64,000 nucleotides of DNA from Burkholderiales bacterium (GTDB taxonomy: Bacteria; Pseudomonadota; Gammaproteobacteria; Burkholderiales; Methylophilaceae). This document shows, piece by piece, positions 1 through 64,000 of the stretch. Position numbers and translations under genes: made by a program. Under the pieces are notes generated by a model, which was not told the DNA's origin, searched no databases, and was given only the letters and a program-made list of their open reading frames with translations. Location: the NCBI GenBank assembly GCA_030831475.1, contig JAURKY010000008.1, positions 174,829 through 238,828 on the forward strand, written 5' to 3'. The first letter of the stretch is position 1. Every line of letters starts with the position of its first letter.

Positions 1-7
1 TTTTTTT

Positions 8-754
8 ATGATAGGTCTAATTGGTGGAACTGGCATTGATAAAATCAAAGATGTAGAAATTTTACGTCAAAATGATATTAATACCCCTTATGGAAGGCCC
101 TCTGAGAAGTTATCCTTTTTATCCTATGATAAGCATGAATTTATTTTTTTACCCCGTCATGGTGAATCCCACTCAATACCTCCACATAAGATTAATTATC
201 GGGCTAATATTTGGGCGCTTAAAAAACTCGGCGTAGAACTAGTTTTTTCAATTGCAACTGTAGGCGCTATAGACAGAAAAGTTAAACCTGGTGATATAGT
301 CATTCCAGATCAGATTATTGATTACACTTATGGTAGAGAGCACACTTTTTTTGATGGTGATCTAAAGCCTGTTGAACACATCGATTTTACTTATCCTTTT
401 TCCGAAGAGCTTAGATTAAAAGTAATTAACTTTGCCAAAAAAAATAAAATTAGTCTTATAGAATCTGGTACCTATGCTGCTGTTCAAGGCCCAAGATTAG
501 AATCAGCTGCAGAAATTGACCGTTACGAAAAAGATGGTGCCAGCATAGTTGGCATGACATGCATGCCTGAAGCGGCTTTAGCAAAAGAGCTTGGTTTAGA
601 ATATTTTGTTATATGTCCTGCAGTTAATTATGCAGCTGGGAGGGCGGACAGCAAAACAGAGCTATCTCATGAAACTATCGTTGCTAATTCAGAAAAAATT
701 ATGACTAAGGTATTTAATTTATTTATTAACTTTTTAAGAAACAATGGCGATTAA
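8..754 (+). CDS. mtnP: S-methyl-5'-thioinosine / methylthioadenosine phosphorylase (MtnP family)
   Basis: Phosphorolyses the nucleoside left over from polyamine synthesis to 5-methylthioribose-1-phosphate and a purine base, in the cytosol. The protein is 248 aa, normal for the family. It has the N-terminal phosphate loop GLIGGTG (3-9), RHG (50-52), the conserved segment [10 protein letters not shown] near 109-118 and GMTCMPEA (182-189). At the base-recognition position it reads VNYAAG (206-211), with Asn207 where adenine-specific MTA phosphorylases have the Asp of TDYD. From family knowledge Asn favours 6-oxopurines, so methylthioinosine is the more likely substrate, as in Pseudomonas MTIP. 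The start fits the usual MxxLIGGTG N-terminus, but only 7 bases of upstream sequence are present, so the promoter is not visible. The last 11 bases overlap def. Confidence 0.88.
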
Positions 755-1259
755 AGAAATTTTGAAAATGGGTGACCCTAGACTTTTAGAAAAGTCAAAA
801 CCCCTAAAAGATCTAAATGCTGTTGATTTAGATCAATTAATTCAAGATATGATCGATACAATGGAGGCAAATGATGGTGCTGGTCTTGCAGCACCCCAAA
901 TAGGAATAAATATTCAGTTAGTTATTTTTGGATTTAAAAAAAATGATCGTTACCCTGATGCTGAAGAAGTACCTTTTACCGTCTTAATAAATCCAAAAAT
1001 TACACCCATAGGTGATCAAATAGAAGATGGCTGGGAAGGCTGTTTATCTGTTCCAGGTTTAAGAGGGGTTGTTCCGAGATATAAAAAAATTTCGTATCAG
1101 GGAATAGATCAGTATGGAAAAAAAATTGAAAGAAAAGTTGATGGTTTTCATGCAAGGGTTGTTCAACACGAATGCGATCATCTTTTCGGCATTCTCTATC
1201 CTATGCGTATTAAGGACTTTACTAAATTTGGTTTTCATGAGGTTTTATTTCCAGATTAA
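744..1259 (+). CDS. def: peptide deformylase
   Basis: Removes the N-formyl group from nascent proteins in the cytosol; a metal-dependent hydrolase. All three signature motifs are present: [10 protein letters not shown] (45-54), EGCLSVP (98-104, with the metal-ligand Cys) and HECDH (142-146, two His ligands and the catalytic Glu). At 171 aa it has the usual length. The start codon lies inside the end of the upstream phosphorylase gene (11-bp overlap), so the two are probably co-transcribed and translationally coupled. The usual partner fmt (methionyl-tRNA formyltransferase) is not beside it. Followed by tRNA-Ser. Confidence 0.96.
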
Positions 1260-1299
1260 GCTTCAAGAAATATAGTCACTATGATAAAATTTCGATCAC

Positions 1300-1389
1300 G
1301 GAAGAGTGGCAGAGCGGTTTAATGCACCGGTCTTGAAAACCGACGTGGGTTCGCGCCCACCGTGAGTTCGAATCTCACCTCTTCCGCCA
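1300..1389 (+). tRNA. tRNA-Ser (anticodon TGA)
   Basis: A 90-nt class II tRNA with long variable arm. The acceptor stem GGAAGAG (1300-1306) pairs with CTCTTCC (1379-1385), followed by discriminator G and an encoded CCA (1387-1389). The anticodon loop CTTGAAA is at 1332-1338 with TGA at 1334-1336, and the T arm carries GTTCGAATC. A TAAAAT sequence at 1285-1290, about 10 bases upstream, is a reasonable -10 element. Confidence 0.97.
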
Positions 1390-1394
1390 CAAAA

Positions 1395-1886
1395 TTAATT
1401 AAAATTTAAACATCTGTCACCATTAATTTTTTTTATTGGAAATGTAACCTTAGAAATCTCATTTGATAAAATATCAATTAATTCAATATAATGCTGAGTA
1501 ATTAAACCTTCACTATACTCTTGTAAATAAACTCGATTTTCATGACTGATTTTTAATTCATTATATTTTTTTGCACTCTCTGAATATAATCTTACCTTAA
1601 TATCTGTATTTAAATTTTTTAAAAAAGGGTCATAAACTGTGACCGGATATAAATTGACAATAAAATCTGATTTTATTTCTGGCTGACACTTTTTATATAT
1701 ACCTTTCTTAGTTTCAAACGCATCTTCTAAAAGCTCCCCAGGATAATAATTAATAAGCTTTATTCCATTCATTAGATATGAGTGAGGGTTTTTGTAAAAA
1801 AAATCTGATAAAAAGTATTGAATTTCTATACAAAATAAATTTTTGCAGAAAAATAGAAAAAAAAGGATTATGTATTTAAGATTCAT
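1395..1886 (-). CDS. uncharacterised secreted protein, 163 aa
   Basis: I do not recognise the family. The N-terminus (MNLKYIILFFLFF...) is a hydrophobic signal sequence with one Lys, so export is likely. The mature part is about 140 aa of Tyr/Leu/Lys/Ile-rich sequence with single cysteines in the middle (KKC, near 90) and just before the C-terminus (DRCLNFN), which could form a disulfide in the periplasm. The ATG at 1886 is chosen; an upstream TTG at 1898 is in frame but would put a polar stretch before the signal sequence. The gene is divergent to the nuclease gene and the two start regions overlap or abut, so their promoters must lie within each other's 5' coding sequence. The 3' end lies 5 bases from tRNA-Ser. 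Confidence 0.6.
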   Translation of the reverse strand: MNLKYIILFFLFFCKNLFCIEIQYFLSDFFYKNPHSYLMNGIKLINYYPGELLEDAFETKKGIYKKCQPEIKSDFIVNLYPVTVYDPFLKNLNTDIKVRLYSESAKKYNELKISHENRVYLQEYSEGLITQHYIELIDILSNEISKVTFPIKKINGDRCLNFN

Positions 1887-1890
1887 ATTA

Positions 1891-2367
1891 ATGTACAAAC
1901 TTATTTTAATAACTCTATTACTATGTTACCAGTTATCATATTCAAATGAAAAAGGAATTGTTTCGAAAATTATAGATGGGGATACAATATATTTAAAAAC
2001 TAATCAAAAAGAAATTAAAGTAAGGCTTCAGTTTATTGATGCGCCTGAATTAAATCAGTCTTTTGGAAAAGAATCTAAATTATTTCTTGAAAGTTTAATT
2101 TTAAATAGATTAGTTATTGTTAAAGGAAATAAGAAAGATAAATACAAAAGAATATTAGGGGTCATATCTCTAGATGAGGTGGATATAAATCTTGAAATGA
2201 TTAAAGCAGGAGCGGCTTGGCATTTTAAAAAATATGCTGAATTTGATCAAACTGAGTATCAATATCAAATTTACGATGAATATGAACAGCAAGCTAAATT
2301 TAGAGAACTTGGTCTATGGAAAGAAAATGCCATCCCACCTTGGCTTTGGAGAAAAAATAAAAAATGA
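1891..2367 (+). CDS. secreted thermonuclease-like (SNase domain) nuclease
   Basis: A staphylococcal-nuclease (TNase) fold protein of about 158 aa, probably a Ca-dependent exported nuclease. An N-terminal signal peptide (MYKLILITLLLCYQLSYS) is followed by the SNase core: IDGDTI, VRLQFIDAPE (the Arg and Asp of the active site), KDKYKRILG (second catalytic Arg region), the AAWHF segment and a C-terminal GLW...PPWLWRK, all typical. In-frame starts exist at 1843 (TTG), 1870 (ATG) and 1891 (ATG). I prefer 1891 because it gives the cleanest signal peptide, although 1870 has a nearby AAGGA that sits too close. Export would suit scavenging of extracellular DNA. Followed after 31 bp by the peroxidase gene. 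Confidence 0.8.
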   Translation: MYKLILITLLLCYQLSYSNEKGIVSKIIDGDTIYLKTNQKEIKVRLQFIDAPELNQSFGKESKLFLESLILNRLVIVKGNKKDKYKRILGVISLDEVDINLEMIKAGAAWHFKKYAEFDQTEYQYQIYDEYEQQAKFRELGLWKENAIPPWLWRKNKK

Positions 2368-2398
2368 ACATTATCCTAAAAATAAAGGTCATAAAATT

Positions 2399-2926
2399 AT
2401 GAAAAAATTAATTTTAATATTCTTATTTTTTGTCCCCTTAATAGCTTGGTCTGCATGTGATGATCTCTATAATCACAAATTGACGACGTTACAAGGTGAA
2501 AATTTTAATTTATGTGAACATCATGAGAAGCCAATTATTTTTGTAAATACGGCAAGCAAGTGCGGTTTTACCTCTCAGTTTGAAGGTTTGGAAAAGCTTT
2601 ACAGTCAAAATAAGGATAGACTTCTTGTTGTTGGTTTCCCCTCAAATGATTTTAATCAGGAACTGAAAACAGATAAGGAGATACAGGATTTTTGTAAACT
2701 TACCTATGCTGTTGAATTTCCTATGATGAGCAAGTCGAGTGTGGTAGGCAAAAAAGCAAATCCTATTTATAAAATTTTATTTGAAAGAACTGGTGAGGCT
2801 CCCATGTGGAATTTTTATAAGTTTCTAGTAGCTCCCGATGCAAAAAAAATCAATGTTTTTCCAAGCACGGTATCACCAGAGTCTGATGAATTCTTAGATA
2901 CCCTAAAACCTTACTTAAATAATTAA
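2399..2926 (+). CDS. glutathione peroxidase family thiol peroxidase (Cys type), exported
   Basis: Reduces hydroperoxides, in bacteria usually with thioredoxin or glutathione. Motifs: NTASKCGFT (50-58) with the peroxidatic residue a normal Cys55 (TGC codon, not selenocysteine), FPSNDFNQE (80-88, the family's FPxNQFxxQE with the usual Cys replaced by Ser and Gln by Asp), and WNFYKF (137-142). The N-terminus (MKKLILIFLFFVPLIAWSA) is a Sec signal, so this copy probably acts in the periplasm. I place the start at the ATG at 2399; the longer frame upstream is read-through of the nuclease 3' end. The stop overlaps the convergent ppsR stop by 4 bases. Confidence 0.9.
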   Translation: MKKLILIFLFFVPLIAWSACDDLYNHKLTTLQGENFNLCEHHEKPIIFVNTASKCGFTSQFEGLEKLYSQNKDRLLVVGFPSNDFNQELKTDKEIQDFCKLTYAVEFPMMSKSSVVGKKANPIYKILFERTGEAPMWNFYKFLVAPDAKKINVFPSTVSPESDEFLDTLKPYLNN

Positions 2927-3732
2927 TTTTTCATGTGCTGAATGATAATTGCGGAGAGTTCTTCTACCGATCTTGATGTAGACTCAGCCATCGGAATACC
3001 TATTTTTTTCATTAATGTTTCAGCTTTTAGGATTTCTTCCCTACAATTTGCAAGAGATGCATAATGAGAATTAGGTCGTCTTTCACTTCGCAACGAATGT
3101 AATCTTTCTGGTCTGATTGTTAATCCAAAAATTTTATCCAAGTAGCCTTCAAGAATAGGCGGTAGAGAGCCTCTCTCAAAATCCTCTGGTATAAGGGGGT
3201 AATTCGCCGCTTTAATTCCAAATTGCATCGCTAGGTAGATGCTTGTAGGCGTTTTACCACTTCGAGAAACACCTATTAAAATAACTTGAGCTTGATTAAG
3301 CCCGGAATGAGTCATTCCATCGTCATGCCCCAACGCAAAATTAATAGCTTCCATTCTAGATCCATAATTAGCCCCTTTGATACTATGGGAAACTCCCGGC
3401 CTAGTAAGAGCAGTTTGATTAAGTTCTCTACCTAAAGGATGAATAAAAGATTCAAAAAGATCTACATAGTAAGCATCTACTTGTTTTAGCTCAGAAGCTA
3501 AGTTTGTATCACCAATAGACATAATAACAACAGGTCTTTGCCCCGTCGCAAGTTTTGCATTAACGATACGTTTTTGCGCATCTTCAATTTTAGAAATCGA
3601 ATCGGTAAAAGGAATACGTATTTGTTCAAAATCAGTTTCGGGAAAATGTGCTAATAACCCGCCAAGAGAGCCTGCCGTAATTCCTGTGCCATCAGAAATA
3701 AAAAAAGCAGCTCTTTTAATTTTTTCAGTCAT
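2923..3732 (-). CDS. ppsR: PEP synthase regulatory protein (kinase/pyrophosphorylase)
   Basis: A bifunctional DUF299-family enzyme that inactivates and reactivates PEP synthase by ADP-dependent phosphorylation and Pi-dependent dephosphorylation of a Thr near the catalytic His. The P-loop-like GVSRSGKT (154-161) and the preceding HDDG (136-139) are the family signatures, and the length (269 aa) is typical. The start codon directly abuts the ppsA stop, so the pair is one operon. This gives fast post-translational control of the pyruvate-to-PEP step, plausible in a methylotroph whose C1 assimilation yields pyruvate. Confidence 0.95.
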   Translation of the reverse strand: MTEKIKRAAFFISDGTGITAGSLGGLLAHFPETDFEQIRIPFTDSISKIEDAQKRIVNAKLATGQRPVVIMSIGDTNLASELKQVDAYYVDLFESFIHPLGRELNQTALTRPGVSHSIKGANYGSRMEAINFALGHDDGMTHSGLNQAQVILIGVSRSGKTPTSIYLAMQFGIKAANYPLIPEDFERGSLPPILEGYLDKIFGLTIRPERLHSLRSERRPNSHYASLANCREEILKAETLMKKIGIPMAESTSRSVEELSAIIIQHMKN

Positions 3733-6092
3733 TATTTTGTGATCTGTTTCCAGGTATTAATGACTGTATCAGGATTTAAAGATAGGGAGCTAATACCTTG
3801 TTTAACTAACCAGTCTGCAAAATCTGGGTGATCTGAAGGCCCCTGACCACATATACCAATGTATTTCTTTGTCTTTTTCCCTGCAGCAATAGCCGCTTCT
3901 ATCAATTTAATTACAGCCGGATCTCTTTCATCAAAACCCTCTGCAAGTATTCCGGAGTCCCTGTCAGTGCCAAGCGTTAATTGTGTCAGATCATTTGATC
4001 CAATTGAGAATCCATCAAAATGATTTAAAAACTCCTCAGCAATAACTGCATTTGATGGAACTTCACACATCATGATAATTTTTAAATTATTTTCACCACG
4101 TTTCAAACCATATTTTTGCATCAGATCAAGCACGGCTGTGGCTTCTGAAAGGGTTCTTACAAAAGGAATCATGAGCTGAACATTGGTTAGCCCAAGCTTA
4201 TTTCTTACCTTCTTCATAGCCTCGCACTCGAGCGCAAAACATTCTTGAAACTCTCTAGATATATATCGTGCCGCACCCCTAAATCCAATCATAGGATTTT
4301 CCTCATCAGGCTCATAAATATCACCTGCAACAAGTTTTTTATATTCATTAGATTTGAAGTCTGATAGACGAACAATTACAGGGTTGGGGTAAAATGCTGC
4401 TGCAATGGTAGCAACACCTTCAGTGACTTTTTCAACATAAAAATCTTTTGGATCTTTATATCCTCGCGCTCGGTAATCGATCGCTTTTTGGATATCGGCT
4501 GGCATTGCTGAATAATTTATGATGGCTTTAGGATGAATTCCAATCATGTTGTTAATGACAAACTCAAGACGGGCCAATCCAACACCGTGATTGGGCGTCT
4601 GAGCAAATGTAAAAGCCATGTCAGGGTTTCCAACATTCATCATGATTTTAACCGGAGGTTCTTTTAAATCACCCTGGTTTTCTGTTTTAACATCATATTT
4701 AAGCTCACCTTGGTAAACAATACCTGTCTCTCCCTCAGAGCAGGCTACAGTCACTAAATCGCCATCATTAAGTAGTTCCGTAGCATTTACACTACCTACT
4801 ATCGCAGGGATGCCAAGTTCACGAGCAATAATGGCTGCATGACAAGTTCGTCCACCACGGTTAGTAACAAGTGCAGAAGCTCTTTTCATAACAGGCTCCC
4901 AATTAGGGTCAGTCATATCAGCTACTAAAATGTCTCCAGGTTGAACGGTGTGCATTTCTGCCGGATCACTTACAACTCTAACTGGACCCACCCCAATTTT
5001 TTGTGTTACTGCACGACCAGCTACAATCGCTTTACCATTTTCGAGCAGCTTAAAGACCTCTGTACCACTTTTTGCTTGAGATTTAACGGTTTCAGGTCTC
5101 GCTTGTAGGATGTAAATTTTTCCATCAAGACCATTTTTTCCCCACTCAATATCCATCGGGCATTTGTAATGAGATTCAATGGTCATTGCATATTTTGCAA
5201 GCTCTAGGATATCCTCATCACTTATACAAAATTCATTAGCAAGTTTATCCTCAACGTCAATTGTTCTTGTGCTGAGTCCTGCTTTTGTATCTTCACTAAA
5301 AATCATTTTTATTTTTTTTGATCCAATCGACCGTCTAACGATTGCAGGCTTACCTTCAGCCAGCAGAGGTTTATGAACATAAAATTCATCAGGATTAACT
5401 GCACCTTGAACTACGGTTTCACCTAAGCCATAAGAGGCGGTAATGAAGACAACATCTTTAAAACCTGATTCTGTATCAATTGTAAACATAACGCCCGAGC
5501 AGCCAATATCACTTCTTACCATTTGCTGAACACCAGCAGAAATCGCTACTTCAGAATGAATAAAACCTTTATGAACCCTGTAGGAAATGGCTCTGTCGTT
5601 GTAAAGAGAGGCAAATACCTCTTTAATAGCATGTCGAATATTATCGAGACCTTGAATATTTAAAAAACTTTCTTGTTGGCCAGCGAATGATGCATCAGGT
5701 AAATCTTCTGCTGTTGCAGAGGAGCGAACTGCGTAGGTTGTTCCTTCAACAGATTTTGTTGTTAAAATTTCATAATTATTTTTGATAGAATCCTCTAAAT
5801 CATCAGAGAAGGGAGTATCTAGGATCCATTTTCGAATTGTTTTACCTGTCTTAGCAAGTTCTGTCACATCATTAATATCTAAATTTTCAAGCTCTTTTTC
5901 AATTTTTTTACCAAGATCATTATGATTTAGAAATTCTTTAAAAGCTTCTGCAGTTGTAGCAAACCCAGTTGGAACACGGACATCTTTTTTATTTAATTGG
6001 GATATCATCTCGCCTAAAGAGGCGTTTTTCCCACCAACTTTTCCAACGTCAGTGTTTCTTAATTCTTCAAAGGGTATGACGTGTTGTGACAT
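3732..6092 (-). CDS. ppsA: phosphoenolpyruvate synthase (pyruvate, water dikinase)
   Basis: Makes PEP from pyruvate and ATP. 786 aa, full length: N-terminal ATP-grasp domain (AVRSSATAEDLPDASFAGQQ region, 121-140), swivelling phosphohistidine domain with GGRTCHAA (catalytic His418, the preceding Thr being the likely PpsR target) and C-terminal PEP/pyruvate TIM barrel ending near CGQGPSDHPDF. A good Shine-Dalgarno AAGGAA precedes the start. The first gene of ppsA-ppsR, divergent from transaldolase across a 210-bp regulatory region. It returns pyruvate, produced by RuMP plus Entner-Doudoroff type cleavage, to gluconeogenesis. Confidence 0.97.
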   Translation of the reverse strand: MSQHVIPFEELRNTDVGKVGGKNASLGEMISQLNKKDVRVPTGFATTAEAFKEFLNHNDLGKKIEKELENLDINDVTELAKTGKTIRKWILDTPFSDDLEDSIKNNYEILTTKSVEGTTYAVRSSATAEDLPDASFAGQQESFLNIQGLDNIRHAIKEVFASLYNDRAISYRVHKGFIHSEVAISAGVQQMVRSDIGCSGVMFTIDTESGFKDVVFITASYGLGETVVQGAVNPDEFYVHKPLLAEGKPAIVRRSIGSKKIKMIFSEDTKAGLSTRTIDVEDKLANEFCISDEDILELAKYAMTIESHYKCPMDIEWGKNGLDGKIYILQARPETVKSQAKSGTEVFKLLENGKAIVAGRAVTQKIGVGPVRVVSDPAEMHTVQPGDILVADMTDPNWEPVMKRASALVTNRGGRTCHAAIIARELGIPAIVGSVNATELLNDGDLVTVACSEGETGIVYQGELKYDVKTENQGDLKEPPVKIMMNVGNPDMAFTFAQTPNHGVGLARLEFVINNMIGIHPKAIINYSAMPADIQKAIDYRARGYKDPKDFYVEKVTEGVATIAAAFYPNPVIVRLSDFKSNEYKKLVAGDIYEPDEENPMIGFRGAARYISREFQECFALECEAMKKVRNKLGLTNVQLMIPFVRTLSEATAVLDLMQKYGLKRGENNLKIIMMCEVPSNAVIAEEFLNHFDGFSIGSNDLTQLTLGTDRDSGILAEGFDERDPAVIKLIEAAIAAGKKTKKYIGICGQGPSDHPDFADWLVKQGISSLSLNPDTVINTWKQITK

Positions 6093-6228
6093 TAAATTTC
6101 CTTAAGACTGCCCTTAACTATAAGGCTTAATTATTAGAAAAACCGTAATTCTGCCAAAGATGTTGTTTTTTGTCATTAATCTAAGTATTTTTTTAATGAA
6201 TTAAGGTATTCTAATCCCAAATAAAAAA

Positions 6229-6258
6229 TTGCGATATCGACCTAAATATTGTTAAAAT
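6229..6258 (+). promoter_or_regulatory. predicted sigma-70 promoter of transaldolase
   Basis: TTGCGA (6229-6234), an 18-bp spacer, then TAAAAT (6253-6258), 4/6 and 5/6 matches to the -35 and -10 consensus, 44 bp upstream of the gene, which also has a GGAG Shine-Dalgarno at 6293-6296. The rest of the 210-bp gap must hold the divergent ppsA promoter; I see no other clear element there. Confidence 0.45.
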
Positions 6259-6302
6259 GATCATCTTTTAAAGTTTTTAATTAGTTTTACACGGAGATTT
6301 AA

Positions 6303-7253
6303 ATGGCATCATTATTAGAACAACTCAAAGATATGACCACGATTGTTGCGGATACGGGTGAAGTAGACGCAATTAAAACACTCAAACCAGTTGACGCAAC
6401 AACAAACCCATCTCTATTACTTAAAGCAAGTCAGCTTCCACAATGTGAGTCAATGATTGAAGATGCTATTGCCTATGCTAAATCTCAGGGTGGTTCCAAA
6501 GGAGAGCAAATTGCTAATGCCGCTGATAAATTAGCAGTCAATGTTGGTTTAGAAATTCTAAATCACATTCCTGGACGTATTTCTACTGAAGTAGATGCAA
6601 GTCTCTCATTTAATATTGATGCTATGGTGACAAAGGCTCGAAAAATTATGAAGCTTTATAATGATGCAGGAGTTTCAAATGATCGTGTGCTCATTAAGCT
6701 TGCTTCAACATGGGAAGGTATTAAAGCCGGAGAAATACTTGAAAAAGAGGGAATCAACTGTAACTTAACACTTTTATTTAGTTTTGCCCAAGCTAGAGCA
6801 TGTGCTGAAGCCGGTGTTTTCTTAATTTCACCCTTTGTGGGCCGTATTTTAGATTGGTTTAAAGCCAAAAATGGAAAAGATTATCAAGGCGCTGAGGATC
6901 CTGGCGTTATATCTGTAACTACTATTTATAATTGGTATAAAGAACATGGATTTAAAACTGTTGTAATGGGTGCATCTTTTAGAAACATTAGTGAGATTAC
7001 AGAGCTTGCTGGATGTGATCGTTTAACTATTGCCCCAACACTTTTAACCGAACTGGAAAATACCCAAGGTGATTTACCTAAAAAATTGGTTGATAACGGT
7101 GCAAAAACAGAAAAACCAGCAAGATTAACAGAATCACAATTCAGATTTGATCATAATGAAGATGCTATGGCGACTGAAAAACTCGCTGAAGGCATTAGAA
7201 ATTTTGTGATTGATCAAAACAAATTAGAAAAAGCATTAGCTGAAAAACTCTAA
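6303..7253 (+). CDS. tal: transaldolase
   Basis: Moves a dihydroxyacetone unit between sugar phosphates. In this setting it serves the rearrangement branch of the RuMP cycle that regenerates ribulose-5-phosphate. 316 aa, the TalB-type length. [10 protein letters not shown] (31-40) is the family N-terminal signature and Lys132 in [11 protein letters not shown] forms the Schiff base. The leader has GGAG seven bases before ATG. It sits directly upstream of hps but is separated from it by 131 bp with a separate strong promoter, so it is a neighbour rather than an obligatory operon partner. Confidence 0.97.
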
Positions 7254-7262
7254 TTTGATTCA

Positions 7263-7295
7263 AGGCAGAATCATTGACATACAAAGCTTCTGCCT
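7263..7295. repeat. 8-bp perfect inverted repeat embracing the hps -35 box
   Basis: AGGCAGAA (7263-7270) and TTCTGCCT (7288-7295) are exact inverted copies 17 bases apart. The TTGACA -35 box lies between them and the right arm runs up to the -10 box. It could be a regulator operator or, as RNA, a weak hairpin at the end of the transaldolase transcript; there is no U-tract, so a simple terminator is less likely. Confidence 0.55.
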
Positions 7296-7302
7296 ATATC
7301 AT
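7274..7302 (+). promoter_or_regulatory. strong predicted sigma-70 promoter of hps
   Basis: A consensus TTGACA (7274-7279), exactly 17 bp of spacer, then TATCAT (7297-7302, 5/6). It predicts a transcript starting near 7309 with a leader of about 75 nt. The leader holds a small perfect hairpin AGTGAA-ATG-TTCACT (7323-7337) and a GGGAG Shine-Dalgarno at 7373-7377. This is the best promoter match I found in the window, in keeping with hps being among the most expressed genes of RuMP methylotrophs. Confidence 0.75.
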
Positions 7303-7384
7303 CGACGATCTGTGTAAGTAAAAGTGAAATGTTCACTATTCGGTACGTAGATTTTTTTAATACGATTTTTATGGGAGATTTACC

Positions 7385-8017
7385 ATGGCATTAACTCAAA
7401 TGGCATTAGATTCTTTAGACTTTGATGCAACCGTTGCTTTAGCTGAGAAGGTTGCACCTCACGTTGATATCCTTGAAATTGGTACACCATGTATCAAACA
7501 CAATGGTATCAAATTACTTGAAACACTCCGCGCAAAGTTTCCAAATAACTTAATCCTAGTTGACTTAAAAACAATGGATGCAGGCGAATACGAAGCTGAA
7601 CCTTTCTACAAGGCAGGTGGTGATATTTGTACAGTACTTGGCGCATCAGGCATCGCTACAATTAAAGGCGTTATTGCTGCTGCTAAAAAATATGGCAAGG
7701 AAGTTCAAGTTGATATGATCAACGTTGACGATAAAGTTGCATTAGCTAAGGAATGTGTTGCTGCAGGTGCTCAAATTATTGGTGTTCACACTGGTCTTGA
7801 TGCCCAAGCTGCAGGACATACTCCATTTGCTGATTTAACTGCAATTTCTGCTGCTGTTGGTGGTTCAGCTAAAATTTCTGTTGCTGGAGGTATTAAGGCA
7901 AATACTACTCAACAAGTGAAAGATGCTGGCGCTGCAATTATTGTTGCGGGTGCTGCTATTTACGGTGCTGCTGATCCAGCTGCTGCTGCTGCTGAAATTA
8001 CAGGTATTGCTCACTAA
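7385..8017 (+). CDS. hps: 3-hexulose-6-phosphate synthase
   Basis: Condenses formaldehyde with ribulose-5-phosphate to hexulose-6-phosphate, the carbon-fixing step of the RuMP cycle. 210 aa, the usual single-domain length. DLKTMDAGE (60-68) is the catalytic/Mg-binding signature of the HPS/KGPDC group, and the C-terminal phosphate site SVAGGIK is present. The codon choice is visibly more biased (runs of GCT and GCA for Ala, few rare codons) than in neighbouring genes, consistent with very high expression. It has its own strong promoter and a rho-independent terminator, so it forms a single-gene transcript. The C-terminus is Ala-rich. Confidence 0.97.
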   Translation: MALTQMALDSLDFDATVALAEKVAPHVDILEIGTPCIKHNGIKLLETLRAKFPNNLILVDLKTMDAGEYEAEPFYKAGGDICTVLGASGIATIKGVIAAAKKYGKEVQVDMINVDDKVALAKECVAAGAQIIGVHTGLDAQAAGHTPFADLTAISAAVGGSAKISVAGGIKANTTQQVKDAGAAIIVAGAAIYGAADPAAAAAEITGIAH

Positions 8018-8039
8018 TTCCTATTAGTTATGCAAAATT

Positions 8040-8070
8040 AAAACCCGGCTTATTTGTCGGGTTTTTTTTT
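8040..8070 (+). terminator. rho-independent terminator after hps
   Basis: The stem AAACCCG (8041-8047) / CGGGTTT (8058-8064) with a 10-nt loop runs into an unbroken T tract to 8070. It lies 23 bases after the hps stop. Confidence 0.9.
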
Positions 8071-8081
8071 GATATGATAAT
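8054..8081 (+). promoter_or_regulatory. possible promoter of phi, overlapping the hps terminator
   Basis: TTGTCG (8054-8059, 4/6) lies in the 3' part of the terminator hairpin, followed by a 16-bp spacer and GATAAT (8076-8081, 5/6). It would give a short leader of about 15 nt containing the AAGGA ribosome site. A promoter is needed here because a strong terminator separates hps from phi. Confidence 0.4.
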
Positions 8082-8101
8082 GTTTTAATAAGGATTACAT
8101 C

Positions 8102-8638
8102 ATGGATACACAAAAGTTAATATTAGATAGATTATCAGCGATTTTGTCAGTCACTGATAAGTCACAAGCTCAAAAATTAAAAGATTTATTGGATGATGCT
8201 GGCCGAATTTTTGTTGGCGGCGCTGGTCGTTCCGGACTAGTTTCAAGATTCTTTGCTATGCGTCTTGTACATAGCGGTTATAACGTCAATATGGTGGGTG
8301 AAATTGTTACACCGGCTGCAAAATCAGGTGATCTGCTTGTTGTTATTTCTGGTTCTGGCGGAACAAAAACTTTGCTACCAATTTTGGAGACTGCAAAATC
8401 TAAAGGTGCAAAAATTGCAGTGATCTCTCAAAAATTATCCTCTGCTATGGCTGATATGGCAGACCTTACAGTTCAAGTGGGTAATGATGATGCATTTCCG
8501 CTTACCAAGGGCATGCCCATGGGTTCTCAATTTGAATTGGCAACATTACTTTATCTAGAGGCAGTTGTTGGTGAGATTATCTTTGATAAAGATTTAACTG
8601 AAGAGGGCATGAGAGCTATCCATGCTAACTTAGAGTAA
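8102..8638 (+). CDS. phi: 6-phospho-3-hexuloisomerase
   Basis: Isomerises hexulose-6-phosphate to fructose-6-phosphate, the second RuMP-specific step. 178 aa, a single SIS (sugar isomerase) domain: GAGRSGL (40-46) and SGSGGT (83-88) are the phosphosugar-binding loops, and the C-terminal ...PMGSQFELATLLYLEAV segment is typical of the HxlB/Phi group. A clear AAGGATT Shine-Dalgarno precedes ATG. It lies directly downstream of hps but is insulated by terminators on both sides, so hps and phi can be expressed at different levels. Confidence 0.96.
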   Translation: MDTQKLILDRLSAILSVTDKSQAQKLKDLLDDAGRIFVGGAGRSGLVSRFFAMRLVHSGYNVNMVGEIVTPAAKSGDLLVVISGSGGTKTLLPILETAKSKGAKIAVISQKLSSAMADMADLTVQVGNDDAFPLTKGMPMGSQFELATLLYLEAVVGEIIFDKDLTEEGMRAIHANLE

Positions 8639-8656
8639 TCATACAAAAAATATATT

Positions 8657-8682
8657 AAAAGCACCTTAGCGGTGCTTTTTTT
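8657..8682 (+). terminator. rho-independent terminator after phi
   Basis: The stem AAAAGCACC / GGTGCTTTT with loop TTAGC is followed by a T-rich tract, 18 bases after the phi stop. Confidence 0.88.
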
Positions 8683-8685
8683 ATT

Positions 8686-8714
8686 TATACAATTTTTTTT
8701 AACCATCCTATAAT
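8686..8714 (+). promoter_or_regulatory. predicted pabB promoter with start point at the ATG
   Basis: TATACA (8686-8691, 4/6), a 17-bp spacer, then a perfect TATAAT (8709-8714). The predicted +1 is about 7 bases downstream, at or next to the pabB ATG (8721), so the mRNA would be leaderless or nearly so. No Shine-Dalgarno is present between the -10 box and the ATG. Confidence 0.5.
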
Positions 8715-8720
8715 GTTTGT

Positions 8721-10091
8721 ATGGTTAGCTTAGATTTACCTTACATATCAAATTCTGCAATCTATTTTGAAAAAATAAGAACTTTTGATTGGCCAATATT
8801 CTTGGATAGCTGTTATCAAGAATCTTTAGAGCTGAATCCACTCTCGCGTTATGACATTATTACCGCAGCCCCCATCATAAAAATTTTAGACAATAATGGG
8901 TCCGTTAATGTAATTAAGAATGGAGAAGTAAAACAAAAAAATAATCATCCTTTGAATGTACTAGATGAAGAGATGGCGCCATTTAAAGCTAATAAAAGTA
9001 ACTTACCTTTTGTTGGAGGTGCGCTAGGATACCTTTCATATGAGCTCAATGATATCTCAAGCAAGAAAAATTTAATTCCTAAATTTATGGTTGGTATCTA
9101 TGACTGGGCAGTTGTTGTGGATCATCATAAAAAAACAACCTCTTTGGTATCTTGCTGCCATGATTCATCCACTAAAGATCTTATTGATCAATTGACTCAT
9201 ATTTTTTCTGATCTATCTCAGGTTGAGGACTTGTCTGAATTTCACATCCTTAATCCATTGTCATCTGATACAAGCTTTGAAGATTACAAGCAACAATTTC
9301 AAAAGGTACAAGAATATTTAAAGGCTGGGGATTGTTATCAAGTTAATTTATCGATTAAATATGAGTTAAATACTTTTGGTGATATTTGGCTGTTTTATAA
9401 AAAATTTAGATCAATTAATCAATCTCCTTTTATGTCCTTTATGAAGTTCGATGATTTTGAGATCTTATCTGGCTCACCGGAACAGTTTATTCATAGTGAT
9501 GGCTATGATGTGACCGCAAGACCTATTAAGGGCACTCAAAGTAGGGGATTGAATTTAAAAGAGGACATTGATAAAAAAAATCTGCTTATTAACAGCAAAA
9601 AAGATCAAGCCGAGAACTTAATGATTGTTGATTTACTTCGCAATGATCTAGGTAAAAACTGCGAGATTGGGTCGATAGAGGCAAAAAAACTTTTTGAAGT
9701 TGAACAATATCCAAATGTCTTTCACCTTGTTAGCACAATCAAAGGAAAACTTAAAAAAAATTCAAATAACTATCAGCTTTTAAAGGATGCATATCCTGGT
9801 GGTTCTGTCACAGGAGCACCTAAAAAGCGGTCGATGGAGATTATTGATGAATTAGAAAATCATTCAAGAGATTTTTATTGTGGTAGCAATATTTTATTTA
9901 GTTTTGATTCGAGTTTAAATAGTAATATTGCCATCCGAAGCATGATTCATAAAGACCACAAATTATCAGTATATTCTGGTGGGGGACTTACTATCAGCTC
10001 TAATTTAGAGGATGAGTATAATGAGATATCTGATAAGTTAGGTAATATCAAAAGAACTATTAATTTTTTCGAGAAAAAACATGATTATTGA
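8721..10091 (+). CDS. pabB: aminodeoxychorismate synthase component I
   Basis: Adds ammonia (from the PabA glutaminase) to chorismate to give 4-amino-4-deoxychorismate for folate synthesis. 456 aa, like E. coli PabB. It carries PIKGT (268-272); the Lys270 is what separates PabB from TrpE (PIAGT). The C-terminal chorismate-binding signatures GSPEQF (251-256) and YPGGSVTGAPK are present. The start aligns with the E. coli N-terminus and leaves almost no leader behind the TATAAT box. The 3' end overlaps the next gene by 11 bp. No pabA or pabC is adjacent. Confidence 0.93.
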   Translation: MVSLDLPYISNSAIYFEKIRTFDWPIFLDSCYQESLELNPLSRYDIITAAPIIKILDNNGSVNVIKNGEVKQKNNHPLNVLDEEMAPFKANKSNLPFVGGALGYLSYELNDISSKKNLIPKFMVGIYDWAVVVDHHKKTTSLVSCCHDSSTKDLIDQLTHIFSDLSQVEDLSEFHILNPLSSDTSFEDYKQQFQKVQEYLKAGDCYQVNLSIKYELNTFGDIWLFYKKFRSINQSPFMSFMKFDDFEILSGSPEQFIHSDGYDVTARPIKGTQSRGLNLKEDIDKKNLLINSKKDQAENLMIVDLLRNDLGKNCEIGSIEAKKLFEVEQYPNVFHLVSTIKGKLKKNSNNYQLLKDAYPGGSVTGAPKKRSMEIIDELENHSRDFYCGSNILFSFDSSLNSNIAIRSMIHKDHKLSVYSGGGLTISSNLEDEYNEISDKLGNIKRTINFFEKKHDY

Positions 10092-10437
10092 TCAAAATAA
10101 ACTTCTAGATGAATTGGCTAACCTTGATGGATGGACAATAGAAGGTAACACAATAACCAAAATAATTCCTATGCATAATTGGAAAGGTGTGATGATGTTA
10201 GCTAATGCTATTGCACATCTTGCTGAGCATGCTTGGCACCATCCAGATCTGCATTTAACATATTCATCAATCAAGGTAACACTTTCTTCTCATGATCTAG
10301 GGGGTGTGACAAATAGAGATTTAGCTTTAGCAAAGAAAATCAACGATTTAATTAACTGGAATCCTAAAGACGATAGTGAGGAATTAGAAGGTACTCCCTC
10401 ACGCCCTGAATTTAGATATCTTAAAAAAAATGATTAG
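10081..10437 (+). CDS. pterin-4a-carbinolamine dehydratase-like protein
   Basis: Family members dehydrate 4a-hydroxytetrahydropterin. 118 aa with the family core: GWTIEGNTITK near 17-27, HHPDLHLTY (53-61) and HDLGG(V)TNRD (71-80), so the catalytic His pair and the HD element are present. There is an extra C-terminal tail of about 25 residues. No phenylalanine hydroxylase gene is near. Overlap with pabB suggests a pterin/folate-linked or molybdopterin-related role, as reported for some PCD-like proteins. The family is certain; the role is inference. Confidence 0.85.
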   Translation: MIIDQNKLLDELANLDGWTIEGNTITKIIPMHNWKGVMMLANAIAHLAEHAWHHPDLHLTYSSIKVTLSSHDLGGVTNRDLALAKKINDLINWNPKDDSEELEGTPSRPEFRYLKKND

Positions 10438-10445
10438 TTAAAAAA

Positions 10446-13400
10446 TTAAAATTCTTTCTTAATAAATTTTCCGTAATTAAGAAGGATGGTTGGGAGAATC
10501 AGTAAGTTAAGCACTGTGGAAGTAAATAGGCCCCCAATAATAATGGTTGCCATGGGACCTTCGATTTCTTTGCCTGGTTGGTTTGATCCTAAGGCGATAG
10601 GGGTAAGCGCTAACCCCGCAACAAGGGCGGTCATAAGAATCGAAGGTAATCTTTCCTTAGCCCCTTGAATACAGGTCTCTAAATTCCATTGGCGATTTTC
10701 ATTATCAATGAGATGCTGGTAATGGGATATCAACATAATTGAGTTTCTAAGAGTAATACCAAACAAGGTAACAAAGCCTACGAGAGATCCAATGGATATC
10801 CATCCTCCATAGAATAGAGCTGCAAGCACCCCTCCAATAAGGGCAAAGGGTAGATTAAGGACCGTTAAACCAAGATTCCTCAACGACCCAAAGGCGATGT
10901 AGAGCATCAGGAGTACCGCGACTCCAGCAAGTGATGAGTGAGTAATGAGCTCTTCTCTTGATTTTGCATTTTCTTGAGCTGAGCCTGTAATTTCATAATA
11001 AACTCCTGGGTTTAGTTGTAACTTTTCAAGTTTGTTTTTTAGCTCATCACTAAAACTATCTATATCCCTTTTTTCGATATTAGATGTAATGGTTTGCACA
11101 CGTTTACCATCTTGATGGAGAATCTTTGATCGACCATTTTTTTGAGTAATGAAGGCTATATCTTTGAGAGAGTATTTTTGATTATCGGCACCGCGCACAG
11201 GAAGATTTTTTATATCAGTAATACTGTCTTTACTTATTTGATTTAGCGTCACAACAACAGGAGTTTTAATAACACCTTCATAAACAAAAGCAGCGGGATA
11301 ACCCTCATAGGCAGACCTAATAGAATTTAGAACATCAATTTTATTAATGCCATACTTAGCTACCTTGATAGGGTCAATTTTAATTTCTACCTCTGGAGTC
11401 CCTGGAGGAGACTGCAGAGTGATATCTTTAGAGCCTCTAATATTCTCTAATAAAATAGCGATTTTTTGAGCATCTTGGTCTATGGAGTCGAGATCATTTC
11501 CAAAAATATTGATAACAACAGAGGCATTGTAGCCAGAAATAGTTTCCTCAATACGCTCTGTCAAAAAGGTATTGATGGCAAAGTTAACACCCACAAAACC
11601 ATTTTTTTCTTTATTTTTACCATGAAGAATTTCATTCATTTGGTCTAAAATTTCATCTTGAGAGGGGCCATCCAAGGGCTCTAACTCAATTTCAAATTCA
11701 CTGTAATGCGTGCCAAAAGTATCCGCACCCATGGGTGATCGTCCAACCCATTGGGCGATTGATTTAATACCATTAATTTGGCTTAATTTTTCTGTTACCA
11801 GATTACCTATACGAATCGATTCTTTTTCTGATGTACCAGGGTAGGCCGTCATATGCATAATAAAATGCCCTTCATGAAGTGGCGGTATAAATTGTGTTTT
11901 AAAGAAGGGAAGAAAAGATATCCCTATACTGATTAAAATTAAAGAAATAAAAATAATTACTTTTGATTTTTTTTCAATAACCCTAAGTGTTCTCTCATAA
12001 TGTTTTTTAATAAAGCTAATCACGGGTGAGTCTTCACTCTCGATGTTTGAGTGTCCTAGCATTAAATAACATAGTGCAGGTGTTACCGTTAGTGCTACAA
12101 AAAGTGACGCAATGATTGATGTGATGTAAGCAATTCCTAAAGGACCAAATAATTTACCTGCCACACCAGATAAAGACAGTAATGGCAAAAAAACAAGGAC
12201 GATAATAATGGTGGCAAAAACAACTGACTTTCTGACCTCCATCGATGAATTAAACACAACCTGATAAATAGGTAAGGGTTTAGTTTTTAATTTATTTTGT
12301 CGAAGCCTTCTAAAAATATTTTCAACATCAATAATGGCGTCATCCACAACCTCACCAAGCGCAATAGCTAATCCACTAAGCACCATTACGTTAAGTCCTA
12401 AGTTATAGAAACTCATCACGCATATTGCAGATAATAGGGAAATAGGGATCGCAATGGCAGAAATGAAGGCAGTTTTTAAATTAAAGAGGAAAAGGTAAAG
12501 CACAGAGATCACCATAATGGCACCCACAATAATATCAAAACGCAAACCTTTAATGGACGCATCAATGAAGTTGGCAGGTTTGAACAAATCCGGATAAAGT
12601 TTTATTGATTCTGAATCCAATAGAGGTTTAAGCTTATTTAGCGCTGTTTCTAGTTCACTGGTAAGTTTATAAGTATCAGAGCCTAATTGACCTTGAACGG
12701 ATAGGTAAACACCTACCTGTTGATCGATAGAAACTGCGCTGATTGATGGAGCTTTACCATAGTTAACCTCGGCAACTTGATTGATGTAAATGATCTTACC
12801 ATCAGTATTTACAATGGGTGTTGTCGCAAAATCATTTAAATTTTTAGATTGACCCTCAGCATTGATAATAATTCTTTGATTGTTGTTTTCAATAAATCCG
12901 CCACCAGAAATACCTGTTGATTTTTCAATGGCAGATATTACATCTGAGATTGAAATATTGTGTTTGATAAGTTTTTCTGGGTTAATTTGGATTTGAATTT
13001 CTCCTATAGACCCACCAAAGCGATTGACATCAGCAACACCTTGAACAGATAGCAGTTGAGGAATAATCACCGACTCAGCAAATCCTCTAAGCTCTATTTC
13101 ATTTTTTTGTTCCGACACAATACCAATACCTAAAACAGTAGAGGCAGATGAGGTTAGGGGCGTAATGATGGGAACAATACCTGAAGGCATTGATGAACTT
13201 AGTGTGGCTAATTTCTCAGCAATGGATTGTCTGTTAAGGTAAATATCCGTATCTTCATCAAATATGACAGTGACTACCGACAAACCAGGTATGGATTGAG
13301 AGCGAATCTGTTTAATACCAATAGTTCCTCCAATAGCCTGTTCTATAGGCTGAGATACTAGTGTTTCAACGAGGTTGGATGAGAATCCAGGTGATTCAGT

Positions 13401-13550
13401 TTGAATAACGACTTGTGTTGGAGAGAACTCAGGGAAGACATTAAGGGGGCTTAGTTTAATTTGGTAGATACCGTAAACAATGATTAGTAAAGCAAGACCA
13501 ATAACAACGCCTGGAAATCGAATTGAAAAACGAATTAGCGCACCCATCAT
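10446..13550 (-). CDS. CzcA/CusA-type heavy-metal RND efflux pump
   Basis: Proton-driven inner-membrane pump subunit of a tripartite efflux complex. 1034 aa with the RND layout: TM1 near 13-30, a large periplasmic loop, TM2-6 (about 335-500), a second loop and TM7-12 at the C-terminus. The N-terminal ...VFPEFSPTQVVIQTE and SIPGLSVVTVIF signatures place it with the metal-exporting (HME) group. TM4 carries an acid-rich GEVVDDAIIDVEN instead of the DFG..VDGAVV.VEN of classical CzcA, so the metal cannot be assigned. Last gene of a three-gene operon; the adaptor ends 6 bp upstream. The start could be the first or second Met. Confidence 0.9.
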   Translation of the reverse strand: MMGALIRFSIRFPGVVIGLALLIIVYGIYQIKLSPLNVFPEFSPTQVVIQTESPGFSSNLVETLVSQPIEQAIGGTIGIKQIRSQSIPGLSVVTVIFDEDTDIYLNRQSIAEKLATLSSSMPSGIVPIITPLTSSASTVLGIGIVSEQKNEIELRGFAESVIIPQLLSVQGVADVNRFGGSIGEIQIQINPEKLIKHNISISDVISAIEKSTGISGGGFIENNNQRIIINAEGQSKNLNDFATTPIVNTDGKIIYINQVAEVNYGKAPSISAVSIDQQVGVYLSVQGQLGSDTYKLTSELETALNKLKPLLDSESIKLYPDLFKPANFIDASIKGLRFDIIVGAIMVISVLYLFLFNLKTAFISAIAIPISLLSAICVMSFYNLGLNVMVLSGLAIALGEVVDDAIIDVENIFRRLRQNKLKTKPLPIYQVVFNSSMEVRKSVVFATIIIVLVFLPLLSLSGVAGKLFGPLGIAYITSIIASLFVALTVTPALCYLMLGHSNIESEDSPVISFIKKHYERTLRVIEKKSKVIIFISLILISIGISFLPFFKTQFIPPLHEGHFIMHMTAYPGTSEKESIRIGNLVTEKLSQINGIKSIAQWVGRSPMGADTFGTHYSEFEIELEPLDGPSQDEILDQMNEILHGKNKEKNGFVGVNFAINTFLTERIEETISGYNASVVINIFGNDLDSIDQDAQKIAILLENIRGSKDITLQSPPGTPEVEIKIDPIKVAKYGINKIDVLNSIRSAYEGYPAAFVYEGVIKTPVVVTLNQISKDSITDIKNLPVRGADNQKYSLKDIAFITQKNGRSKILHQDGKRVQTITSNIEKRDIDSFSDELKNKLEKLQLNPGVYYEITGSAQENAKSREELITHSSLAGVAVLLMLYIAFGSLRNLGLTVLNLPFALIGGVLAALFYGGWISIGSLVGFVTLFGITLRNSIMLISHYQHLIDNENRQWNLETCIQGAKERLPSILMTALVAGLALTPIALGSNQPGKEIEGPMATIIIGGLFTSTVLNLLILPTILLNYGKFIKKEF

Positions 13551-13556
13551 AGGCGG

Positions 13557-14621
13557 TTAATCCTCATTTTCATTTTTAATTTGGTACTTAAATTCTTCAG
13601 AGAGCAAGAGTTGACTACCATCGATGACAATTAATTGACCTTCTTTAAAATCACCCTCATTAATGATAAATCCATTCTCAATTTCATGTGCATCAGATAG
13701 AGACTGCCTTATAAATTTTGGTTGATTTATTTCTCGAGTGTAGACCCAGGCCTTCCCATTACTCCATATAACAGCCTCATTAGGGATAAATAAATGATTT
13801 TCATCATCAACAGATTGATTAACGCTTGCTTTTATTTTTGTTCCCAACGCATATTTGATATTGTTAATCAGGTAAAAATAACTGTAACCCTGGATTGTTG
13901 GATCAGCGACTGGGGAATGACTAATGTATAGAGCCTCAGAATATTCTTCATTATTATTAAAGCTAGAAACAAAGATTTTTTTTAAATTTAAATCTTTATT
14001 TAAGAATGAATCAAAAGTGACTTTTGCTAACCTACAGGCATTTTGGAAAAGACATCTTAATTTATTGGAGTTTTGGTTTTTTAATAAAGATACGAACTCA
14101 TTACCCCAATTCTGATTAATGTTATTGAAGAGCGCCTCAATTTGGTTTTGAGTTAATTGTCGATCAAATTTTAAATTTTTAATTTCTATCTCTTTTTCTT
14201 GTACCACTAAATCTGATACATTTTTATTATCCTGGTTAAGCTCAACCAGCATCTTATAGTGTTTTTCTGATTCATTAATTTTTTGATCCAATGCATTTTT
14301 TTTATTAGTTACATTTTTAAGCTCAGTTTTACTATTTAATAATTCTGCAGAGTCAATAACTAATCCATAGGCATAATTTATCTTTGCAAAACTGGTCTTT
14401 TGAAGTGGTTGGCTTACAATGTGACTATTCTTTTCAATGGCATCAGTCAGGACAACATAGGTCTGATCATTTTCAGTCTGGGTATAATCAGTTACAACTA
14501 AATCATCGTCTTGCTCTTCACCTTGGGTATAAACATCTTGGGATAGAAGAATCACAATCCAAATTAAGATGATGATCAGTAATGACTGAATCATGATGAT
14601 GAAAAAGGATTTATTATTCAT
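13557..14621 (-). CDS. periplasmic adaptor (membrane fusion protein) of the RND pump, divergent
   Basis: Links the pump to the outer-membrane channel. 354 aa: an uncleaved or signal-type hydrophobic N-terminus (9-27), a Glu/Asp-rich linker, a Lys/Glu/Asn-rich coiled-coil stretch (about 90-170) and a C-terminal beta-barrel/MP domain with LFIPNEAVIWSNGKAWVY and a GF.I..GDFKEGQLIVIDGSQLLLSEEF ending, the typical CzcB/CusB finish. The middle is poorly conserved and has two Cys (about 190-197) unusual for adaptors. Lies between the channel and pump genes with gaps of 9 and 6 bp. Confidence 0.75.
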   Translation of the reverse strand: MNNKSFFIIMIQSLLIIILIWIVILLSQDVYTQGEEQDDDLVVTDYTQTENDQTYVVLTDAIEKNSHIVSQPLQKTSFAKINYAYGLVIDSAELLNSKTELKNVTNKKNALDQKINESEKHYKMLVELNQDNKNVSDLVVQEKEIEIKNLKFDRQLTQNQIEALFNNINQNWGNEFVSLLKNQNSNKLRCLFQNACRLAKVTFDSFLNKDLNLKKIFVSSFNNNEEYSEALYISHSPVADPTIQGYSYFYLINNIKYALGTKIKASVNQSVDDENHLFIPNEAVIWSNGKAWVYTREINQPKFIRQSLSDAHEIENGFIINEGDFKEGQLIVIDGSQLLLSEEFKYQIKNENED

Positions 14622-14630
14622 TTAAAAAGT

Positions 14631-16040
14631 TCACTCGCTGTATATTGGATATTGCATTATGGTTTCTGCGGTAAAACCATATTCAATTAAATTATATATG
14701 GCATCTTTATGATTTCGTTCATATTGAATTAAATCAAGTAGATTTTTTTCATACCCCATTCTGTCAATGAATCCTTTTTGAAATCGTTGCGTTAACTGTT
14801 TTTTATATTCTTCATTTTGCTCTATAAGTTCTTTTGAAAGTATTAACTGTTGATTAAGGTTCAAAAAATTTTCTTTAACGATGCTTAATTCATTGATAAG
14901 TTTAAATTGGGCTGCCTTTACAGCTGATAATTTATTCTCTCTGTCCAAGCTTTTCTTCTTGATCATTATATTATTTCTGTCCTCATCGTTTAAGATAAGA
15001 CTGCTACCAATTTTCCAAACATTATTTCCAAATTCATAAACGTAGGCTGGAGAAAAGACAAGATCAGGATATTGTTTTGCTACTTCATATTTAAGTTCAG
15101 AATCAGCAATTGCATATTCGGATAAATTCATCCTTAAATCGATATTATTTTTAATGGCTTTGTCTTGCATGTTTACAATCTCATCTGAGGTAAAGGACTT
15201 TGTGATGATATTTAGTTTTTCCTCAATGGATTCTAATTGAAAGGGAATTAGATTTAATTTTTCATAGGTTACACCCACCAAGTTGGCTATATTTTTTAAG
15301 ATGATTTGTCGATTTAATTGTAAAAAGTTAAGCTTGTTATTGAATTCGCTAAGGTTAATACTTAAAAAATCATAATCTGGCTTGGAAATAAATCCGACTT
15401 TTAGCCTTTTAAACTCCATATCAAGAATAGATTTTTTTAACTTGACCTCTTTGCGAGACAATTTAATCAAACTTTGATTTTTTGCAAGATTAATAATTTC
15501 TTTGATTAATAAACTTCGTTGTTCCCAAAAAATTAATTCTTGAGCAATTAATACTTTTTGACTTTCATTAAAAGCTAATTCATGTCGAATTAATTTCTTA
15601 TTAGCGGTTTCAAATGTGAAGTTGAAACCACCTCCAAAAAGATTTTTTGAGATCTCTTCATTGCTGTCACCACGACCTATCTCAATACCCACCGATGAAG
15701 GGGGATTTAAAAGTGCTAATTCTTCATTTAGCTGGATGGATTGCCACGTTTTTTTTGCGATCTTGTAGTCATGGTTGAAATATTCTTGGGCTAATAATAA
15801 TTCTCTAAGGCCCCACTCCTTAAAAGGGAATAAATCAGGGGGGTAGTTTTTTTCATCAATTAAAAATGATTTGAAATTATTGTTAAATATATCTTCGTTT
15901 TGAATTTCCAGATTGAGGGATTGGGTATCAACTGGTGCTTCTTCATAGGGCAAGTGGCTGCACCCTGTTAAAAAAAACAACAGAAGGAGGCAATAAAGGT
16001 TTTGTGACTTAAAAAATGTAATTTTGGTAAGGAAATTCAA
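14631..16040 (-). CDS. TolC-family outer-membrane efflux lipoprotein (CzcC-like)
   Basis: Outer-membrane channel of the tripartite pump. 469 aa with a lipoprotein signal ending in the lipobox LTGC (about 24-27), then long amphipathic helices rich in Glu/Lys/Asn/Leu and two repeats of the OEP type (around 150-260 and 350-440). First gene of the efflux operon; its start lies about 140 bp from tRNA-Leu on the opposite strand, and the shared gap must carry both promoters. No metal-responsive regulator gene is adjacent. Confidence 0.82.
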   Translation of the reverse strand: MNFLTKITFFKSQNLYCLLLLFFLTGCSHLPYEEAPVDTQSLNLEIQNEDIFNNNFKSFLIDEKNYPPDLFPFKEWGLRELLLAQEYFNHDYKIAKKTWQSIQLNEELALLNPPSSVGIEIGRGDSNEEISKNLFGGGFNFTFETANKKLIRHELAFNESQKVLIAQELIFWEQRSLLIKEIINLAKNQSLIKLSRKEVKLKKSILDMEFKRLKVGFISKPDYDFLSINLSEFNNKLNFLQLNRQIILKNIANLVGVTYEKLNLIPFQLESIEEKLNIITKSFTSDEIVNMQDKAIKNNIDLRMNLSEYAIADSELKYEVAKQYPDLVFSPAYVYEFGNNVWKIGSSLILNDEDRNNIMIKKKSLDRENKLSAVKAAQFKLINELSIVKENFLNLNQQLILSKELIEQNEEYKKQLTQRFQKGFIDRMGYEKNLLDLIQYERNHKDAIYNLIEYGFTAETIMQYPIYSE

Positions 16041-16144
16041 TCTTATAATTATTCTTATTTTTCACACCCAATTTTAAATTAATAAGGCTCTTTTGTGCGA
16101 TTAAAATAGTGGGAATTATTATTCTTATCAACTGACTAAACTGA

Positions 16145-16150
16145 TATAAT
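16145..16150 (+). promoter_or_regulatory. -10 box of tRNA-Leu
   Basis: A perfect TATAAT followed by the GC-containing discriminator CCTCG, 28 bases before the mature tRNA. No convincing -35 was found at the right spacing. Confidence 0.45.
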
Positions 16151-16178
16151 CCTCGATTATTTAAAATTTATTGATTTT

Positions 16179-16263
16179 GCGAGAGTGGCGGAATTGGTAG
16201 ACGCACTGGATTTAGGTTCCAGCGCCGCAAGGCGTGAGAGTTCGAGTCTCTCTTCTCGCACCA
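16179..16263 (+). tRNA. tRNA-Leu (anticodon TAG)
   Basis: 85-nt class II tRNA. The acceptor GCGAGAG (16179-16185) pairs with TTCTCGC (16253-16259, one G-T wobble), then A and encoded CCA. The anticodon loop contains TAG (ATTTAGGTT), the variable arm is GCGCCGCAAGGCGT-like, and the T loop is GTTCGAGTC. It ends 17 bases before tig. Confidence 0.97.
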
Positions 16264-16280
16264 TTATTTAGGGAAAAAGT

Positions 16281-17588
16281 ATGGCAGAAGCAGTTGAAAA
16301 AATTAATGAAATTGAGCGCAGAGTAAAGGTTAAGGTGCCCATTGCTCCGCTTCAAAATGAAATTTCTGAACGATTTAAGCAGATTATGAAAACTGCTCGA
16401 GTTCAGGGGTTTAGACCGGGTAAAGTCCCCTTAAAAATTGTAGAGCAACAATATGGTGGTGATGTGAAGTCCGAAATATACTCCAAGGCTATCGAGCAGA
16501 AGTTTGGTGAGTTTGTTCAAAAGAACAATATTCGTGTTGCTGGCATGCCTGATATTCAACATGACCCGCTCGGATCCATAACCAAAGATTTTGAATTTAC
16601 TGCTACATTTGAAGTTTTCCCTGAATTCAAATTAGCAGACGTTAAAACGATTAAAATCAGTAATCCTGAAGTTAAAGTTGAAAAAGCAAATATTGAAAAA
16701 ACGATTGACGTTATTCGAAAACAACGCGCTACTTACTCCTCTGTAGATAGAGCTTGCAAGTTAGACGATAAGGTCAAAGTTCATTTAAATTCATTCATTG
16801 ACGATAAAATTGCGGAGTCTACAGGTCAAGAGCCATTTGAGATTATTTTGGGTGACTCCACACGCATTAAAACATTTGATGAACAAATTGTTGGCTTGAA
16901 AAAAGAAGATGGAAAAGAATTTGAACTCAAATATCCTAAAGATTATCAAACAGAGCAGCTTGCAGATAAGACCGTTAAATATGTTGTAAAGATTTTAGAT
17001 GTTCAAGAGGGAAAACTCCCAAACATTGATAGTGATTTTGCAAAATCTCTGGGTGTGGATGATGGTGATGTAAAAAAACTTAATGAAGAAATTAAAAAAT
17101 CATTAGATCAAGAAATTAATCGTCGATCACGCCAATATGTTAAAGGACAAGTGTTTTCAGCTCTCATTGATACTCATAAATTTGATCTTCCAAAGTCGTT
17201 AATCAATGCTGAAATCAATCGTTTAGCTCAGTTGGCTTATCAAAATATGAAGCAGTCCGGAGTTGAAGATAAGGATATTAAAATTAGCCCTGAGATGTTC
17301 CAGGAAAGGGCGTTTGAGTTAAGTAAGACAAGAATTATTTTATCTAAACTAGTTGAGGCTAATAAGCTTGAAGCAACTGCAGATCAAGTTAAATCTAAGG
17401 TTGAGGAATTTGCCTCCAACTATGACGATACAGAAAATGCTGTTAAATGGTTCTACGAGGACCAAAAAAGATTAGAGGAACCAAGAGCATTAGCTACCGA
17501 AGACAATGTTGTTGATTGGGTTCTTAAAACATGTAAAGTGGAAACCAAAAAAGTAAATTTTGATGACGCATTGGCAGGAAAATTTTAA
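16281..17588 (+). CDS. tig: trigger factor
   Basis: Ribosome-bound chaperone and peptidyl-prolyl isomerase. 435 aa, full length: N-terminal ribosome-binding domain with the signature [17 protein letters not shown] (about 44-60), central FKBP-like domain (from about 160) and C-terminal helical chaperone domain. First gene of the tig-clpP-clpX-lon proteostasis cluster. AGGG precedes the start. The stop overlaps the clpP ATG (TAATG). Confidence 0.96.
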
Positions 17589-18223
17589 TGGCTGAGATAA
17601 AGAGTCAAAGTCAGTTTAGCGCGAATAATCTTGGCTACGTTCCTATGGTTATTGAGCAAAGTGGAAGAGGTGAGCGTGCTTATGACATTTATTCTAGGTT
17701 ACTCAAAGAGAGAGTTATTTTTCTTGTGGGCCCCATTGATGATATGACAGCTAACGTTGTCGTAGCTCAGATGTTGTTCCTTGAGGCTGAAAACCCTGAT
17801 AAAGATATTTCTCTATACATCAATTCTCCAGGCGGCTCAGTAACTGCTGGTATGGCTATTTATGACACAATGCAGTTTATTAAGCCTGATGTTAGTACGC
17901 TTTGTATCGGACAAGCAGCCAGCATGGGAGCCTTGCTTTTAACTGCTGGTGCTAAGAATAAGAGGTTTTGTCTTCCAAATTCAAGAATTATGATTCATCA
18001 ACCTTTGGGTGGATTTCAAGGGCAAGCTTCTGATATCGAGATCCATGCAAAAGAAATACTTTACCTCAAACAAAAACTGAACGAAATATTATCCAAACAT
18101 ACAGGGCAACCGCTTGAAAAAATTGCTATAGACACAGACAGAGATAACTTTATGAGTGCTGATTTGGCACTTGACTATGGCATGGTCGATCAGGTGATTG
18201 ATAATCGTAAAGATGTTAAATAA
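17588..18223 (+). CDS. clpP: ATP-dependent Clp protease proteolytic subunit
   Basis: Tetradecameric serine protease that degrades substrates delivered by ClpX. 211 aa. Catalytic Ser112 in GQAASMGA (108-115) and His137 in [10 protein letters not shown], with oxyanion Gly residues in [11 protein letters not shown] (79-89). A short N-terminal propeptide is likely. Translationally coupled to tig and 11 bp ahead of clpX. Confidence 0.98.
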
Positions 18224-18234
18224 ATATTTCACTT

Positions 18235-19506
18235 ATGGCTGATAAAGATAAAGAAAAGTCGCTGTTTTGTTCCTTTTGCGGCAAAAATCAATCAGAAGTC
18301 AAAAAACTGATTGCGGGTCCTTCTGTTTTTATTTGTGATGAATGCGTTGATCTTTGTAATGACATTATTACGGAAGAGTCAAAACAGATTGAGGAGAAAA
18401 ACCTTGATTCGTCTATTAATTTACTATCCCCCAAACAGATTTTAGATAAATTAAGTGAGTATGTGATCGGTCAAGAAGAGGCTAAAAAAAGTCTTGCTGT
18501 AGCGGTCTATAATCACTACAAACGCTTGAGTAGCTCTGATATTGATACTGAATTTTCTGATGTAACCATTGCGAAGAGTAATATCCTCTTTATTGGCCCT
18601 ACGGGTTCTGGTAAAACGCTACTTGCCCAAACCTTGGCAGAGTTATTACAAGTACCCTTTGTCATTGCTGATGCAACATCACTCACTGAGGCTGGTTATG
18701 TGGGCGAAGATGTTGAAAATATTATGCAAAAATTGCTGCAAAAGTGTGATTATGATGTTGAAAAAGCTCAAAAGGGAATTGTTTATATTGATGAGGTCGA
18801 CAAGATCTCACGTAAGTCAGATAATCCCTCCATTACTAGAGATGTGTCAGGAGAGGGTGTTCAACAAGCTCTCCTCAAATTAATTGAGGGCACCACTGCC
18901 TCAGTACCTCCACAGGGCGGTAGAAAGCATCCTAACCAGGAATTTGTTCAGATAGATACGACAAATATTTTGTTTATTTGTGGTGGAGCTTTTGATGGAT
19001 TAGAAAAAATAATTCAAACTAGGACAGAAAAAAGTAGTATTGGTTTTAGTGCTTCTGTCCTTAATAAGTCTAATTTTACCCAAGTCGATAGCTTGTTTAA
19101 ATATGTCGAGCCTGAAGATTTAATGAAATTTGGGTTGATACCAGAGTTTCTTGGTAGATTACCTGTTATATCAACGCTGGAATCACTGGATAAAAAAGCT
19201 TTGATTTCTATATTAACTGAGCCAAAAAATGCACTCGTCAAACAATATAAAAAACTTTTTATGATGGAGTCTATAGAGCTTGATTTCAGAGATGATGCCT
19301 TGGATGCAATTGCTGAAAAAGCGCTTGCTCGAAAATCGGGTGCCCGTGGTCTAAGATCGATATTAGAAAATGCTCTTAAACAAATCATGTTTGATTTGCC
19401 TAGCTATGAAAATCTTCAGAGAGTCGTTATTGACAAGAGTGTTATAAATAACAATAAAGAACCTTACTTAATATTCGCTAAAACAGAAAGTAAAAAAACA
19501 AGTTAA
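18235..19506 (+). CDS. clpX: ClpX ATPase
   Basis: AAA+ unfoldase for ClpP. 423 aa: N-terminal C4 zinc finger (CSFCGKN...FICDEC), Walker A GPTGSGKT (about 119-126), Walker [10 protein letters not shown], sensor and arginine-finger regions, and the GYVGEDVE and RKHPNQEF pore-loop segments. The stop codon lies inside a hairpin-T tract that may reduce read-through towards lon. Confidence 0.98.
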
Positions 19507-19525
19507 TAATTAACCTTGTTTTTTT
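19497..19525 (+). terminator. weak rho-independent terminator at the clpX stop
   Basis: AACAAG (19497-19502) pairs with CTTGTT (19515-19520), with an AT-rich inner stem (TTAAT/ATTAA) and seven T from 19519. The clpX stop codon lies in the hairpin, so ribosomes may interfere with folding and the element probably acts as a partial terminator before lon. Confidence 0.5.
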
Positions 19526-19576
19526 AGAAATCGTAACCATAATATAAATATATAAACTTGTAAGTCCAAAATAATT

Positions 19577-21976
19577 ATGAACTCATCAGACCATTTATTA
19601 ATACCTATGCTTCCTCTAAGGGATGTTGTGGTTTACCCACAATTAGTGATTCCTTTATTTGTTGGTAGAGATAAATCTATTAATGCGATAGAAAAGGCAA
19701 ATGGTTTAGACAAAAAAATCTTTCTCGTTGCGCAAAAATCTGCTGACAAGGATGAGCCTGAATTAACTGACCTCTATTCATCTGGAACCATTGCAAATAT
19801 TTTACAGATGTTAAAACTTCCTGATGGCACAGTTAAAGTGCTTGTAGAGGGAACAGATAGGGCAGAGATTGCACATTTTGATGATCAAGGTGATCATTGG
19901 ACTGCAAAGATAACAAAAATTAAATCTAATGAACGCAAAGACAAAAAAAGTCTAGCCCTTATGCGTTCTGTTTTTTCTCAGTTTGATCAGTATGTAAAGC
20001 TGAATAAAAAGATACCCCCTGAAATTCTTACCTCTTTAACCGGAATTAATGAACCTGGAAGGTTAGCTGATTCAATTGCTGCTAATTTGACCCTTAAGAT
20101 TGATCAGAAACAAAAGATCCTTGAGACCTATGATGTGAGGGAAAGACTCGAGATTTTGATGAATATTTTAGAGTCTGAGATAGATATTCTGCAGGTTGAG
20201 AAGAAAATTCGCGGCAGGGTTAAACGTCAGATGGAAAAATCTCAACGAGAATATTACTTAAATGAACAAGTGAAAGCCATTCAAAAAGAACTCGGTGAAT
20301 CGGATGAGGGCGCTGAACTTGATGACCTTGAGAGAAAAATAAAAGAAGCCAAAATGTCTGCAGAGGCTGAAGAGAAATGTTTTTCTGAACTACGAAAATT
20401 AAAAATGATGTCTCCTATGTCGGCCGAAGCCTCCGTGGTTCGCTCTTATATTGAAACTATCATTAATTTACCATGGAATAAAACGACCACAATTAATGAG
20501 AATCTTATTCAGGCCGAATCTAATTTAGAGGCTGATCATTTTGGCCTAGAAAAAGTTAAAGAGAGAATAGTTGAGTACTTAGCTGTGCAAAATCGTGTTG
20601 GTAAAATTAAAGCACCTATCTTATGTCTTGTTGGACCTCCGGGTGTGGGTAAAACTTCATTGGGTCAAAGCATTGCAAAAGCAGTCAATAGAAAATTTAT
20701 TAGGATGGCTTTAGGTGGAGTTCGTGATGAAGCTGAAATCAGAGGTCATCGAAGAACTTACATTGGTTCAATGCCAGGCAAGATCCTCCAAAACTTAACA
20801 AAAGTAGGTGTCAACAACCCACTTTTTTTGCTTGATGAAATAGATAAGATGGGACAAGATTTCAGGGGAGACCCCTCCTCTGCCTTGTTAGAAGTTTTAG
20901 ACCCAGAACAAAATCATACTTTTTCTGACCATTATGCTGAGATTGAATATGATCTATCAGATGTCATGTTTGTGGCGACAGCTAATTCAATGAATATACC
21001 TGAGCCCCTCCTTGATCGAATGGAAATCATTCGACTTGCTGGCTACACAGAACAGGAAAAGTTAAATATCGCTACGAAATATTTACTTCCGAAACAATTG
21101 AAAAATAATGGATTAAAATCAAGCGAACTGAAAGTTACCGACAGTGCGATTAAATCCATTATTCAATTTTATACTAGGGAAGCAGGTGTTCGAAAACTCG
21201 AACAAGAAATCGCAAAGATTTGTAGGAAAGCTGTTAGGACAATCTCATCATCTAAAAAAATTAAAAATATTTCTGTGACCGCTAAAAATATTGCAGAATT
21301 TATTGGCGTTAAAATTTTTGATATTGGCTTGGCTGCGAAAAAAAATCAAATTGGTCAGGTCACAGGTCTCGCATGGACTCAGGTGGGTGGTGAGCTTTTA
21401 ACTATTGAAACTGTTTGTTTGTCAGGTAAGGGTAAAGCGATTCTCACAGGGAAACTGGGTGATGTGATGCAAGAGTCCATTCATGCTGCTTTAAGTGTTG
21501 TCAGAAGCCGTGCTAGAAAGTTTGGAATTGATGAAACATTTCATGAAAACAAAGATATCCATATTCATTTTCCAGAGGGTGCGACACCCAAAGATGGACC
21601 AAGTGCCGGTATAGGTATTACAACCTCAATTCTATCTTCCTTAACAGGAATACCTGTAAAAGCTGATGTAGCTATGACAGGTGAGATTACATTAAGGGGA
21701 GAAGTTCTTGCTATTGGAGGTTTGAAGGAAAAACTATTAGCTGCTCACCGTGGGAATATTAAGAAGGTTATTATTCCTGAGCAAAATGTAAAAGATTTGG
21801 TCGAAATATCTGATGAAATTAAGAAACAATTGGATATTATTCCGGTGAGGTGGATCGATGATGTTCTAGAGGTGGCATTAACGAGAAAACCTGAGCCAGT
21901 TAAAGCTCAGCCTAAATCTAAGCAAACTAAAAAACAAGAAAATATCCTCAGAGTAAATAAGTCTGTAAGGCATTAG
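19577..21976 (+). CDS. lon: Lon protease
   Basis: ATP-dependent serine protease for damaged and regulatory proteins. 799 aa: N-terminal LON substrate-binding domain (from MLPLRDVVVYP, 11-21), AAA+ domain with Walker A GPPGVGKTS (about 356-364) and C-terminal protease domain with the Ser of PKDGPSAGIG and the Lys of GGLKEKLLAA forming the dyad. The C-terminal 30 residues are a Lys/Gln-rich tail. 70 bp after clpX in an AT-rich gap with several TATAAA-like boxes, so an independent promoter is possible. Confidence 0.98.
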   Translation: MNSSDHLLIPMLPLRDVVVYPQLVIPLFVGRDKSINAIEKANGLDKKIFLVAQKSADKDEPELTDLYSSGTIANILQMLKLPDGTVKVLVEGTDRAEIAHFDDQGDHWTAKITKIKSNERKDKKSLALMRSVFSQFDQYVKLNKKIPPEILTSLTGINEPGRLADSIAANLTLKIDQKQKILETYDVRERLEILMNILESEIDILQVEKKIRGRVKRQMEKSQREYYLNEQVKAIQKELGESDEGAELDDLERKIKEAKMSAEAEEKCFSELRKLKMMSPMSAEASVVRSYIETIINLPWNKTTTINENLIQAESNLEADHFGLEKVKERIVEYLAVQNRVGKIKAPILCLVGPPGVGKTSLGQSIAKAVNRKFIRMALGGVRDEAEIRGHRRTYIGSMPGKILQNLTKVGVNNPLFLLDEIDKMGQDFRGDPSSALLEVLDPEQNHTFSDHYAEIEYDLSDVMFVATANSMNIPEPLLDRMEIIRLAGYTEQEKLNIATKYLLPKQLKNNGLKSSELKVTDSAIKSIIQFYTREAGVRKLEQEIAKICRKAVRTISSSKKIKNISVTAKNIAEFIGVKIFDIGLAAKKNQIGQVTGLAWTQVGGELLTIETVCLSGKGKAILTGKLGDVMQESIHAALSVVRSRARKFGIDETFHENKDIHIHFPEGATPKDGPSAGIGITTSILSSLTGIPVKADVAMTGEITLRGEVLAIGGLKEKLLAAHRGNIKKVIIPEQNVKDLVEISDEIKKQLDIIPVRWIDDVLEVALTRKPEPVKAQPKSKQTKKQENILRVNKSVRH

Positions 21977-22044
21977 TAAATTCCTAATAATTACTAGCAT
22001 TGATTCGAACATTATTGTAGAATTTCGTGTTTATTTAAGCATTT

Positions 22045-22120
22045 GGGTGCTTAGCTCAGTTGGTAGAGCGTCGCCCTTACAAGGCGAATGTCGGCGGTTC
22101 GACCCCGTCAGCACCCACCA
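22045..22120 (+). tRNA. tRNA-Val (anticodon TAC)
   Basis: 76-nt tRNA: acceptor GGGTGCT/AGCACCC, D arm TAGCTCAGTTGGTAGAGC, anticodon stem-loop TCGCC CTTACAA GGCGA with TAC, T loop GTTCGACCC, encoded ACCA end. Seven bases separate it from tRNA-Asp, so both are on one transcript. Confidence 0.97.
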
Positions 22121-22127
22121 TGTATAG

Positions 22128-22204
22128 GGAGTGGTAGTTCAGTTGGTTAGAATACCGGCCTGTCACGCCGGGGGTCGCGGGTTCGAGTCCCGTCCACTCC
22201 GCCA
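22128..22204 (+). tRNA. tRNA-Asp (anticodon GTC)
   Basis: 77-nt tRNA: acceptor GGAGTGG/CCACTCC, anticodon loop CTGTCAC with GTC, T loop GTTCGAGTC, encoded GCCA end. Followed six bases later by a terminator. Confidence 0.97.
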
Positions 22205-22209
22205 TTCTT

Positions 22210-22237
22210 AGGCGAATACGTTATTCGCCTTTTTTTT
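22210..22237 (+). terminator. rho-independent terminator of the tRNA-Val/Asp transcript
   Basis: A perfect 9-bp stem AGGCGAATA / TATTCGCCT with a CGT loop, then seven T. Confidence 0.92.
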
Positions 22238-22294
22238 AATGAGAACCAAAGCCTATAAAAAGGGTCTTTTATAAAAGTTAGTTAAGTTTTTATT

Positions 22295-24169
22295 ATGCTT
22301 GAAAAAATAAGAAATTCTAAAGATTCTAAATTAGCCAAGGTTATCCTTGTCATTATCATTATCCCTTTTGCACTTTTTGGTATTGATTCATACCTAAGTT
22401 CAATCACCACCAATAATTATGTGGCAAAAGTAAATGGCCAAGAACTCTCGCTCCAGCAGTATCAAAGAACAGAGGATATCATTCGCCAACAAATGACTGA
22501 TGCCAATACCGATCCGGCTCTCTTTGAGAGTAATCAGTTTAGACAGGCGGTTGTTGATAATATGGTCTCAACAGAGTTAATAAGCCAAGCCATTAATGAT
22601 TATGGCTTTAGTATCAGTGACGAGCAGTTAAGGGATTACATTGTTGGCATGCCAGACTTTCAGGTGAATGGTAAGTTCTCTCAAGATAAATACGATGAGA
22701 TTGTGCGCTACAACAATATCTCTCCCAAGCAGCTCGAAGAAAAAATTCGTAATGACTTAGCAGGTCAACAAATAAGAGATTCTCTTAATAATTTAATTTA
22801 CACACCAGATGAAATTATTCAGCCATTAGTGAATTTAGCTTACCAAAAAAGGGATATTAGTCTCTACGAAATTTACCTTGATGATTACAAGGATAAGATT
22901 AAACCCACTGATGATCAAATGAAAAAATTTTATGAGGATAACAAAACCTCTTTTACAAGACCTGATCAGGTAAAAATAGAATTCATTATTTATTCAGTAG
23001 CAGGTCTTGTACCAAAGACTGTGATTACTGATGAAGAAGTCAAAGAGTTTTATGCTGCCAATAAAGATTCATTTCAATCAAATCAAGAGCGTAAAGCTAA
23101 GCATATCCTCTTTGCGTTTAAATCGGACATGTCAGAATCTGATAAAGCAAATCTTAAACAACAGGCTCAAAAAACATTAGAGGCAGTCAAAAAAGATCCC
23201 AAAACGTTTGAAGCTAAGGCAAAAGAATTATCACAAGACCCTGAGTCAGCTAAGAGAGGTGGGGACCTTGGTTTTTTTGCTCGCGGCGTCATGGTCAAAC
23301 CATTTGAGGATACTGTGTTTAACATGAATAAAGGAGACATCTCAGATATCGTCGAAACAGACTTTGGGTATCACATCATCATGTTGTCTGATATCCGTGG
23401 TGAAGAGGTAACTTTTGATTCATTAAAAGCTCAGATTAAAGGGCAAATGCTCTATGGTAAAGCTTTAGAAACGTATGCATCCAATGTAGATAGTTTTAGT
23501 AATGATGTGTATGAAAACTCTGATAATTTATCTTTTGCTGCCAAGAAATATGATTTAGAAATTCAGACCAGTGAATGGTTGTCTATTGATGATGCCAAAA
23601 GATTTTTTAATAACGATGCCTTTGCGAAATCAATTTTTAGCCCTAAGTCATTAGAATCTAAGCGAAATATCCCTGCGCTTGAGGTTTCAACTAACAATCT
23701 AGTTTCAGCGCGTGTGATTGAGTTCAGAGCCTCTGACCAAGAACCTTTTGCTGATGTTAAGAATAAAATTAATGATTTTTTAAAAAACCGTGACAGCCAA
23801 GAATTAATTATTAAGGATGGAAATCAATTGGTTGAAGATCTAAAAGCGGGCACTAAAAAAGTAAAGTGGCTTGATAACTTAACCATTGACAGAATCGACA
23901 AGCAAGGATTATCAGACAACCTGATTAATAAAATCTTTCAAATCAGCGCGGATTCATCGCCTTCCTATGCAGGTTTGTATGACCTTAAAGGAGAGTACTA
24001 CGTTATCAGATTAAATAAAGTCATTAATGATAAAGTTGATGATGAATTATCAGTGGATTTGTATCGCGAGGAATACGAAAAAGCTCTGAAAGCATCTGTG
24101 CAAGCAGCCTATATTGATGATCTTAAATCTTCTGCCGATATTGAAATTAATCAAATGTTATTCAATTAA
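22295..24169 (+). CDS. ppiD: periplasmic chaperone / peptidyl-prolyl isomerase PpiD (SurA-like)
   Basis: Inner-membrane anchored chaperone facing the periplasm, helping outer-membrane and secreted protein folding. 624 aa: one N-terminal TM helix ([19 protein letters not shown], about 16-34), a SurA-N-like helical region (40-190), and a parvulin domain (about 260-370) with [20 protein letters not shown] and [10 protein letters not shown], which are the usual parvulin signatures. It follows the tRNA pair as in many betaproteobacteria. Convergent with fabI, sharing 4 bases. Confidence 0.92.
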
Positions 24170-24948
24170 TCAATTGATCCTGCGGCAGTAATATTCATTC
24201 CGCCATCAACATACATAATTTCACCAGTAATACCTGAAGCTAAATCACTGCATAAAAAGGCAGCAGCATTACCAACCTCTTCAATCGTAACATTTCTTTT
24301 TAAGGCAGCATGTTTTTCATTAAAGGTATACATCTTATCAAAGTTAGCAATACCTGACGCCGCAAGTGTTTTGATTGGACCGGCTGATACAGCATTTACT
24401 CGGAGACCTTTGGGCCCTAGGCTATGCGACATGTATCTTACATTGGCCTCTAAACTCGCCTTAGCTAAACCCATCACATTGTAATTGGGCATGGTACGTT
24501 CTGCACCCAAATAACTAACGGTAAGCAAAGCACCATTCTCTTTTAGGTAAGGCAATGCTGCCTTGGCAAGCGCTGTAAAACTATAAGAGCTTATGTCATG
24601 AGCAATTTTAAAGTGTTCTCGACTTGTATTTTCAACAAAGTCACCATCAAGCGCATCTTTGGGTACGAAAGCAATGGAATGAATAAGAATATCGAATTTT
24701 GGCCAATGATTAGCTAAGTGCTTAAAAACATCATTGATCTGATTATCATCTGCGACATCACAGGGAAGCACAATAGTTGAGTCAAAGTCTGATGCAAGCT
24801 TTTCAACGCGACCTTGATGTTTTTCCATTTGGAAGGTGAAGGCTAATTCAGCTCCCTGATTCTTCATTGATTGTGCAATACCGTAGGCAATTGAACGATC
24901 GCTTAAAAGTCCTAGAATAAGAACTTTTTTATTTTCAAGAAATCCCAT
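24166..24948 (-). CDS. fabI: enoyl-ACP reductase (NADH)
   Basis: Last reductive step of the fatty-acid elongation cycle. 260 aa SDR-fold enzyme with the FabI features: N-terminal nucleotide loop [11 protein letters not shown] (13-23), HSIAF (90-94), and catalytic Tyr146 and Tyr156 with Lys163 (Y-x6-K). It ends the minus-strand run that starts with gloB and mltD and contains the ABC permeases. The start has an AAGAAAGAG leader. Confidence 0.96.
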
Positions 24949-24960
24949 GATAACTCTTTC

Positions 24961-25782
24961 TTATTTATTTTTATTTTTAGGATCCAAGATGTCTCTTAAT
25001 CCCTCCCCAAGCAAATTATAACCTAATACGGTAAATAAAATGGCAAGGCCTGGAAAAAGAGAGAGCCACCAGGCAAACTGTATATACTCTTTGCCATCCG
25101 TCAAAATATTTCCCCATGAAGCCGTAGGAGCTTGTACCCCCAAACCTAAAAAGCTTAATCCAGATTCAACTAATACCGCACTCGCAATGCCTAACACTGA
25201 GCTTACAATGACCGGGGTTAAGCTGTTAGGTAACAGATGGTGAAAAATAATTTTAAAGTCTGAAGCACCCATGGTTTCTGCTGCTAAAACAAATTCTCTT
25301 TGTCTTAAGCTGAAAAATTCTGCCCTTACTAAACGCGTGACACCCATCCATGAAGTTAATCCAATGACAATCATAATGTTCCATATGGAGGGTGTTAAAA
25401 ATGCGATTACAGCTAAAATAAGAAAGAAAGTTGGAATGGATAGCATGATATCAACGAGCCTCATAATTAAAGAGTCTACCCAGCCACGATAAAACCCTGC
25501 AACAGAGCCTAAAATAATACCTATTAAGGTTGCTATTCCCACAGCGACAAATCCTACTAAAAGTGAAATTCTTGCACCATAGAGCATTCTTGAAAAAACA
25601 TCACGACCGAGCCCATCAGTGCCCATAAGATGAGCAGGTGAGGGTTCAACCAAGATAGATTGAATATCAATATAATTTGGATCATAGGGAGCGAGTATGG
25701 GTGCAAAGAGCGCTAAAAAAAAGATTAATAAGATAATAATTAGGCCCGATAGAGCTAAAGGGTTTTTTAGGATTGCATTCAT
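24961..25782 (-). CDS. ABC transporter permease, OppC/DppC type
   Basis: Second inner-membrane permease of a peptide-class (SBP family 5) importer. 273 aa with about six TM helices. It has the N-terminal OppC-type segment (ALSGLIIILLIFFLALFAPILAPYDP) and the EAA loop AAETMGASDFKIIFHHLLPN that contacts an ATPase. I take ATG at 25782, which overlaps the upstream permease stop as ATGA, instead of a longer frame that runs back into that gene. No ATPase gene follows; fabI comes next. Confidence 0.9.
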   Translation of the reverse strand: MNAILKNPLALSGLIIILLIFFLALFAPILAPYDPNYIDIQSILVEPSPAHLMGTDGLGRDVFSRMLYGARISLLVGFVAVGIATLIGIILGSVAGFYRGWVDSLIMRLVDIMLSIPTFFLILAVIAFLTPSIWNIMIVIGLTSWMGVTRLVRAEFFSLRQREFVLAAETMGASDFKIIFHHLLPNSLTPVIVSSVLGIASAVLVESGLSFLGLGVQAPTASWGNILTDGKEYIQFAWWLSLFPGLAILFTVLGYNLLGEGLRDILDPKNKNK

Positions 25783-26798
25783 TGAATTAATCCTTTTCTG
25801 ACCCTCGGATCTGCCCATGCGTAGCCTAGATCAGCTAAAAGATTACCAATAAGGGTCAAAAAAGAACCAATGGTAAGGATGCCCATGATAACGGGGAAAT
25901 CTCTCATAAGCACGGCATCGTAAAATAGTTTCCCCATACCAGGGATTGCAAATATAGATTCTGCGATGACAGAACCCCCAATAAGCCCAGGAATGGAAAG
26001 GCCAACAATAGTAATGAGGGGTAAGATGGCATTTTTCAATGCATGAACAAAGACCACTCTTTTTTCATTGATACCTTTGGCCCTCGCTGTAGTAATAAAA
26101 TCTTGGTTTAATACCTCAAGCATTCCATTTCTAACATAAAGTGAAATTCCAGCAAGGCCGCTTAGAGAGGAGATAAATACAGGCAGCGCTAGATGCTTTA
26201 GAAGATCTAAAAATTGTGCCGTAGCGCTTAAATTAAGATAACCTGGGCTATGAAGCCCTGAAATAGGAAGCCATTGGTTAACAACCCCCGTCCAATACAT
26301 TAAAAGCAGAGCGAGCCAGAATCCTGGAATGGCAAAACCAATAAATACAAATAAAGTAATCGATCGATCCACCCAGGTGTTTTGTCTAACAGATGCAAGT
26401 GTCCCTAGTACGATAGAGATACTAAAAATAATTAAAATCCCAAGCAGATTAATCATGAGCGTTATGGGTAATGCTTCTTGAATCAGACCTTTGGTGATAT
26501 TCCCATTTTTATCTTTTTCCTGCCATAAAACAGGTCTTTGATGGGATGAAAAGGAATTACCAAAATCAAGCTTACTAATCCTTTGTAACCATAATCCATA
26601 CTGGACTATAACGGGTTTATCCAGGTTATATATCTCGCGTAACTTTTGCCTAGACTCCTCGGATGCTCTTGGATTGAAAGACGCCTCATTGGAAGTAATA
26701 TCGCCAGGTGCAAGGTGCATGATAAAAAAAGATATGAGGCTAATTCCAATGAGCATTGGAATCATCCATAAAATTCTCTTTAGTAAATACTTAAACAT
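25779..26798 (-). CDS. ABC transporter permease, OppB/DppB type
   Basis: First permease of the same importer. 339 aa, with the DppB hallmark N-terminus (LLKRILWMIPMLIGISLISFFIMHLAPGD), six TM helices and the EAA loop TTARAKGINEKRVVFVHALKNA. It begins one base after the binding-protein stop and is translationally coupled to the second permease. Confidence 0.93.
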   Translation of the reverse strand: MFKYLLKRILWMIPMLIGISLISFFIMHLAPGDITSNEASFNPRASEESRQKLREIYNLDKPVIVQYGLWLQRISKLDFGNSFSSHQRPVLWQEKDKNGNITKGLIQEALPITLMINLLGILIIFSISIVLGTLASVRQNTWVDRSITLFVFIGFAIPGFWLALLLMYWTGVVNQWLPISGLHSPGYLNLSATAQFLDLLKHLALPVFISSLSGLAGISLYVRNGMLEVLNQDFITTARAKGINEKRVVFVHALKNAILPLITIVGLSIPGLIGGSVIAESIFAIPGMGKLFYDAVLMRDFPVIMGILTIGSFLTLIGNLLADLGYAWADPRVRKGLIQ

Positions 26799-26799
26799 T

Positions 26800-28431
26800 T
26801 TAGTATGCTATCTCATTTCGCCTTAAAGACTTGGGTATAAACCATTCTTGGGTATTTTCATAGATCCCCGCTGGTGGTGCGGGAGACTTGATCCCTTGGA
26901 CACGCTTATTAATGGCTGATAAACCATAACCTGCAAAAAGGTATACAACCGGCGAGTCCTCGAGAAGAATTTTTGAGAATTCATGATAGATTTTCTCTCT
27001 CTTATCCAAATCTAACTCCCGACGCCCATTCTCAAGTAATTTATCCACTTCGTTATTTTTATACCCAATAAAATTAAATTGCCCCGGCCCTTGCTGAGAA
27101 GAATGCCAAATATTGTATTGATCAGGGTCAAGTGAGAGGCTCCATCCAAGCACGACAACACCAAATTCACCTGTTTTAATAAATCGATTAATAAAACTAG
27201 CCCATTCAATAACCCGGATATTGACATCAATACCAATCTCTTTAAGCCTTCTTTGAACTAATACGGCCGTCATCTCTCTTTGTTTGTTTTGGTTGGTGAG
27301 GATTTCAAATTCGAACTTTTTACCATGACGCTCTAAAAAACCATCTTTATTTTTAGTAAAACCCGCTTCATTTAACAATCGAAGAGCTTTTTCAGTATCG
27401 TAAGGGTATGGCTTCAAACTTTGATTATTCCATCGCGTGCCAGGCTTATAGGGGCTCGCTACAGGCTCACCAAGCCCTAAAAGCACTCCTTGGATAATTT
27501 CATCTTTATCGATCGCATAATTAATTGCTTGCCTTACACGGATATCATTAAAGGGTTCTTTATTTAAATTAAACCCAAGATAGGTGTAACCGTTACCTAA
27601 CTCTTTGTAGAGCGCAATTTTTTTCTTCAGGTCTTCTCGTGCTGGAAAAACACGTTGGTATTGAATAGGATTAATATTCATCAAATCAATATTGTCGGCA
27701 ATGAGCTCTAAAAACTGAGAGGAGGTATCGGGAATAATTCTTGATGTTAAGCGATTAATATTTGCCTCACCCTGGGTGCTCAAAGGATTTTTTTTAAGGC
27801 TAACTTGTTGACCACTGACCCACTGATCAAGTTGATAAAAGCTAGATCCTGTTGGCTTTCTCGAAAAAAAAGTATTATTGATATCTTCATTTTCTAACAA
27901 ATGTTTAGGCAAAATCTGTAGAGATGCCCATGTATCTAAAGCTGGAGCGTAATTTTCTTCGTATCTTACCGAAAAGGTTTGATCATCAATAACTCTTGCT
28001 TCTTTAACTAATAAATAATCTGACGAGTAGGGTGTGCGTGTATTAGGGTCCGTTACCAACTTCCAGGTAAAGTAAATATCATGACTAGTTAAAGGTTGAC
28101 CATCAGCCCATTTAAGATCGGGTTTAAGAGAAAATATAATTGTTTTTTGGTCATCGGATATTGACCATGATTGAGCTAATTCAGGCTCTAATTCTAAATT
28201 TTCATCATATTTAATGAGTGTATTGAAAATATTTCCTGCAATAGCAGAGGAGGCTGAATCACCAGCGATCATGGCAATGAGATTGCTAGGTTCACCAATC
28301 ATGGCATTAATGATTTCACCACCTAATTCTTTTTCATAAGATTTTTTATAATCAATATCTTGAGAAGAATTATTAGAGCAGCTTATTAAAAAAAATAAGG
28401 TTAAAAATGCAGCAAAATTTCTTAAAAACAT
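26800..28431 (-). CDS. ABC transporter substrate-binding lipoprotein, family 5
   Basis: Periplasmic ligand-binding lipoprotein for peptides or similar solutes. 543 aa from the ATG at 28431, which gives a proper lipoprotein signal (MFLRNFAAFLTLFFLISC, lipobox LISC) right after the mltD stop. SBP_bac_5 features: SWSISDDQKTIIFSLKPDLKWADGQPLT near 90-117 and VRQAINYAIDKDEII near 305. The ligand cannot be told from sequence. Its place directly downstream of a murein transglycosylase suggests cell-wall peptides as one candidate. Confidence 0.92.
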   Translation of the reverse strand: MFLRNFAAFLTLFFLISCSNNSSQDIDYKKSYEKELGGEIINAMIGEPSNLIAMIAGDSASSAIAGNIFNTLIKYDENLELEPELAQSWSISDDQKTIIFSLKPDLKWADGQPLTSHDIYFTWKLVTDPNTRTPYSSDYLLVKEARVIDDQTFSVRYEENYAPALDTWASLQILPKHLLENEDINNTFFSRKPTGSSFYQLDQWVSGQQVSLKKNPLSTQGEANINRLTSRIIPDTSSQFLELIADNIDLMNINPIQYQRVFPAREDLKKKIALYKELGNGYTYLGFNLNKEPFNDIRVRQAINYAIDKDEIIQGVLLGLGEPVASPYKPGTRWNNQSLKPYPYDTEKALRLLNEAGFTKNKDGFLERHGKKFEFEILTNQNKQREMTAVLVQRRLKEIGIDVNIRVIEWASFINRFIKTGEFGVVVLGWSLSLDPDQYNIWHSSQQGPGQFNFIGYKNNEVDKLLENGRRELDLDKREKIYHEFSKILLEDSPVVYLFAGYGLSAINKRVQGIKSPAPPAGIYENTQEWFIPKSLRRNEIAY

Positions 28432-28432
28432 T

Positions 28433-29809
28433 TTATTTTGGAATATCGATAATATCGCCAGCACGAATTCGGTCAGAGCGTAACTCATTGAATTCCATGA
28501 TCTCCTTAACAGTTACGCCATATTGACTGGCAATTTCACCCAAGGTTTCACCTTTTTCAATATGGTGCGTTTCAATGGTTGTGTAGTCAATCAAGCCCCC
28601 TGATGAGGTTGGGAATCTAGTCGCTGCATCCTCGTGCTTAGGGATAATCATAATACTTTTACTAGACATCCTCTCATTACCACTTATCTGATTAACTCTA
28701 GCTAATACCCTCCAATCAACTCCGAATTTTTTCGCTATTAATTTCACGCGCTCGCCTTTAGTGGGTTTATAAACAGTCCAGTTGGTTAGCGGTTCTTTCT
28801 TCTCAAACAAATTTAGATTAAATTTCTCTACGGAATAGGTGGGCAACAAAACCACTTGGCTGTCACCATGCATGGATTTGATGGTAGGGCGCTTATGTTC
28901 AGCATTAAGCAATTGGAACTCCTCAAGCGGTATATCTGCAAAGCGTGTGACCACCTCAATATCTATTTGATCGGGGACTTCAACCTCTGCAAAGTAGGGC
29001 TGATCATAAATATCTTGTAAATTTAATCCATATTTAGTTGGGTCTTGAATGATATTTTTTATCGCAAGCAGCTTTGGAACATAATTTCTGGTTTCTAAGG
29101 GTACGTTGAGGTTATAAAAATCAGCGGGGCGCCCACGGCTTTTATTTTTTTTAATTTGCCTACTTACACACCCTTCACCACAATTGTAACCGGCTAAGGC
29201 TAATTCCCAACTTCCAAATTCGCCGTATAGTTTTTCTAAATAATCTAAGGCAGCATCGGTTGAGTCAAGAACACTTTGCCTCTCATCTCGCCACCAATCT
29301 TGTTCAAGGCCATATAGTTTTCCTGTTGAGGAGATAAATTGCCAAAGACCAACTGCTCTTGATCTGGATTTGGCAAGGGGGTTAAAAGCACTTTCGATCA
29401 TGGGTAAAAGTGCAATTTCCATGGGCATGTTTCTTTTTTCAACTTCATTAACAATGTGGTAGAGATATTTTTCAGAGCGATGGATCATCCTTGCGAAGTA
29501 TTCAGGATGAGATGCGTACCATTGCTCATGCCGATTGAGTCTTTTTAAAGCTTTCTTACTCGGTTCTTGGGTGATCTTGTAGCCGTTATTAATTCTTAAC
29601 CATAAGCTTTTTGCAGGCTCGAATGAATGTGTAGCGGTCAGGTCAACCTCTTCCTCTAAAGATGCGGGTAGGGGGGAATTATTAGGCTCGTCTTTAAGGA
29701 TAATAATTTCTTCACCCTTCACGTTAGTTAATGCAAATGCACTGCTTGATAGTGTGAAAATGCTTATGAGGCTTAAAATTATTATGAAAAACTTTTCGTT
29801 AAAATACAT
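28433..29809 (-). CDS. mltD: membrane-bound lytic murein transglycosylase D
   Basis: Cleaves the glycan strands of peptidoglycan. 458 aa: signal peptide (to about 26), SLT domain with the catalytic Glu in LPMIESAFNP (about 131-140), then SRAVGLWQFISSTGK and ALAGYNCGEG. Two LysM peptidoglycan-binding modules follow (about 345-392 and 413-457). The N-terminus is a plain signal peptide with no lipobox Cys, unlike E. coli MltD. The start overlaps the gloB end by 11 bp. Confidence 0.93.
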   Translation of the reverse strand: MYFNEKFFIIILSLISIFTLSSSAFALTNVKGEEIIILKDEPNNSPLPASLEEEVDLTATHSFEPAKSLWLRINNGYKITQEPSKKALKRLNRHEQWYASHPEYFARMIHRSEKYLYHIVNEVEKRNMPMEIALLPMIESAFNPLAKSRSRAVGLWQFISSTGKLYGLEQDWWRDERQSVLDSTDAALDYLEKLYGEFGSWELALAGYNCGEGCVSRQIKKNKSRGRPADFYNLNVPLETRNYVPKLLAIKNIIQDPTKYGLNLQDIYDQPYFAEVEVPDQIDIEVVTRFADIPLEEFQLLNAEHKRPTIKSMHGDSQVVLLPTYSVEKFNLNLFEKKEPLTNWTVYKPTKGERVKLIAKKFGVDWRVLARVNQISGNERMSSKSIMIIPKHEDAATRFPTSSGGLIDYTTIETHHIEKGETLGEIASQYGVTVKEIMEFNELRSDRIRAGDIIDIPK

Positions 29810-30527
29810 CTTTTTGTTGTCTAATCTCTTTAAATTGGTTTATATCTTTTGCCAGCAAAAAAGGATTTGTTTCAAATTCTTCTTTGAGACTGGATGGTAA
29901 CGTTATCTCTTGATATAAACATGATTTTAGGCGATTCAATAGCTTTTTATTTGTTGGATTTAATGATAGGGCAAACTCAATATTTTTAACCGTGTATTCA
30001 TGAGCACAAAAGACCTTCATTGTGGCATCAAGTTTTTTGAATTTTTGTAAAGACTCAAACATTTGATTATAAGTGCCCTCAAAAATTCTCCCGCAACCGC
30101 ATGCAAAAAGCGTATCACCACAAAATAAATTTGATTCGTTAATATAGACTATGTGGTCTAGGGTATGTCCAGGTGTTTCTAAAACCTTAAAATTCATTGA
30201 GGTACCATTTATTTTGAATTCTCCACCCTCACCAACGGCTTTGTATGGAAATGAAAAATTCGAATCTCTTGGGGCATAAATCTCAATGTTAGGATAGTTT
30301 GCATATAGTTTATCAACGCCGCCCATATGATCTAAATGTTTATGTGTAATGAGTATGGATAGTAAATTTAGCTTTGAATGACTAATGAACTCCAGAACAG
30401 GTTTAGCATCACCGGGGTCAACAATGATTAGATTTTGATCTTCAATCATGGCCCATATGTAGTTATCTTGGAAAGCCTTAATCGGAGTAATTTGTGGTTT
30501 ATTTGATGATTGATGTCTTATAATCAT
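29799..30527 (-). CDS. gloB: hydroxyacylglutathione hydrolase (glyoxalase II)
   Basis: Hydrolyses S-lactoylglutathione and related thioesters. 242 aa metallo-beta-lactamase fold with THKHLDHMGG (the HxHxDH dinuclear metal site, about 61-70), the GHT (ETPGHT) and FCGDTLF segments, and HEYT near 178. First gene of the minus-strand run; divergent from a methyltransferase gene across only about 42 bp. Confidence 0.95.
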   Translation of the reverse strand: MIIRHQSSNKPQITPIKAFQDNYIWAMIEDQNLIIVDPGDAKPVLEFISHSKLNLLSILITHKHLDHMGGVDKLYANYPNIEIYAPRDSNFSFPYKAVGEGGEFKINGTSMNFKVLETPGHTLDHIVYINESNLFCGDTLFACGCGRIFEGTYNQMFESLQKFKKLDATMKVFCAHEYTVKNIEFALSLNPTNKKLLNRLKSCLYQEITLPSSLKEEFETNPFLLAKDINQFKEIRQQKDVF

Positions 30528-30569
30528 AAGCGTACAAGTTTACTATGTTTTCATGATATTTTTATATTT

Positions 30570-31238
30570 ATGAGTTGGTTCAATTCAGTTTCTGGCAGTA
30601 ATCTTTTGGATATTGAAAAGAAGGTTATTTTAAAGGCCTTAGAGGAAAAGTTTGGCTACTTCGCCGTGCAATTAGATTTTAGTGAGTTTGATTTTTTAAG
30701 CACCTCGAGAATAACGCTGCATCTATCCAATGAGGGTAAGTTCGAAAACATTAAATTTTTAAATGATGCGTTACCTTTTGATCAAGATTCCATTGACCTT
30801 ATATTATGCCCACACACATTAGAAAAAGTGAGTAACTATCGAAGCTTTTTGGAGGGCTGCTATCGGGCTATTATTCCCAATGGTTATTTAATCATCATGT
30901 CATTTAACCCCTATAGCTTTGCCGGATTGAGAAGTGTCTTAGGTTTTGAGAATGTATTTCCCTGGAATACAAACTTTGTCTCGCTCAATCGCTGTCAGTT
31001 GATGATAAAAGAGGTTGGTTTTACCATCGATGAAGCCAAGTTATTTAGCTATCAACCTTTATTTAACGACCAAAAAGTTTCATTTATATCATTATTTGAG
31101 AGTGTAGGCGATCGTTGGCTACCTTTCTTTGGAAATATTTATTGTATAGTAGCAAAAAAAGATGTGCCCGGCATGACGCCTCTAAAACCAAAGTGGAAAA
31201 CCACTAGGAAAGCTCGCGTAGCGATAGATAAAACATGA
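30570..31238 (+). CDS. class I SAM-dependent methyltransferase
   Basis: 222 aa Methyltransf_11-type protein found between gloB and rnhA in many betaproteobacteria; substrate unknown. The central [19 protein letters not shown] and [18 protein letters not shown] segments are typical. The N-terminal part lacks a clear GxGxG SAM loop (it reads [10 protein letters not shown]), so SAM binding may be weak or altered. The start at 30570 is preferred because the longer frame reads into the gloB leader. The stop overlaps the rnhA start. Confidence 0.75.
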
Positions 31239-31678
31239 TAAAAATATATACAGATGGTGCGTGTAAAGGTAATCCAGGGATTGGTGGTTGGGGCGCCTTG
31301 CTTGTTCACAATGAGCAATCGATAGAGATTTTTGATGGAGAGCTTGAGACAACGAATAATCGAATGGAGCTCAAGGCGGTGATTAAGGCGCTAAATCATG
31401 CTACATCTATGAACGATGACGTTCAAATCTATACAGACTCCTCATACGTGCAAAAGGGTATTAAGGAATGGATCCATAACTGGAAAAAGAATGGTTGGCG
31501 CTCGAGTAATAAGAAGCCAGTAAAAAATCAAGATTTATGGCAAAAGCTTGATACATTAAACTCTAGTTTAAATGTTGAGTGGTTTTGGGTGAAGGGTCAT
31601 GCAGGTCATCCTGGGAATGAGAGGGCAGACTTTTTGGCAAATGAGGGCGTGAAAAAAATTCAACAGGGCATGCTATGA
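31235..31678 (+). CDS. rnhA: ribonuclease HI
   Basis: Degrades RNA in RNA-DNA hybrids. 147 aa with the four acidic active-site elements: [12 protein letters not shown] (3-14), NRMELKAVI (Glu), IYTDSSYV and the C-terminal [12 protein letters not shown]. 4-bp overlaps with the genes on both sides; rnhA-dnaQ adjacency is conserved in proteobacteria. Confidence 0.97.
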
Positions 31679-32337
31679 GACAAGTTTTTCTAGATACAGA
31701 AACCACAGGATTAGATCCTAGTCAGGGTCATCGAATTATTGAAATTGCTGCCGTTGAATTTATCAATCGCCAATCAACGAATAAAAAATATCATTCATAC
31801 ATCAATCCTGAGCGCGAGATTGATGCAGCAGCAGAAGAGGTGCATGGGCTGTCCCTGGAATTTCTTCAAGATAAACCACTCTTTCAAGATATCGCCAAAG
31901 ATTTTCTAAATTTTATCCAGGGTGCCGAATTAATTATTCATAACGCACCTTTCGATGTTGGGTTTATCAATGCTGAATTAGGTCGGCTAGGCTTATCAAA
32001 GCTTGAGGACAATGAAGTCCACATTACCGACTCATTGCAGTTTGCTAAAGATTTAAGGCCAGGACAGAGAAATAGTCTAGATGCACTTTGTCGAGCTTAT
32101 GATATTGATAATGCTGAGCGCACACTTCATGGAGCACTTCTCGACGCACAACTTTTAGGTGAAGTTTTTATCGCTATGACGAGGGGCCAAGAAGCCATCT
32201 CGATGGACTTTGTTGAAGAAAACAGTACTCTTACAAAAAAAGATATTGATTTTTTTAAATTAAAAGTCATCAAAGCAACTACGTCTGAACTGCAAGCACA
32301 TGAGTCGTATTTACAAAGAATTCAGCTAACCGATTAA
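31675..32337 (+). CDS. dnaQ: DNA polymerase III epsilon subunit (3'-5' exonuclease)
   Basis: Proofreading exonuclease of the replicase. 220 aa DEDDh enzyme: Exo I DTETTG (7-12), Exo [11 protein letters not shown], Exo III HGALLDA with the catalytic His. The C-terminal alpha-binding tail is present. Overlaps rnhA by 4 bp and the convergent queD stop by 4 bp. Confidence 0.96.
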
Positions 32338-32771
32338 TAAGTATCAGCCCAATTATTTGGAGTTTCGTAAAGTCTAACCTTGACGGGTGTAATTTGTTCC
32401 CCATATTTTTTTTGAAAACTATCTTTCAGTAATTGCATGGCGATCAAAGCCATATTTTCAGCGGTAGGCACTTTTTTTAAAATTACTGTTTTATGATCAT
32501 CAAGGGTATTTAAAAAATTAATGACCTCAAGATCTTGCTCAAAAACAATAAAAGCATGATCCCATGGCTCAACAATCGTTTTGCGTATTAGTTCTTTCGC
32601 ATCCTTGAAATCCATCACCATACCATAATCAGACTCATTTTCTTGGTCGATAATATCCCCCTTAAGGGTGACCTCAATAGCGTAACGATGGCCGTGAAGA
32701 TTTTTACAGCTGCTTTTATGATTTGGGATGCGATGTCCTGAATCAAACTCCATACGTGTTGTGATCTCCAT
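32334..32771 (-). CDS. queD: 6-carboxytetrahydropterin synthase
   Basis: Converts dihydroneopterin triphosphate to 6-carboxytetrahydropterin, the second step of queuosine tRNA modification. 145 aa with zinc ligands His13 and the HGH at 26-28, the catalytic Cys22 in CKNLHGH (the CxxxHGH form typical of QueD), and the VPTAENMA segment. queG, another queuosine gene, lies about 10 kb away in this window, supporting the QueD call over PTPS. Follows the M48 protease by 3 bp. Confidence 0.9.
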   Translation of the reverse strand: MEITTRMEFDSGHRIPNHKSSCKNLHGHRYAIEVTLKGDIIDQENESDYGMVMDFKDAKELIRKTIVEPWDHAFIVFEQDLEVINFLNTLDDHKTVILKKVPTAENMALIAMQLLKDSFQKKYGEQITPVKVRLYETPNNWADTY

Positions 32772-32774
32772 GAA

Positions 32775-34016
32775 CTAGAGCCTATCAATCGCCTGAATTC
32801 TAAGAAGCGCAGGCGGGTGGGAATCATAGAAGCTTGAATGTAATGGGTCGGGCGTTAGGGTTGAGGCATTGTCCCTGTAGAGCTTAACAAGTGATTGTTT
32901 AAGATCTTGTGCCTTTGCGAACTTACATGCATATTCATCCGCTTCAAATTCATTGAGCCTTGAATAGTAAGCCATCACGGGTCTAATAAAGAAGACAAAG
33001 AGGGGTGAAACCAATAAAAAGAGTAAGAGGGCATTGGCATCCGTCATGGTTGACACGCCCAAACCTTCATAAAACCAAGCACTTTCTTTAAGAAGACCTA
33101 GGATATATAAGCCAATAAAGCTCACCATGAACATCAGGATAATTCTTTTCTTGACATGATTATGATGAAAGTGGCCAAGTTCATGTGCGAGCACGGCCTC
33201 AATTTCTTTGCCGGATAATTTTTCAAGGAGGGTATCAAAGAAAACAATACGTTTTGACTTACCAAAGCCTGTGAAATAAGCGTTACCGTGATTACTTCGT
33301 AAAGAGCCATTCATAACAAAAAGACCGCTTGATTCAAAACCACATTTATTTAACAGCTTCTCAATTTGATTAGCCAAGGTTTTATTTTTCATAGGCTCAA
33401 ACTTGTTAAAGAGAGGCGCAATGAAAAGAGGGTAGACGGCAAGCATGATAAAGTTAAAGGCGCTGATAAACACCCATAGCCAGAGCCACCATAAATCACC
33501 TAAGTTACCGATAATCCAAAGTGAAAAATACAAAACAGGTAAACCGATGATCAGTCCTAAAATGGATTGTTTAATAAGGTCTGATATAAAAATACCAAAG
33601 GTCATGCGGTTAAAACCATATTTTTCATCAATCACAAAGGTTTTATAGAGACCCATTGGCATTTCAACGATCGATGAGATTACCATTACGGCAATGATTA
33701 GCATGGCTCCTAGGGTAATCTCAGAAAATGAATACTGAGCTAGGTATTGGTTGATCCATTCAATACCGCCACCAATGGTAATGAAATAAAGAAAAATAGC
33801 CTCAACTGCCAGACCTAGGATGTTGAGTTTTGATTTATCGACGGTGTAGTCAGCAGCCTTTTGATGGTCATTTATTTTTATAATATCCTTGAATGGTACA
33901 GGGACCTTTTTTCGATGTTGTGAAACAAAACCAATGTGACGTCTTGAGAGCCAAATTTGTGATAGGGCAGTGATTGCGATGAGAACAATAATTAAATTTG
34001 TAAAGGTTGATGCCAT
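32775..34016 (-). CDS. M48 family membrane metalloprotease (Ste24/HtpX-like)
   Basis: Integral-membrane zinc protease, probably for membrane-protein quality control. 413 aa with about seven TM helices (first at 5-23; others near 65-85, 100-118, 150-170, 175-200, 290-310 and 325-345), HELGH (278-282) as the zinc site and the downstream NEFEADEYA supplying the third ligand. The length and N-terminal domain match the CAAX-protease 1 type more than short HtpX. Confidence 0.92.
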   Translation of the reverse strand: MASTFTNLIIVLIAITALSQIWLSRRHIGFVSQHRKKVPVPFKDIIKINDHQKAADYTVDKSKLNILGLAVEAIFLYFITIGGGIEWINQYLAQYSFSEITLGAMLIIAVMVISSIVEMPMGLYKTFVIDEKYGFNRMTFGIFISDLIKQSILGLIIGLPVLYFSLWIIGNLGDLWWLWLWVFISAFNFIMLAVYPLFIAPLFNKFEPMKNKTLANQIEKLLNKCGFESSGLFVMNGSLRSNHGNAYFTGFGKSKRIVFFDTLLEKLSGKEIEAVLAHELGHFHHNHVKKRIILMFMVSFIGLYILGLLKESAWFYEGLGVSTMTDANALLLFLLVSPLFVFFIRPVMAYYSRLNEFEADEYACKFAKAQDLKQSLVKLYRDNASTLTPDPLHSSFYDSHPPALLRIQAIDRL

Positions 34017-34103
34017 AGTAAATTTTAATTTTTTAAAAAAGATGTATTTTGAAGCAAAATATCATTTAAAGTAAGACCTTGTAAGCTAATAAATAGAAAG
34101 ATA

Positions 34104-34661
34104 ATGGAAATCATGACAGAGAAGAGTGACAATAATTTAATATGGATCGACATGGAGATGAGTGGGCTCAATGTTGAGGAGGATAAAATTTTAGAGGTTG
34201 CTGTGATTGTCACCGACCCTGATCTCAAGGTGATTGCTGAGGGCCCTGTCTTGGTGGTCCATCAAGAAGATAATATATTAGATAAGATGGATGCATGGAA
34301 TACCGCTACGCACAATAAATCAGGCCTGGTTGATAAGGTCAAACAGTCCAAACTCAATGAATCTATGGTTGAAAACCAGGTTATTGATTTCTTAAAAAAA
34401 TACGTTAATAAGAATACGTCTCCCATGTGCGGTAATTCGATTTGTCAGGATAGGCGCTTTATGGCAAAACATATGCCTAATCTAGAGAATTTCTTTCATT
34501 ACAGGAACCTGGATGTAAGTGTATTCAAAGAGCTTGCTAAGCGTTGGAAGCCAGAATTAATTGAGGGATTTAAAAAAGCTGGCAAACATGAGGCTCTTGC
34601 AGATATTATGGAATCGATTGAGGAGCTCAAATATTACCGTGAGCACTTTATGAAATTATGA
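34104..34661 (+). CDS. orn: oligoribonuclease
   Basis: Degrades 2-5 nt RNAs and pGpG to mononucleotides. 185 aa DEDDh exonuclease: IDMEMSGL (about 15-22; the more usual form is DLEMTGL), NSICQDRRF and the C-terminal [11 protein letters not shown]. An alternative start is the ATG three codons later. Divergent from the M48 protease; the stop overlaps crcB. Confidence 0.95.
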
Positions 34662-35053
34662 GCATGAATCCGATCAACTTCTTTCTCATTGGCCTAGCAG
34701 CTGCTTGTGGGGCTTGGGTTAGGCTCTTTACCGGCTTGTTTATGAGTAGTCTTTTTCCTGGCCTACCGTTGGGCACATTGGTGGTTAACTTAGTGGGGGG
34801 TTTATTGATGGGTATCTCATTAGCTGCTTTCCATCAAATAACATTTTTGTCAGAGGAATTAAAACTCATTCTTAATGTCGGTTTTTTGGGAGGTCTTACG
34901 ACCTACTCAGCATACACGGCCGATATCTTTAATTTGATTCAAAGGGGTGAAATAGGTTTTGCTATCGCATTTATCCTAGCCCACATCATCGGTGCGCTAG
35001 GATTATGCTTTATCGGATACCAGCTTATTAACCTTCTGTGCCGGTCTTTTTAG
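34658..35053 (+). CDS. crcB: fluoride channel/exporter CrcB
   Basis: Small dual-topology membrane protein that expels fluoride. 131 aa with four TM helices, the N-terminal GAWVRLFTG and the [12 protein letters not shown] motif (the family's GGxTTFSTF, here with Tyr/Ala substitutions). Coupled to orn by a 4-bp overlap, so there is no room for a fluoride riboswitch. The 3' end overlaps the RNase E gene tail-to-tail by 26 bp. Confidence 0.9.
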
Positions 35054-37196
35054 TTCCTGGTTTTCTTGGCTTCGCAGTTTTTTTTGATTTAGTCTCGACT
35101 AGCTCAATTTTTTCTTCTTTGACAGCCTCAGGTTTTTTTTGCCATTGAGCTTTTTTACGAGCCTTGGGTTTACCTTCGGTTTTTTCAAGTACCTTTTCAG
35201 GTTTTGTTTTCTTAGTTTCAACCAGCTCGATACCTGCTTTATCTAGGTCAGGCTTAGGCATCTTTGCAGCCCTTCTTCGCGTCAGTTTTTTCTTAGGTTC
35301 AACGGGTTTTTCTGGTTCAGCTGTGACCTCATTTTGTGAGGGCGCTTCTACCTTAACGGATTCCACTGCCTCATCATTCCCAGCGTTTTCATCTCTATGA
35401 TGGTAACGTCCTCCTCGCTTTCTAAAGTTTGAACGACGATGGCGTCCCCGATTATTCCTACGTGGTCTGTCCTCAATATCGGTTGAATCTGATGAGACGT
35501 CTTGATTTACCTCTTCATTCGATTCAACTTGATCCTCAACTTCATCAATTGGGGCAATCAAATTTTTAAAGAACCCAAAGATAGATTTGTTTGACTTTGA
35601 GCGTTTACCTTTCGGAGGCACAACCGCTTTCACGGCAGGTTCGAGTCTTTCTTGAACATTATTTTCATTAAGATCATCCATAACGTCTTCCTTGGGTGGC
35701 TCTATAACGTTATAGCTCACAGGACCAGCTTTGCGTGATGATCGATCAAGCGAGTACTTAGGAATTTCATAATAGCGATTAGGGATAATAACTATCTCAC
35801 AATCAAACTTGTTTTCAATATCTGCAAGGTTTGAGCGCTTCTCATTTAAGAGGAGTGTAGCAACTTCAACCGGTACTTGAATTGAGATAACATTGCCCGA
35901 TTCTTTGGATGCCTCCTCTTGAATTAGCCTTAGAATAAAAAGCGCAGTGGACTGAATGTCTCTAACTCGACCTGTGCCATTACAACGTGGGCACACTCCA
36001 TTGATAGACTCACCCAAGCTTGGTCTTAATCTTTGTCTTGAGAGTTCGAGCAGACCAAATCTAGAAATTCGTCCAACCTGAATCCTTGCTTTATCATTCT
36101 TAATTGCATCTCGAAGTTGATTTTCAACCTCTCTTTGATTTTTTTGACTTTCCATATCAATAAAGTCAATCACGACCAAGCCGCCGATATCTCTAAGTCT
36201 AAGTTGCTTTGCAAACTCATGAGCGGCCTCAATATTGGTATTAAGGGCCGTGTTTTCAATATCGCGACCTTTAGTAGACCTGCTTGAGTTAACATCAACC
36301 GAAACAAGTGCTTCAGTGTGATCAATCACAATGGATCCACCTGAGGGTAGTTGAACTTCTCTTAAGAATGCTGATTCAATTTGGTTTTCGATGTTGAATT
36401 TAGAAAAGAGGGAAGTATCATCATCATACAATTTAATACGTTTTGCATAGTCAGGCATTACATGACTCATGAATTGGTGTGCTTGATCGTAGATCTCTTG
36501 TTTATCGATCAAAATTTCTTCAATGTCAGATTGAAAATAATCTCTGATAGCACGAACCACTAAATTACTTTCCTGGTAAATTAAGAAAGGACCCTCTTGG
36601 CCTTTGGCAGCCTCCTCAATAGCATCCCAAAGTTGAGTTAGGTAATCAAGATCCCATTGAATTTGTTCAACTGAAGCACCAATGCCTGCTGTACGGCCAA
36701 TCACGCTCATGCCTTTTTTAACTTTAAGTTGGCTTAATACCTCTTTGAACTGAACTCTTTCATCACCCTCAATTCTGCGTGAAATTCCACCACCATCATT
36801 ATTATTGGGCATAAGGACAATGTACCTACCAGCGAGGGATAGATAACTTGTTAGTGCAGCACCTTTGTTACCTCTCTCATCCTTGGCAACCTGAACGATA
36901 ATTTCTTGACCCTCTTTGATCACATCCTTGATAGAGATATCTTTTTTACGACTCTTCTTTGAATAGTACTCAGGCGCTATTTCTTTAAAAGGGAGAAATC
37001 CATGCCTATCAACACCATAGTTAACAAAGGCTGCTTCAAGGGAGGGTTCGATGCGAGTGACAACCGCTTTATAGATATTACTTTTTCTTTGTTCACGATT
37101 GCCACGCTCAAAATCTAGATCTTCTAGCTTATTTTCATTAACAATCGCAACACGCAACTCTTCTGATTGAGTTGCATTAAACAACATTCTCTTCAT
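35028..37196 (-). CDS. rne: ribonuclease E
   Basis: Endonuclease for mRNA turnover and rRNA/tRNA maturation. 722 aa against 1061 in E. coli. The N-terminal catalytic half is complete: MKRMLFNATQ start, S1 domain (about 36-120), DNase I-like part with VDVNSSRSTKGRD and VVIDFIDM (Mg ligands) and the Zn-link CPRCNGTG (about 404-411). The C-terminal 220 residues are low-complexity: an Arg-rich segment RRNNRGRHRRSNFRKRGGR, likely RNA binding, then Glu/Lys/Pro/Ala-rich sequence ending near the crcB overlap. The shortened scaffold means partner sites of the E. coli degradosome cannot be assumed. Confidence 0.93.
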   Translation of the reverse strand: MKRMLFNATQSEELRVAIVNENKLEDLDFERGNREQRKSNIYKAVVTRIEPSLEAAFVNYGVDRHGFLPFKEIAPEYYSKKSRKKDISIKDVIKEGQEIIVQVAKDERGNKGAALTSYLSLAGRYIVLMPNNNDGGGISRRIEGDERVQFKEVLSQLKVKKGMSVIGRTAGIGASVEQIQWDLDYLTQLWDAIEEAAKGQEGPFLIYQESNLVVRAIRDYFQSDIEEILIDKQEIYDQAHQFMSHVMPDYAKRIKLYDDDTSLFSKFNIENQIESAFLREVQLPSGGSIVIDHTEALVSVDVNSSRSTKGRDIENTALNTNIEAAHEFAKQLRLRDIGGLVVIDFIDMESQKNQREVENQLRDAIKNDKARIQVGRISRFGLLELSRQRLRPSLGESINGVCPRCNGTGRVRDIQSTALFILRLIQEEASKESGNVISIQVPVEVATLLLNEKRSNLADIENKFDCEIVIIPNRYYEIPKYSLDRSSRKAGPVSYNVIEPPKEDVMDDLNENNVQERLEPAVKAVVPPKGKRSKSNKSIFGFFKNLIAPIDEVEDQVESNEEVNQDVSSDSTDIEDRPRRNNRGRHRRSNFRKRGGRYHHRDENAGNDEAVESVKVEAPSQNEVTAEPEKPVEPKKKLTRRRAAKMPKPDLDKAGIELVETKKTKPEKVLEKTEGKPKARKKAQWQKKPEAVKEEKIELVETKSKKTAKPRKPGTKKTGTEG

Positions 37197-37494
37197 TACC
37201 TTATCTCCAAATAAATGAAGATTTCGATAAAGAATTAAATTAACTGATTTTTGATACAGGATGGATATTAAGAAATTGTCTTAATAAATCATGTTCTGCA
37301 TCTCAATTAATTAACAAAACTCTTTTATAAAAATCTTTTTTCAAAACTACTTCTTTCAATTGGCGAGTAGTTCTAGCCACGAATTCTTTAAATTGCTTAT
37401 GTATAATTCAGAATTAATATTCTCTTTGTCTACAAACCAAAGATATCTGAATAGATTAAGTATAGGATATAACTGACTAAAAGAAAACAAAAAA
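37197..37494. other. 298-bp divergent intergenic region between rne and rluC
   Basis: Strongly AT-rich; no gene or known RNA found. It must hold both promoters and the rne leader, which in other bacteria mediates autoregulation. A TATAAT at 37402-37407, within the palindrome TAATTC-A-GAATTA (37404-37416), is a candidate -10 for rluC but lacks a good -35. A TATAAC at 37468-37473 is closer to the rluC start. Confidence 0.4.
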
Positions 37495-38448
37495 ATGTTA
37501 ATTAAAGAAAAAAAGGGAGTGCAATATATATCAATTGACGAGGCCAGTGATGGCCAAAGAGTTGATAATTTTTTAATTAAAATTTTAAAAAAAGTACCCA
37601 AAAGCCATATCTATAAAATTTTAAGAAGTGGTGAGGTCAGGGTTAATAAAAAACGTGTTAAAAGTGATTTTAAATTAACTTTAGATGATGAGGTAAGAGT
37701 TCCCCCTCTAGCGATGGATGAAAGTAGGCGAAGTGATTCTTCTCTTGCTAAACACAATATTCAAGACTCAATCATATTCGAGGATGATGTTTTGATTGCT
37801 CTTAATAAGCCCGCAGGGATTGCTGTTCATGGAGGTACTGGTATTCAACATGGGGTCATTGAATTATTGCGTCATGAGAGACCTAACGATTCTTTTCTAG
37901 AGCTTGTTCATCGAATTGATAAGGAAACCTCTGGCATTCTTTTGATTGCAAAAAAAAGGAGTGCTTTGCTGCATCTCCATAAGCAAATTAGAGATAAAAA
38001 AATTCATAAAAAATACCTTGCGGTGGTTTTTGGGAAGTGGCAAAAAAAACAACTTAATATAGATTTAGACCTTTCGATAAAAAACGATGGAGACCATGGA
38101 AAAAAAGTTAAAGTCATATCATCTAAAAACACTAATATAAAATCTAAAGAATCACGTTCTGTATTCTTTTTAAGGCAGGTTATTAACGATGTCAGTTTTT
38201 TAGATATAAAGCTGATAACGGGTCGAATGCATCAAATTAGGGTACACCTTTCCTTCTTAGGCTTTCCCATTGTGGGTGATGATAAGTACGGAAACTTTGA
38301 TCTTAACAAAGACTTTATCAAAAAGGGAATGAAGCGAATGTGTCTGCATGCCATTGAGTTAGGCTTCCAACATCCCTTAACGAACCAAGCTCAATTAATA
38401 AAAGCACCAGAACCAAAGGAGTTTAGTTTTTTTAAAAATTATGCCTAA
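37495..38448 (+). CDS. rluC: 23S rRNA pseudouridine synthase (RluC/RluD type)
   Basis: Converts specific uridines of 23S rRNA to pseudouridine. 317 aa: N-terminal S4 RNA-binding domain (about 20-80) and catalytic domain with HRIDKETSG (139-147; Asp142 nucleophile) and a C-terminal LITGRMHQIRVH. The position after rne is the conserved position of rluC, which supports RluC over RluD. The stop overlaps the next gene by 8 bp. Confidence 0.92.
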   Translation: MLIKEKKGVQYISIDEASDGQRVDNFLIKILKKVPKSHIYKILRSGEVRVNKKRVKSDFKLTLDDEVRVPPLAMDESRRSDSSLAKHNIQDSIIFEDDVLIALNKPAGIAVHGGTGIQHGVIELLRHERPNDSFLELVHRIDKETSGILLIAKKRSALLHLHKQIRDKKIHKKYLAVVFGKWQKKQLNIDLDLSIKNDGDHGKKVKVISSKNTNIKSKESRSVFFLRQVINDVSFLDIKLITGRMHQIRVHLSFLGFPIVGDDKYGNFDLNKDFIKKGMKRMCLHAIELGFQHPLTNQAQLIKAPEPKEFSFFKNYA

Positions 38449-39103
38449 AGATACAAATTATGATCTGATTATCTTTGATTGGGATGGCACCCTCTCTGAC
38501 TCTGCCGGAGCCATTATTAATTCAATTAAAGATGCATCCATCAAGAATAATATTGAGATTCCCCCAGAGAGGTCTATGAGGGCCATTATAGGGCTAGGGC
38601 TAGATGAGGCTTTTGAGAAATTATTTCCTGATCAGTTAAACCATCATCTTGATGACCTTAAAAATGACTTTAGAGAATTTTATTTGAATTACGTCGATGA
38701 TATTGCAATGTTTGATGGTGTTGATGTAGGAATTAAGATGCTTTTTAATCAAGGTTTTAAATTAGCTGTCGCTACCGGTAAGAGCCGTAGAGGATTGAAC
38801 AACGCATTAAATAAAACCAACTTAAACACTTTCTTTTCTTTTACAAGAACGATGGATGAATGTTTTTCAAAGCCCCACCCGCAGATGATTAATGAGATTT
38901 TAGAAAATTTATTTATTGAACCAGAGAGGGCAATCATGGTGGGAGACTCCATCTACGATCTTGAGATGGCACGAAATGCGAGCATTGATTCAATAGCCGT
39001 CACCTATGGTTCACAGACCCATGACGAGTTGAATCATTATCCCACCAAGGCATTAATTGATAACCCACATGATTTATTTGATTGGCTAAGGGTTCATGGC
39101 TAA
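38441..39103 (+). CDS. HAD-family hydrolase (phosphoglycolate phosphatase-like)
   Basis: 220 aa haloacid-dehalogenase phosphatase. Motif I FDWDGTLSDS (12-21) with nucleophile Asp13 and Asp15, motif II VATGKS, and motif IV MVGDSIYDLEMA. In betaproteobacteria this gene between rluC and the Rieske gene is usually annotated gph-like; the substrate is not shown. Overlaps both neighbours by 8 bp, so it is part of rluC-HAD-Rieske-sppA. Confidence 0.88.
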   Translation: MPKDTNYDLIIFDWDGTLSDSAGAIINSIKDASIKNNIEIPPERSMRAIIGLGLDEAFEKLFPDQLNHHLDDLKNDFREFYLNYVDDIAMFDGVDVGIKMLFNQGFKLAVATGKSRRGLNNALNKTNLNTFFSFTRTMDECFSKPHPQMINEILENLFIEPERAIMVGDSIYDLEMARNASIDSIAVTYGSQTHDELNHYPTKALIDNPHDLFDWLRVHG

Positions 39104-39434
39104 ACAGATCGTTATCGAGAAAACTAAGATAGGTGATCATCCATCCACTTACAGGTTTACGTTTGATGAAGATGGCATACAAAAAAGCGGCTTTGTCATT
39201 TTTTTTGATAATGCATATTATGTTTATAGAAATGAGTGTCAACATCTCCCAGTAGAACTAGATTGGCAAGAAAATGAATTTCTAGATGACGAAAACAATT
39301 TTATCGTCTGCGCCACACATGGAGCTATTTATGAACCATCTACAGGACATTGTGTTAATGGCCCTTGCCAGGGGAGTTTTTTGAAAAAAATTGAATTTAT
39401 TGAGGATCTAGATAAAATTGTAATCAACATTTAG
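39096..39434 (+). CDS. small Rieske [2Fe-2S] protein
   Basis: 112 aa, a single Rieske domain with both cluster boxes: CQH (48-50) and CATH (72-75), followed by GPCQGSF. No signal peptide or membrane anchor, so it is a soluble cytosolic electron carrier. No oxygenase partner is nearby. It is a regular member of the rluC-HAD-Rieske-sppA order in betaproteobacteria; function unknown. Confidence 0.87.
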   Translation: MAKQIVIEKTKIGDHPSTYRFTFDEDGIQKSGFVIFFDNAYYVYRNECQHLPVELDWQENEFLDDENNFIVCATHGAIYEPSTGHCVNGPCQGSFLKKIEFIEDLDKIVINI

Positions 39435-39442
39435 GAAAAGTC

Positions 39443-40399
39443 ATGGCGATTTTAAAAAAAGATAATTCAGACGAGAAGGTTATAAGTAAATTTGCAGAAG
39501 CTGCATTGGCAGAGCAAAAAAGAAGTAGGCGCTGGGGAATTTTCTTTAAGTTGCTAACCTTTGGTTACCTTATAGCACTTCTTTTCATGTTTGGTCAAAG
39601 TAGCTCCCACTCACCAGCTCATTCAGGAAATTTCACAGCCTTTATAAGCCTTAACGGTATTATCGGTGATCAAATGGAGGTTAATGCTAAAGATTTTAAA
39701 TCAAGCATGAAGAAGGCTTATGATGACCCAGGCACTAAGGGCGTTATTTTAGCTATCAATAGCCCGGGTGGAAGCCCAGTTCAATCAGGCATCATTAATG
39801 ATGAAATTAAAAAGTATCGCCAACTTCGTCCGGACATTCCAGTTTATGCTGTGGTCGAGGATATATGTGCATCGGGCGCTTATTATATTGCCGTGGCTGC
39901 AGACCAAATTTTTGTTGATAAGGCGAGTATTGTCGGCTCTATTGGGGTAAGACTAGACCAGTTTGGCCTTGATAAAGCCATTAAGCACTTAAATATTGAG
40001 CGAAGACTTATAACTGCTGGAGAGAATAAAGCAATACTTGACCCCTTTTTACCCTTTAAGCCTGAGCATAAAAAACATCTAGAGAATTTACTCGCCGAGG
40101 TTCATAGGCAGTTTATTGATGTTGTTAAAGAGGGAAGGGCTGGAAAGTTAAGCAATAATAATGACATCTTTTCAGGCCTCTTTTGGAATGGAGAAGGAGC
40201 TATTCATCTTGGCTTGGCTGATCAGTTGGGTAATATAGACTATGTTGCCAAAGAAGTTGTTGGCTTTGAAGAACTTGTTGATTTTACGACCTATGAATCG
40301 TTCGCAGATCGATTTGCTAAGCAGCTAGGTGTAGGCATTGGTGCTGCATTTGAAAATACTATTTTAAAAACAATTAATAATAATTATCAATTAAATTAA
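39443..40399 (+). CDS. sppA: signal peptide peptidase SppA (S49 family)
   Basis: Membrane-bound serine protease that clears signal-peptide remnants. 318 aa, the short (single-domain) form: one TM helix (LLTFGYLIALLFMFG, about 37-51), NSPGGSPVQSG (106-116), and the nucleophile Ser144 in CASGAYYIAVAAD. Follows the Rieske gene by 8 bp with a GGAAAAG leader. Confidence 0.93.
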   Translation: MAILKKDNSDEKVISKFAEAALAEQKRSRRWGIFFKLLTFGYLIALLFMFGQSSSHSPAHSGNFTAFISLNGIIGDQMEVNAKDFKSSMKKAYDDPGTKGVILAINSPGGSPVQSGIINDEIKKYRQLRPDIPVYAVVEDICASGAYYIAVAADQIFVDKASIVGSIGVRLDQFGLDKAIKHLNIERRLITAGENKAILDPFLPFKPEHKKHLENLLAEVHRQFIDVVKEGRAGKLSNNNDIFSGLFWNGEGAIHLGLADQLGNIDYVAKEVVGFEELVDFTTYESFADRFAKQLGVGIGAAFENTILKTINNNYQLN

Positions 40400-40403
40400 T
40401 ATC

Positions 40404-42056
40404 TTATTTATTTTTTTTAAAGTTATTAATTAAATTATTAGTTGATGAATCAAAGATGGTAGTAGCATGACTGGCATTCAACTCAGGCAAAACAAGCTTT
40501 GCAATTTGCTTGCCATATTCAACACCCCATTGATCAAAAGAATTAATATTCCAAATCACCCCTTGAACAAATATTTTATGTTCATACATAGCAATCAGCT
40601 GACCTAGTGTTTTTGGATTTAGTTCTTCAAAAAGAATTGATGTTGAAGGTCGATTACCCTCAAATGACTTATGTTTGATTAGATGTTCTAAATCACCGTA
40701 ATCCTCATTAGTAGGAAACATTTCTCCCCGAACCTGACCTTCAGTTTTACCCAACATTAAGGCGCGTGTCTGTGAAACAAAGTTGGAGAAGAGAATTTTA
40801 TGATGTTCGTCTTGTTTTGAGCCAACTTTGTATTGTGACTTTAATGGCATCATAAAATCAGTTGGAATAATGTCTTGGCCCTGATGGATAAGCTGATAGA
40901 AAGCATGCTGTCCATTGGTTCCTGATTCTCCCCAGACGATTGGACCTGTGTGCATACAAACATATTCGTCATCACGACCAATAAATTTACCATTACTTTC
41001 CATATCGGCCTGCTGCAAGTAAGAGGGTAATAATGATAATCCCTGGTCGTAGGGTAAGACGGCGTGAGTATTAAAGCCAAAGAAATTTATGTACCAGACG
41101 CCAAGAACGGCCAAGATAAGTGGAATATTTTCTTCAAGCGGAGTGTTTAAGAAATGTTGGTCCATCTCATATGCGCCCGCAAGCAGCTTATTAAAGTTAT
41201 CCATACCGAGATAGATTGCAATAGATAAACCAATGGATGACCACAATGAGTAACGACCACCTACCCAATCCCAAAATTCAAACATGTTGTCAGGGGATAT
41301 ACCAAAATCAGTCACAGCCTTAGCGTTGGTTGAAACCGCAACAAAATGTAAAGCGATCGCCTTTTCGTCATTTACTTTATCTAAAAACCATTCTCTAGCA
41401 GAAAATGCATTGGTCATTGTCTCTTGGGTTGTAAATGTCTTTGATGCAACAATAAAAAGCGTTGTTTCAGGATCGCACTGCTCTAGGGCTTGAGAGATAT
41501 CGGCGCCATCTACATTAGATACAAAAATGGGATCAATATCAGGATGACCAAAGGCTTTTAATGCTTTACACACCATGGCAGGCCCAAGGTCTGAGCCACC
41601 AATACCAATATTTACAATAGTTTGTATTTTTTTACCAGAAAAGCCCTTCCACGAACCATTTCTAACCGACTCAGAAAAGCGTTGCATTTTGTCTAGCACG
41701 TTTTTAACATCTGGCATGACGTCATGACCATCAACTAAAATAGCTTGATTTGATGAGTTTCTTAATGCTGTATGTAAGACGGCTCTTTGCTCGGTAAAGT
41801 TAATTTTTTCACCAGAAAATAATTTTTCTCGCCACGCCTCAATGTTGGCCTCACGAGCAAGATTTAATAAAAGAGGAATGGTTTCATCTGTTACTCTGTG
41901 CTTGGAAAAATCAATTAGGGTTGTGTCAAAGTTGATATGAAATTTATCGAAACGATCCGGATCATTTTCAAAAAGATCCTTCATATGAATTTTTTGAATT
42001 TTTTTATAATGGTCTTCTAATTTTTTCCAGGAGGCGCTTTGGGTAATCGATGTCAT
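40404..42056 (-). CDS. pgi: glucose-6-phosphate isomerase
   Basis: Interconverts fructose-6-P and glucose-6-P. In RuMP methylotrophs it feeds the hexose made by hps/phi into the 6-phosphogluconate branch. 550 aa, full length: IGIGGSDLGPAM (about 151-162), GGRYSLWSSIG, and the C-terminal active-site Lys region FDQWGVEYGKQ. Stands alone on the minus strand between sppA and queG. Confidence 0.97.
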   Translation of the reverse strand: MTSITQSASWKKLEDHYKKIQKIHMKDLFENDPDRFDKFHINFDTTLIDFSKHRVTDETIPLLLNLAREANIEAWREKLFSGEKINFTEQRAVLHTALRNSSNQAILVDGHDVMPDVKNVLDKMQRFSESVRNGSWKGFSGKKIQTIVNIGIGGSDLGPAMVCKALKAFGHPDIDPIFVSNVDGADISQALEQCDPETTLFIVASKTFTTQETMTNAFSAREWFLDKVNDEKAIALHFVAVSTNAKAVTDFGISPDNMFEFWDWVGGRYSLWSSIGLSIAIYLGMDNFNKLLAGAYEMDQHFLNTPLEENIPLILAVLGVWYINFFGFNTHAVLPYDQGLSLLPSYLQQADMESNGKFIGRDDEYVCMHTGPIVWGESGTNGQHAFYQLIHQGQDIIPTDFMMPLKSQYKVGSKQDEHHKILFSNFVSQTRALMLGKTEGQVRGEMFPTNEDYGDLEHLIKHKSFEGNRPSTSILFEELNPKTLGQLIAMYEHKIFVQGVIWNINSFDQWGVEYGKQIAKLVLPELNASHATTIFDSSTNNLINNFKKNK

Positions 42057-42107
42057 GCAAATATTTATATTCTTTTTTTAAGTACGCTATTGTATCAAAA
42101 TATTAAA

Positions 42108-43166
42108 CTAATTGTGTTGTTCGATAGCCCATAATATGTGCTCTTTTAGTAAGTCAGAGGCACTTTCCAATCTTGATTTTAAGACATTTATTACGTGCTC
42201 TGATTTAGGTGCATTTCCAAGGGCTACAGCCACATTTCTAAGCCATTGTTCATGACCGATTCGGTAAATTGCACTCCCTTGAAATAATGATTTAAATTGC
42301 TCCTCATTAAGTTCAAAGCAATCGATTAATGATATTTGGTCAAGATTATTTTTTACATGAAAATCTTTTTCGCGAGCCAGTTTTGCGTATTTATTCCATG
42401 GACAAATAATTTGGCAATCATCACATCCATAAATTCTGTTGCCTATTTTTTTTCTGTACTCAACAGGAATTGAAGTTTTATGTTCAATAGTCAGGTATGA
42501 AATACATTTTCTAGCATCAAGTTTATAGGGACCCAAGATTGCACCAGTGGGGCAAATATCTATACATGCACTGCAGGTTCCGCAGTGATCAGAATCTTGT
42601 TTATCTTCGTGTAATTTTTGATTGATATAAATTTCACCTAGAAAAAACCATGACCCATGATCCTTGTTAAGAAGCAGGGTGTGTTTACCACGCCAACCAA
42701 GGCCTGATTTTTTGGCAGCCTCAACTTCTAAAACAGGTGCGCTGTCAGTAAAAACCCTTGCTTTAATTTCTCGAGGTTGGAGTTCAGATTCGAGTTTCTT
42801 AACAAATTGCTTGAGTTTGTTTCTAAGCACCTTATGGTAATCTCTACCAAGCGTATAGCGTGCGATGTAGGCTCGATCCTTTTGTTTAATGGCATCCAGT
42901 GTATTTTTTTCCAAAGGCAGGTAATCTAATCTGACGGAAATGATACTTTGGGCTCCATCAAGCAGTTTTTTTGGGTCAAATTTGATATTTTTATGACGCT
43001 CAAGGTACTGCATTTCACCTTGGTAGCCTTGGGATAACCAATCTTGATAAAGATCCTTTTGGTGGTCAAAATCAATATTAGATATACCAACAGCATCAAA
43101 TCCAAGGTCTAGTCCCCATTGTTTGATATTTTCTGCTAAATTCTTATTGTTTAAATTATCATTCAT
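42108..43166 (-). CDS. queG: epoxyqueuosine reductase
   Basis: Cobalamin-dependent last step of queuosine synthesis on tRNA. 352 aa with DUF1730 N-terminal part and two ferredoxin-like clusters, CGTCSACIDICPTGA (about 193-207) and CDDCQIICPWN (about 243-253); the C-terminus is HEAT-like. Divergent from tsaE with 25 bp between starts, the usual arrangement in betaproteobacteria. Confidence 0.95.
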   Translation of the reverse strand: MNDNLNNKNLAENIKQWGLDLGFDAVGISNIDFDHQKDLYQDWLSQGYQGEMQYLERHKNIKFDPKKLLDGAQSIISVRLDYLPLEKNTLDAIKQKDRAYIARYTLGRDYHKVLRNKLKQFVKKLESELQPREIKARVFTDSAPVLEVEAAKKSGLGWRGKHTLLLNKDHGSWFFLGEIYINQKLHEDKQDSDHCGTCSACIDICPTGAILGPYKLDARKCISYLTIEHKTSIPVEYRKKIGNRIYGCDDCQIICPWNKYAKLAREKDFHVKNNLDQISLIDCFELNEEQFKSLFQGSAIYRIGHEQWLRNVAVALGNAPKSEHVINVLKSRLESASDLLKEHILWAIEQHN

Positions 43167-43191
43167 GCTTGAAAAATAATAAACTAATTAG

Positions 43192-43653
43192 ATGTCAAAA
43201 GAAAAAAGCTTTAAGCTAAAAAATGCCGATGAAACCCTAGATATCGGCTTTCGTTTCTCTAAGATTATTGATGAAAACTTGCTTATTTTCCTTAAAGGCA
43301 ATTTAGGTGCAGGTAAGACAACTTTTGTCAGGGGCCTTATCCATGGCCTAGGATTTCAGGGTCGAGTCAAAAGTCCCTCTTACAGCTTATTTGAGCAGTA
43401 TTTATTAAAGTTTACGGTCAATCATTTTGACTTGTATCGTTTTAAGTCATCTGATGAGTGGATCGATGCTGGTTTCAATGAATTTATAAATGGCCATGAT
43501 GTCAACCTTATAGAATGGCCTGAAATGGCTGAGAATGTATTACCTAAGGCAGATATTATTTTAAATTTTGAGCATACTGAAAATGATTCTCGAGAGCTTA
43601 TTCTCATCCCATTATCAGACAAAGGAAATGAATGTTTAAGTCGGTTAAGCTAA
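43192..43653 (+). CDS. tsaE: tRNA t6A biosynthesis ATPase TsaE
   Basis: Small P-loop ATPase that works with TsaB/TsaD in threonylcarbamoyl-adenosine formation. 153 aa, Walker A GNLGAGKTT (36-44), the SPSYSLFEQY segment and HFDLYRF, all typical. Overlaps amiC by 22 bp. Confidence 0.95.
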   Translation: MSKEKSFKLKNADETLDIGFRFSKIIDENLLIFLKGNLGAGKTTFVRGLIHGLGFQGRVKSPSYSLFEQYLLKFTVNHFDLYRFKSSDEWIDAGFNEFINGHDVNLIEWPEMAENVLPKADIILNFEHTENDSRELILIPLSDKGNECLSRLS

Positions 43654-44870
43654 TTATTTTTTTATTTTCCATTATTTTTAATATAACGTGCTTTGCAAAA
43701 GATAATGTTATTGCCACTCGTATATGGCCCTCTGCAGAATACACTCGAGTTACTATTGAATCTGACAAGCCCATTCAAAATGATCAGATGATTCTTCAAA
43801 ATCCTGAACGTATCGTCATTGATCTTAAGGATACTCAGCTTGAATCAACCATTGAGGCATTAACCTCTCAGCTTGATGATACCGACCCCTCCATTAAAAG
43901 CATTCGTGTGGGTCAATTTAATCCAAAGGTCACAAGGATTGTGATTGACCTTAAAAGATCTGCAAAGGTTAAAATTTTTACACTCAAACCTATTGACCCC
44001 TACAAACATCGTCTTGTCATAGATGTGTATCCTGATGATTTTGATAGCCTTGCAGCACTCCTTCAGCAGCTTGACTCAGAAACCTATAAACCATCAAAAG
44101 ACAATGAAATTAACGATGTAAAAGATGCTATCGATGAAGCTATCAAGAAGCCCGTGATTGATCCCATTATTGTTGCCATTGATGCAGGGCATGGCGGTGA
44201 AGATCCGGGTGCCAGGGGAAAGCGGGGCACTAAAGAAAAGGTAATCACTTTACAAATTGCACAAAAACTAAAAAAAATGATTGATGCAGAAAAAGATATG
44301 AAAGCAATCTTGATTAGGGATGGTGATTACTTTGTTCCTCTTGCGACAAGAGTTAAGAAGGCTCGAAATGCAAAGGCTGACTTTTTTGTTTCTATTCATG
44401 CGGATGCTTTTAAAAAAAGAAGCGTCAGCGGTTCAGGTGTTTATGCATTATCTGAAAGAGGCGCATCCAGTGCCTTTGCAAAGTTTTTGGCTAACCAAGA
44501 AAATGAAGCGGATCTTGTTGGTGGCGTGAGTATTGATGATAAAGACCCTCTATTGGCCAAAACTTTACTAGATTTATCTCAAGAGGCAACGATCAATGAT
44601 AGCTTGAAGTTTGGAAATCATGTCCTTAAAGAAATTAAGAAGGTTAATAATTTGCATAAAAAATATGTAGAACAGGCTGGTTTTGCAGTTTTAAAGGCAC
44701 CGGACATTCCTTCGATCTTGGTTGAAACAGCCTTTATCAGTAACCCAGAGGAAGAAAAAAACTTAAGGTCAGAAGCTTTCCAAAATAAGATGGCTCAAAG
44801 TATCTTAAGCGGTATACAAAGTTACCTGAAAACAAAACCATCGATTGCCTTTTATCTAGAGAAGCGTTAA
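43632..44870 (+). CDS. amiC: N-acetylmuramoyl-L-alanine amidase (AmiC type)
   Basis: Periplasmic zinc amidase that splits septal peptidoglycan. 412 aa: signal peptide (1-22), AMIN domain (about 27-135) for septal targeting, acidic linker, Amidase_3 domain starting IDAGHGGEDPGARG, with SIHAD and VETAFISNPEEE supplying the remaining zinc ligand and catalytic Glu. mutL, which normally sits between this gene and miaA, is absent here; miaA starts 2 bp after the stop. Confidence 0.94.
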   Translation: MFKSVKLIIFLFSIIFNITCFAKDNVIATRIWPSAEYTRVTIESDKPIQNDQMILQNPERIVIDLKDTQLESTIEALTSQLDDTDPSIKSIRVGQFNPKVTRIVIDLKRSAKVKIFTLKPIDPYKHRLVIDVYPDDFDSLAALLQQLDSETYKPSKDNEINDVKDAIDEAIKKPVIDPIIVAIDAGHGGEDPGARGKRGTKEKVITLQIAQKLKKMIDAEKDMKAILIRDGDYFVPLATRVKKARNAKADFFVSIHADAFKKRSVSGSGVYALSERGASSAFAKFLANQENEADLVGGVSIDDKDPLLAKTLLDLSQEATINDSLKFGNHVLKEIKKVNNLHKKYVEQAGFAVLKAPDIPSILVETAFISNPEEEKNLRSEAFQNKMAQSILSGIQSYLKTKPSIAFYLEKR

Positions 44871-44871
44871 T

Positions 44872-45798
44872 TTGAATCAAAAAAAAATATTTTTACTTGG
44901 CCCCACAGCCTCAGGTAAAACTGATCTCACAAAATCATGTTATGACATATTCCCTATAGAGATTATTAGCGTTGATTCAGCACAAATATACAAAGATCTT
45001 AATATTGGTACAGCCAAGCCGAGTGAACAAGAGCTTAAAAGTTACCCGCATCATTTAATTAATATCATCACCCCCGATCAGTCCTATTCAGTCGCTGAAT
45101 TTCAAAGTGACTCAGACTTTTTGTGCAGACAAATCTGGAGGGAGAAAAAATCACCCTTTTTTTCAGGGGGTACGATGATGTATTTCAATGCGCTTGAAAA
45201 TCCACTGGATCAAATTCCTCCATCCACAGCTGAATCAAGAGCTTATATGGATCAAAGACTTGAGGAGGAGGGCTTAGAAAGTTTGTACCAAGCTCTTAAA
45301 ACAATTGATCCTGACTCATGTATGAAAATTAAATCAACAGATACCCAAAGAATTTTAAGAGCTCTTGAGGTCTATCATTTATCCAATAAACCCTTATCGG
45401 TTTTTCATTCAAACCATCAAAAATACAATGATAGGGATGTTTTAAAAATTGGTCTTTTTCCACAAGATAGACATCTACTTCATGAAAGAATTGAAATGAG
45501 GGTGGATAAGATGATTTCAGATGGTCTTTTGGACGAGGTTAAAGCATTAAAAGATTCATACAATATTAGTAAGGCTTCAAATTCAATGAGAACTGTTGGA
45601 TATCGACAAACCTTGATGTATCTTGATGGGCAAATCAATCATAAAGATCTAAGGGATCAAATTATTTTTGCAACAAGACAGTTAGCCAAAAGGCAATTAA
45701 CCTGGATGAGAAAGATGGAGAATCTTCATGTGTTTGATCCCTTCGATGCAAAGTTAGAAGGTAATGTTAAACAATTGATCAAGGACTATTTGGGCTAA
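44872..45798 (+). CDS. miaA: tRNA dimethylallyltransferase
   Basis: Adds the isopentenyl group to A37 of tRNAs reading UNN codons. 308 aa with GPTASGKT (9-16), SVDSAQIYKDLNIGTAKP and RRLTWMRK-like RQLTWMRK. The start codon is TTG (at 44872), two bases after the amiC stop; no in-frame ATG is available before the P-loop. hfq, a frequent downstream neighbour, is not present. Confidence 0.95.
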   Translation: MNQKKIFLLGPTASGKTDLTKSCYDIFPIEIISVDSAQIYKDLNIGTAKPSEQELKSYPHHLINIITPDQSYSVAEFQSDSDFLCRQIWREKKSPFFSGGTMMYFNALENPLDQIPPSTAESRAYMDQRLEEEGLESLYQALKTIDPDSCMKIKSTDTQRILRALEVYHLSNKPLSVFHSNHQKYNDRDVLKIGLFPQDRHLLHERIEMRVDKMISDGLLDEVKALKDSYNISKASNSMRTVGYRQTLMYLDGQINHKDLRDQIIFATRQLAKRQLTWMRKMENLHVFDPFDAKLEGNVKQLIKDYLG

Positions 45799-45801
45799 GT
45801 A

Positions 45802-46650
45802 ATGGGACACACCCGCGGTGTTTTAGCACTATTGTTTGGCACTTTATCCTGGGGCTTGTTATGGTACCCCTACAGGATTCTTGACTCCTTAAATCTTTCC
45901 GGTGTTCATGCAAGCCTGCTTAGCTTTTTAGTGACTTTTCTAATTGCCCTGACTTTTTATAGACTAAAAAACTTTAATGTCTTTAAAACTAGCCACTTTT
46001 GGTTTTATGCACTTATAGGTGGGATCACTAATATATGCTACGTGCTAGCCGTCATAAATGGCGAGGTTGTTAGAGTCATGTTGCTTTTCTTTTTATCACC
46101 GGTCTGGACTTTGCCTTTGTCACTATGGCTGTTAAAGGAAAAGATTCAGGTAAAAAACATTTGGGCAGCACTATTGAGCCTCCTGGGTGGATTTATCGTT
46201 TTATGGCACCCTCAACTTTTCAATGAAAGTTTGGGCCTGAGTGATTTATATGCCCTTATTGCGGGATTAGCATTTGCGCTTACTAATGTCATGGCTCGAT
46301 ATTATTCGCATATGTCCTTCCATGACAAATCCTATGCAATATGGTTTGGGGTCATCATCTTCGCGGCAATCGTTTCCTTAATTTTTGACCTTAAGGCGCC
46401 GAGCGATATTTTTAATGGCTACCTTATTTTTATCGTCATGATTATAGGACTCACGTTATTTATAACCACACTAGTTGTTCAGTTTGGCTTGACTCAAGTT
46501 AATGCTGTAACAGCCAGCCCAATATTTCTTTTTGAAATTATTGTTGCGGGTATCTCAGCATATTTTCTTGCTAATGAGGTGGTGCATGTGAAGGATTTCT
46601 TTGGGGGACTGTTAATTGTTTTAGGTGTTTTGATCTCAACTCGAGAGTAA
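45802..46650 (+). CDS. EamA/DMT-superfamily transporter
   Basis: 282 aa inner-membrane protein with about ten TM helices in two EamA repeats (about 5-135 and 145-278). Substrate unknown; relatives export amino acids, metabolites or nucleotide sugars. The start is 3 bp after miaA and the 3' end overlaps the convergent TPR glycosyltransferase gene by 15 bp. Confidence 0.85.
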   Translation: MGHTRGVLALLFGTLSWGLLWYPYRILDSLNLSGVHASLLSFLVTFLIALTFYRLKNFNVFKTSHFWFYALIGGITNICYVLAVINGEVVRVMLLFFLSPVWTLPLSLWLLKEKIQVKNIWAALLSLLGGFIVLWHPQLFNESLGLSDLYALIAGLAFALTNVMARYYSHMSFHDKSYAIWFGVIIFAAIVSLIFDLKAPSDIFNGYLIFIVMIIGLTLFITTLVVQFGLTQVNAVTASPIFLFEIIVAGISAYFLANEVVHVKDFFGGLLIVLGVLISTRE

Positions 46651-48486
46651 TTTTTTATAGATAGTCTCTAGGTGTTTGGTAAATAATTTAGGCTTAAATA
46701 GATTTGATGTTTTTTTGGTTTGATGAATTTTATCTTTGATTAATTTTAATTGTTTTTTATCACCCATTAGGTTAATAATTTTTTCAACATAATCTTCCTC
46801 ATTAAAGGTTATTAAATCCTCGAGGCCAATGGATTTTAAGATACTTCCTGCCACTCTGCTTGGAAAGGTGCTTCCAGATTGCGTCACGATTGGGATCCCG
46901 GCCCATAATGCATCACTTGCTGATGTGTGAGCATTATAGGGAAATGTGTCCAAGAAAATATCAATGATTTGGTGTCTATTAATGTGCTCATCAAAACTTA
47001 CTTTAGGGGCAAACTTGATACGATTTGAATCTAATTGATGATTCGCAGCCACTCGCCATAGATTTTCTTTCGCCTCCTCATTGCAGTCCAATAGCCATAA
47101 ATAGGCATTATCAAATTGTTTAAGAATGGTTAACCATGACGTATACCTCTCAGGGGTGATCTTAATCGTTTGACCAAAGGATGCCAGTATGATGTGATCA
47201 TCCTGAAACCCATAATCTTTTTTTAAAACCTTGTTTAATTGACCACGATCAGCAATATTAGGTTGGTAACAATGAGGTAAATAAATAACTTCCTCTGAAT
47301 AGTATTTTTGATGATCTTTCGGAATAATAAATTGATCAGCCAGCAAATATTGGCAAAGTGAGTTTTGTTTTCTTGATCCGAGCGATCCAGCAAAACCGAG
47401 CCAATTAATGTGAATTTGGGCCGGCTTGAGTGCAGATATCATTGAGCGACTCGATTGAGTGAATCCTGAAAGATCAACAAGAATATCAACACCTTCATCA
47501 TTTATTTTCTTTGCGAGCTCAATATCACTTAAATTTTTTATTTCAATAAAAGGATAACCAAGCCCCTGATAACTTTTTTGCTCATTAGTATTTTCTCGTT
47601 GGCCTGAGTAAAAAAGCTTTATATCAAATGTTTTTAAATCATGGTATTTGAGTACATCGTAAATTAGGAAGTAGAGGGGGTGTAATCTAAAGTCACTTGA
47701 GAGATAACCAATCGTTATTTTTTGATTTGTTGTTTTTTTTCTTTCAAACGAAGGTAGTTGATAGTTTTCACACCAATTGGAACTCACTTGCAGCAAATCT
47801 TGTGGATTCATGTTAGTCATTGATAAAGCTGTAAAGGGTGATATCCGAGTACCCTTAATATCTAATGCATTTTTGATGGCTTCTTGAAGCTCATTTAAAC
47901 CATCCCAATCGCATAGTGATTGTTTAAGGTGTGCTAATTCAACTTTGGTATGAATCATTTTATCGGGGTTAGCATCGATGGCTAAAATATAATGCTCCTT
48001 GGCTTTATTAAACTGACCAAGCTGTCTATAGGTATTGCCAAGATTATTATGAGTATCTGCAGATTTTTGCAATGAGATAGCTTTTTGATAGAGAGGCAAT
48101 GCTTTTTTGTAATCATTCATTGCGTAGAATGCATTGCCACAGTTATATAAAAGATCAGCGTTTTGCGGTTGATAGGCAATAGCCTCTTCAAATGCAGCGA
48201 CCGCTAAATCAAATTTTTTGTAGCTTTGATACTCATTGCCAATTGCATGTAAACAAAAGACCAAGCCTTCCTTAATACCCTCGTTATCAGGAAAATAACG
48301 ATGCGATCGCCTAAAATAACCACAAGCTTCTTCTAACTTATTCTGCATTGCAAGCAGGTTGCCAATTTCAATTTGGATGAAGTAATTTTTGGGGTTGACC
48401 TGAAAAGCTTTTTTATACTCCTCAATGGCCTCATCTAAATTACCTGCCGATTCTAATTCTTTCGCTTTATTAATATGGTCAACCAA
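46636..48486 (-). CDS. TPR / O-GlcNAc-transferase-like (SPINDLY) glycosyltransferase
   Basis: 616 aa: N-terminal tetratricopeptide array (roughly five repeats, residues 1-185, for example AVAAFEEAIAYQPQNADLLYNCGNAFY), then a GT41-type catalytic region (about 250-610) with IGYLSSDFRLHPLYFLI, DILVDLSGFT, INWLGFAGSLGS and DIFLDTFPYNAHTSASDALWAGIPIVT. Bacterial members are thought to attach sugar to protein Ser/Thr, but the target is unknown. Start is TTG, overlapping the CFA-synthase stop by 8 bp. Last gene of the lipid-modification run, an unusual setting. Confidence 0.85.
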   Translation of the reverse strand: MVDHINKAKELESAGNLDEAIEEYKKAFQVNPKNYFIQIEIGNLLAMQNKLEEACGYFRRSHRYFPDNEGIKEGLVFCLHAIGNEYQSYKKFDLAVAAFEEAIAYQPQNADLLYNCGNAFYAMNDYKKALPLYQKAISLQKSADTHNNLGNTYRQLGQFNKAKEHYILAIDANPDKMIHTKVELAHLKQSLCDWDGLNELQEAIKNALDIKGTRISPFTALSMTNMNPQDLLQVSSNWCENYQLPSFERKKTTNQKITIGYLSSDFRLHPLYFLIYDVLKYHDLKTFDIKLFYSGQRENTNEQKSYQGLGYPFIEIKNLSDIELAKKINDEGVDILVDLSGFTQSSRSMISALKPAQIHINWLGFAGSLGSRKQNSLCQYLLADQFIIPKDHQKYYSEEVIYLPHCYQPNIADRGQLNKVLKKDYGFQDDHIILASFGQTIKITPERYTSWLTILKQFDNAYLWLLDCNEEAKENLWRVAANHQLDSNRIKFAPKVSFDEHINRHQIIDIFLDTFPYNAHTSASDALWAGIPIVTQSGSTFPSRVAGSILKSIGLEDLITFNEEDYVEKIINLMGDKKQLKLIKDKIHQTKKTSNLFKPKLFTKHLETIYKKLLSS

Positions 48487-49696
48487 TCTTATTTGCCCTG
48501 TAGTTTGGTTTTACAAAATGGATATGTAGATCATTGATGGCACGTTCTTTAAATCCTCCCTCACAATAGCAAAGGTAAAAAATCCACATTCTAATAAATT
48601 GCTCATCAAAACCTAATCGCTTAATTGGTATGATATTTTTCTTAAAATTTTCACGCCAATGTTTCAGGGTCTTTGCATAATCCATAGTTATATCTGTGAT
48701 ATTTACAACGTTCATATCTGTCTCATTATGAATCGTTTCTTGAATAATTTGCAGTGACGGTATGCAACTTCCTGGAAAAATATACTTTTGAATAAAGTCG
48801 ACTGAATTGAGGGCTTGTTCGTATCGTTGATCTTTGATGGTAATTGCTTGAATCAGTGCTTCACCATCATTCTTTAAAAGTCGCGCGATTGTCTTAAAGT
48901 AGCTTTTATAAAAATGATGCCCGACTGCCTCGATCATTTCAATGGAGACAAGTTTATTAAATTGACCTTTTAATTGACGGTAATCTTTCTTTAGCAGCGA
49001 AACTCTATGATCTAATTTTTCTTGCTTGATGAGATTCTTAACATAGTTGTATTGTTGGTTAGAGATTGTGGTTGTTGTCACTTTGCAGCCATAATTTTTG
49101 GCTGCATAAACAGCAAAGCCACCCCAGCCAGTCCCAATCTCCACCACATGATCTTTTTTTGTTAATTTAAGCCGATCGCAGATCGTTTTAAGCTTTAGTT
49201 TTGCTGCCTCATTGAGAGTCTTTGCTTGCTTAGAATAGACAGCCGATGAGTACATCATCAACGGGTCAAGAAAATACGCAAAAAATTCATTGGATAAATC
49301 ATAATGGTGGGCAATATTTTTCTTGCTTCCATATAAGGTATTTTTGTTTAACCAATGAATAAGCCTAAAGAAGGGCCTCAAGATAAAGTTGAAAATACCT
49401 TCCATGCCATCCATCACATTCGAATTTACAGACATCAATCTAATCACATCGGTTAGATTTTTAGATGTCCATGTTCCTTGAATATAAGATTCTGCCGAAC
49501 CAATGGAGCCTCCAAATAATAATTCTGAGTAAAAAGCTATATTTTTAATTTTTATCTCGGCTGTAATCTGATCTTTTTTACCAAAGATATATTTCTTGTT
49601 TGGTTCGATTAAAATAAGTTGACCATGACGGAGTTTGGTTAAATGTCTATGAATAATTTTTTTAGATAGCTGATGGATTGATGTATTTAATATCAT
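48479..49696 (-). CDS. cfa: cyclopropane-fatty-acyl-phospholipid synthase family methyltransferase (copy 1)
   Basis: Adds a carbon from SAM to cis double bonds of membrane phospholipid acyl chains. 405 aa, like E. coli Cfa (382). N-terminal lipid-binding region with FGGSIGSAESYIQG (61-74), substrate motif HYDLSN (131-136), SAM loop EIGTGWGG (186-193), VSIEMIEAVGHHF and a C-terminal GGF segment. Start overlaps the DUF1365 stop as ATGA. A second, divergent relative lies at the other end of the same operon. Confidence 0.92.
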   Translation of the reverse strand: MILNTSIHQLSKKIIHRHLTKLRHGQLILIEPNKKYIFGKKDQITAEIKIKNIAFYSELLFGGSIGSAESYIQGTWTSKNLTDVIRLMSVNSNVMDGMEGIFNFILRPFFRLIHWLNKNTLYGSKKNIAHHYDLSNEFFAYFLDPLMMYSSAVYSKQAKTLNEAAKLKLKTICDRLKLTKKDHVVEIGTGWGGFAVYAAKNYGCKVTTTTISNQQYNYVKNLIKQEKLDHRVSLLKKDYRQLKGQFNKLVSIEMIEAVGHHFYKSYFKTIARLLKNDGEALIQAITIKDQRYEQALNSVDFIQKYIFPGSCIPSLQIIQETIHNETDMNVVNITDITMDYAKTLKHWRENFKKNIIPIKRLGFDEQFIRMWIFYLCYCEGGFKERAINDLHIHFVKPNYRANKIG

Positions 49697-50424
49697 GGGT
49701 GCGGATAAAATGTTACACGCTTTATAAAGAGCATAAAGGCATTCCAGTAAATTAAAAAAATTGCTTTAAACGACATGGGAAACGTTAGAAAAAGAATTTT
49801 ATTCAACTCCCATGAATTCCAGGCTCTTTTTTTTAGCTTCAGGGTTGCGTTAAACATTAAATCATCCTTTTCAAAGTTATCCATGGATACATAAAGAAAA
49901 TCTTTTGGCTCAGTAAAAATCCAATTGTATCTAATGTCCATGGGCATGAAAGGGGAGACATGAAATTGTTTGTTGAATTCAATCCCTTTAGAGTGAATCT
50001 TTTTATTTCGGCAATCATGGACGTAGGCATGTCGCTCGTTCCATGGTGTGTTTGTGATATGAGAGACAATCGCGGTAAGTTTATTTTTACTGTTATAGCA
50101 ATAGTAAAAGCTAACGGGATTAAAACAAAAGCCAAACAAGCGAATCGTTGTTAAGAGAAATATTTTACCGCTTAATTTAATTGATAAATTTTTCTCAACA
50201 AGTTTCTTAATAGAATATTCAATTGACTCATTATCTGGTCCATAGTAATCTTTTCGATAAAATGAAGCTAAATTAGGCCGATTTAAACTCCAGAAAAAAA
50301 GTTTTGAAAAAGCATTATTTATTTCTGATAAATCAATAAATAGCATACTGACATCATATTTGAACTGATGTTTTTTAGGCTTTATTCGGTGGTGGCTTAA
50401 GGTACCTTTGTAAATCGAATGCAT
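49693..50424 (-). CDS. DUF1365 protein
   Basis: 243 aa DUF1365 member of unknown biochemical function, almost always found between a flavin amine-oxidase-like gene and a CFA-synthase-like gene, as here. Typical N-terminus MHSIYKGTLSHHRIKPKKHQF (H/R-rich) and the conserved FCFNPVSFYYCY and HVSPFM segments. A C-terminal hydrophobic stretch suggests membrane contact. Coupled to CFA copy 1. Confidence 0.88.
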   Translation of the reverse strand: MHSIYKGTLSHHRIKPKKHQFKYDVSMLFIDLSEINNAFSKLFFWSLNRPNLASFYRKDYYGPDNESIEYSIKKLVEKNLSIKLSGKIFLLTTIRLFGFCFNPVSFYYCYNSKNKLTAIVSHITNTPWNERHAYVHDCRNKKIHSKGIEFNKQFHVSPFMPMDIRYNWIFTEPKDFLYVSMDNFEKDDLMFNATLKLKKRAWNSWELNKILFLTFPMSFKAIFLIYWNAFMLFIKRVTFYPHP

Positions 50425-50425
50425 A

Positions 50426-51667
50426 TTAGCTTACTAAACTATTAAATAAATCTAGGGCCTCATAGGCGCTTTTAACACCATCCTCATGGAAGCCGTTATG
50501 CCAATAAGCGCCAACGAAAAATGAACGATTTTTTCCATTAATTAATTTTTTCTGAGCCTGTGCTTTTTGTGATTGAATTGAAAAGTAGGGATGACTGTAA
50601 TTAAATTTTTTTAAGATTTTAGTTTGATTAATGAGATGGCCCGAATTTAGACTTACTAGCAACGGTGTTTTTAATGGAAGGCTTTGTAAGATATTCATGT
50701 TGTATGTAAGGTAAATAGGTTCATCAACATCGTTATCAATATTATAGTTCCAGGCCGCCCATGCTCTTTTTGATTTCGGTAATACGTTTTCATCTGTATG
50801 CAGAGTAATTTCATTTTGGGTAAAGGGTATTGCGCCTAAAATATTTTTTTCTATTTGAGTTGGATTAGCCATCAGTTTGAGAGCTTCATCGCTGTGGCAT
50901 GCAAAAAAAACATAATCATAGGTTTCATTGCCGTGATTGCTCTTTACCTCCACCTTATCTTTTTTTCTATGAATAGCCTTAATTTGGCTATTTGTTCTAA
51001 TTTTATCTTTAAATTTTTCGGTCAGCTTTGCAACATAATTTTTACTACCCCCCTTGATGGTAAGCCACTGAGGTCGTTCATTGATAGATAACATTCCATG
51101 ATTCTCAAAGAATTGGATAAAAAAATGAGCTGGAAAATTCATAATGGCATTAATGTCTGATGACCATATCGCTGAACCCATCGGAAAAATATAGTTTTGT
51201 TGAAAATAGCTTGATAGACCTAATTGGTTCAGCAATTCATGCATGGTTAAGTTTTCTGTTTGATTAAGTATTTTTTTGGCATGCTTGTTAAATTTAAAAA
51301 TTTCATAAATCATCATAAGAAAACGAGGGTTGAGTAGATTTTTTCTTTGGGCAAACAAACCATTTAAATTAGTACCGTTGTATTCAAAATTATTTTTCTT
51401 TGAATGCACGCTAAAACTCATATGACTGTTAATGTAATCAACATTCAAATCATCTAGCAACCTTGTAAATAGTGGGTAGGTTTTTTTGTTAAATACAATA
51501 AAACCTGTATCAACACTCACGATCTTATTTTCAATGCTGACTTCGTGTGTGTGTGAGTGACCACCGATTCTGTCTTCTTTTTCAAATAAGGTTATTTCAT
51601 GCGTATCGCAAAGCAGGTACGCGGTCGTATTTCCCGCAATTCCGGATCCAATGATTGCTACTTTCAT
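50426..51667 (-). CDS. FAD-dependent amine-oxidase-like oxidoreductase
   Basis: 413 aa flavoprotein with N-terminal dinucleotide loop GSGIAG (7-12), LFEKEDRIGGHSHT (28-41), FIVFNKKTYP and a C-terminal FFVGAYWHNGFHEDG segment of the NAD(P)-binding/Amino_oxidase group. Relatives next to DUF1365 and CFA-like genes are implicated in desaturation or oxidation of methylated fatty acids in other proteobacteria; a lipid substrate is inference here. Six bp after the desaturase gene. Confidence 0.85.
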   Translation of the reverse strand: MKVAIIGSGIAGNTTAYLLCDTHEITLFEKEDRIGGHSHTHEVSIENKIVSVDTGFIVFNKKTYPLFTRLLDDLNVDYINSHMSFSVHSKKNNFEYNGTNLNGLFAQRKNLLNPRFLMMIYEIFKFNKHAKKILNQTENLTMHELLNQLGLSSYFQQNYIFPMGSAIWSSDINAIMNFPAHFFIQFFENHGMLSINERPQWLTIKGGSKNYVAKLTEKFKDKIRTNSQIKAIHRKKDKVEVKSNHGNETYDYVFFACHSDEALKLMANPTQIEKNILGAIPFTQNEITLHTDENVLPKSKRAWAAWNYNIDNDVDEPIYLTYNMNILQSLPLKTPLLVSLNSGHLINQTKILKKFNYSHPYFSIQSQKAQAQKKLINGKNRSFFVGAYWHNGFHEDGVKSAYEALDLFNSLVS

Positions 51668-51673
51668 AAATGA

Positions 51674-52600
51674 TTAGGCTTTATTTGATTCACGAACTGT
51701 AGGAGATACAGTCCTGAGATCCCAAATAAGGCCAATATACGACATGAGTTTGAGGATATAGTATGTGATATCAATTTCCCACCAGTAGAATCCTTGACGT
51801 GCGGAGCCAGGGTAATGATGATGATTGTTATGCCAACCTTCGCCAAAGGTAAGCAAAGCCAAGATAAAATTATTTTTACTTCCATCCTTGGTTTTGTAGC
51901 GTCTTTTACCCCAAAGGTGCGATGCAGAATTAATTAAGAAGGTTGAGTGATATAAAATGACGGTAGAGAGCACAAAACCCCAGCTAACAAGTTGCCAACC
52001 GCTGGTTGCAAGCTCTGGATAGAAGTTGCCTAATAGCTCACCCATGATAAACAATCCAACACAAAAAATGATTGGCACAATAAGGTCGAAACGATCTATG
52101 AGTTTTAATTCGGGAAATCTTGCAAGCTCTTTGACCCATTTAATTTCAGTAAGAAAATTTTCCTTCGTTAGGAACCAGCCTGTATGGCTCCAAAAAAAGG
52201 ATTTGGTCATAGGGGAGTGATGATCATGCTCGGTGTCTGAATGAACATGATGTTTTCTATGATGTGCAGCCCACCATAGAGGGCCTCTTTGTACAGCAGA
52301 TGCTCCAAGAACCGCAAAAATAAATTGCATTGGTCTTGAGGTTCTAAAAGATTTGTGGGAAAAATAGCGATGGTAAAAGCCGGTAATGGCAAACATTCGC
52401 AGCGCATAAAGAATAATAAAAACAATCAGCGCGGTATGACTGTAGCCGACAAAAAATAAAGAGATAATCGCGATGTGAAGGCCTATGTATGGAATCACTC
52501 TGAGCCAATCAATGTCTTGAGTATTTATTTTTTTGCTTTGGTACTCCCTTTCTTTTATTCGATTATCAAACCAGCTAAAAAAGAAATTGAGTAGCTTCAC
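51674..52600 (-). CDS. membrane fatty-acid desaturase (delta-9 type)
   Basis: Introduces a cis double bond in acyl chains at a di-iron centre in the membrane. 308 aa, four TM helices, and all three histidine boxes: HRYFSH (77-82), HRKHH (114-118) and HNNHH (257-261). This is the acyl-CoA/acyl-lipid Ole1/DesC type. Start codon is GTG (GTGA overlap with the lipocalin stop). Its unsaturated product would be the substrate of the two CFA-type enzymes in the operon. Confidence 0.93.
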   Translation of the reverse strand: MKLLNFFFSWFDNRIKEREYQSKKINTQDIDWLRVIPYIGLHIAIISLFFVGYSHTALIVFIILYALRMFAITGFYHRYFSHKSFRTSRPMQFIFAVLGASAVQRGPLWWAAHHRKHHVHSDTEHDHHSPMTKSFFWSHTGWFLTKENFLTEIKWVKELARFPELKLIDRFDLIVPIIFCVGLFIMGELLGNFYPELATSGWQLVSWGFVLSTVILYHSTFLINSASHLWGKRRYKTKDGSKNNFILALLTFGEGWHNNHHHYPGSARQGFYWWEIDITYYILKLMSYIGLIWDLRTVSPTVRESNKA

Positions 52601-53115
52601 TGTTGCGGCACCAGTCTTAAATTGTCTGTGTTGTAACCCATGGCCTTGATCATTTCAGTAAATTTCACAATATCCTCATGGGGTAATTCTTTATTTCTTG
52701 ACATAAGCCAAACATAATCTAGTGCATCTCTTGCAACTATGGTATGTGAGTAGTTTTTATCCAAATAGCTAATTTTGTACTGAGCTTTGATTGGCCATAC
52801 AAATTGCATGCCCCATTCAGCATTATTGGTGCCCTCGACAATAAATCCTTTAGGATTATATTGTTTTTTTGGACCATCGAAGGAGCCTTCATTGAAAGTG
52901 AAGGTGGTAGCAATGGTTCCATCCTTATTCTTCTTATAAGATTCAATGGCGTTATAGGCATTTTTTTCAATAAAGGCAGGGATGTGTGCAATAACGTACC
53001 AATCACCCATAAATGCATCAATATCAACATGACTTACTATCGGTACCTTGGTTTCATTCATTGAGCAACCCGTAAAAAAAAAAGTAAAAATTAAAATCTT
53101 AATAAAATCAATCAT
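52597..53115 (-). CDS. blc: outer-membrane lipocalin (Blc)
   Basis: 172 aa bacterial lipocalin: lipoprotein signal with lipobox FTGC (14-17), GDWY (37-40, the GxWY signature), VPQQ end. Binds fatty acids or lysophospholipids and is thought to serve membrane repair. It starts the downstream half of the operon: an 86-bp AT-rich gap separates it from the DUF1295 gene and probably contains a promoter. Tightly coupled to the desaturase. Confidence 0.92.
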   Translation of the reverse strand: MIDFIKILIFTFFFTGCSMNETKVPIVSHVDIDAFMGDWYVIAHIPAFIEKNAYNAIESYKKNKDGTIATTFTFNEGSFDGPKKQYNPKGFIVEGTNNAEWGMQFVWPIKAQYKISYLDKNYSHTIVARDALDYVWLMSRNKELPHEDIVKFTEMIKAMGYNTDNLRLVPQQ

Positions 53116-53201
53116 TTATTTAATAATCTAAATGTAAAATATATGTATAAAAACTAAGTTTTTTAAAAAAAATTTTCAACTTAAATTTATCCTAACACAA
53201 T

Positions 53202-53963
53202 TTATTTCTTTGGTGGCCATGGTATGAATTTGGAGGTTTTATTAATGTAATCTTTATAACCAACCCTTCTAGAAATAATGGTAGATTCCATCAAGTCTGC
53301 CCCTGAGAATTTAACTAAAAGGTAGGTCATGATGAGTGGCGATATGACGGTGTACCATAACCCTGAGGGTATAGAGACGATGTAAAATCCCCACCAAATT
53401 AAACATTCACCAAAATAATTCGGGTGACGACTATATTTCCAAAACCCATGATTCATAACAGCCCGTTTAGCATCTTTTTTTAAAAATTGCCTTAGCTGGT
53501 AATCACTGACAGCCTCAATTAAAAAACCAACCATAAACAATCCAAGACCAATTTTTGTGAAAACGTTATATTCAAATACCTTAAAGGTTGCAATGATAGG
53601 TAGGCTGATAACCAGGGCTAATGCACCTTGGAATAAAAATATGATGTAAAAGCTTTTATACCTAAATCCAGGTTCATTATTAAGTCGTATGGCTTGATAA
53701 CGACTGTCCTCACCTTTATTCCAATTTCTAATGGTTAAATACCCACTCAATCGTATTGACCAGATCAGAACAGCTAAGCTGAGTGCTTGCTGTGGATAAG
53801 ATACAGGTGCAAAGGTGCAAAAGAGAGTAGCGGTCGTGATAAGAAAGAAAAGGCTCCACATACTATCAACGTGGGTAACTCGATTCGAATACAGACTATA
53901 AATCCAACCTAAAAAAGCAAATATTAAGATGTTAATCGTTACGGGTATATACAAATCAATCAT
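53202..53963 (-). CDS. DUF1295 membrane protein (steroid 5-alpha-reductase-like)
   Basis: 253 aa with about six TM helices and the SRHPNYFGE motif (NADPH-binding C-terminal segment shared with steroid reductases and isoprenylcysteine methyltransferases). Probably reduces a lipid double bond with NADPH, which is inference. Start overlaps the DUF2878 stop (ATGA). Confidence 0.87.
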   Translation of the reverse strand: MIDLYIPVTINILIFAFLGWIYSLYSNRVTHVDSMWSLFFLITTATLFCTFAPVSYPQQALSLAVLIWSIRLSGYLTIRNWNKGEDSRYQAIRLNNEPGFRYKSFYIIFLFQGALALVISLPIIATFKVFEYNVFTKIGLGLFMVGFLIEAVSDYQLRQFLKKDAKRAVMNHGFWKYSRHPNYFGECLIWWGFYIVSIPSGLWYTVISPLIMTYLLVKFSGADLMESTIISRRVGYKDYINKTSKFIPWPPKK

Positions 53964-54460
53964 GTACGCTCCGAATACTTCATTAAAAGAGGGGTGATCA
54001 TAGCCCAGCTTATAGCTAAAATAACAAGAGTGAGGTCAGATGTGATCTCAACAGCCCCTAATTTTTCACCCGCAACGTAGGCTAAAGGCCCGCCAAGAGC
54101 ACCAAATAAAAAAGATAAAACATACCTTCTCTTTAGCCAACTTAGGCTGTGGTTTAGGGTCATCGCAAAGAGTAGCCACATAACAATAATCCATAAAGGT
54201 GTTAAAGGAAAAGGCCAGCCTGGATTAAAGTAAATAATGAAGTTAAAAAATTGCATCAAACCATCAAAAATAAAGCCAATGACAGCAGTAAAAGCGTAAA
54301 GTTTAAATTCAGGCCGATCAGCTTTGGTAAGTTTTATGTGGATGATTAAAATAATTAATGCTGAGAAGATACCGGGATAAACATAACCATGGGCGGCCCC
54401 TAATATCGCAGCAAACCATCCGATTTGAAACAAGCTAAAATTGATGATGTTCGCTTTCAT
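53960..54460 (-). CDS. DUF2878 membrane protein
   Basis: 166 aa from ATG at 54460, about five TM helices, with NFSLFQIGWFAAILGAAHG near the N-terminus and a GGPLAYVAGEKLGA segment, typical of DUF2878. Function unknown; family members sit beside CFA-like methyltransferase genes. Starts inside the CFA copy 2 stop (ATGA overlap), so I reject the longer frame. Confidence 0.82.
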   Translation of the reverse strand: MKANIINFSLFQIGWFAAILGAAHGYVYPGIFSALIILIIHIKLTKADRPEFKLYAFTAVIGFIFDGLMQFFNFIIYFNPGWPFPLTPLWIIVMWLLFAMTLNHSLSWLKRRYVLSFLFGALGGPLAYVAGEKLGAVEITSDLTLVILAISWAMITPLLMKYSERT

Positions 54461-55488
54461 TTGGTAAAGGTATAGTGACCTACCAGCCACTCATCTCCAT
54501 CATTAAAGCCCCAAAGCTCAGCGCATGCCATAAAAAAGATTCGCCAACGCTGAAGCCATAACTTGGCAGAATTCTTGCCATAGATTTTTGTAAGTACTTC
54601 TAAAGATTGTTGCTTGTTAGCATCTAGATTGTTAAGCCATGCATTCGCTGTTTTTTCATAATGACGACCAGGCCATACCCATTGATCCTTGAGCTTAATT
54701 GAATCTTGAAAATGATGAGGTAAGTCTAGGCTTGGCATCATACCGCCCGAGAAAAAATATTGACTCATCCAGTCATCCTCATCAATCACTTCAAATAGGT
54801 AAGGTTGCGATTTATGGACAAAGATATGCATAAAAAATAACCCTGTCGGCTTTAACCATGTGGCTATGAGATTAAATAACTTTCGATGGTTTCGCATATG
54901 CTCAATCATTTCAACCGACACAATTCGGTCGAATTGTTGATCTAATCTTAAATGATTCATATCACAAGTAATGATTGTGATATTGGTTAAGCCTCTATCA
55001 TTAGCTTGGTCTAGAATGTATTTCCTTTGAGAAGCAGAGTTGGACACAGCTGTAATATGTGAATTAGGATAATGTTGAGCCATCCATAGTGTGAGAGACC
55101 CCCAACCACATCCAAGCTCTAAGATGGTCAATCCATCTTGAATGTCTGCCCTTGAGCACGTTATTTCAAGTGCTTCTTTTTCAGCATGATTTAAATCAGT
55201 GGTATCGCTATCCCAAAAGCATGAGCTGTATTTCTTATGCAGTCCTAGACATAGATCATAAAAATCACTGGTAATTTCATAGTGTTGTTGATTAGCCAGT
55301 TCCGGCACCTCAGCAATCTTAGCTTGATCCATCATCTCAATAAATTTAATCTTATTTTGTTTGTTGGTTTCTTGATTTGGATCGATCAGCGATGTGAGTC
55401 TTTTCCTTAGAAGATGTCGGATGCCAAACCTTAAAAGAAAATCAGGTAAAAGGTTTTTTTCTGCTAACTGAATTAAAAAATTGATCAT
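54457..55488 (-). CDS. cyclopropane-synthase-like SAM methyltransferase (copy 2)
   Basis: 343 aa, shorter and more divergent than copy 1: no FGGSxGxAE N-terminal segment, but QQHYEI (67-72), SAM loop LELGCGWGS (123-131), VSVEMIEHMRNH and a FFSGGMMPSLD segment. This is the type found in lipid-methylation clusters, where relatives methylate unsaturated acyl chains. First gene of the run; upstream is a 93-bp divergent gap. The target is inferred from family and neighbours. Confidence 0.85.
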   Translation of the reverse strand: MINFLIQLAEKNLLPDFLLRFGIRHLLRKRLTSLIDPNQETNKQNKIKFIEMMDQAKIAEVPELANQQHYEITSDFYDLCLGLHKKYSSCFWDSDTTDLNHAEKEALEITCSRADIQDGLTILELGCGWGSLTLWMAQHYPNSHITAVSNSASQRKYILDQANDRGLTNITIITCDMNHLRLDQQFDRIVSVEMIEHMRNHRKLFNLIATWLKPTGLFFMHIFVHKSQPYLFEVIDEDDWMSQYFFSGGMMPSLDLPHHFQDSIKLKDQWVWPGRHYEKTANAWLNNLDANKQQSLEVLTKIYGKNSAKLWLQRWRIFFMACAELWGFNDGDEWLVGHYTFTK

Positions 55489-55581
55489 GAGTAAATATCT
55501 TTTATAGTCATTATAGAAAATAAAAGGGCGACATAGTTCTTATGATTTACTTTAAAATGCTTTTTTTTTATTTTTTTAAAT

Positions 55582-55923
55582 ATGCTGAAATACATCATCC
55601 TAATTTTATTCGTTCCAAATTGTATATTAGCTGAAACATGGCGGTGTGAGATATCTTTAAGCAATAATGGTCGTGGCAATATCAACGAGCAAAAAATTTA
55701 CACAAAGCATCATAATTATTACCTTAAATCATCACAGTTTGGAGATAAAAAATTACAAACCCTCGAGGATAATGATGAGGTAGTTATTATTAGTTCAGAA
55801 TCTACAAATGTTACTTTATCAGTCACTCTTGATAAAAGACATAAGACTTTTATTGAAAAAGAGATAGATAAAAGTGGGCTTGAAATAAATAAGGTGGAGG
55901 GCATTTGTAATGTCTCTCAATAA
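55582..55923 (+). CDS. small secreted protein of unknown function
   Basis: 113 aa; signal peptide MLKYIILILFVPNCILAE then a beta-rich, Ser/Thr/Asn/Lys-rich body with one Cys just after the signal (WRCEIS) and one near the C-terminus (EGICNVSQ), spaced for a disulfide. No Shine-Dalgarno. Size and the N-terminal-Cys/C-terminal EGxC pattern resemble the protein encoded at 61350-61727. I do not recognise a family. Confidence 0.6.
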   Translation: MLKYIILILFVPNCILAETWRCEISLSNNGRGNINEQKIYTKHHNYYLKSSQFGDKKLQTLEDNDEVVIISSESTNVTLSVTLDKRHKTFIEKEIDKSGLEINKVEGICNVSQ

Positions 55924-56046
55924 CTATGGCTTTATTTAAATTGACCAAATCTTGTTGAATCTCATTTATTCCTATATATTGTTCTTATTGACTGTCCTTA
56001 TTAATATAACCCATTGTTAATAGCAGTTAATTACTTAATGTAAACC

Positions 56047-56087
56047 TTGACCAAAAGTCTTCTTAAAAATCACGACCACAAGTCTTA
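56047..56087 (+). repeat. direct repeats upstream of the PanB-like gene
   Basis: GACCAAAAGTCTT (56049-56061) and GACCACAAGTCTT (56074-56086) match at 12 of 13 positions, 25 bp apart, with a poorer relative TTGACCAAATCTTG at 55941-55954. They lie in a 211-bp intergenic gap that otherwise shows no gene. Placement suggests regulator-binding sites; no good -35/-10 pair was found. Confidence 0.45.
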
Positions 56088-56123
56088 CTTTTTTAAAAAT
56101 TAGTATTTAATCATCGCTTAAAA

Positions 56124-56129
56124 AGGAGG
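56124..56129 (+). promoter_or_regulatory. perfect Shine-Dalgarno of the PanB-like gene
   Basis: AGGAGG, within AAAAAGGAGGAGATT, 5 bases before the ATG. It is the only six-base perfect anti-16S match I noticed among gene starts in this window, where most leaders have GGAG, AGGA or nothing. Confidence 0.8.
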
Positions 56130-56134
56130 AGATT

Positions 56135-56950
56135 ATGAGCGTATTAGAAAATTTTAAAAAGTTAAAAGCTGATGGAACGAAAATTGTCGTCGTTACTTCC
56201 TATGATTATTGGAGCGCAAAGATTCTTAATGAAACCGATGTTAGTGGTATTTTAATTGGTGATTGTTCATCGATGGTAATGCATGGTCATGAGAATACCC
56301 TAAGCTCTGATGTAGAAACTATTGCAATGCACATTAGAGCGGTTAAAAAAGGAGCAAAAGATAAGTTCCTCATCGCTGCCATGCCTTTTATGAGCAATCG
56401 AAAGAATATGATTGATACCATGGATAATGTCGAAACTTTAATGAAGGCTGGAGCCAATGCACTTAAAATTGAAGGTGTCGATGGAAACGAAGAGCTCTAT
56501 GCGCATCTAACAGAATCTGGTATCCCAACCATAGGCCATATTGGCTTGACACCATCGCACCATAATGCAATTGGTGGATTTAAAGCTCAAGGCAAAACGA
56601 AAGAAAGTGAATTAAAACTTATTTCAGAAGCTAAAAAATTAGAAGAACTTGGATGCATTGCGGTGGTATTAGAGGCGGTTCCACAGCATGTCGGTGCAGC
56701 AGTAAGGGAGGCTGTTTCAATTCCAGTGGTAGGTGTTGGGGCTGGTTTGGATGTGGATGGACAAGCATTAGTTCTTCAGGACATGTTAGGCTTTTCAACT
56801 GACTTTAAACCAAAGTTTGTAAGAACATATTTAAATGGGGCGGATCTAATTAAAGATGCGGTCAATCAATTTGCAAAAGATGTTCATTCAGGAGCGTTCC
56901 CTGGAGAAGCAGAAACTTATGCAGCATCGAAGGAACAATTGCAGAAATAA
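56135..56950 (+). CDS. PanB-family (ketopantoate hydroxymethyltransferase-like) enzyme, divergent
   Basis: 271 aa TIM barrel clearly of the PanB / isocitrate lyase-PEP mutase superfamily: VVVTSYDYWSAK (18-29), IGDCSSMVMHGH (41-52), KIEG (111-114), GHIGLTP (134-140), VVLEAVP (177-183), GVGAG (200-204). PanB makes ketopantoate from ketoisovalerate and methylene-THF. Metal ligands Asp43 and Glu113 and catalytic Glu180 are kept, but the position of E. coli Asp84 (ADLPF) is Ala82 (AAMPF) and the GDSLG loop reads GDCSS. It may still be PanB, or a relative with a new substrate. No panC or panD adjacent; the next gene, convergent, is folate-related. Confidence 0.75.
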   Translation: MSVLENFKKLKADGTKIVVVTSYDYWSAKILNETDVSGILIGDCSSMVMHGHENTLSSDVETIAMHIRAVKKGAKDKFLIAAMPFMSNRKNMIDTMDNVETLMKAGANALKIEGVDGNEELYAHLTESGIPTIGHIGLTPSHHNAIGGFKAQGKTKESELKLISEAKKLEELGCIAVVLEAVPQHVGAAVREAVSIPVVGVGAGLDVDGQALVLQDMLGFSTDFKPKFVRTYLNGADLIKDAVNQFAKDVHSGAFPGEAETYAASKEQLQK

Positions 56951-56981
56951 ATTGTTAGCTTAGTTTCCTCCAATAAAATGT

Positions 56982-57554
56982 TTATTTTTGAAAAGTATAG
57001 GTTTTGTTGGGGGTAACACAGTGCATTAAAGGTATATCGTGCTCATTGATATCCTCTATATTTTCACAAGACTCGAATAGGCTAATTCCAATTCTTTTGA
57101 CTTTTTTGTTTAAAGAAGCGAAAAAACGATCGTAAAATCCTTTACCAAAACCTACTCGATATCCTTGACCATCGAATGCTAAAAGAGGGGTAATTACCAT
57201 ATCAATCGTCTCGCTATTAATCCAAACCGGATTCATAGGTTCAGTTATGTTGTATTTTGCTTGCTTTGTTTTAGTATCAGTTTTGAATTCAGCATTTTTC
57301 AGTGTGCCATCCTCAAAGTTGCTGACTGGCACAACCACAACAATATTGTTTTCCCAGCAATGCTGAATGATTGGCATTGTGTCAATTTCATTTTTTGAGT
57401 GAATGGGTAAAAAGCAATGAATACAACTTGGTTGATATTTATTTATAAACCTAATCGAATTTTTAATAAGCAGGGATGATTCCTCTTCAAAAATAGATAA
57501 AGGTAACTCTTCACGCTTTTTTAAATAGATTTTTCTAATCTGATCTTTTTTCAT
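56982..57554 (-). CDS. 5-formyltetrahydrofolate cyclo-ligase
   Basis: Returns 5-formyl-THF to methenyl-THF, recovering a dead-end folate. 190 aa; the signature GYRVGFGKGFYDRF (131-144) and the C-terminal ...EHDIPLMHCVTPNK are intact. Convergent with the PanB-like gene. Upstream, TTTCAA/GATATA on the plus strand (minus-strand TTGAAA and TATATC, about 19 bp apart) is a weak promoter candidate, just inside the tRNA-Glu 3' repeat. Confidence 0.94.
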   Translation of the reverse strand: MKKDQIRKIYLKKREELPLSIFEEESSLLIKNSIRFINKYQPSCIHCFLPIHSKNEIDTMPIIQHCWENNIVVVVPVSNFEDGTLKNAEFKTDTKTKQAKYNITEPMNPVWINSETIDMVITPLLAFDGQGYRVGFGKGFYDRFFASLNKKVKRIGISLFESCENIEDINEHDIPLMHCVTPNKTYTFQK

Positions 57555-57617
57555 ATCAACCTAAAACAAAATAATCGAACGATATAATGCTTTTATTCTA
57601 AGCGATTTCAAATGAGA

Positions 57618-57633
57618 TGGCGTCCCCAAGGGG
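57618..57633 (-). repeat. 16-bp copy of the tRNA-Glu 3' end (att-like or tRNA remnant)
   Basis: TGGCGTCCCCAAGGGG is identical to the plus-strand sequence at 58214-58229, which is the last 16 bases of tRNA-Glu including CCA. Same orientation, 596 bp apart, and nothing more of the tRNA follows. The two copies bound an islet with one gene. Confidence 0.8.
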
Positions 57634-57646
57634 CTAGTAAAAAAAA

Positions 57647-58036
57647 CTAGGATTTTGATTTTTTGATTAGATAAATACTTAAAACTAAAAGTATAGAAAT
57701 AATGATCTCAATGATTATTCCTCTTACAAAATAATCTGCTCCATGAACCAAGCCGGCATAAATTCTGAAAACTGCAGCAGATCCCAACAAGCTCAATGTT
57801 GAATAAAGCCAAACATACTCGTTTCTATATGACCCAATACAAGCCATTAATCCTGCGGTAAAAAAGAAAGCTGTAAAATCACCGATTTGCGTATTCATAC
57901 CCATTGTAGAGTCTCCGGGCCCATCAACCAATACCATACCCAACCCAGCAGCAGCAGTTGAAGGGTCTAAAATCCATCTAAAGGCTGAGCTAAGCATAAA
58001 CAAGCCAATTAATCCAGATATCACTCTTGCAATCAT
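57647..58036 (-). CDS. small four-helix membrane protein (DUF4345-like)
   Basis: 129 aa from the ATG at 58036, which has a TTAGGA Shine-Dalgarno 6 bases upstream; the in-frame TTG at 58051 is rejected. Four predicted TM helices (about 5-22, 48-66, 73-92, 100-122) and the pattern GDSTMGMNTQIGDFTAFF resemble DUF4345 proteins. Function unknown. The stop overlaps an inverted repeat CTAGT-A6-ACTAG (57634-57650) next to the tRNA-derived repeat, so the gene fills the islet between the two repeat copies. Confidence 0.65.
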   Translation of the reverse strand: MIARVISGLIGLFMLSSAFRWILDPSTAAAGLGMVLVDGPGDSTMGMNTQIGDFTAFFFTAGLMACIGSYRNEYVWLYSTLSLLGSAAVFRIYAGLVHGADYFVRGIIIEIIISILLVLSIYLIKKSKS

Positions 58037-58213
58037 AAATTTTCCTAACAAAATTTATTTTCTTCTTGTGAGATTAACATTAATAAAATAGAAATCAATA
58101 TGAAACAAAAAAATCATAAATTATTTAATTAATTTATTTTTTTTTCTGTTCCAATTTCATACATTTCTCTTGTGGTGCCAGAGAATCCAACAGTGGGATT
58201 GGAAAGATTTAGT

Positions 58214-58289
58214 TGGCGTCCCCAAGGGGATTCGAACCCCTGTTGCCGCCGTGAAAGGGCAGTGTCCTAGGCCTCTAGACGATGGGGAC
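58214..58289 (-). tRNA. tRNA-Glu (anticodon TTC)
   Basis: 76-nt tRNA on the minus strand, nearly identical to E. coli tRNA-Glu: acceptor GTCCCCA with TGGGGAC, anticodon stem-loop CTGCCCTTTCACGGCGG with TTC, T loop GTTCGAATC, encoded GCCA. Divergent from glnE. Its 3' end is repeated 596 bp downstream. Confidence 0.98.
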
Positions 58290-58418
58290 AATCTAGAAGG
58301 CGTAATTCTACTATAAATAGCTTTAGATTTAAAAAAATTTTTATCAAATTCAGAATTTTTTAAGCTATTAATATTTACACTAAAAGCATTATTTTAAAAT
58401 TAGCTTTAGAATAAGCCC

Positions 58419-61103
58419 ATGGTAATTTCAAAAGATCAAAAAACAAAGCTCATAGATAATGCGGCAAATTATTCAGATTTTCTAAGGAACCTACTGATCT
58501 CTAATAATGAGCTAAAAAAGATTCTAGAAAGCTACATCGACAAACCTTTTAATAGCTCAGAGTTACAAAAGAATCTAACAAGCAAAAAAATTAACTCTGA
58601 ACAAACTTTAAATTTGACATTAAGACAAGCAAGACAGCTCTTTTATTCTTTAGGTATTGTTAGGGATTTAAATGGAATGGCATCTTTGGAGGAAATCTTC
58701 GATCTTAATTGTTCTCTAGCAGAAACTTTTCTTCGTTATACACATGATTTTTACCTAAAAGAACTCACCAAAGTATATGGTTCACCACAGGATGAGAAAG
58801 GAAAAAAATCTAATCTTATTATAGTTGGCATGGGTAAATTGGGCGGTTATGAACTTAATTCATCCTCAGATATTGATATTATTTTTTTGTATGACAGTGA
58901 GGGTCAAACCTCAGGTAAAAAAAGAATATCCAATGAGCAGTTTTTTACTCTTTTATCCAAAAAAATAATTAATACCTTCACTGACTATTCTGAGGAGGGC
59001 ATACTCTTTAGGGTTGATACTAGGCTCAGACCTTTTGGTTCCGAAGGCTTATTAACGTTATCCATAAATGCATTAGAAAGTTATTTAGAGTCACATGGAT
59101 TAGATTGGGAGAGATATGCTTGGCTTAAATCAAGGGTATTAATTGGACCTAGCGAGCAACTTAATAAAATCGTTAAACCCTTCGTGTACAGGCAATACCT
59201 TGATTTTAATGTTTTTGAATCCCTACGAAAGGTTAAAAATAAAATAAATACCGATATGGTTAAAAGAATTAATGATGGTGATATCAAGGTTGGGCACGGA
59301 GGAATACGTACTTGTGAATTTATTGTTCAAGCCTATCAAATTGTCTATGGAGGAAAAGTTAAAGAACTTCAATGCACAAAATTTCATGAGGCATTATCAA
59401 AGATTCAAGAAAAAAATTTAATTAATACAAAAGAAGGTAAGAGCATTCATGAAGCATATGATTTTTTGAGAAAGCTTGAACATCGACTTCAATACAAAGA
59501 TGATCAGCAAACACACAAATTACCTGATCATGATGAGGATAAGTTACTTTTAGCTTTGTCTATGGGTTTTAAGAATTGGCAAGACCTTTACTCATCTCTG
59601 GTTAGGCACCAAACAAAAGTTGGCAAGATATTCGATGATTTGTTATTGATAACAAGCAACGATGAGCAAGATACGTCCACCAATAAATTATGGTTATTTG
59701 ATAGTGTTGACGAATCATTGATCCAACAACTGCAAGAGTTAGGTTTTAATGAAAGCGAAGATATCGCAAAATTTATTGTTAATTTTAAGAAAAGTAGTAG
59801 CTACCTCGCTCTTGCTGCAATAGCCAAAGATCGGTTAGATAAGCTTGCGCCAATAATCATTGAAAAGTGCGCCCATATTCCAGAGCAAACTCGAACACTA
59901 GTTAGTTTTTTTAATTTCATTGATAAGCTTTCAAAACGCTCAAGCTACCTTTCTCTGCTAAGAGAAAATCCGGATGTTTTAGATTTATTGCTTAAGATCA
60001 CTAGCTTTGATCCAGAAATGATTGAAAGCATCATCCAATCACCAACGATGATAGATGATCTGATGAGCCCTAGTTCTTTTTTAAATAAATTTGATTTAAA
60101 GCAAGCTCAAAAGCTATGCATGATCAAGCTTAACAACAAAGAGGGTGATGTTGAGGCAATTATTAATGAATTGAGGAACTTTAAAAATTCAACCATCTTT
60201 AAAATTGCTGTTCAGGAGATGATGGGTATTTATCCTGTTGAGGATGTTGCAGACACGCTATCTGATGTTGCAGATTTTATTATTGACCAATTATTAAAGT
60301 CTGCATGGAGAAATATTTATCCTAAGAAAAAATATCCCCCTTTAGCTGTAATTTCCTATGGAAAACTAGGTGGTAAAGAGATGAGTTATTTGTCTGATCT
60401 AGATTTGGTTTTTATCTATGAAGAAAGTAATAATTATACTAATGATGAATACATTCGGCTCATACAGAGAGTGAATAGCTGGGCAACTACTTACACAGGG
60501 TCAGGTATTTTATATGAAATTGACCTGAGATTAAGGCCTGACGGTGGTTCTGGGCTCATGGTGTCATCATGGTCAGCCTTTGAAGAATATCAATTAAAAA
60601 GATCTCTAAGTTGGGAACATCAGGCGCTTTGTAAAGCCCGTTTTTCATCAGGATATGAAAAAATTAAGCCTAAATTTGATCGCTTAAGAAAAAAAATCTT
60701 GTCAGCCAAGCGTGATATTAAAGCAATCAAGTCCGACATATTAATGATGCGAGAGAGGATTTATGAGAACAAAAAGCCTGGTTCAGAATTGTTTGATTTA
60801 AAACATAGTTATGGCGGCATGGTTGAAATTGAATTCATGACGCAATTTTATGTTCTTGCATATAGCCATCTACATAAAGGGCTTCTTGAAAATAGCGGAA
60901 ATATTGCGCTATTAGAGACTTGTAGTCAACTTGGATTAATTGTTAAAAAAGATAGTGAAATCTTAATTAATGCTTATCGCCAATTTCGTTCTTTACAGCA
61001 TAGGCAGGGCTTAACCCCTGAAAATCCAAGGCGAGTATCTTATGAGCAAGTCAAAGTGATTGCTCTGGCTGTTCACAAAATTTGGGATAAATTTAAAAAT
61101 TAA
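58419..61103 (+). CDS. glnE: bifunctional glutamine synthetase adenylyltransferase/deadenylylase
   Basis: Switches glutamine synthetase activity off and on by AMP transfer under control of PII. 894 aa against about 946 in E. coli. Both nucleotidyltransferase domains are intact: GMGKLGGYELNSSSDIDIIFLY (about 140-161, deadenylylase) and SYGKLGGKEMSYLSDLDLVFIYE (about 646-668, adenylylase), with the PII-UTase linker regions between. No Shine-Dalgarno stands out. No PII or glnA gene is in the window. Confidence 0.95.
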   Translation: MVISKDQKTKLIDNAANYSDFLRNLLISNNELKKILESYIDKPFNSSELQKNLTSKKINSEQTLNLTLRQARQLFYSLGIVRDLNGMASLEEIFDLNCSLAETFLRYTHDFYLKELTKVYGSPQDEKGKKSNLIIVGMGKLGGYELNSSSDIDIIFLYDSEGQTSGKKRISNEQFFTLLSKKIINTFTDYSEEGILFRVDTRLRPFGSEGLLTLSINALESYLESHGLDWERYAWLKSRVLIGPSEQLNKIVKPFVYRQYLDFNVFESLRKVKNKINTDMVKRINDGDIKVGHGGIRTCEFIVQAYQIVYGGKVKELQCTKFHEALSKIQEKNLINTKEGKSIHEAYDFLRKLEHRLQYKDDQQTHKLPDHDEDKLLLALSMGFKNWQDLYSSLVRHQTKVGKIFDDLLLITSNDEQDTSTNKLWLFDSVDESLIQQLQELGFNESEDIAKFIVNFKKSSSYLALAAIAKDRLDKLAPIIIEKCAHIPEQTRTLVSFFNFIDKLSKRSSYLSLLRENPDVLDLLLKITSFDPEMIESIIQSPTMIDDLMSPSSFLNKFDLKQAQKLCMIKLNNKEGDVEAIINELRNFKNSTIFKIAVQEMMGIYPVEDVADTLSDVADFIIDQLLKSAWRNIYPKKKYPPLAVISYGKLGGKEMSYLSDLDLVFIYEESNNYTNDEYIRLIQRVNSWATTYTGSGILYEIDLRLRPDGGSGLMVSSWSAFEEYQLKRSLSWEHQALCKARFSSGYEKIKPKFDRLRKKILSAKRDIKAIKSDILMMRERIYENKKPGSELFDLKHSYGGMVEIEFMTQFYVLAYSHLHKGLLENSGNIALLETCSQLGLIVKKDSEILINAYRQFRSLQHRQGLTPENPRRVSYEQVKVIALAVHKIWDKFKN

Positions 61104-61155
61104 ATTACAAAGGTATAGTTGATAACTTAGTATCAGAAAAGATTTTCAAATTAGC

Positions 61156-61300
61156 TTAAGGTTGCTTAAAAGCACATTCCTTTTTAACTATTCGACATAT
61201 TGGGCACTTTAGGTTCATTCCATTTGGACTTTGGATGATCTCACAGCGTCCGGAATACATCTAACTATGCTTCAATTTTAAGTGTTTTAAGCAACCTTAA
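61156..61300. repeat. 145-nt long inverted repeat with nested pairing
   Basis: The arms TTAAGGTTGCTTAAAAGCAC (61156-61175) and GTGTTTTAAGCAACCTTAA (61282-61300) are inverted copies with a single missing base. Inside, ATTCC (61217-61221) and GGAC (61226-61229) can pair with GTCC (61248-61251) and GGAAT (61252-61256), a bulged hairpin with an 18-nt loop. No ORF spans it. It fills the gap between glnE and the convergent gene at 61350. Either a structured RNA or a MITE-like element. Confidence 0.7.
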
Positions 61301-61349
61301 AACAACTTAACTTTTAATCTACTCCTTAATATTATAAAAATCAAATGTG

Positions 61350-61727
61350 TTAATTGATTCGACAGAAACCCTCTGTTTTTATTTCATGATGCTTATCTGC
61401 ATAAAAACCAACTTTATGGAAATTGCTTATAAGTTTTTTTTGATCAATTACAAGATTCCATGAGTATTCAAAATGATCATCACTTTCAAGACGTTTGCAA
61501 TGAATGATTTCATTTTGTTTTTGACAATCAAGTAAGGTGCCTGCGATATCAATTGTTTGAGAATTTGTATTGTAATGATAAGTCTCTGTTACTTTGGATT
61601 GCTGATTTTCAGCGAAAGCTAAATAGATACCCTCTGCATGAACAATAAATTCCATACAGGTAAACGATAGGGTGTTAGCAAATAAAGGGGGTGCAAAAAA
61701 TAGAATTATAAATATAGGGCGCCACAT
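61350..61727 (-). CDS. small secreted protein of unknown function
   Basis: 125 aa with signal peptide (MWRPIFIILFFAPPLFA) and a short polar body holding four Cys: one early (FTCME), two close together (LLDCQKQNEIIHC) and one at the end (EGFCRIN). Two disulfides in the periplasm are plausible. Starts on the stop of the upstream gene (TAATG), so the pair forms a unit. The layout resembles the 113-aa protein at 55582. Family not recognised. Confidence 0.6.
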   Translation of the reverse strand: MWRPIFIILFFAPPLFANTLSFTCMEFIVHAEGIYLAFAENQQSKVTETYHYNTNSQTIDIAGTLLDCQKQNEIIHCKRLESDDHFEYSWNLVIDQKKLISNFHKVGFYADKHHEIKTEGFCRIN

Positions 61728-62245
61728 TAATGTTTTAGAGGGACAACATGAAAGCTTGATTTCACTTGTTCATGAAGATTTTTTAAAAACTCTAAAGTAT
61801 CAGCAGGGAAGTCTATTGACTCATAATAAGTCGTTGCAATGGTATTAATTGGATTATTTTCACTGCAATTTGAGTGATTTTCATCGACGTTAGTCACCTG
61901 GTTGTCATCATTAACCTCAAAGTTATTTTGCTGTGACCATAACTGGTTGTCCTTGCTCTTAACATCGAAGCCAATAAATGTGGTTTGATCTTCAAGCGCA
62001 TAAGCTGTAGCGCGACCTACCGCATCAGAACCATATTGATCAGCCAAATAATTAATGAAGTAGGTTTCAAGCTCGCCACTAATACCCTGACCACCATTCA
62101 CATCAGGGAACATCCCTGTAAAGAGGAGATACATATTATCCTTATCGCAAAAAGATAAGACCTTATTCACAGCTTTATGCTGCAAAACAATATCTCGATA
62201 GATTTTGGGGAAGTCTTGTTTTAAAAATTTAAAGTGATCAGCCAT
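61727..62245 (-). CDS. uncharacterised cytosolic protein, 172 aa
   Basis: I do not recognise it. No signal peptide or TM helix; acidic, Asn/Asp-rich (NNFEVNDDNQVTNVDENHSN, about 106-125). The N-terminal half contains LFTGMFPDVNGGQGISGELETYFINYLADQYG, the most structured-looking part. First gene of a two-gene unit with the secreted protein at 61350. Confidence 0.6.
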   Translation of the reverse strand: MADHFKFLKQDFPKIYRDIVLQHKAVNKVLSFCDKDNMYLLFTGMFPDVNGGQGISGELETYFINYLADQYGSDAVGRATAYALEDQTTFIGFDVKSKDNQLWSQQNNFEVNDDNQVTNVDENHSNCSENNPINTIATTYYESIDFPADTLEFLKNLHEQVKSSFHVVPLKH

Positions 62246-62389
62246 GATTAAAATTTCGTAAAAGATCTATTCTACAAAATAAACCATAATTTCAATCAAA
62301 AAAATTAAAAAAATCTTAAATTTTTTGAATTTTTGGTATATATTTTGCTTCTAAAGTATTGTTACTTAACATTTTTTACGGAGTATATT

Positions 62390-62524
62390 TTGGAACTTAA
62401 TAACGATACGTTTACATGGCTACTTTTTGTCATTCTTGTTTTATTGATTCGATGGGAGCTCATGAGGCTCGATAGACGTCTTGAAGCTAGAATTGAACGA
62501 TTAGAGCGATTGAAACGCGATTAA
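62390..62524 (+). CDS. 44-aa single-pass membrane miniprotein, TTG start
   Basis: Read from TTG at 62390, with an ACGGAG Shine-Dalgarno (62378-62383) six bases before. The product has a TM helix (WLLFVILVLLI, about 9-19) followed by an amphipathic, Arg/Glu-rich tail (RLDRRLEARIERLERLKRD). A frame open further upstream has no ribosome site. The downstream codon use and clean stop support a real gene; function unknown. Confidence 0.65.
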   Translation: MELNNDTFTWLLFVILVLLIRWELMRLDRRLEARIERLERLKRD

Positions 62525-62580
62525 TATTGATTTTAATTAATCATTGCTTACAGATTAAAATTTGAATAATCTGGCATAGG

Positions 62581-63720
62581 ATGAGTAATTATAATTTTGA
62601 TGAATTATTTGATAGAAAGAACACAGATTCTATTCGATGGAACAAATATGAGCAGTCAGTGATCCCTCTATGGGTCGCTGACATGGACTTTAAGAGTCCA
62701 CCATGCGTTGTTGACGCATTAAAAAAGAGAATTGACCATGGAATATTTGGTTACTCTAAAGAGCCTGACAATTTCACTTCAAAAATATCACAATATCTAA
62801 AACAACAATATGATTGGGATGTTGATCCATCATGGATAGTCATCATTCCAAGCGTTGTGTCTGCGCTTTATGCTACTGCCAATAATTGTATAAAAGCTAA
62901 TGAGCATATTCTTGTACCAAGACCGGTATACCATCATCTTCGCGTGGCTGCAGAAAAGTCCAATAGGCTTTTTACTGAGGTTGGTTTAGAAATTCTTCAT
63001 GACCGCCTTACGTTAACGCAAAATTCACTCATTAACGGCCTTAAAAACAATTCAAGGCTGCTTTTCTTCTGCAATCCACATAATCCTGGCGGCACAGTCT
63101 ATACGAGAGATGAATTAGAAGAAATTGTAAATATTGCCCATAAAAACGATTTTATTATTTGCTCGGATGAAATACATGCAGGTATGGTGTTTAAAGGAAA
63201 AAAACATATACCCATTGCCAGCATCTCAAATGAGGCTGCAGATAGAACCATCACCTTAATGTCCCTTAATAAAACCTTCAATTTTCCTGGTGCAGGTCTC
63301 GCATGGATGATTTGCAAGGATAATAAATTAAGACATCAAGTCACAAAAGATATAGGAACACTGATTCCTGAAACTCAAATTTTTGGGTACATAAGCACAC
63401 TTAAAGCCATAGAGGAGGGCGACGACTGGAGGAGGGCATTGATAAACTACCTTGAGTCAAACAAAGCCCTTTTGCAAGAAGAAATTGATCAGATGAGTGG
63501 GCTTAAACTTTATGATATCGAGGCCAGCTATTTAGGGTGGATTAATTGTGAAAGCTTACCTACCAAAGATCCACATAAGCTTTTTTTAGAGCATGGCGTA
63601 GCTTTGCAGCCAGGCTATATGTTTAATCAGGATAAACACCTTCGTATCAATTTTGGCGTACCTAAAAAATTACTTATGGAGGCCTTAAATAGGATGAGAG
63701 AGGCTGTAAATGATGTTTAA
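62581..63720 (+). CDS. PatB/MalY-type PLP C-S lyase (cystathionine beta-lyase)
   Basis: Fold type I PLP enzyme of the MalY/PatB group, cleaving cystathionine or related C-S bonds to pyruvate, ammonia and a thiol. 379 aa: IPLWVADMDFKSP (28-40), NPHNPGG (165-171), SDEIHA (195-200, PLP Asp) and Lys231 in SLNKTFN as the Schiff-base lysine. Last bases overlap the next gene by 8 bp. Confidence 0.93.
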   Translation: MSNYNFDELFDRKNTDSIRWNKYEQSVIPLWVADMDFKSPPCVVDALKKRIDHGIFGYSKEPDNFTSKISQYLKQQYDWDVDPSWIVIIPSVVSALYATANNCIKANEHILVPRPVYHHLRVAAEKSNRLFTEVGLEILHDRLTLTQNSLINGLKNNSRLLFFCNPHNPGGTVYTRDELEEIVNIAHKNDFIICSDEIHAGMVFKGKKHIPIASISNEAADRTITLMSLNKTFNFPGAGLAWMICKDNKLRHQVTKDIGTLIPETQIFGYISTLKAIEEGDDWRRALINYLESNKALLQEEIDQMSGLKLYDIEASYLGWINCESLPTKDPHKLFLEHGVALQPGYMFNQDKHLRINFGVPKKLLMEALNRMREAVNDV

Positions 63721-64000
63721 ACGAGTTGCCGTCATCGGTGGATCAGGCGCAATCGCCTCGGCTCTAATACAACAATTATCTGAGGACTCCAATGCAAAAA
63801 TTTATGTTTTCTCTCAACACGATATTTTATTTGAATCAAAAAATATTGAAGTACATAAAATCAATTACTTGGAAGAAAAGTCTATATCGAATTCTGCAGA
63901 TTTAGCATCAGAAGATGGAGATTTAGATCTAGTGATAATTACAAATGGGATCCTTCATAACGAAAAAGTACAACCTGAAAAGTCACTCAAAGATCTATCA
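63713..64000 (+). CDS. short-chain dehydrogenase/reductase (CsgA-like), 5' part only
   Basis: Open to the window edge, 96 codons seen. N-terminal nucleotide loop VAVIGGSGAIASAL (5-18), then LDLVIITNGILHN and QPEKSLKDLS, which match the classical SDR pattern and especially the C-factor (CsgA)-like group with its LLH...PEKSL segment. Starts inside the C-S lyase 3' end. The catalytic Tyr/Lys lie beyond the window. Confidence 0.8.
   Translation, partial: MFKRVAVIGGSGAIASALIQQLSEDSNAKIYVFSQHDILFESKNIEVHKINYLEEKSISNSADLASEDGDLDLVIITNGILHNEKVQPEKSLKDLS

Follow-up and report, generated by a model that had tools for sequence, protein, structure and literature searches.

The window analysed here, a stretch of 64,000 nucleotides from a Methylophilaceae genome (Burkholderiales bacterium, GCA_030831475.1, contig JAURKY010000008.1), carries on its minus strand nine open reading frames (ORFs) spanning positions 46636-55488. 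An ORF check of the window and Pfam searches confirmed the number, span and order of these genes as originally predicted, as well as the 86-bp gap between two of them and their family names (CMAS twice, DUF2878, DUF1295, lipocalin, FA_desaturase, an amine-oxidase-type flavoprotein, DUF1365, and TPR with Glyco_transf_41). In transcription order, the features are:

54457..55488, minus strand: FufM-type SAM methyltransferase (called 'CFA copy 2' in the original prediction), 343 aa, CMAS E 3e-39
53960..54490, minus strand: DUF2878 membrane protein, 176 aa, PF11086 E 2e-42
53202..53963, minus strand: DUF1295 membrane protein, 253 aa, PF06966 E 3e-56
53116..53201, minus strand: gap of 86 bp, occupied in most relatives by a DUF6134 gene (about 205-235 aa)
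52597..53115, minus strand: Blc-like lipocalin, 172 aa, PF08212 E 5e-34
51674..52600, minus strand: acyl-CoA/acyl-lipid desaturase, SCD1-like, 308 aa, PF00487, 4ymk E 1e-30
50426..51667, minus strand: predicted UfaD, 413 aa, FAD-dependent enzyme desaturating the methyl-branched chain, PF01593
49693..50424, minus strand: predicted UfaO (DUF1365), 243 aa, forming the furan ring in an oxygen-dependent step, PF07103 E 8e-72
48479..49696, minus strand: UfaM, SAM methyltransferase ('CFA copy 1'), 405 aa, CMAS E 4e-80
46636..48486, minus strand: TPR and family 41 glycosyltransferase (Pfam), neighbour of UfaM

The spacings at the eight junctions are, in the same order, -34, -4, +86, -4, +6, +1, -4 and -8. 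ATGA/GTGA-type overlaps do exist, but the claim that they make up almost all junctions was overstated, with 4-nt overlaps at three of the eight and at a fourth if DUF2878 begins at Met11 (54460), which is its probable true start and gives the 4-nt overlap found in several relatives. The lipocalin has a lipoprotein-type N-terminus (FFTGC, by eye), with an NF007786 score under the cut-off; the desaturase has three histidine boxes (HRYFSH, HHRKHH and HNNHHH).

Homology, synteny and active-site residues make it highly likely that this operon directs the synthesis of furan fatty acids, both mono- and dimethylated, in membrane phospholipids. The matches to UfaD, UfaO, UfaM and FufM bear out the original proposal of an acyl-chain modification operon, which had named furan fatty acids among several options. 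The initial cis double bond would be supplied by the desaturase, a plausible suggestion of that prediction, or by the FabA route, which is also present. UfaM would methylate this bond and shift it, UfaD would introduce a conjugated double bond, UfaO would close the furan ring, taking the oxygen from O2, and FufM would place the second ring methyl, yielding a product that should serve as a scavenger of oxidants, singlet oxygen among them. By the published UfaM rule, in which a cis bond at carbon n leads to methylation of that carbon and to oxygen bridging carbons n-1 and n+2, 16:1(9) would give 7M5 and 7D5, and 18:1(11) would give 9M5 and 9D5. The desaturase, the lipocalin, DUF1295 and DUF2878 may also have roles in the pathway. 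The available part of Lemke 2020 (PMC7380195) presents the chemistry of UfaM, UfaD, UfaO and FufM as proven in Rhodobacter and Rhodopseudomonas, judges dimethyl furan synthesis to be less widespread than monomethyl, and describes UfaO as kin to DUF1365 proteins.

The genes for UfaD, UfaO and UfaM are contiguous and lie in the same order as RPA2571-2570-2569 of R. palustris and their counterparts in four other Rhodopseudomonas genomes, which we used as references in place of the proteins of R. sphaeroides and R. palustris CGA009. UfaD, with the FAD motif GSGIAG, is 37-38% identical to UfaD of these four genomes; the flavoprotein had been regarded as changing the oxidation state, and it matches this desaturase of branched chains instead. 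DUF1365, left without a step in the original prediction, is the family to which the ring-forming UfaO belongs, and the window protein is 29-32% identical to its Rhodopseudomonas counterpart. Within the family Methylophilaceae, each matching genome has one full copy of DUF1365. Searches of the PDB for a sequence relative of UfaO, with the single sequence or with a 23-row profile, found none, one hit at E 0.3 being taken as chance. AlphaFold models calculated without alignment for UfaO and DUF1295 were poor (mean pLDDT 34.5 and 48.9).

The first gene product of the operon shares 46-49% identity with the FufM-type protein of the four Rhodopseudomonas genomes. Its best PDB matches are coclaurine-type N-methyltransferases (E about 1e-67, with 35% identity to 6gkv), and in our tree the FufM rows and 6gkv together split from Cfa and UfaM with support of 100/100. 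This kinship is an argument for a narrower reading, in which only monomethyl furans are made and the FufM-type protein methylates another substrate, for example an amine, like its plant relatives; the branch separating all 22 FufM rows from 6gkv is indeed weak (94/56). We nevertheless consider it very unlikely, since 21 FufM rows, among them those of the window and Rhodopseudomonas, group without 6gkv and Acinetobacter at 98/85, and since FufM keeps close company with the furan genes. In a phylum sample of 298 genomes (of 299, our own being omitted, and with the weak DUF1365 matches in G312 and G413 scored as present), UfaO occurs in 24 of the 25 genomes with FufM, the single exception being compatible with another substrate, versus 105 of the 273 others (Fisher p 7.8e-9). 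In 14 of the 24 genomes with both, the two genes lie at most 6 kb apart, and FufM stands in the same gene row at 53 of 70 family loci. For the sub-lineage whose main locus lacks FufM, we also considered that the dimethyl step had been lost; this idea was rejected upon finding FufM-DUF2878-DUF1295-DUF6134 at a second site (L232-L239).

UfaM is 37-38% identical to Rhodopseudomonas UfaM, a match as modest as those of UfaD and UfaO, and 35% identical to E. coli Cfa. At the sites of Cys139, His240 and His266 (E. coli numbering), which we take to be functionally relevant signature residues of E. coli Cfa, it carries Ser, Ala and Gln, respectively. The rows of a first residue alignment were, like those of the tree, picked to span genera, and 28 UfaM rows entered a first count; a repeat count covered all proteins longer than 330 aa in the loci (79 UfaM and 69 FufM, eight short pieces being excluded). 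Gln266 and Ala240 occur in 78 of these 79 UfaM rows; among the Cfa rows, His266 is present in 7/8 and His240 in 8/8. A broken Azospirillum row (L039), kept out of the tree and included in both residue counts, is the odd one at position 240 in the genus-spanning alignment. The tree, to be read with a long-branch warning and the odd composition of the window UfaM in mind, recovers a UfaM clade of 27 rows that includes the window and Rhodopseudomonas proteins (100/99) and places both CMAS proteins of the window outside the Cfa rows. Moreover, at least four genomes of the genus possess a separate Cfa, 50-52% identical to that of E. coli. Judging from sequence, neither of the two CMAS proteins resembles a cyclopropane synthase. 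The original interpretation of both as CFA-type enzymes making cyclopropane chains or chains with a simple methyl branch, DUF1295 being a reductase, could still draw on their CMAS match, on the identity of UfaM to E. coli Cfa and on the behaviour of Halomonas UfaM in E. coli, for which the accessible text of PMC12089945 reports 11-methyl-12-18:1, with cyclic chains also detected in that strain. This interpretation is highly improbable in the face of the replaced signature and of the union of UfaD, UfaO and UfaM at all 29 genus loci and, elsewhere in the family, at 40 of 41; cyclopropane synthesis was discarded on the basis of the active-site residues, the tree and the separate Cfa of the congeners.

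The eight core genes follow one another in the same order at 18 of 29 genus loci (window included) and, in the family's other genera, at 35 of 41 loci, the latter drawn from 41 of the 98 other-genus genomes carrying the DUF1365 gene; frame-broken pieces (L185, L186, L187 and L198) were scored as present. The neighbourhood comparison suggested by the original prediction found an order conserved beyond chance and, since this order is common to the family, the operon is not peculiar to this one small genome, for which it had been called striking. The ninth gene, which had been counted in the operon, probably stands outside the pathway. The glycosyltransferase lies at most 200 bp from UfaM in 9 of the 27 genus loci and in 0 of the 26 other-genus loci holding both genes, and its candidacy as a pathway member was dropped given the lack of adjacency in the remaining 18 and 26; an mnmC-like gene is found on 18 and 21 of these loci, respectively. 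That the pathway is a decayed remnant no longer making furan chains is extremely improbable: DUF6134 is gone, local regulators are absent and the data come from a single draft assembly, but all eight ORFs are open with lengths as in relatives, the residues checked in UfaM, FufM, UfaD and the desaturase are intact, and of the 31 genus genomes, 28 keep FufM at no less than 58% identity (two of these being frame-broken) and 29 keep UfaO.

DUF1295 belongs to a superfamily of 5-alpha-steroid reductases and isoprenylcysteine methyltransferase, and its profile matches include reductases and methyltransferase alike (7c83, 1e-4; 7bw1, 1.5e-4; ICMT 4a2n, 1.6e-4). Its gene adjoins FufM at 16 of the 25 phylum-sample loci, overlaps or abuts the FufM-type gene in all four other Rhodopseudomonas genomes (4/4) and moves with FufM in a relocated module in eight congeners. 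The pairing is not strict: 9 of the 25 sampled FufM loci have no DUF1295 inside 1.5 kb, and on a Legionella plasmid DUF1295 occurs at a locus that lacks FufM. Furans can open to cis-enediones, and 1,4-diketones close to furans by the Paal-Knorr reaction. It is conceivable, albeit rather unlikely, that the operon builds a renewable lipid antioxidant, with DUF1295 regenerating the furan after singlet oxygen attack. The dimethyl furan chain would trap singlet oxygen and open to a cis-enedione, DUF1295, acting like a 5-alpha-reductase, would reduce the enedione double bond, and the resulting 1,4-diketone would reclose to the furan, each chain being reused many times. Such recycling would explain why DUF1295 accompanies FufM although FufM alone suffices for methylation, and the pairing offers a membrane protein family with a singlet-oxygen-induced member in an alga a concrete place in furan chemistry.

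The closest described system, as given in the available part of PMC7380195, is that of R. palustris, where ufaD-ufaO-ufaM (RPA2571-2569) and fufM (RPA0924) represent the same four families, with UfaD-UfaO-UfaM in the same order; the two gene sets lie apart in that genome, whereas in the window they form one operon with DUF2878, a lipocalin and an SCD1-like desaturase. Lemke 2020 put R. palustris genes into the R. sphaeroides ufaM/ufaD/ufaO triple mutant and chrR mutant, and also lists an RPA0923 deletion strain; going by the neighbourhood in the other Rhodopseudomonas genomes, RPA0923 may be the DUF1295 gene. A plasmid of Acinetobacter sp. WY4 (NZ_CP053948.1) likewise carries lipocalin, desaturase, UfaD, UfaO, UfaM, DUF1295 and FufM in one run, but in another order, without DUF2878 and near a photolyase and a two-component pair. 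The gammaproteobacterial MerR/photolyase-type ufa clusters (Salinivibrio, Aeromonas plasmids) share UfaD-UfaO-UfaM followed by DUF2878 with the window, but have SDR, NTF2-like and DUF3833 partners, and neither FufM nor DUF1295 was found at the locus. Judged by its sequence, the window cluster looks like a whole kit for single- and double-methylated furan fats. Such fats are thought to shield membranes from light-generated oxygen damage. Fish and other animals of aquatic habitats are reported to contain furan fatty acids, including dimethyl ones, whose makers are unsettled. A copepod paper of December 2024, in its accessible portion, leaves undecided whether furan lipids are eaten or made (PMC11766502). 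If the kit works as it looks, our organism is a candidate source of furan fats in natural waters.

In R. sphaeroides, the genes RSP1091-1087 and the distant ufaM (RSP2144) share the UfaD, UfaO and UfaM functions with the window and belong to the RpoE-ChrR regulon; the available part of PMC7380195 describes for it only the monomethyl chain, and higher furan levels without ChrR. The window differs in having no regulator beside the operon. The sigma-E/ChrR regulon invoked in the original prediction, a type of control that is not universal, holds for relatives elsewhere, but our assembly (59% complete) yielded no ChrR-type cupin; neither did it yield a LitR-length MerR, and it contains two open frames, 225-230 aa long, of the sigma-70 type. 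In line with the original statement that no regulator is local, a Pfam scan of ten ORFs contained none; further neighbours were read by eye only. The labels PanB, EamA, MiaA, FTCL and GlnE come from reading the ORFs alone. No promoter motif common to the regions upstream of FufM or of the lipocalin was seen by eye when 8, 8 and 14 such stretches were aligned, and promoter-like sites were fewer than in shuffled sequence (28 observed, shuffle mean 42.5). A rhodopsin search of the same genome gave no match, and the control gave none either. In Chlamydomonas, the accessible text of PMC4067076 indicates that SAK1 is needed for the singlet-oxygen induction of CFA1, CFA2, DUF1365 and DUF1295, and lists CFA2 as a coclaurine N-methyltransferase. 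Light induces ufaM of P. mendocina 25-33 fold, an effect that the portion available of PMC9758184 attributes to a class II LitR. Upstream in some relatives within the family lies a MerR of the LitR/CarH type or an ECF-like sigma factor: MerR matches precede FufM in seven of the 41 other-genus family loci, and the three that were scanned all have B12-binding domains.

The original prediction of a nine-gene acyl-chain modification operon with two CFA-type methyltransferases was partly borne out in the sequence: nine ORFs lie on the minus strand where predicted, and Pfam confirmed their families. In transcription order they are:
54457-55488 (-), 'CFA copy 2', read here as FufM type
53960-54490 (-), DUF2878 protein
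53202-53963 (-), DUF1295 protein
52597-53115 (-), lipocalin
51674-52600 (-), desaturase
50426-51667 (-), flavoprotein, read as UfaD
49693-50424 (-), DUF1365 protein, read as UfaO
48479-49696 (-), 'CFA copy 1', read as UfaM
46636-48486 (-), TPR glycosyltransferase
The successive intergenic spacings are -34, -4, +86, -4, +6, +1, -4 and -8 bp. A divergent 113-aa ORF adjoining FufM (55582-55923) had no Pfam or NCBIfam match. The source genome is a draft of 8 contigs (707,495 bases, 59% complete) and fits the predicted methylotrophy, with hexulose-6-phosphate synthase above cut-off.

The furan fatty acid pathway and all four of its enzymes are already known. As shown by Lemke et al. 2020 (PMC7380195), UfaM adds a methyl group to cis-vaccenate chains, which gives 11Me-12t-18:1, the flavoprotein UfaD yields 11Me-10t,12t-18:2, furan formation requires UfaO and takes its oxygen from O2, and FufM (RPA0924) converts monomethyl 9M5 to dimethyl 9D5. 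The R. palustris genes are RPA2571 (ufaD), RPA2570 (ufaO) and RPA2569 (ufaM), and the CGA009 proteins named there are UfaM, RPA3082 and FufM. In a plant paper (PMC10940516), AT1G30130 provides the link between UfaO and the DUF1365 family. These families and the gene order identify the predicted flavoprotein, DUF1365 protein and CFA copy 1 as UfaD, UfaO and UfaM. Our reference genomes were Rhodopseudomonas sp. AAP120, pentothenatexigens JA575, pseudopalustris DSM 123 and infernalis HC1, a set that does not include CGA009. In all four, UfaD-UfaO-UfaM is contiguous (L174-L177), the FufM-type gene found by CMAS search lies away from the ufa row, and a DUF1295 gene precedes it (-4 bp in two, +8 bp in two). 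Like CGA009, three of them have a third strong CMAS match (>200 bits); in pseudopalustris, the matches above 50 bits are UfaM and the FufM type only.

Judged by its sequence, CFA copy 1 is UfaM. Aligned with E. coli Cfa, it has Ser139, Ala240 and Gln266 instead of Cys, His and His, positions that we take to be functional. Among rows picked to span genera, the 28 UfaM-type proteins kept Gln266 (28/28), Ala240 (27/28) and Ser or Ala139 (26/28), and the eight Cfa-type ones Cys139 (8/8), His240 (8/8) and His266 (7/8); a larger UfaM set gave 78/79 for both Gln266 and Ala240. In a 58-row tree, a branch with support of 100/99 sets 27 UfaM rows apart from the rest; the eight Cfa rows did not form a single group. 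The tree came with warnings about long branches (for a Cfa-like row from Rhodopseudomonas, for 6gkv and for the UfaM of Legionella) and about unusual composition in nine rows, the window UfaM included. Four congeners also encode a Cfa, with 50-52% identity to the E. coli enzyme. These Cfa-type cyclopropane synthases (L242-L245) stand apart from UfaM, and one (L244) has Gln for His266.

CFA copy 2 is, on the same kind of evidence, of the FufM type. It shares 46-49% identity with four Rhodopseudomonas proteins (~338 residues), 35% with the coclaurine N-methyltransferase 6gkv, and 31% with E. coli Cfa over 223 residues. In the 58-row tree, FufM rows plus 6gkv split from Cfa and UfaM (100/100); the 22 FufM rows without 6gkv had support of 94/56, and the 21 remaining after removal of Acinetobacter, including the window and Rhodopseudomonas, 98/85. 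His240, His266 and Phe268 were kept in 69/69 FufM proteins. Across an even phylum sample of 298 genomes, the source genome left out, 25 encoded FufM (E < 1e-40); DUF1365 occurred in 24 of these versus 105 of the 273 others (one-sided Fisher p 7.8e-9, genomes within one genus not being independent), and the two genes lay ≤6 kb apart in 14 of the 24 genomes with both.

In all our counts, family, genus and phylum are database kinship groups; Methylophilaceae would fall in Pseudomonadota. DUF1365 was present in 127/187 family and 29/31 genus genomes, of which we inspected all 29 genus loci (window included) and 41 of the 98 from other genera. The eight core genes (the row minus the glycosyltransferase) occurred in order in 18/29 genus and 35/41 other-genus loci, and UfaD-UfaO-UfaM in 29/29 and 40/41, the missing one being at a contig end. 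Two other-genus loci (L194, L195) hold a different set, UfaD-UfaO-UfaM with CHI, MFS, DUF3833 and SDR kin. Three of the 11 incomplete genus loci end at contig ends (L127, L128, L135); the remaining eight carry the lipocalin-to-UfaM half by itself. In seven of these (G001, G003, G005, G008, G013, G014, G029), FufM-DUF2878-DUF1295-DUF6134 lies at a second site, as it also does in G015, which has a truncated main locus (second sites L232-L239); no FufM was found in the 66% complete genome G024. Where both halves share a contig, they are ~68-92 kb apart. Their separation in congeners indicates that the operon consists of two separable modules, one for ring formation and the other, the dimethyl half, for the second methylation; their boundary is the window's 86-bp gap. 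DUF6134 occupies this boundary in 11/18 genus and 30/38 other loci having both DUF1295 and lipocalin, and is absent from the window's gap. The main loci of the split sub-lineage are L122, L124, L126, L129, L133, L134, L135 and L189; in 5/8 split congeners, the dimethyl half adjoins a panB-like gene. Five congeners (L136, L137, L139, L141, L183) have a tRNA-Glu immediately upstream of FufM; in the window, the tRNA-Glu (58214-58289) is 2.7 kb away from FufM, and it perhaps marks a rearrangement point.

As far as our searches go, mostly without subscription papers and without bioRxiv, there is no report of one operon for both mono- and dimethyl furan chains, of its spread through the family, of the modular break or of the FufM-DUF1295 pairing. 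No paper among the matches listed linked Methylophilaceae or OM43 with furan fatty acids; FufM was named in four papers, two of them relevant by title, and, again by title, none of the 14 papers mentioning DUF1295 concerned these acids, one being a singlet-oxygen paper (PMC4067076).

The DUF1295 profile matches both 5-alpha-steroid reductases and ICMT, so that reductase and methyltransferase readings both stand. The gene lies ≤1.5 kb from FufM in 16/25 phylum-sample genomes and not in the other nine; a Legionella plasmid locus has DUF1295 without FufM. Since FufM alone yields 9D5 in vitro (PMC7380195), DUF1295 probably acts after it, on its product or oxidation products thereof. The strain table of that paper includes deletion strains of RPA0923, numbered next to fufM. 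Among solved structures, the desaturase resembles SCD1 (4ymk, E 1e-30), and it has all three histidine boxes; FabA is also encoded in the source genome, and the desaturase is thus not the sole source of double bonds.

Furan chains protect against singlet oxygen (Lemke 2020 introduction, PMC7380195). Tetra-alkyl furan acids are reported as the best antioxidants in vitro, F2 being about half as effective (PMC6213525), a difference that would explain why a second methyl is added. In Chlamydomonas, singlet-oxygen induction of CFA1, CFA2 (also entered as coclaurine N-methyltransferase), DUF1365, DUF2177 and DUF1295 requires SAK1 (PMC4067076). In Pseudomonas mendocina, light induces ufaM 25-33 fold, an effect credited to class II LitR (PMC9758184).

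A search with our query set found no regulator genes on the genus loci. The sigma-E/ChrR link that the original prediction named for other proteobacteria held for Ensifer, Azospirillum and Qingshengfaniella loci, where RpoE-ChrR lies near UfaD/UfaO. In the source assembly (59% complete), no ChrR cupin was found; that assembly has one MerR (141-aa frame) and two sigma-70-type frames (225-230 aa). ECF-like sigma matches occurred on 9/41 other-genus loci (two scanned), 0.9-3.5 kb upstream where spacing was given. In 7/41 other-genus loci (L191, L210, L211, L212, L213, L229, L230), a MerR match lies upstream of FufM, 21-69 bp away in the five with spacing data. The three MerR proteins scanned combine HTH and B12-binding domains (in L191, one of two B12 domains is below cut-off) and contain Wx9EH and ExHxxG, presumably LitR/CarH motifs. 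These LitR/CarH-like proteins in other family genera are a possible light switch.

The krill-derived Acinetobacter plasmid NZ_CP053948.1 (L033) combines a photolyase with the full mono- and dimethyl furan set, and FufM matches were listed for six further Acinetobacter plasmids. Legionella lytica and Klebsiella pneumoniae plasmids (L034, L035) carry UfaD-UfaO-UfaM and an annotated DUF2878 without FufM at the locus. Two gammaproteobacterial furan clusters (L037, L041) also contain a photolyase gene and a DUF523-DUF1722 gene that resembles the tRNA 4-thiouridine desulfidase RudS in make-up (PMC11417400). The presence of both genes in furan clusters points to a broader set of light-damage genes.
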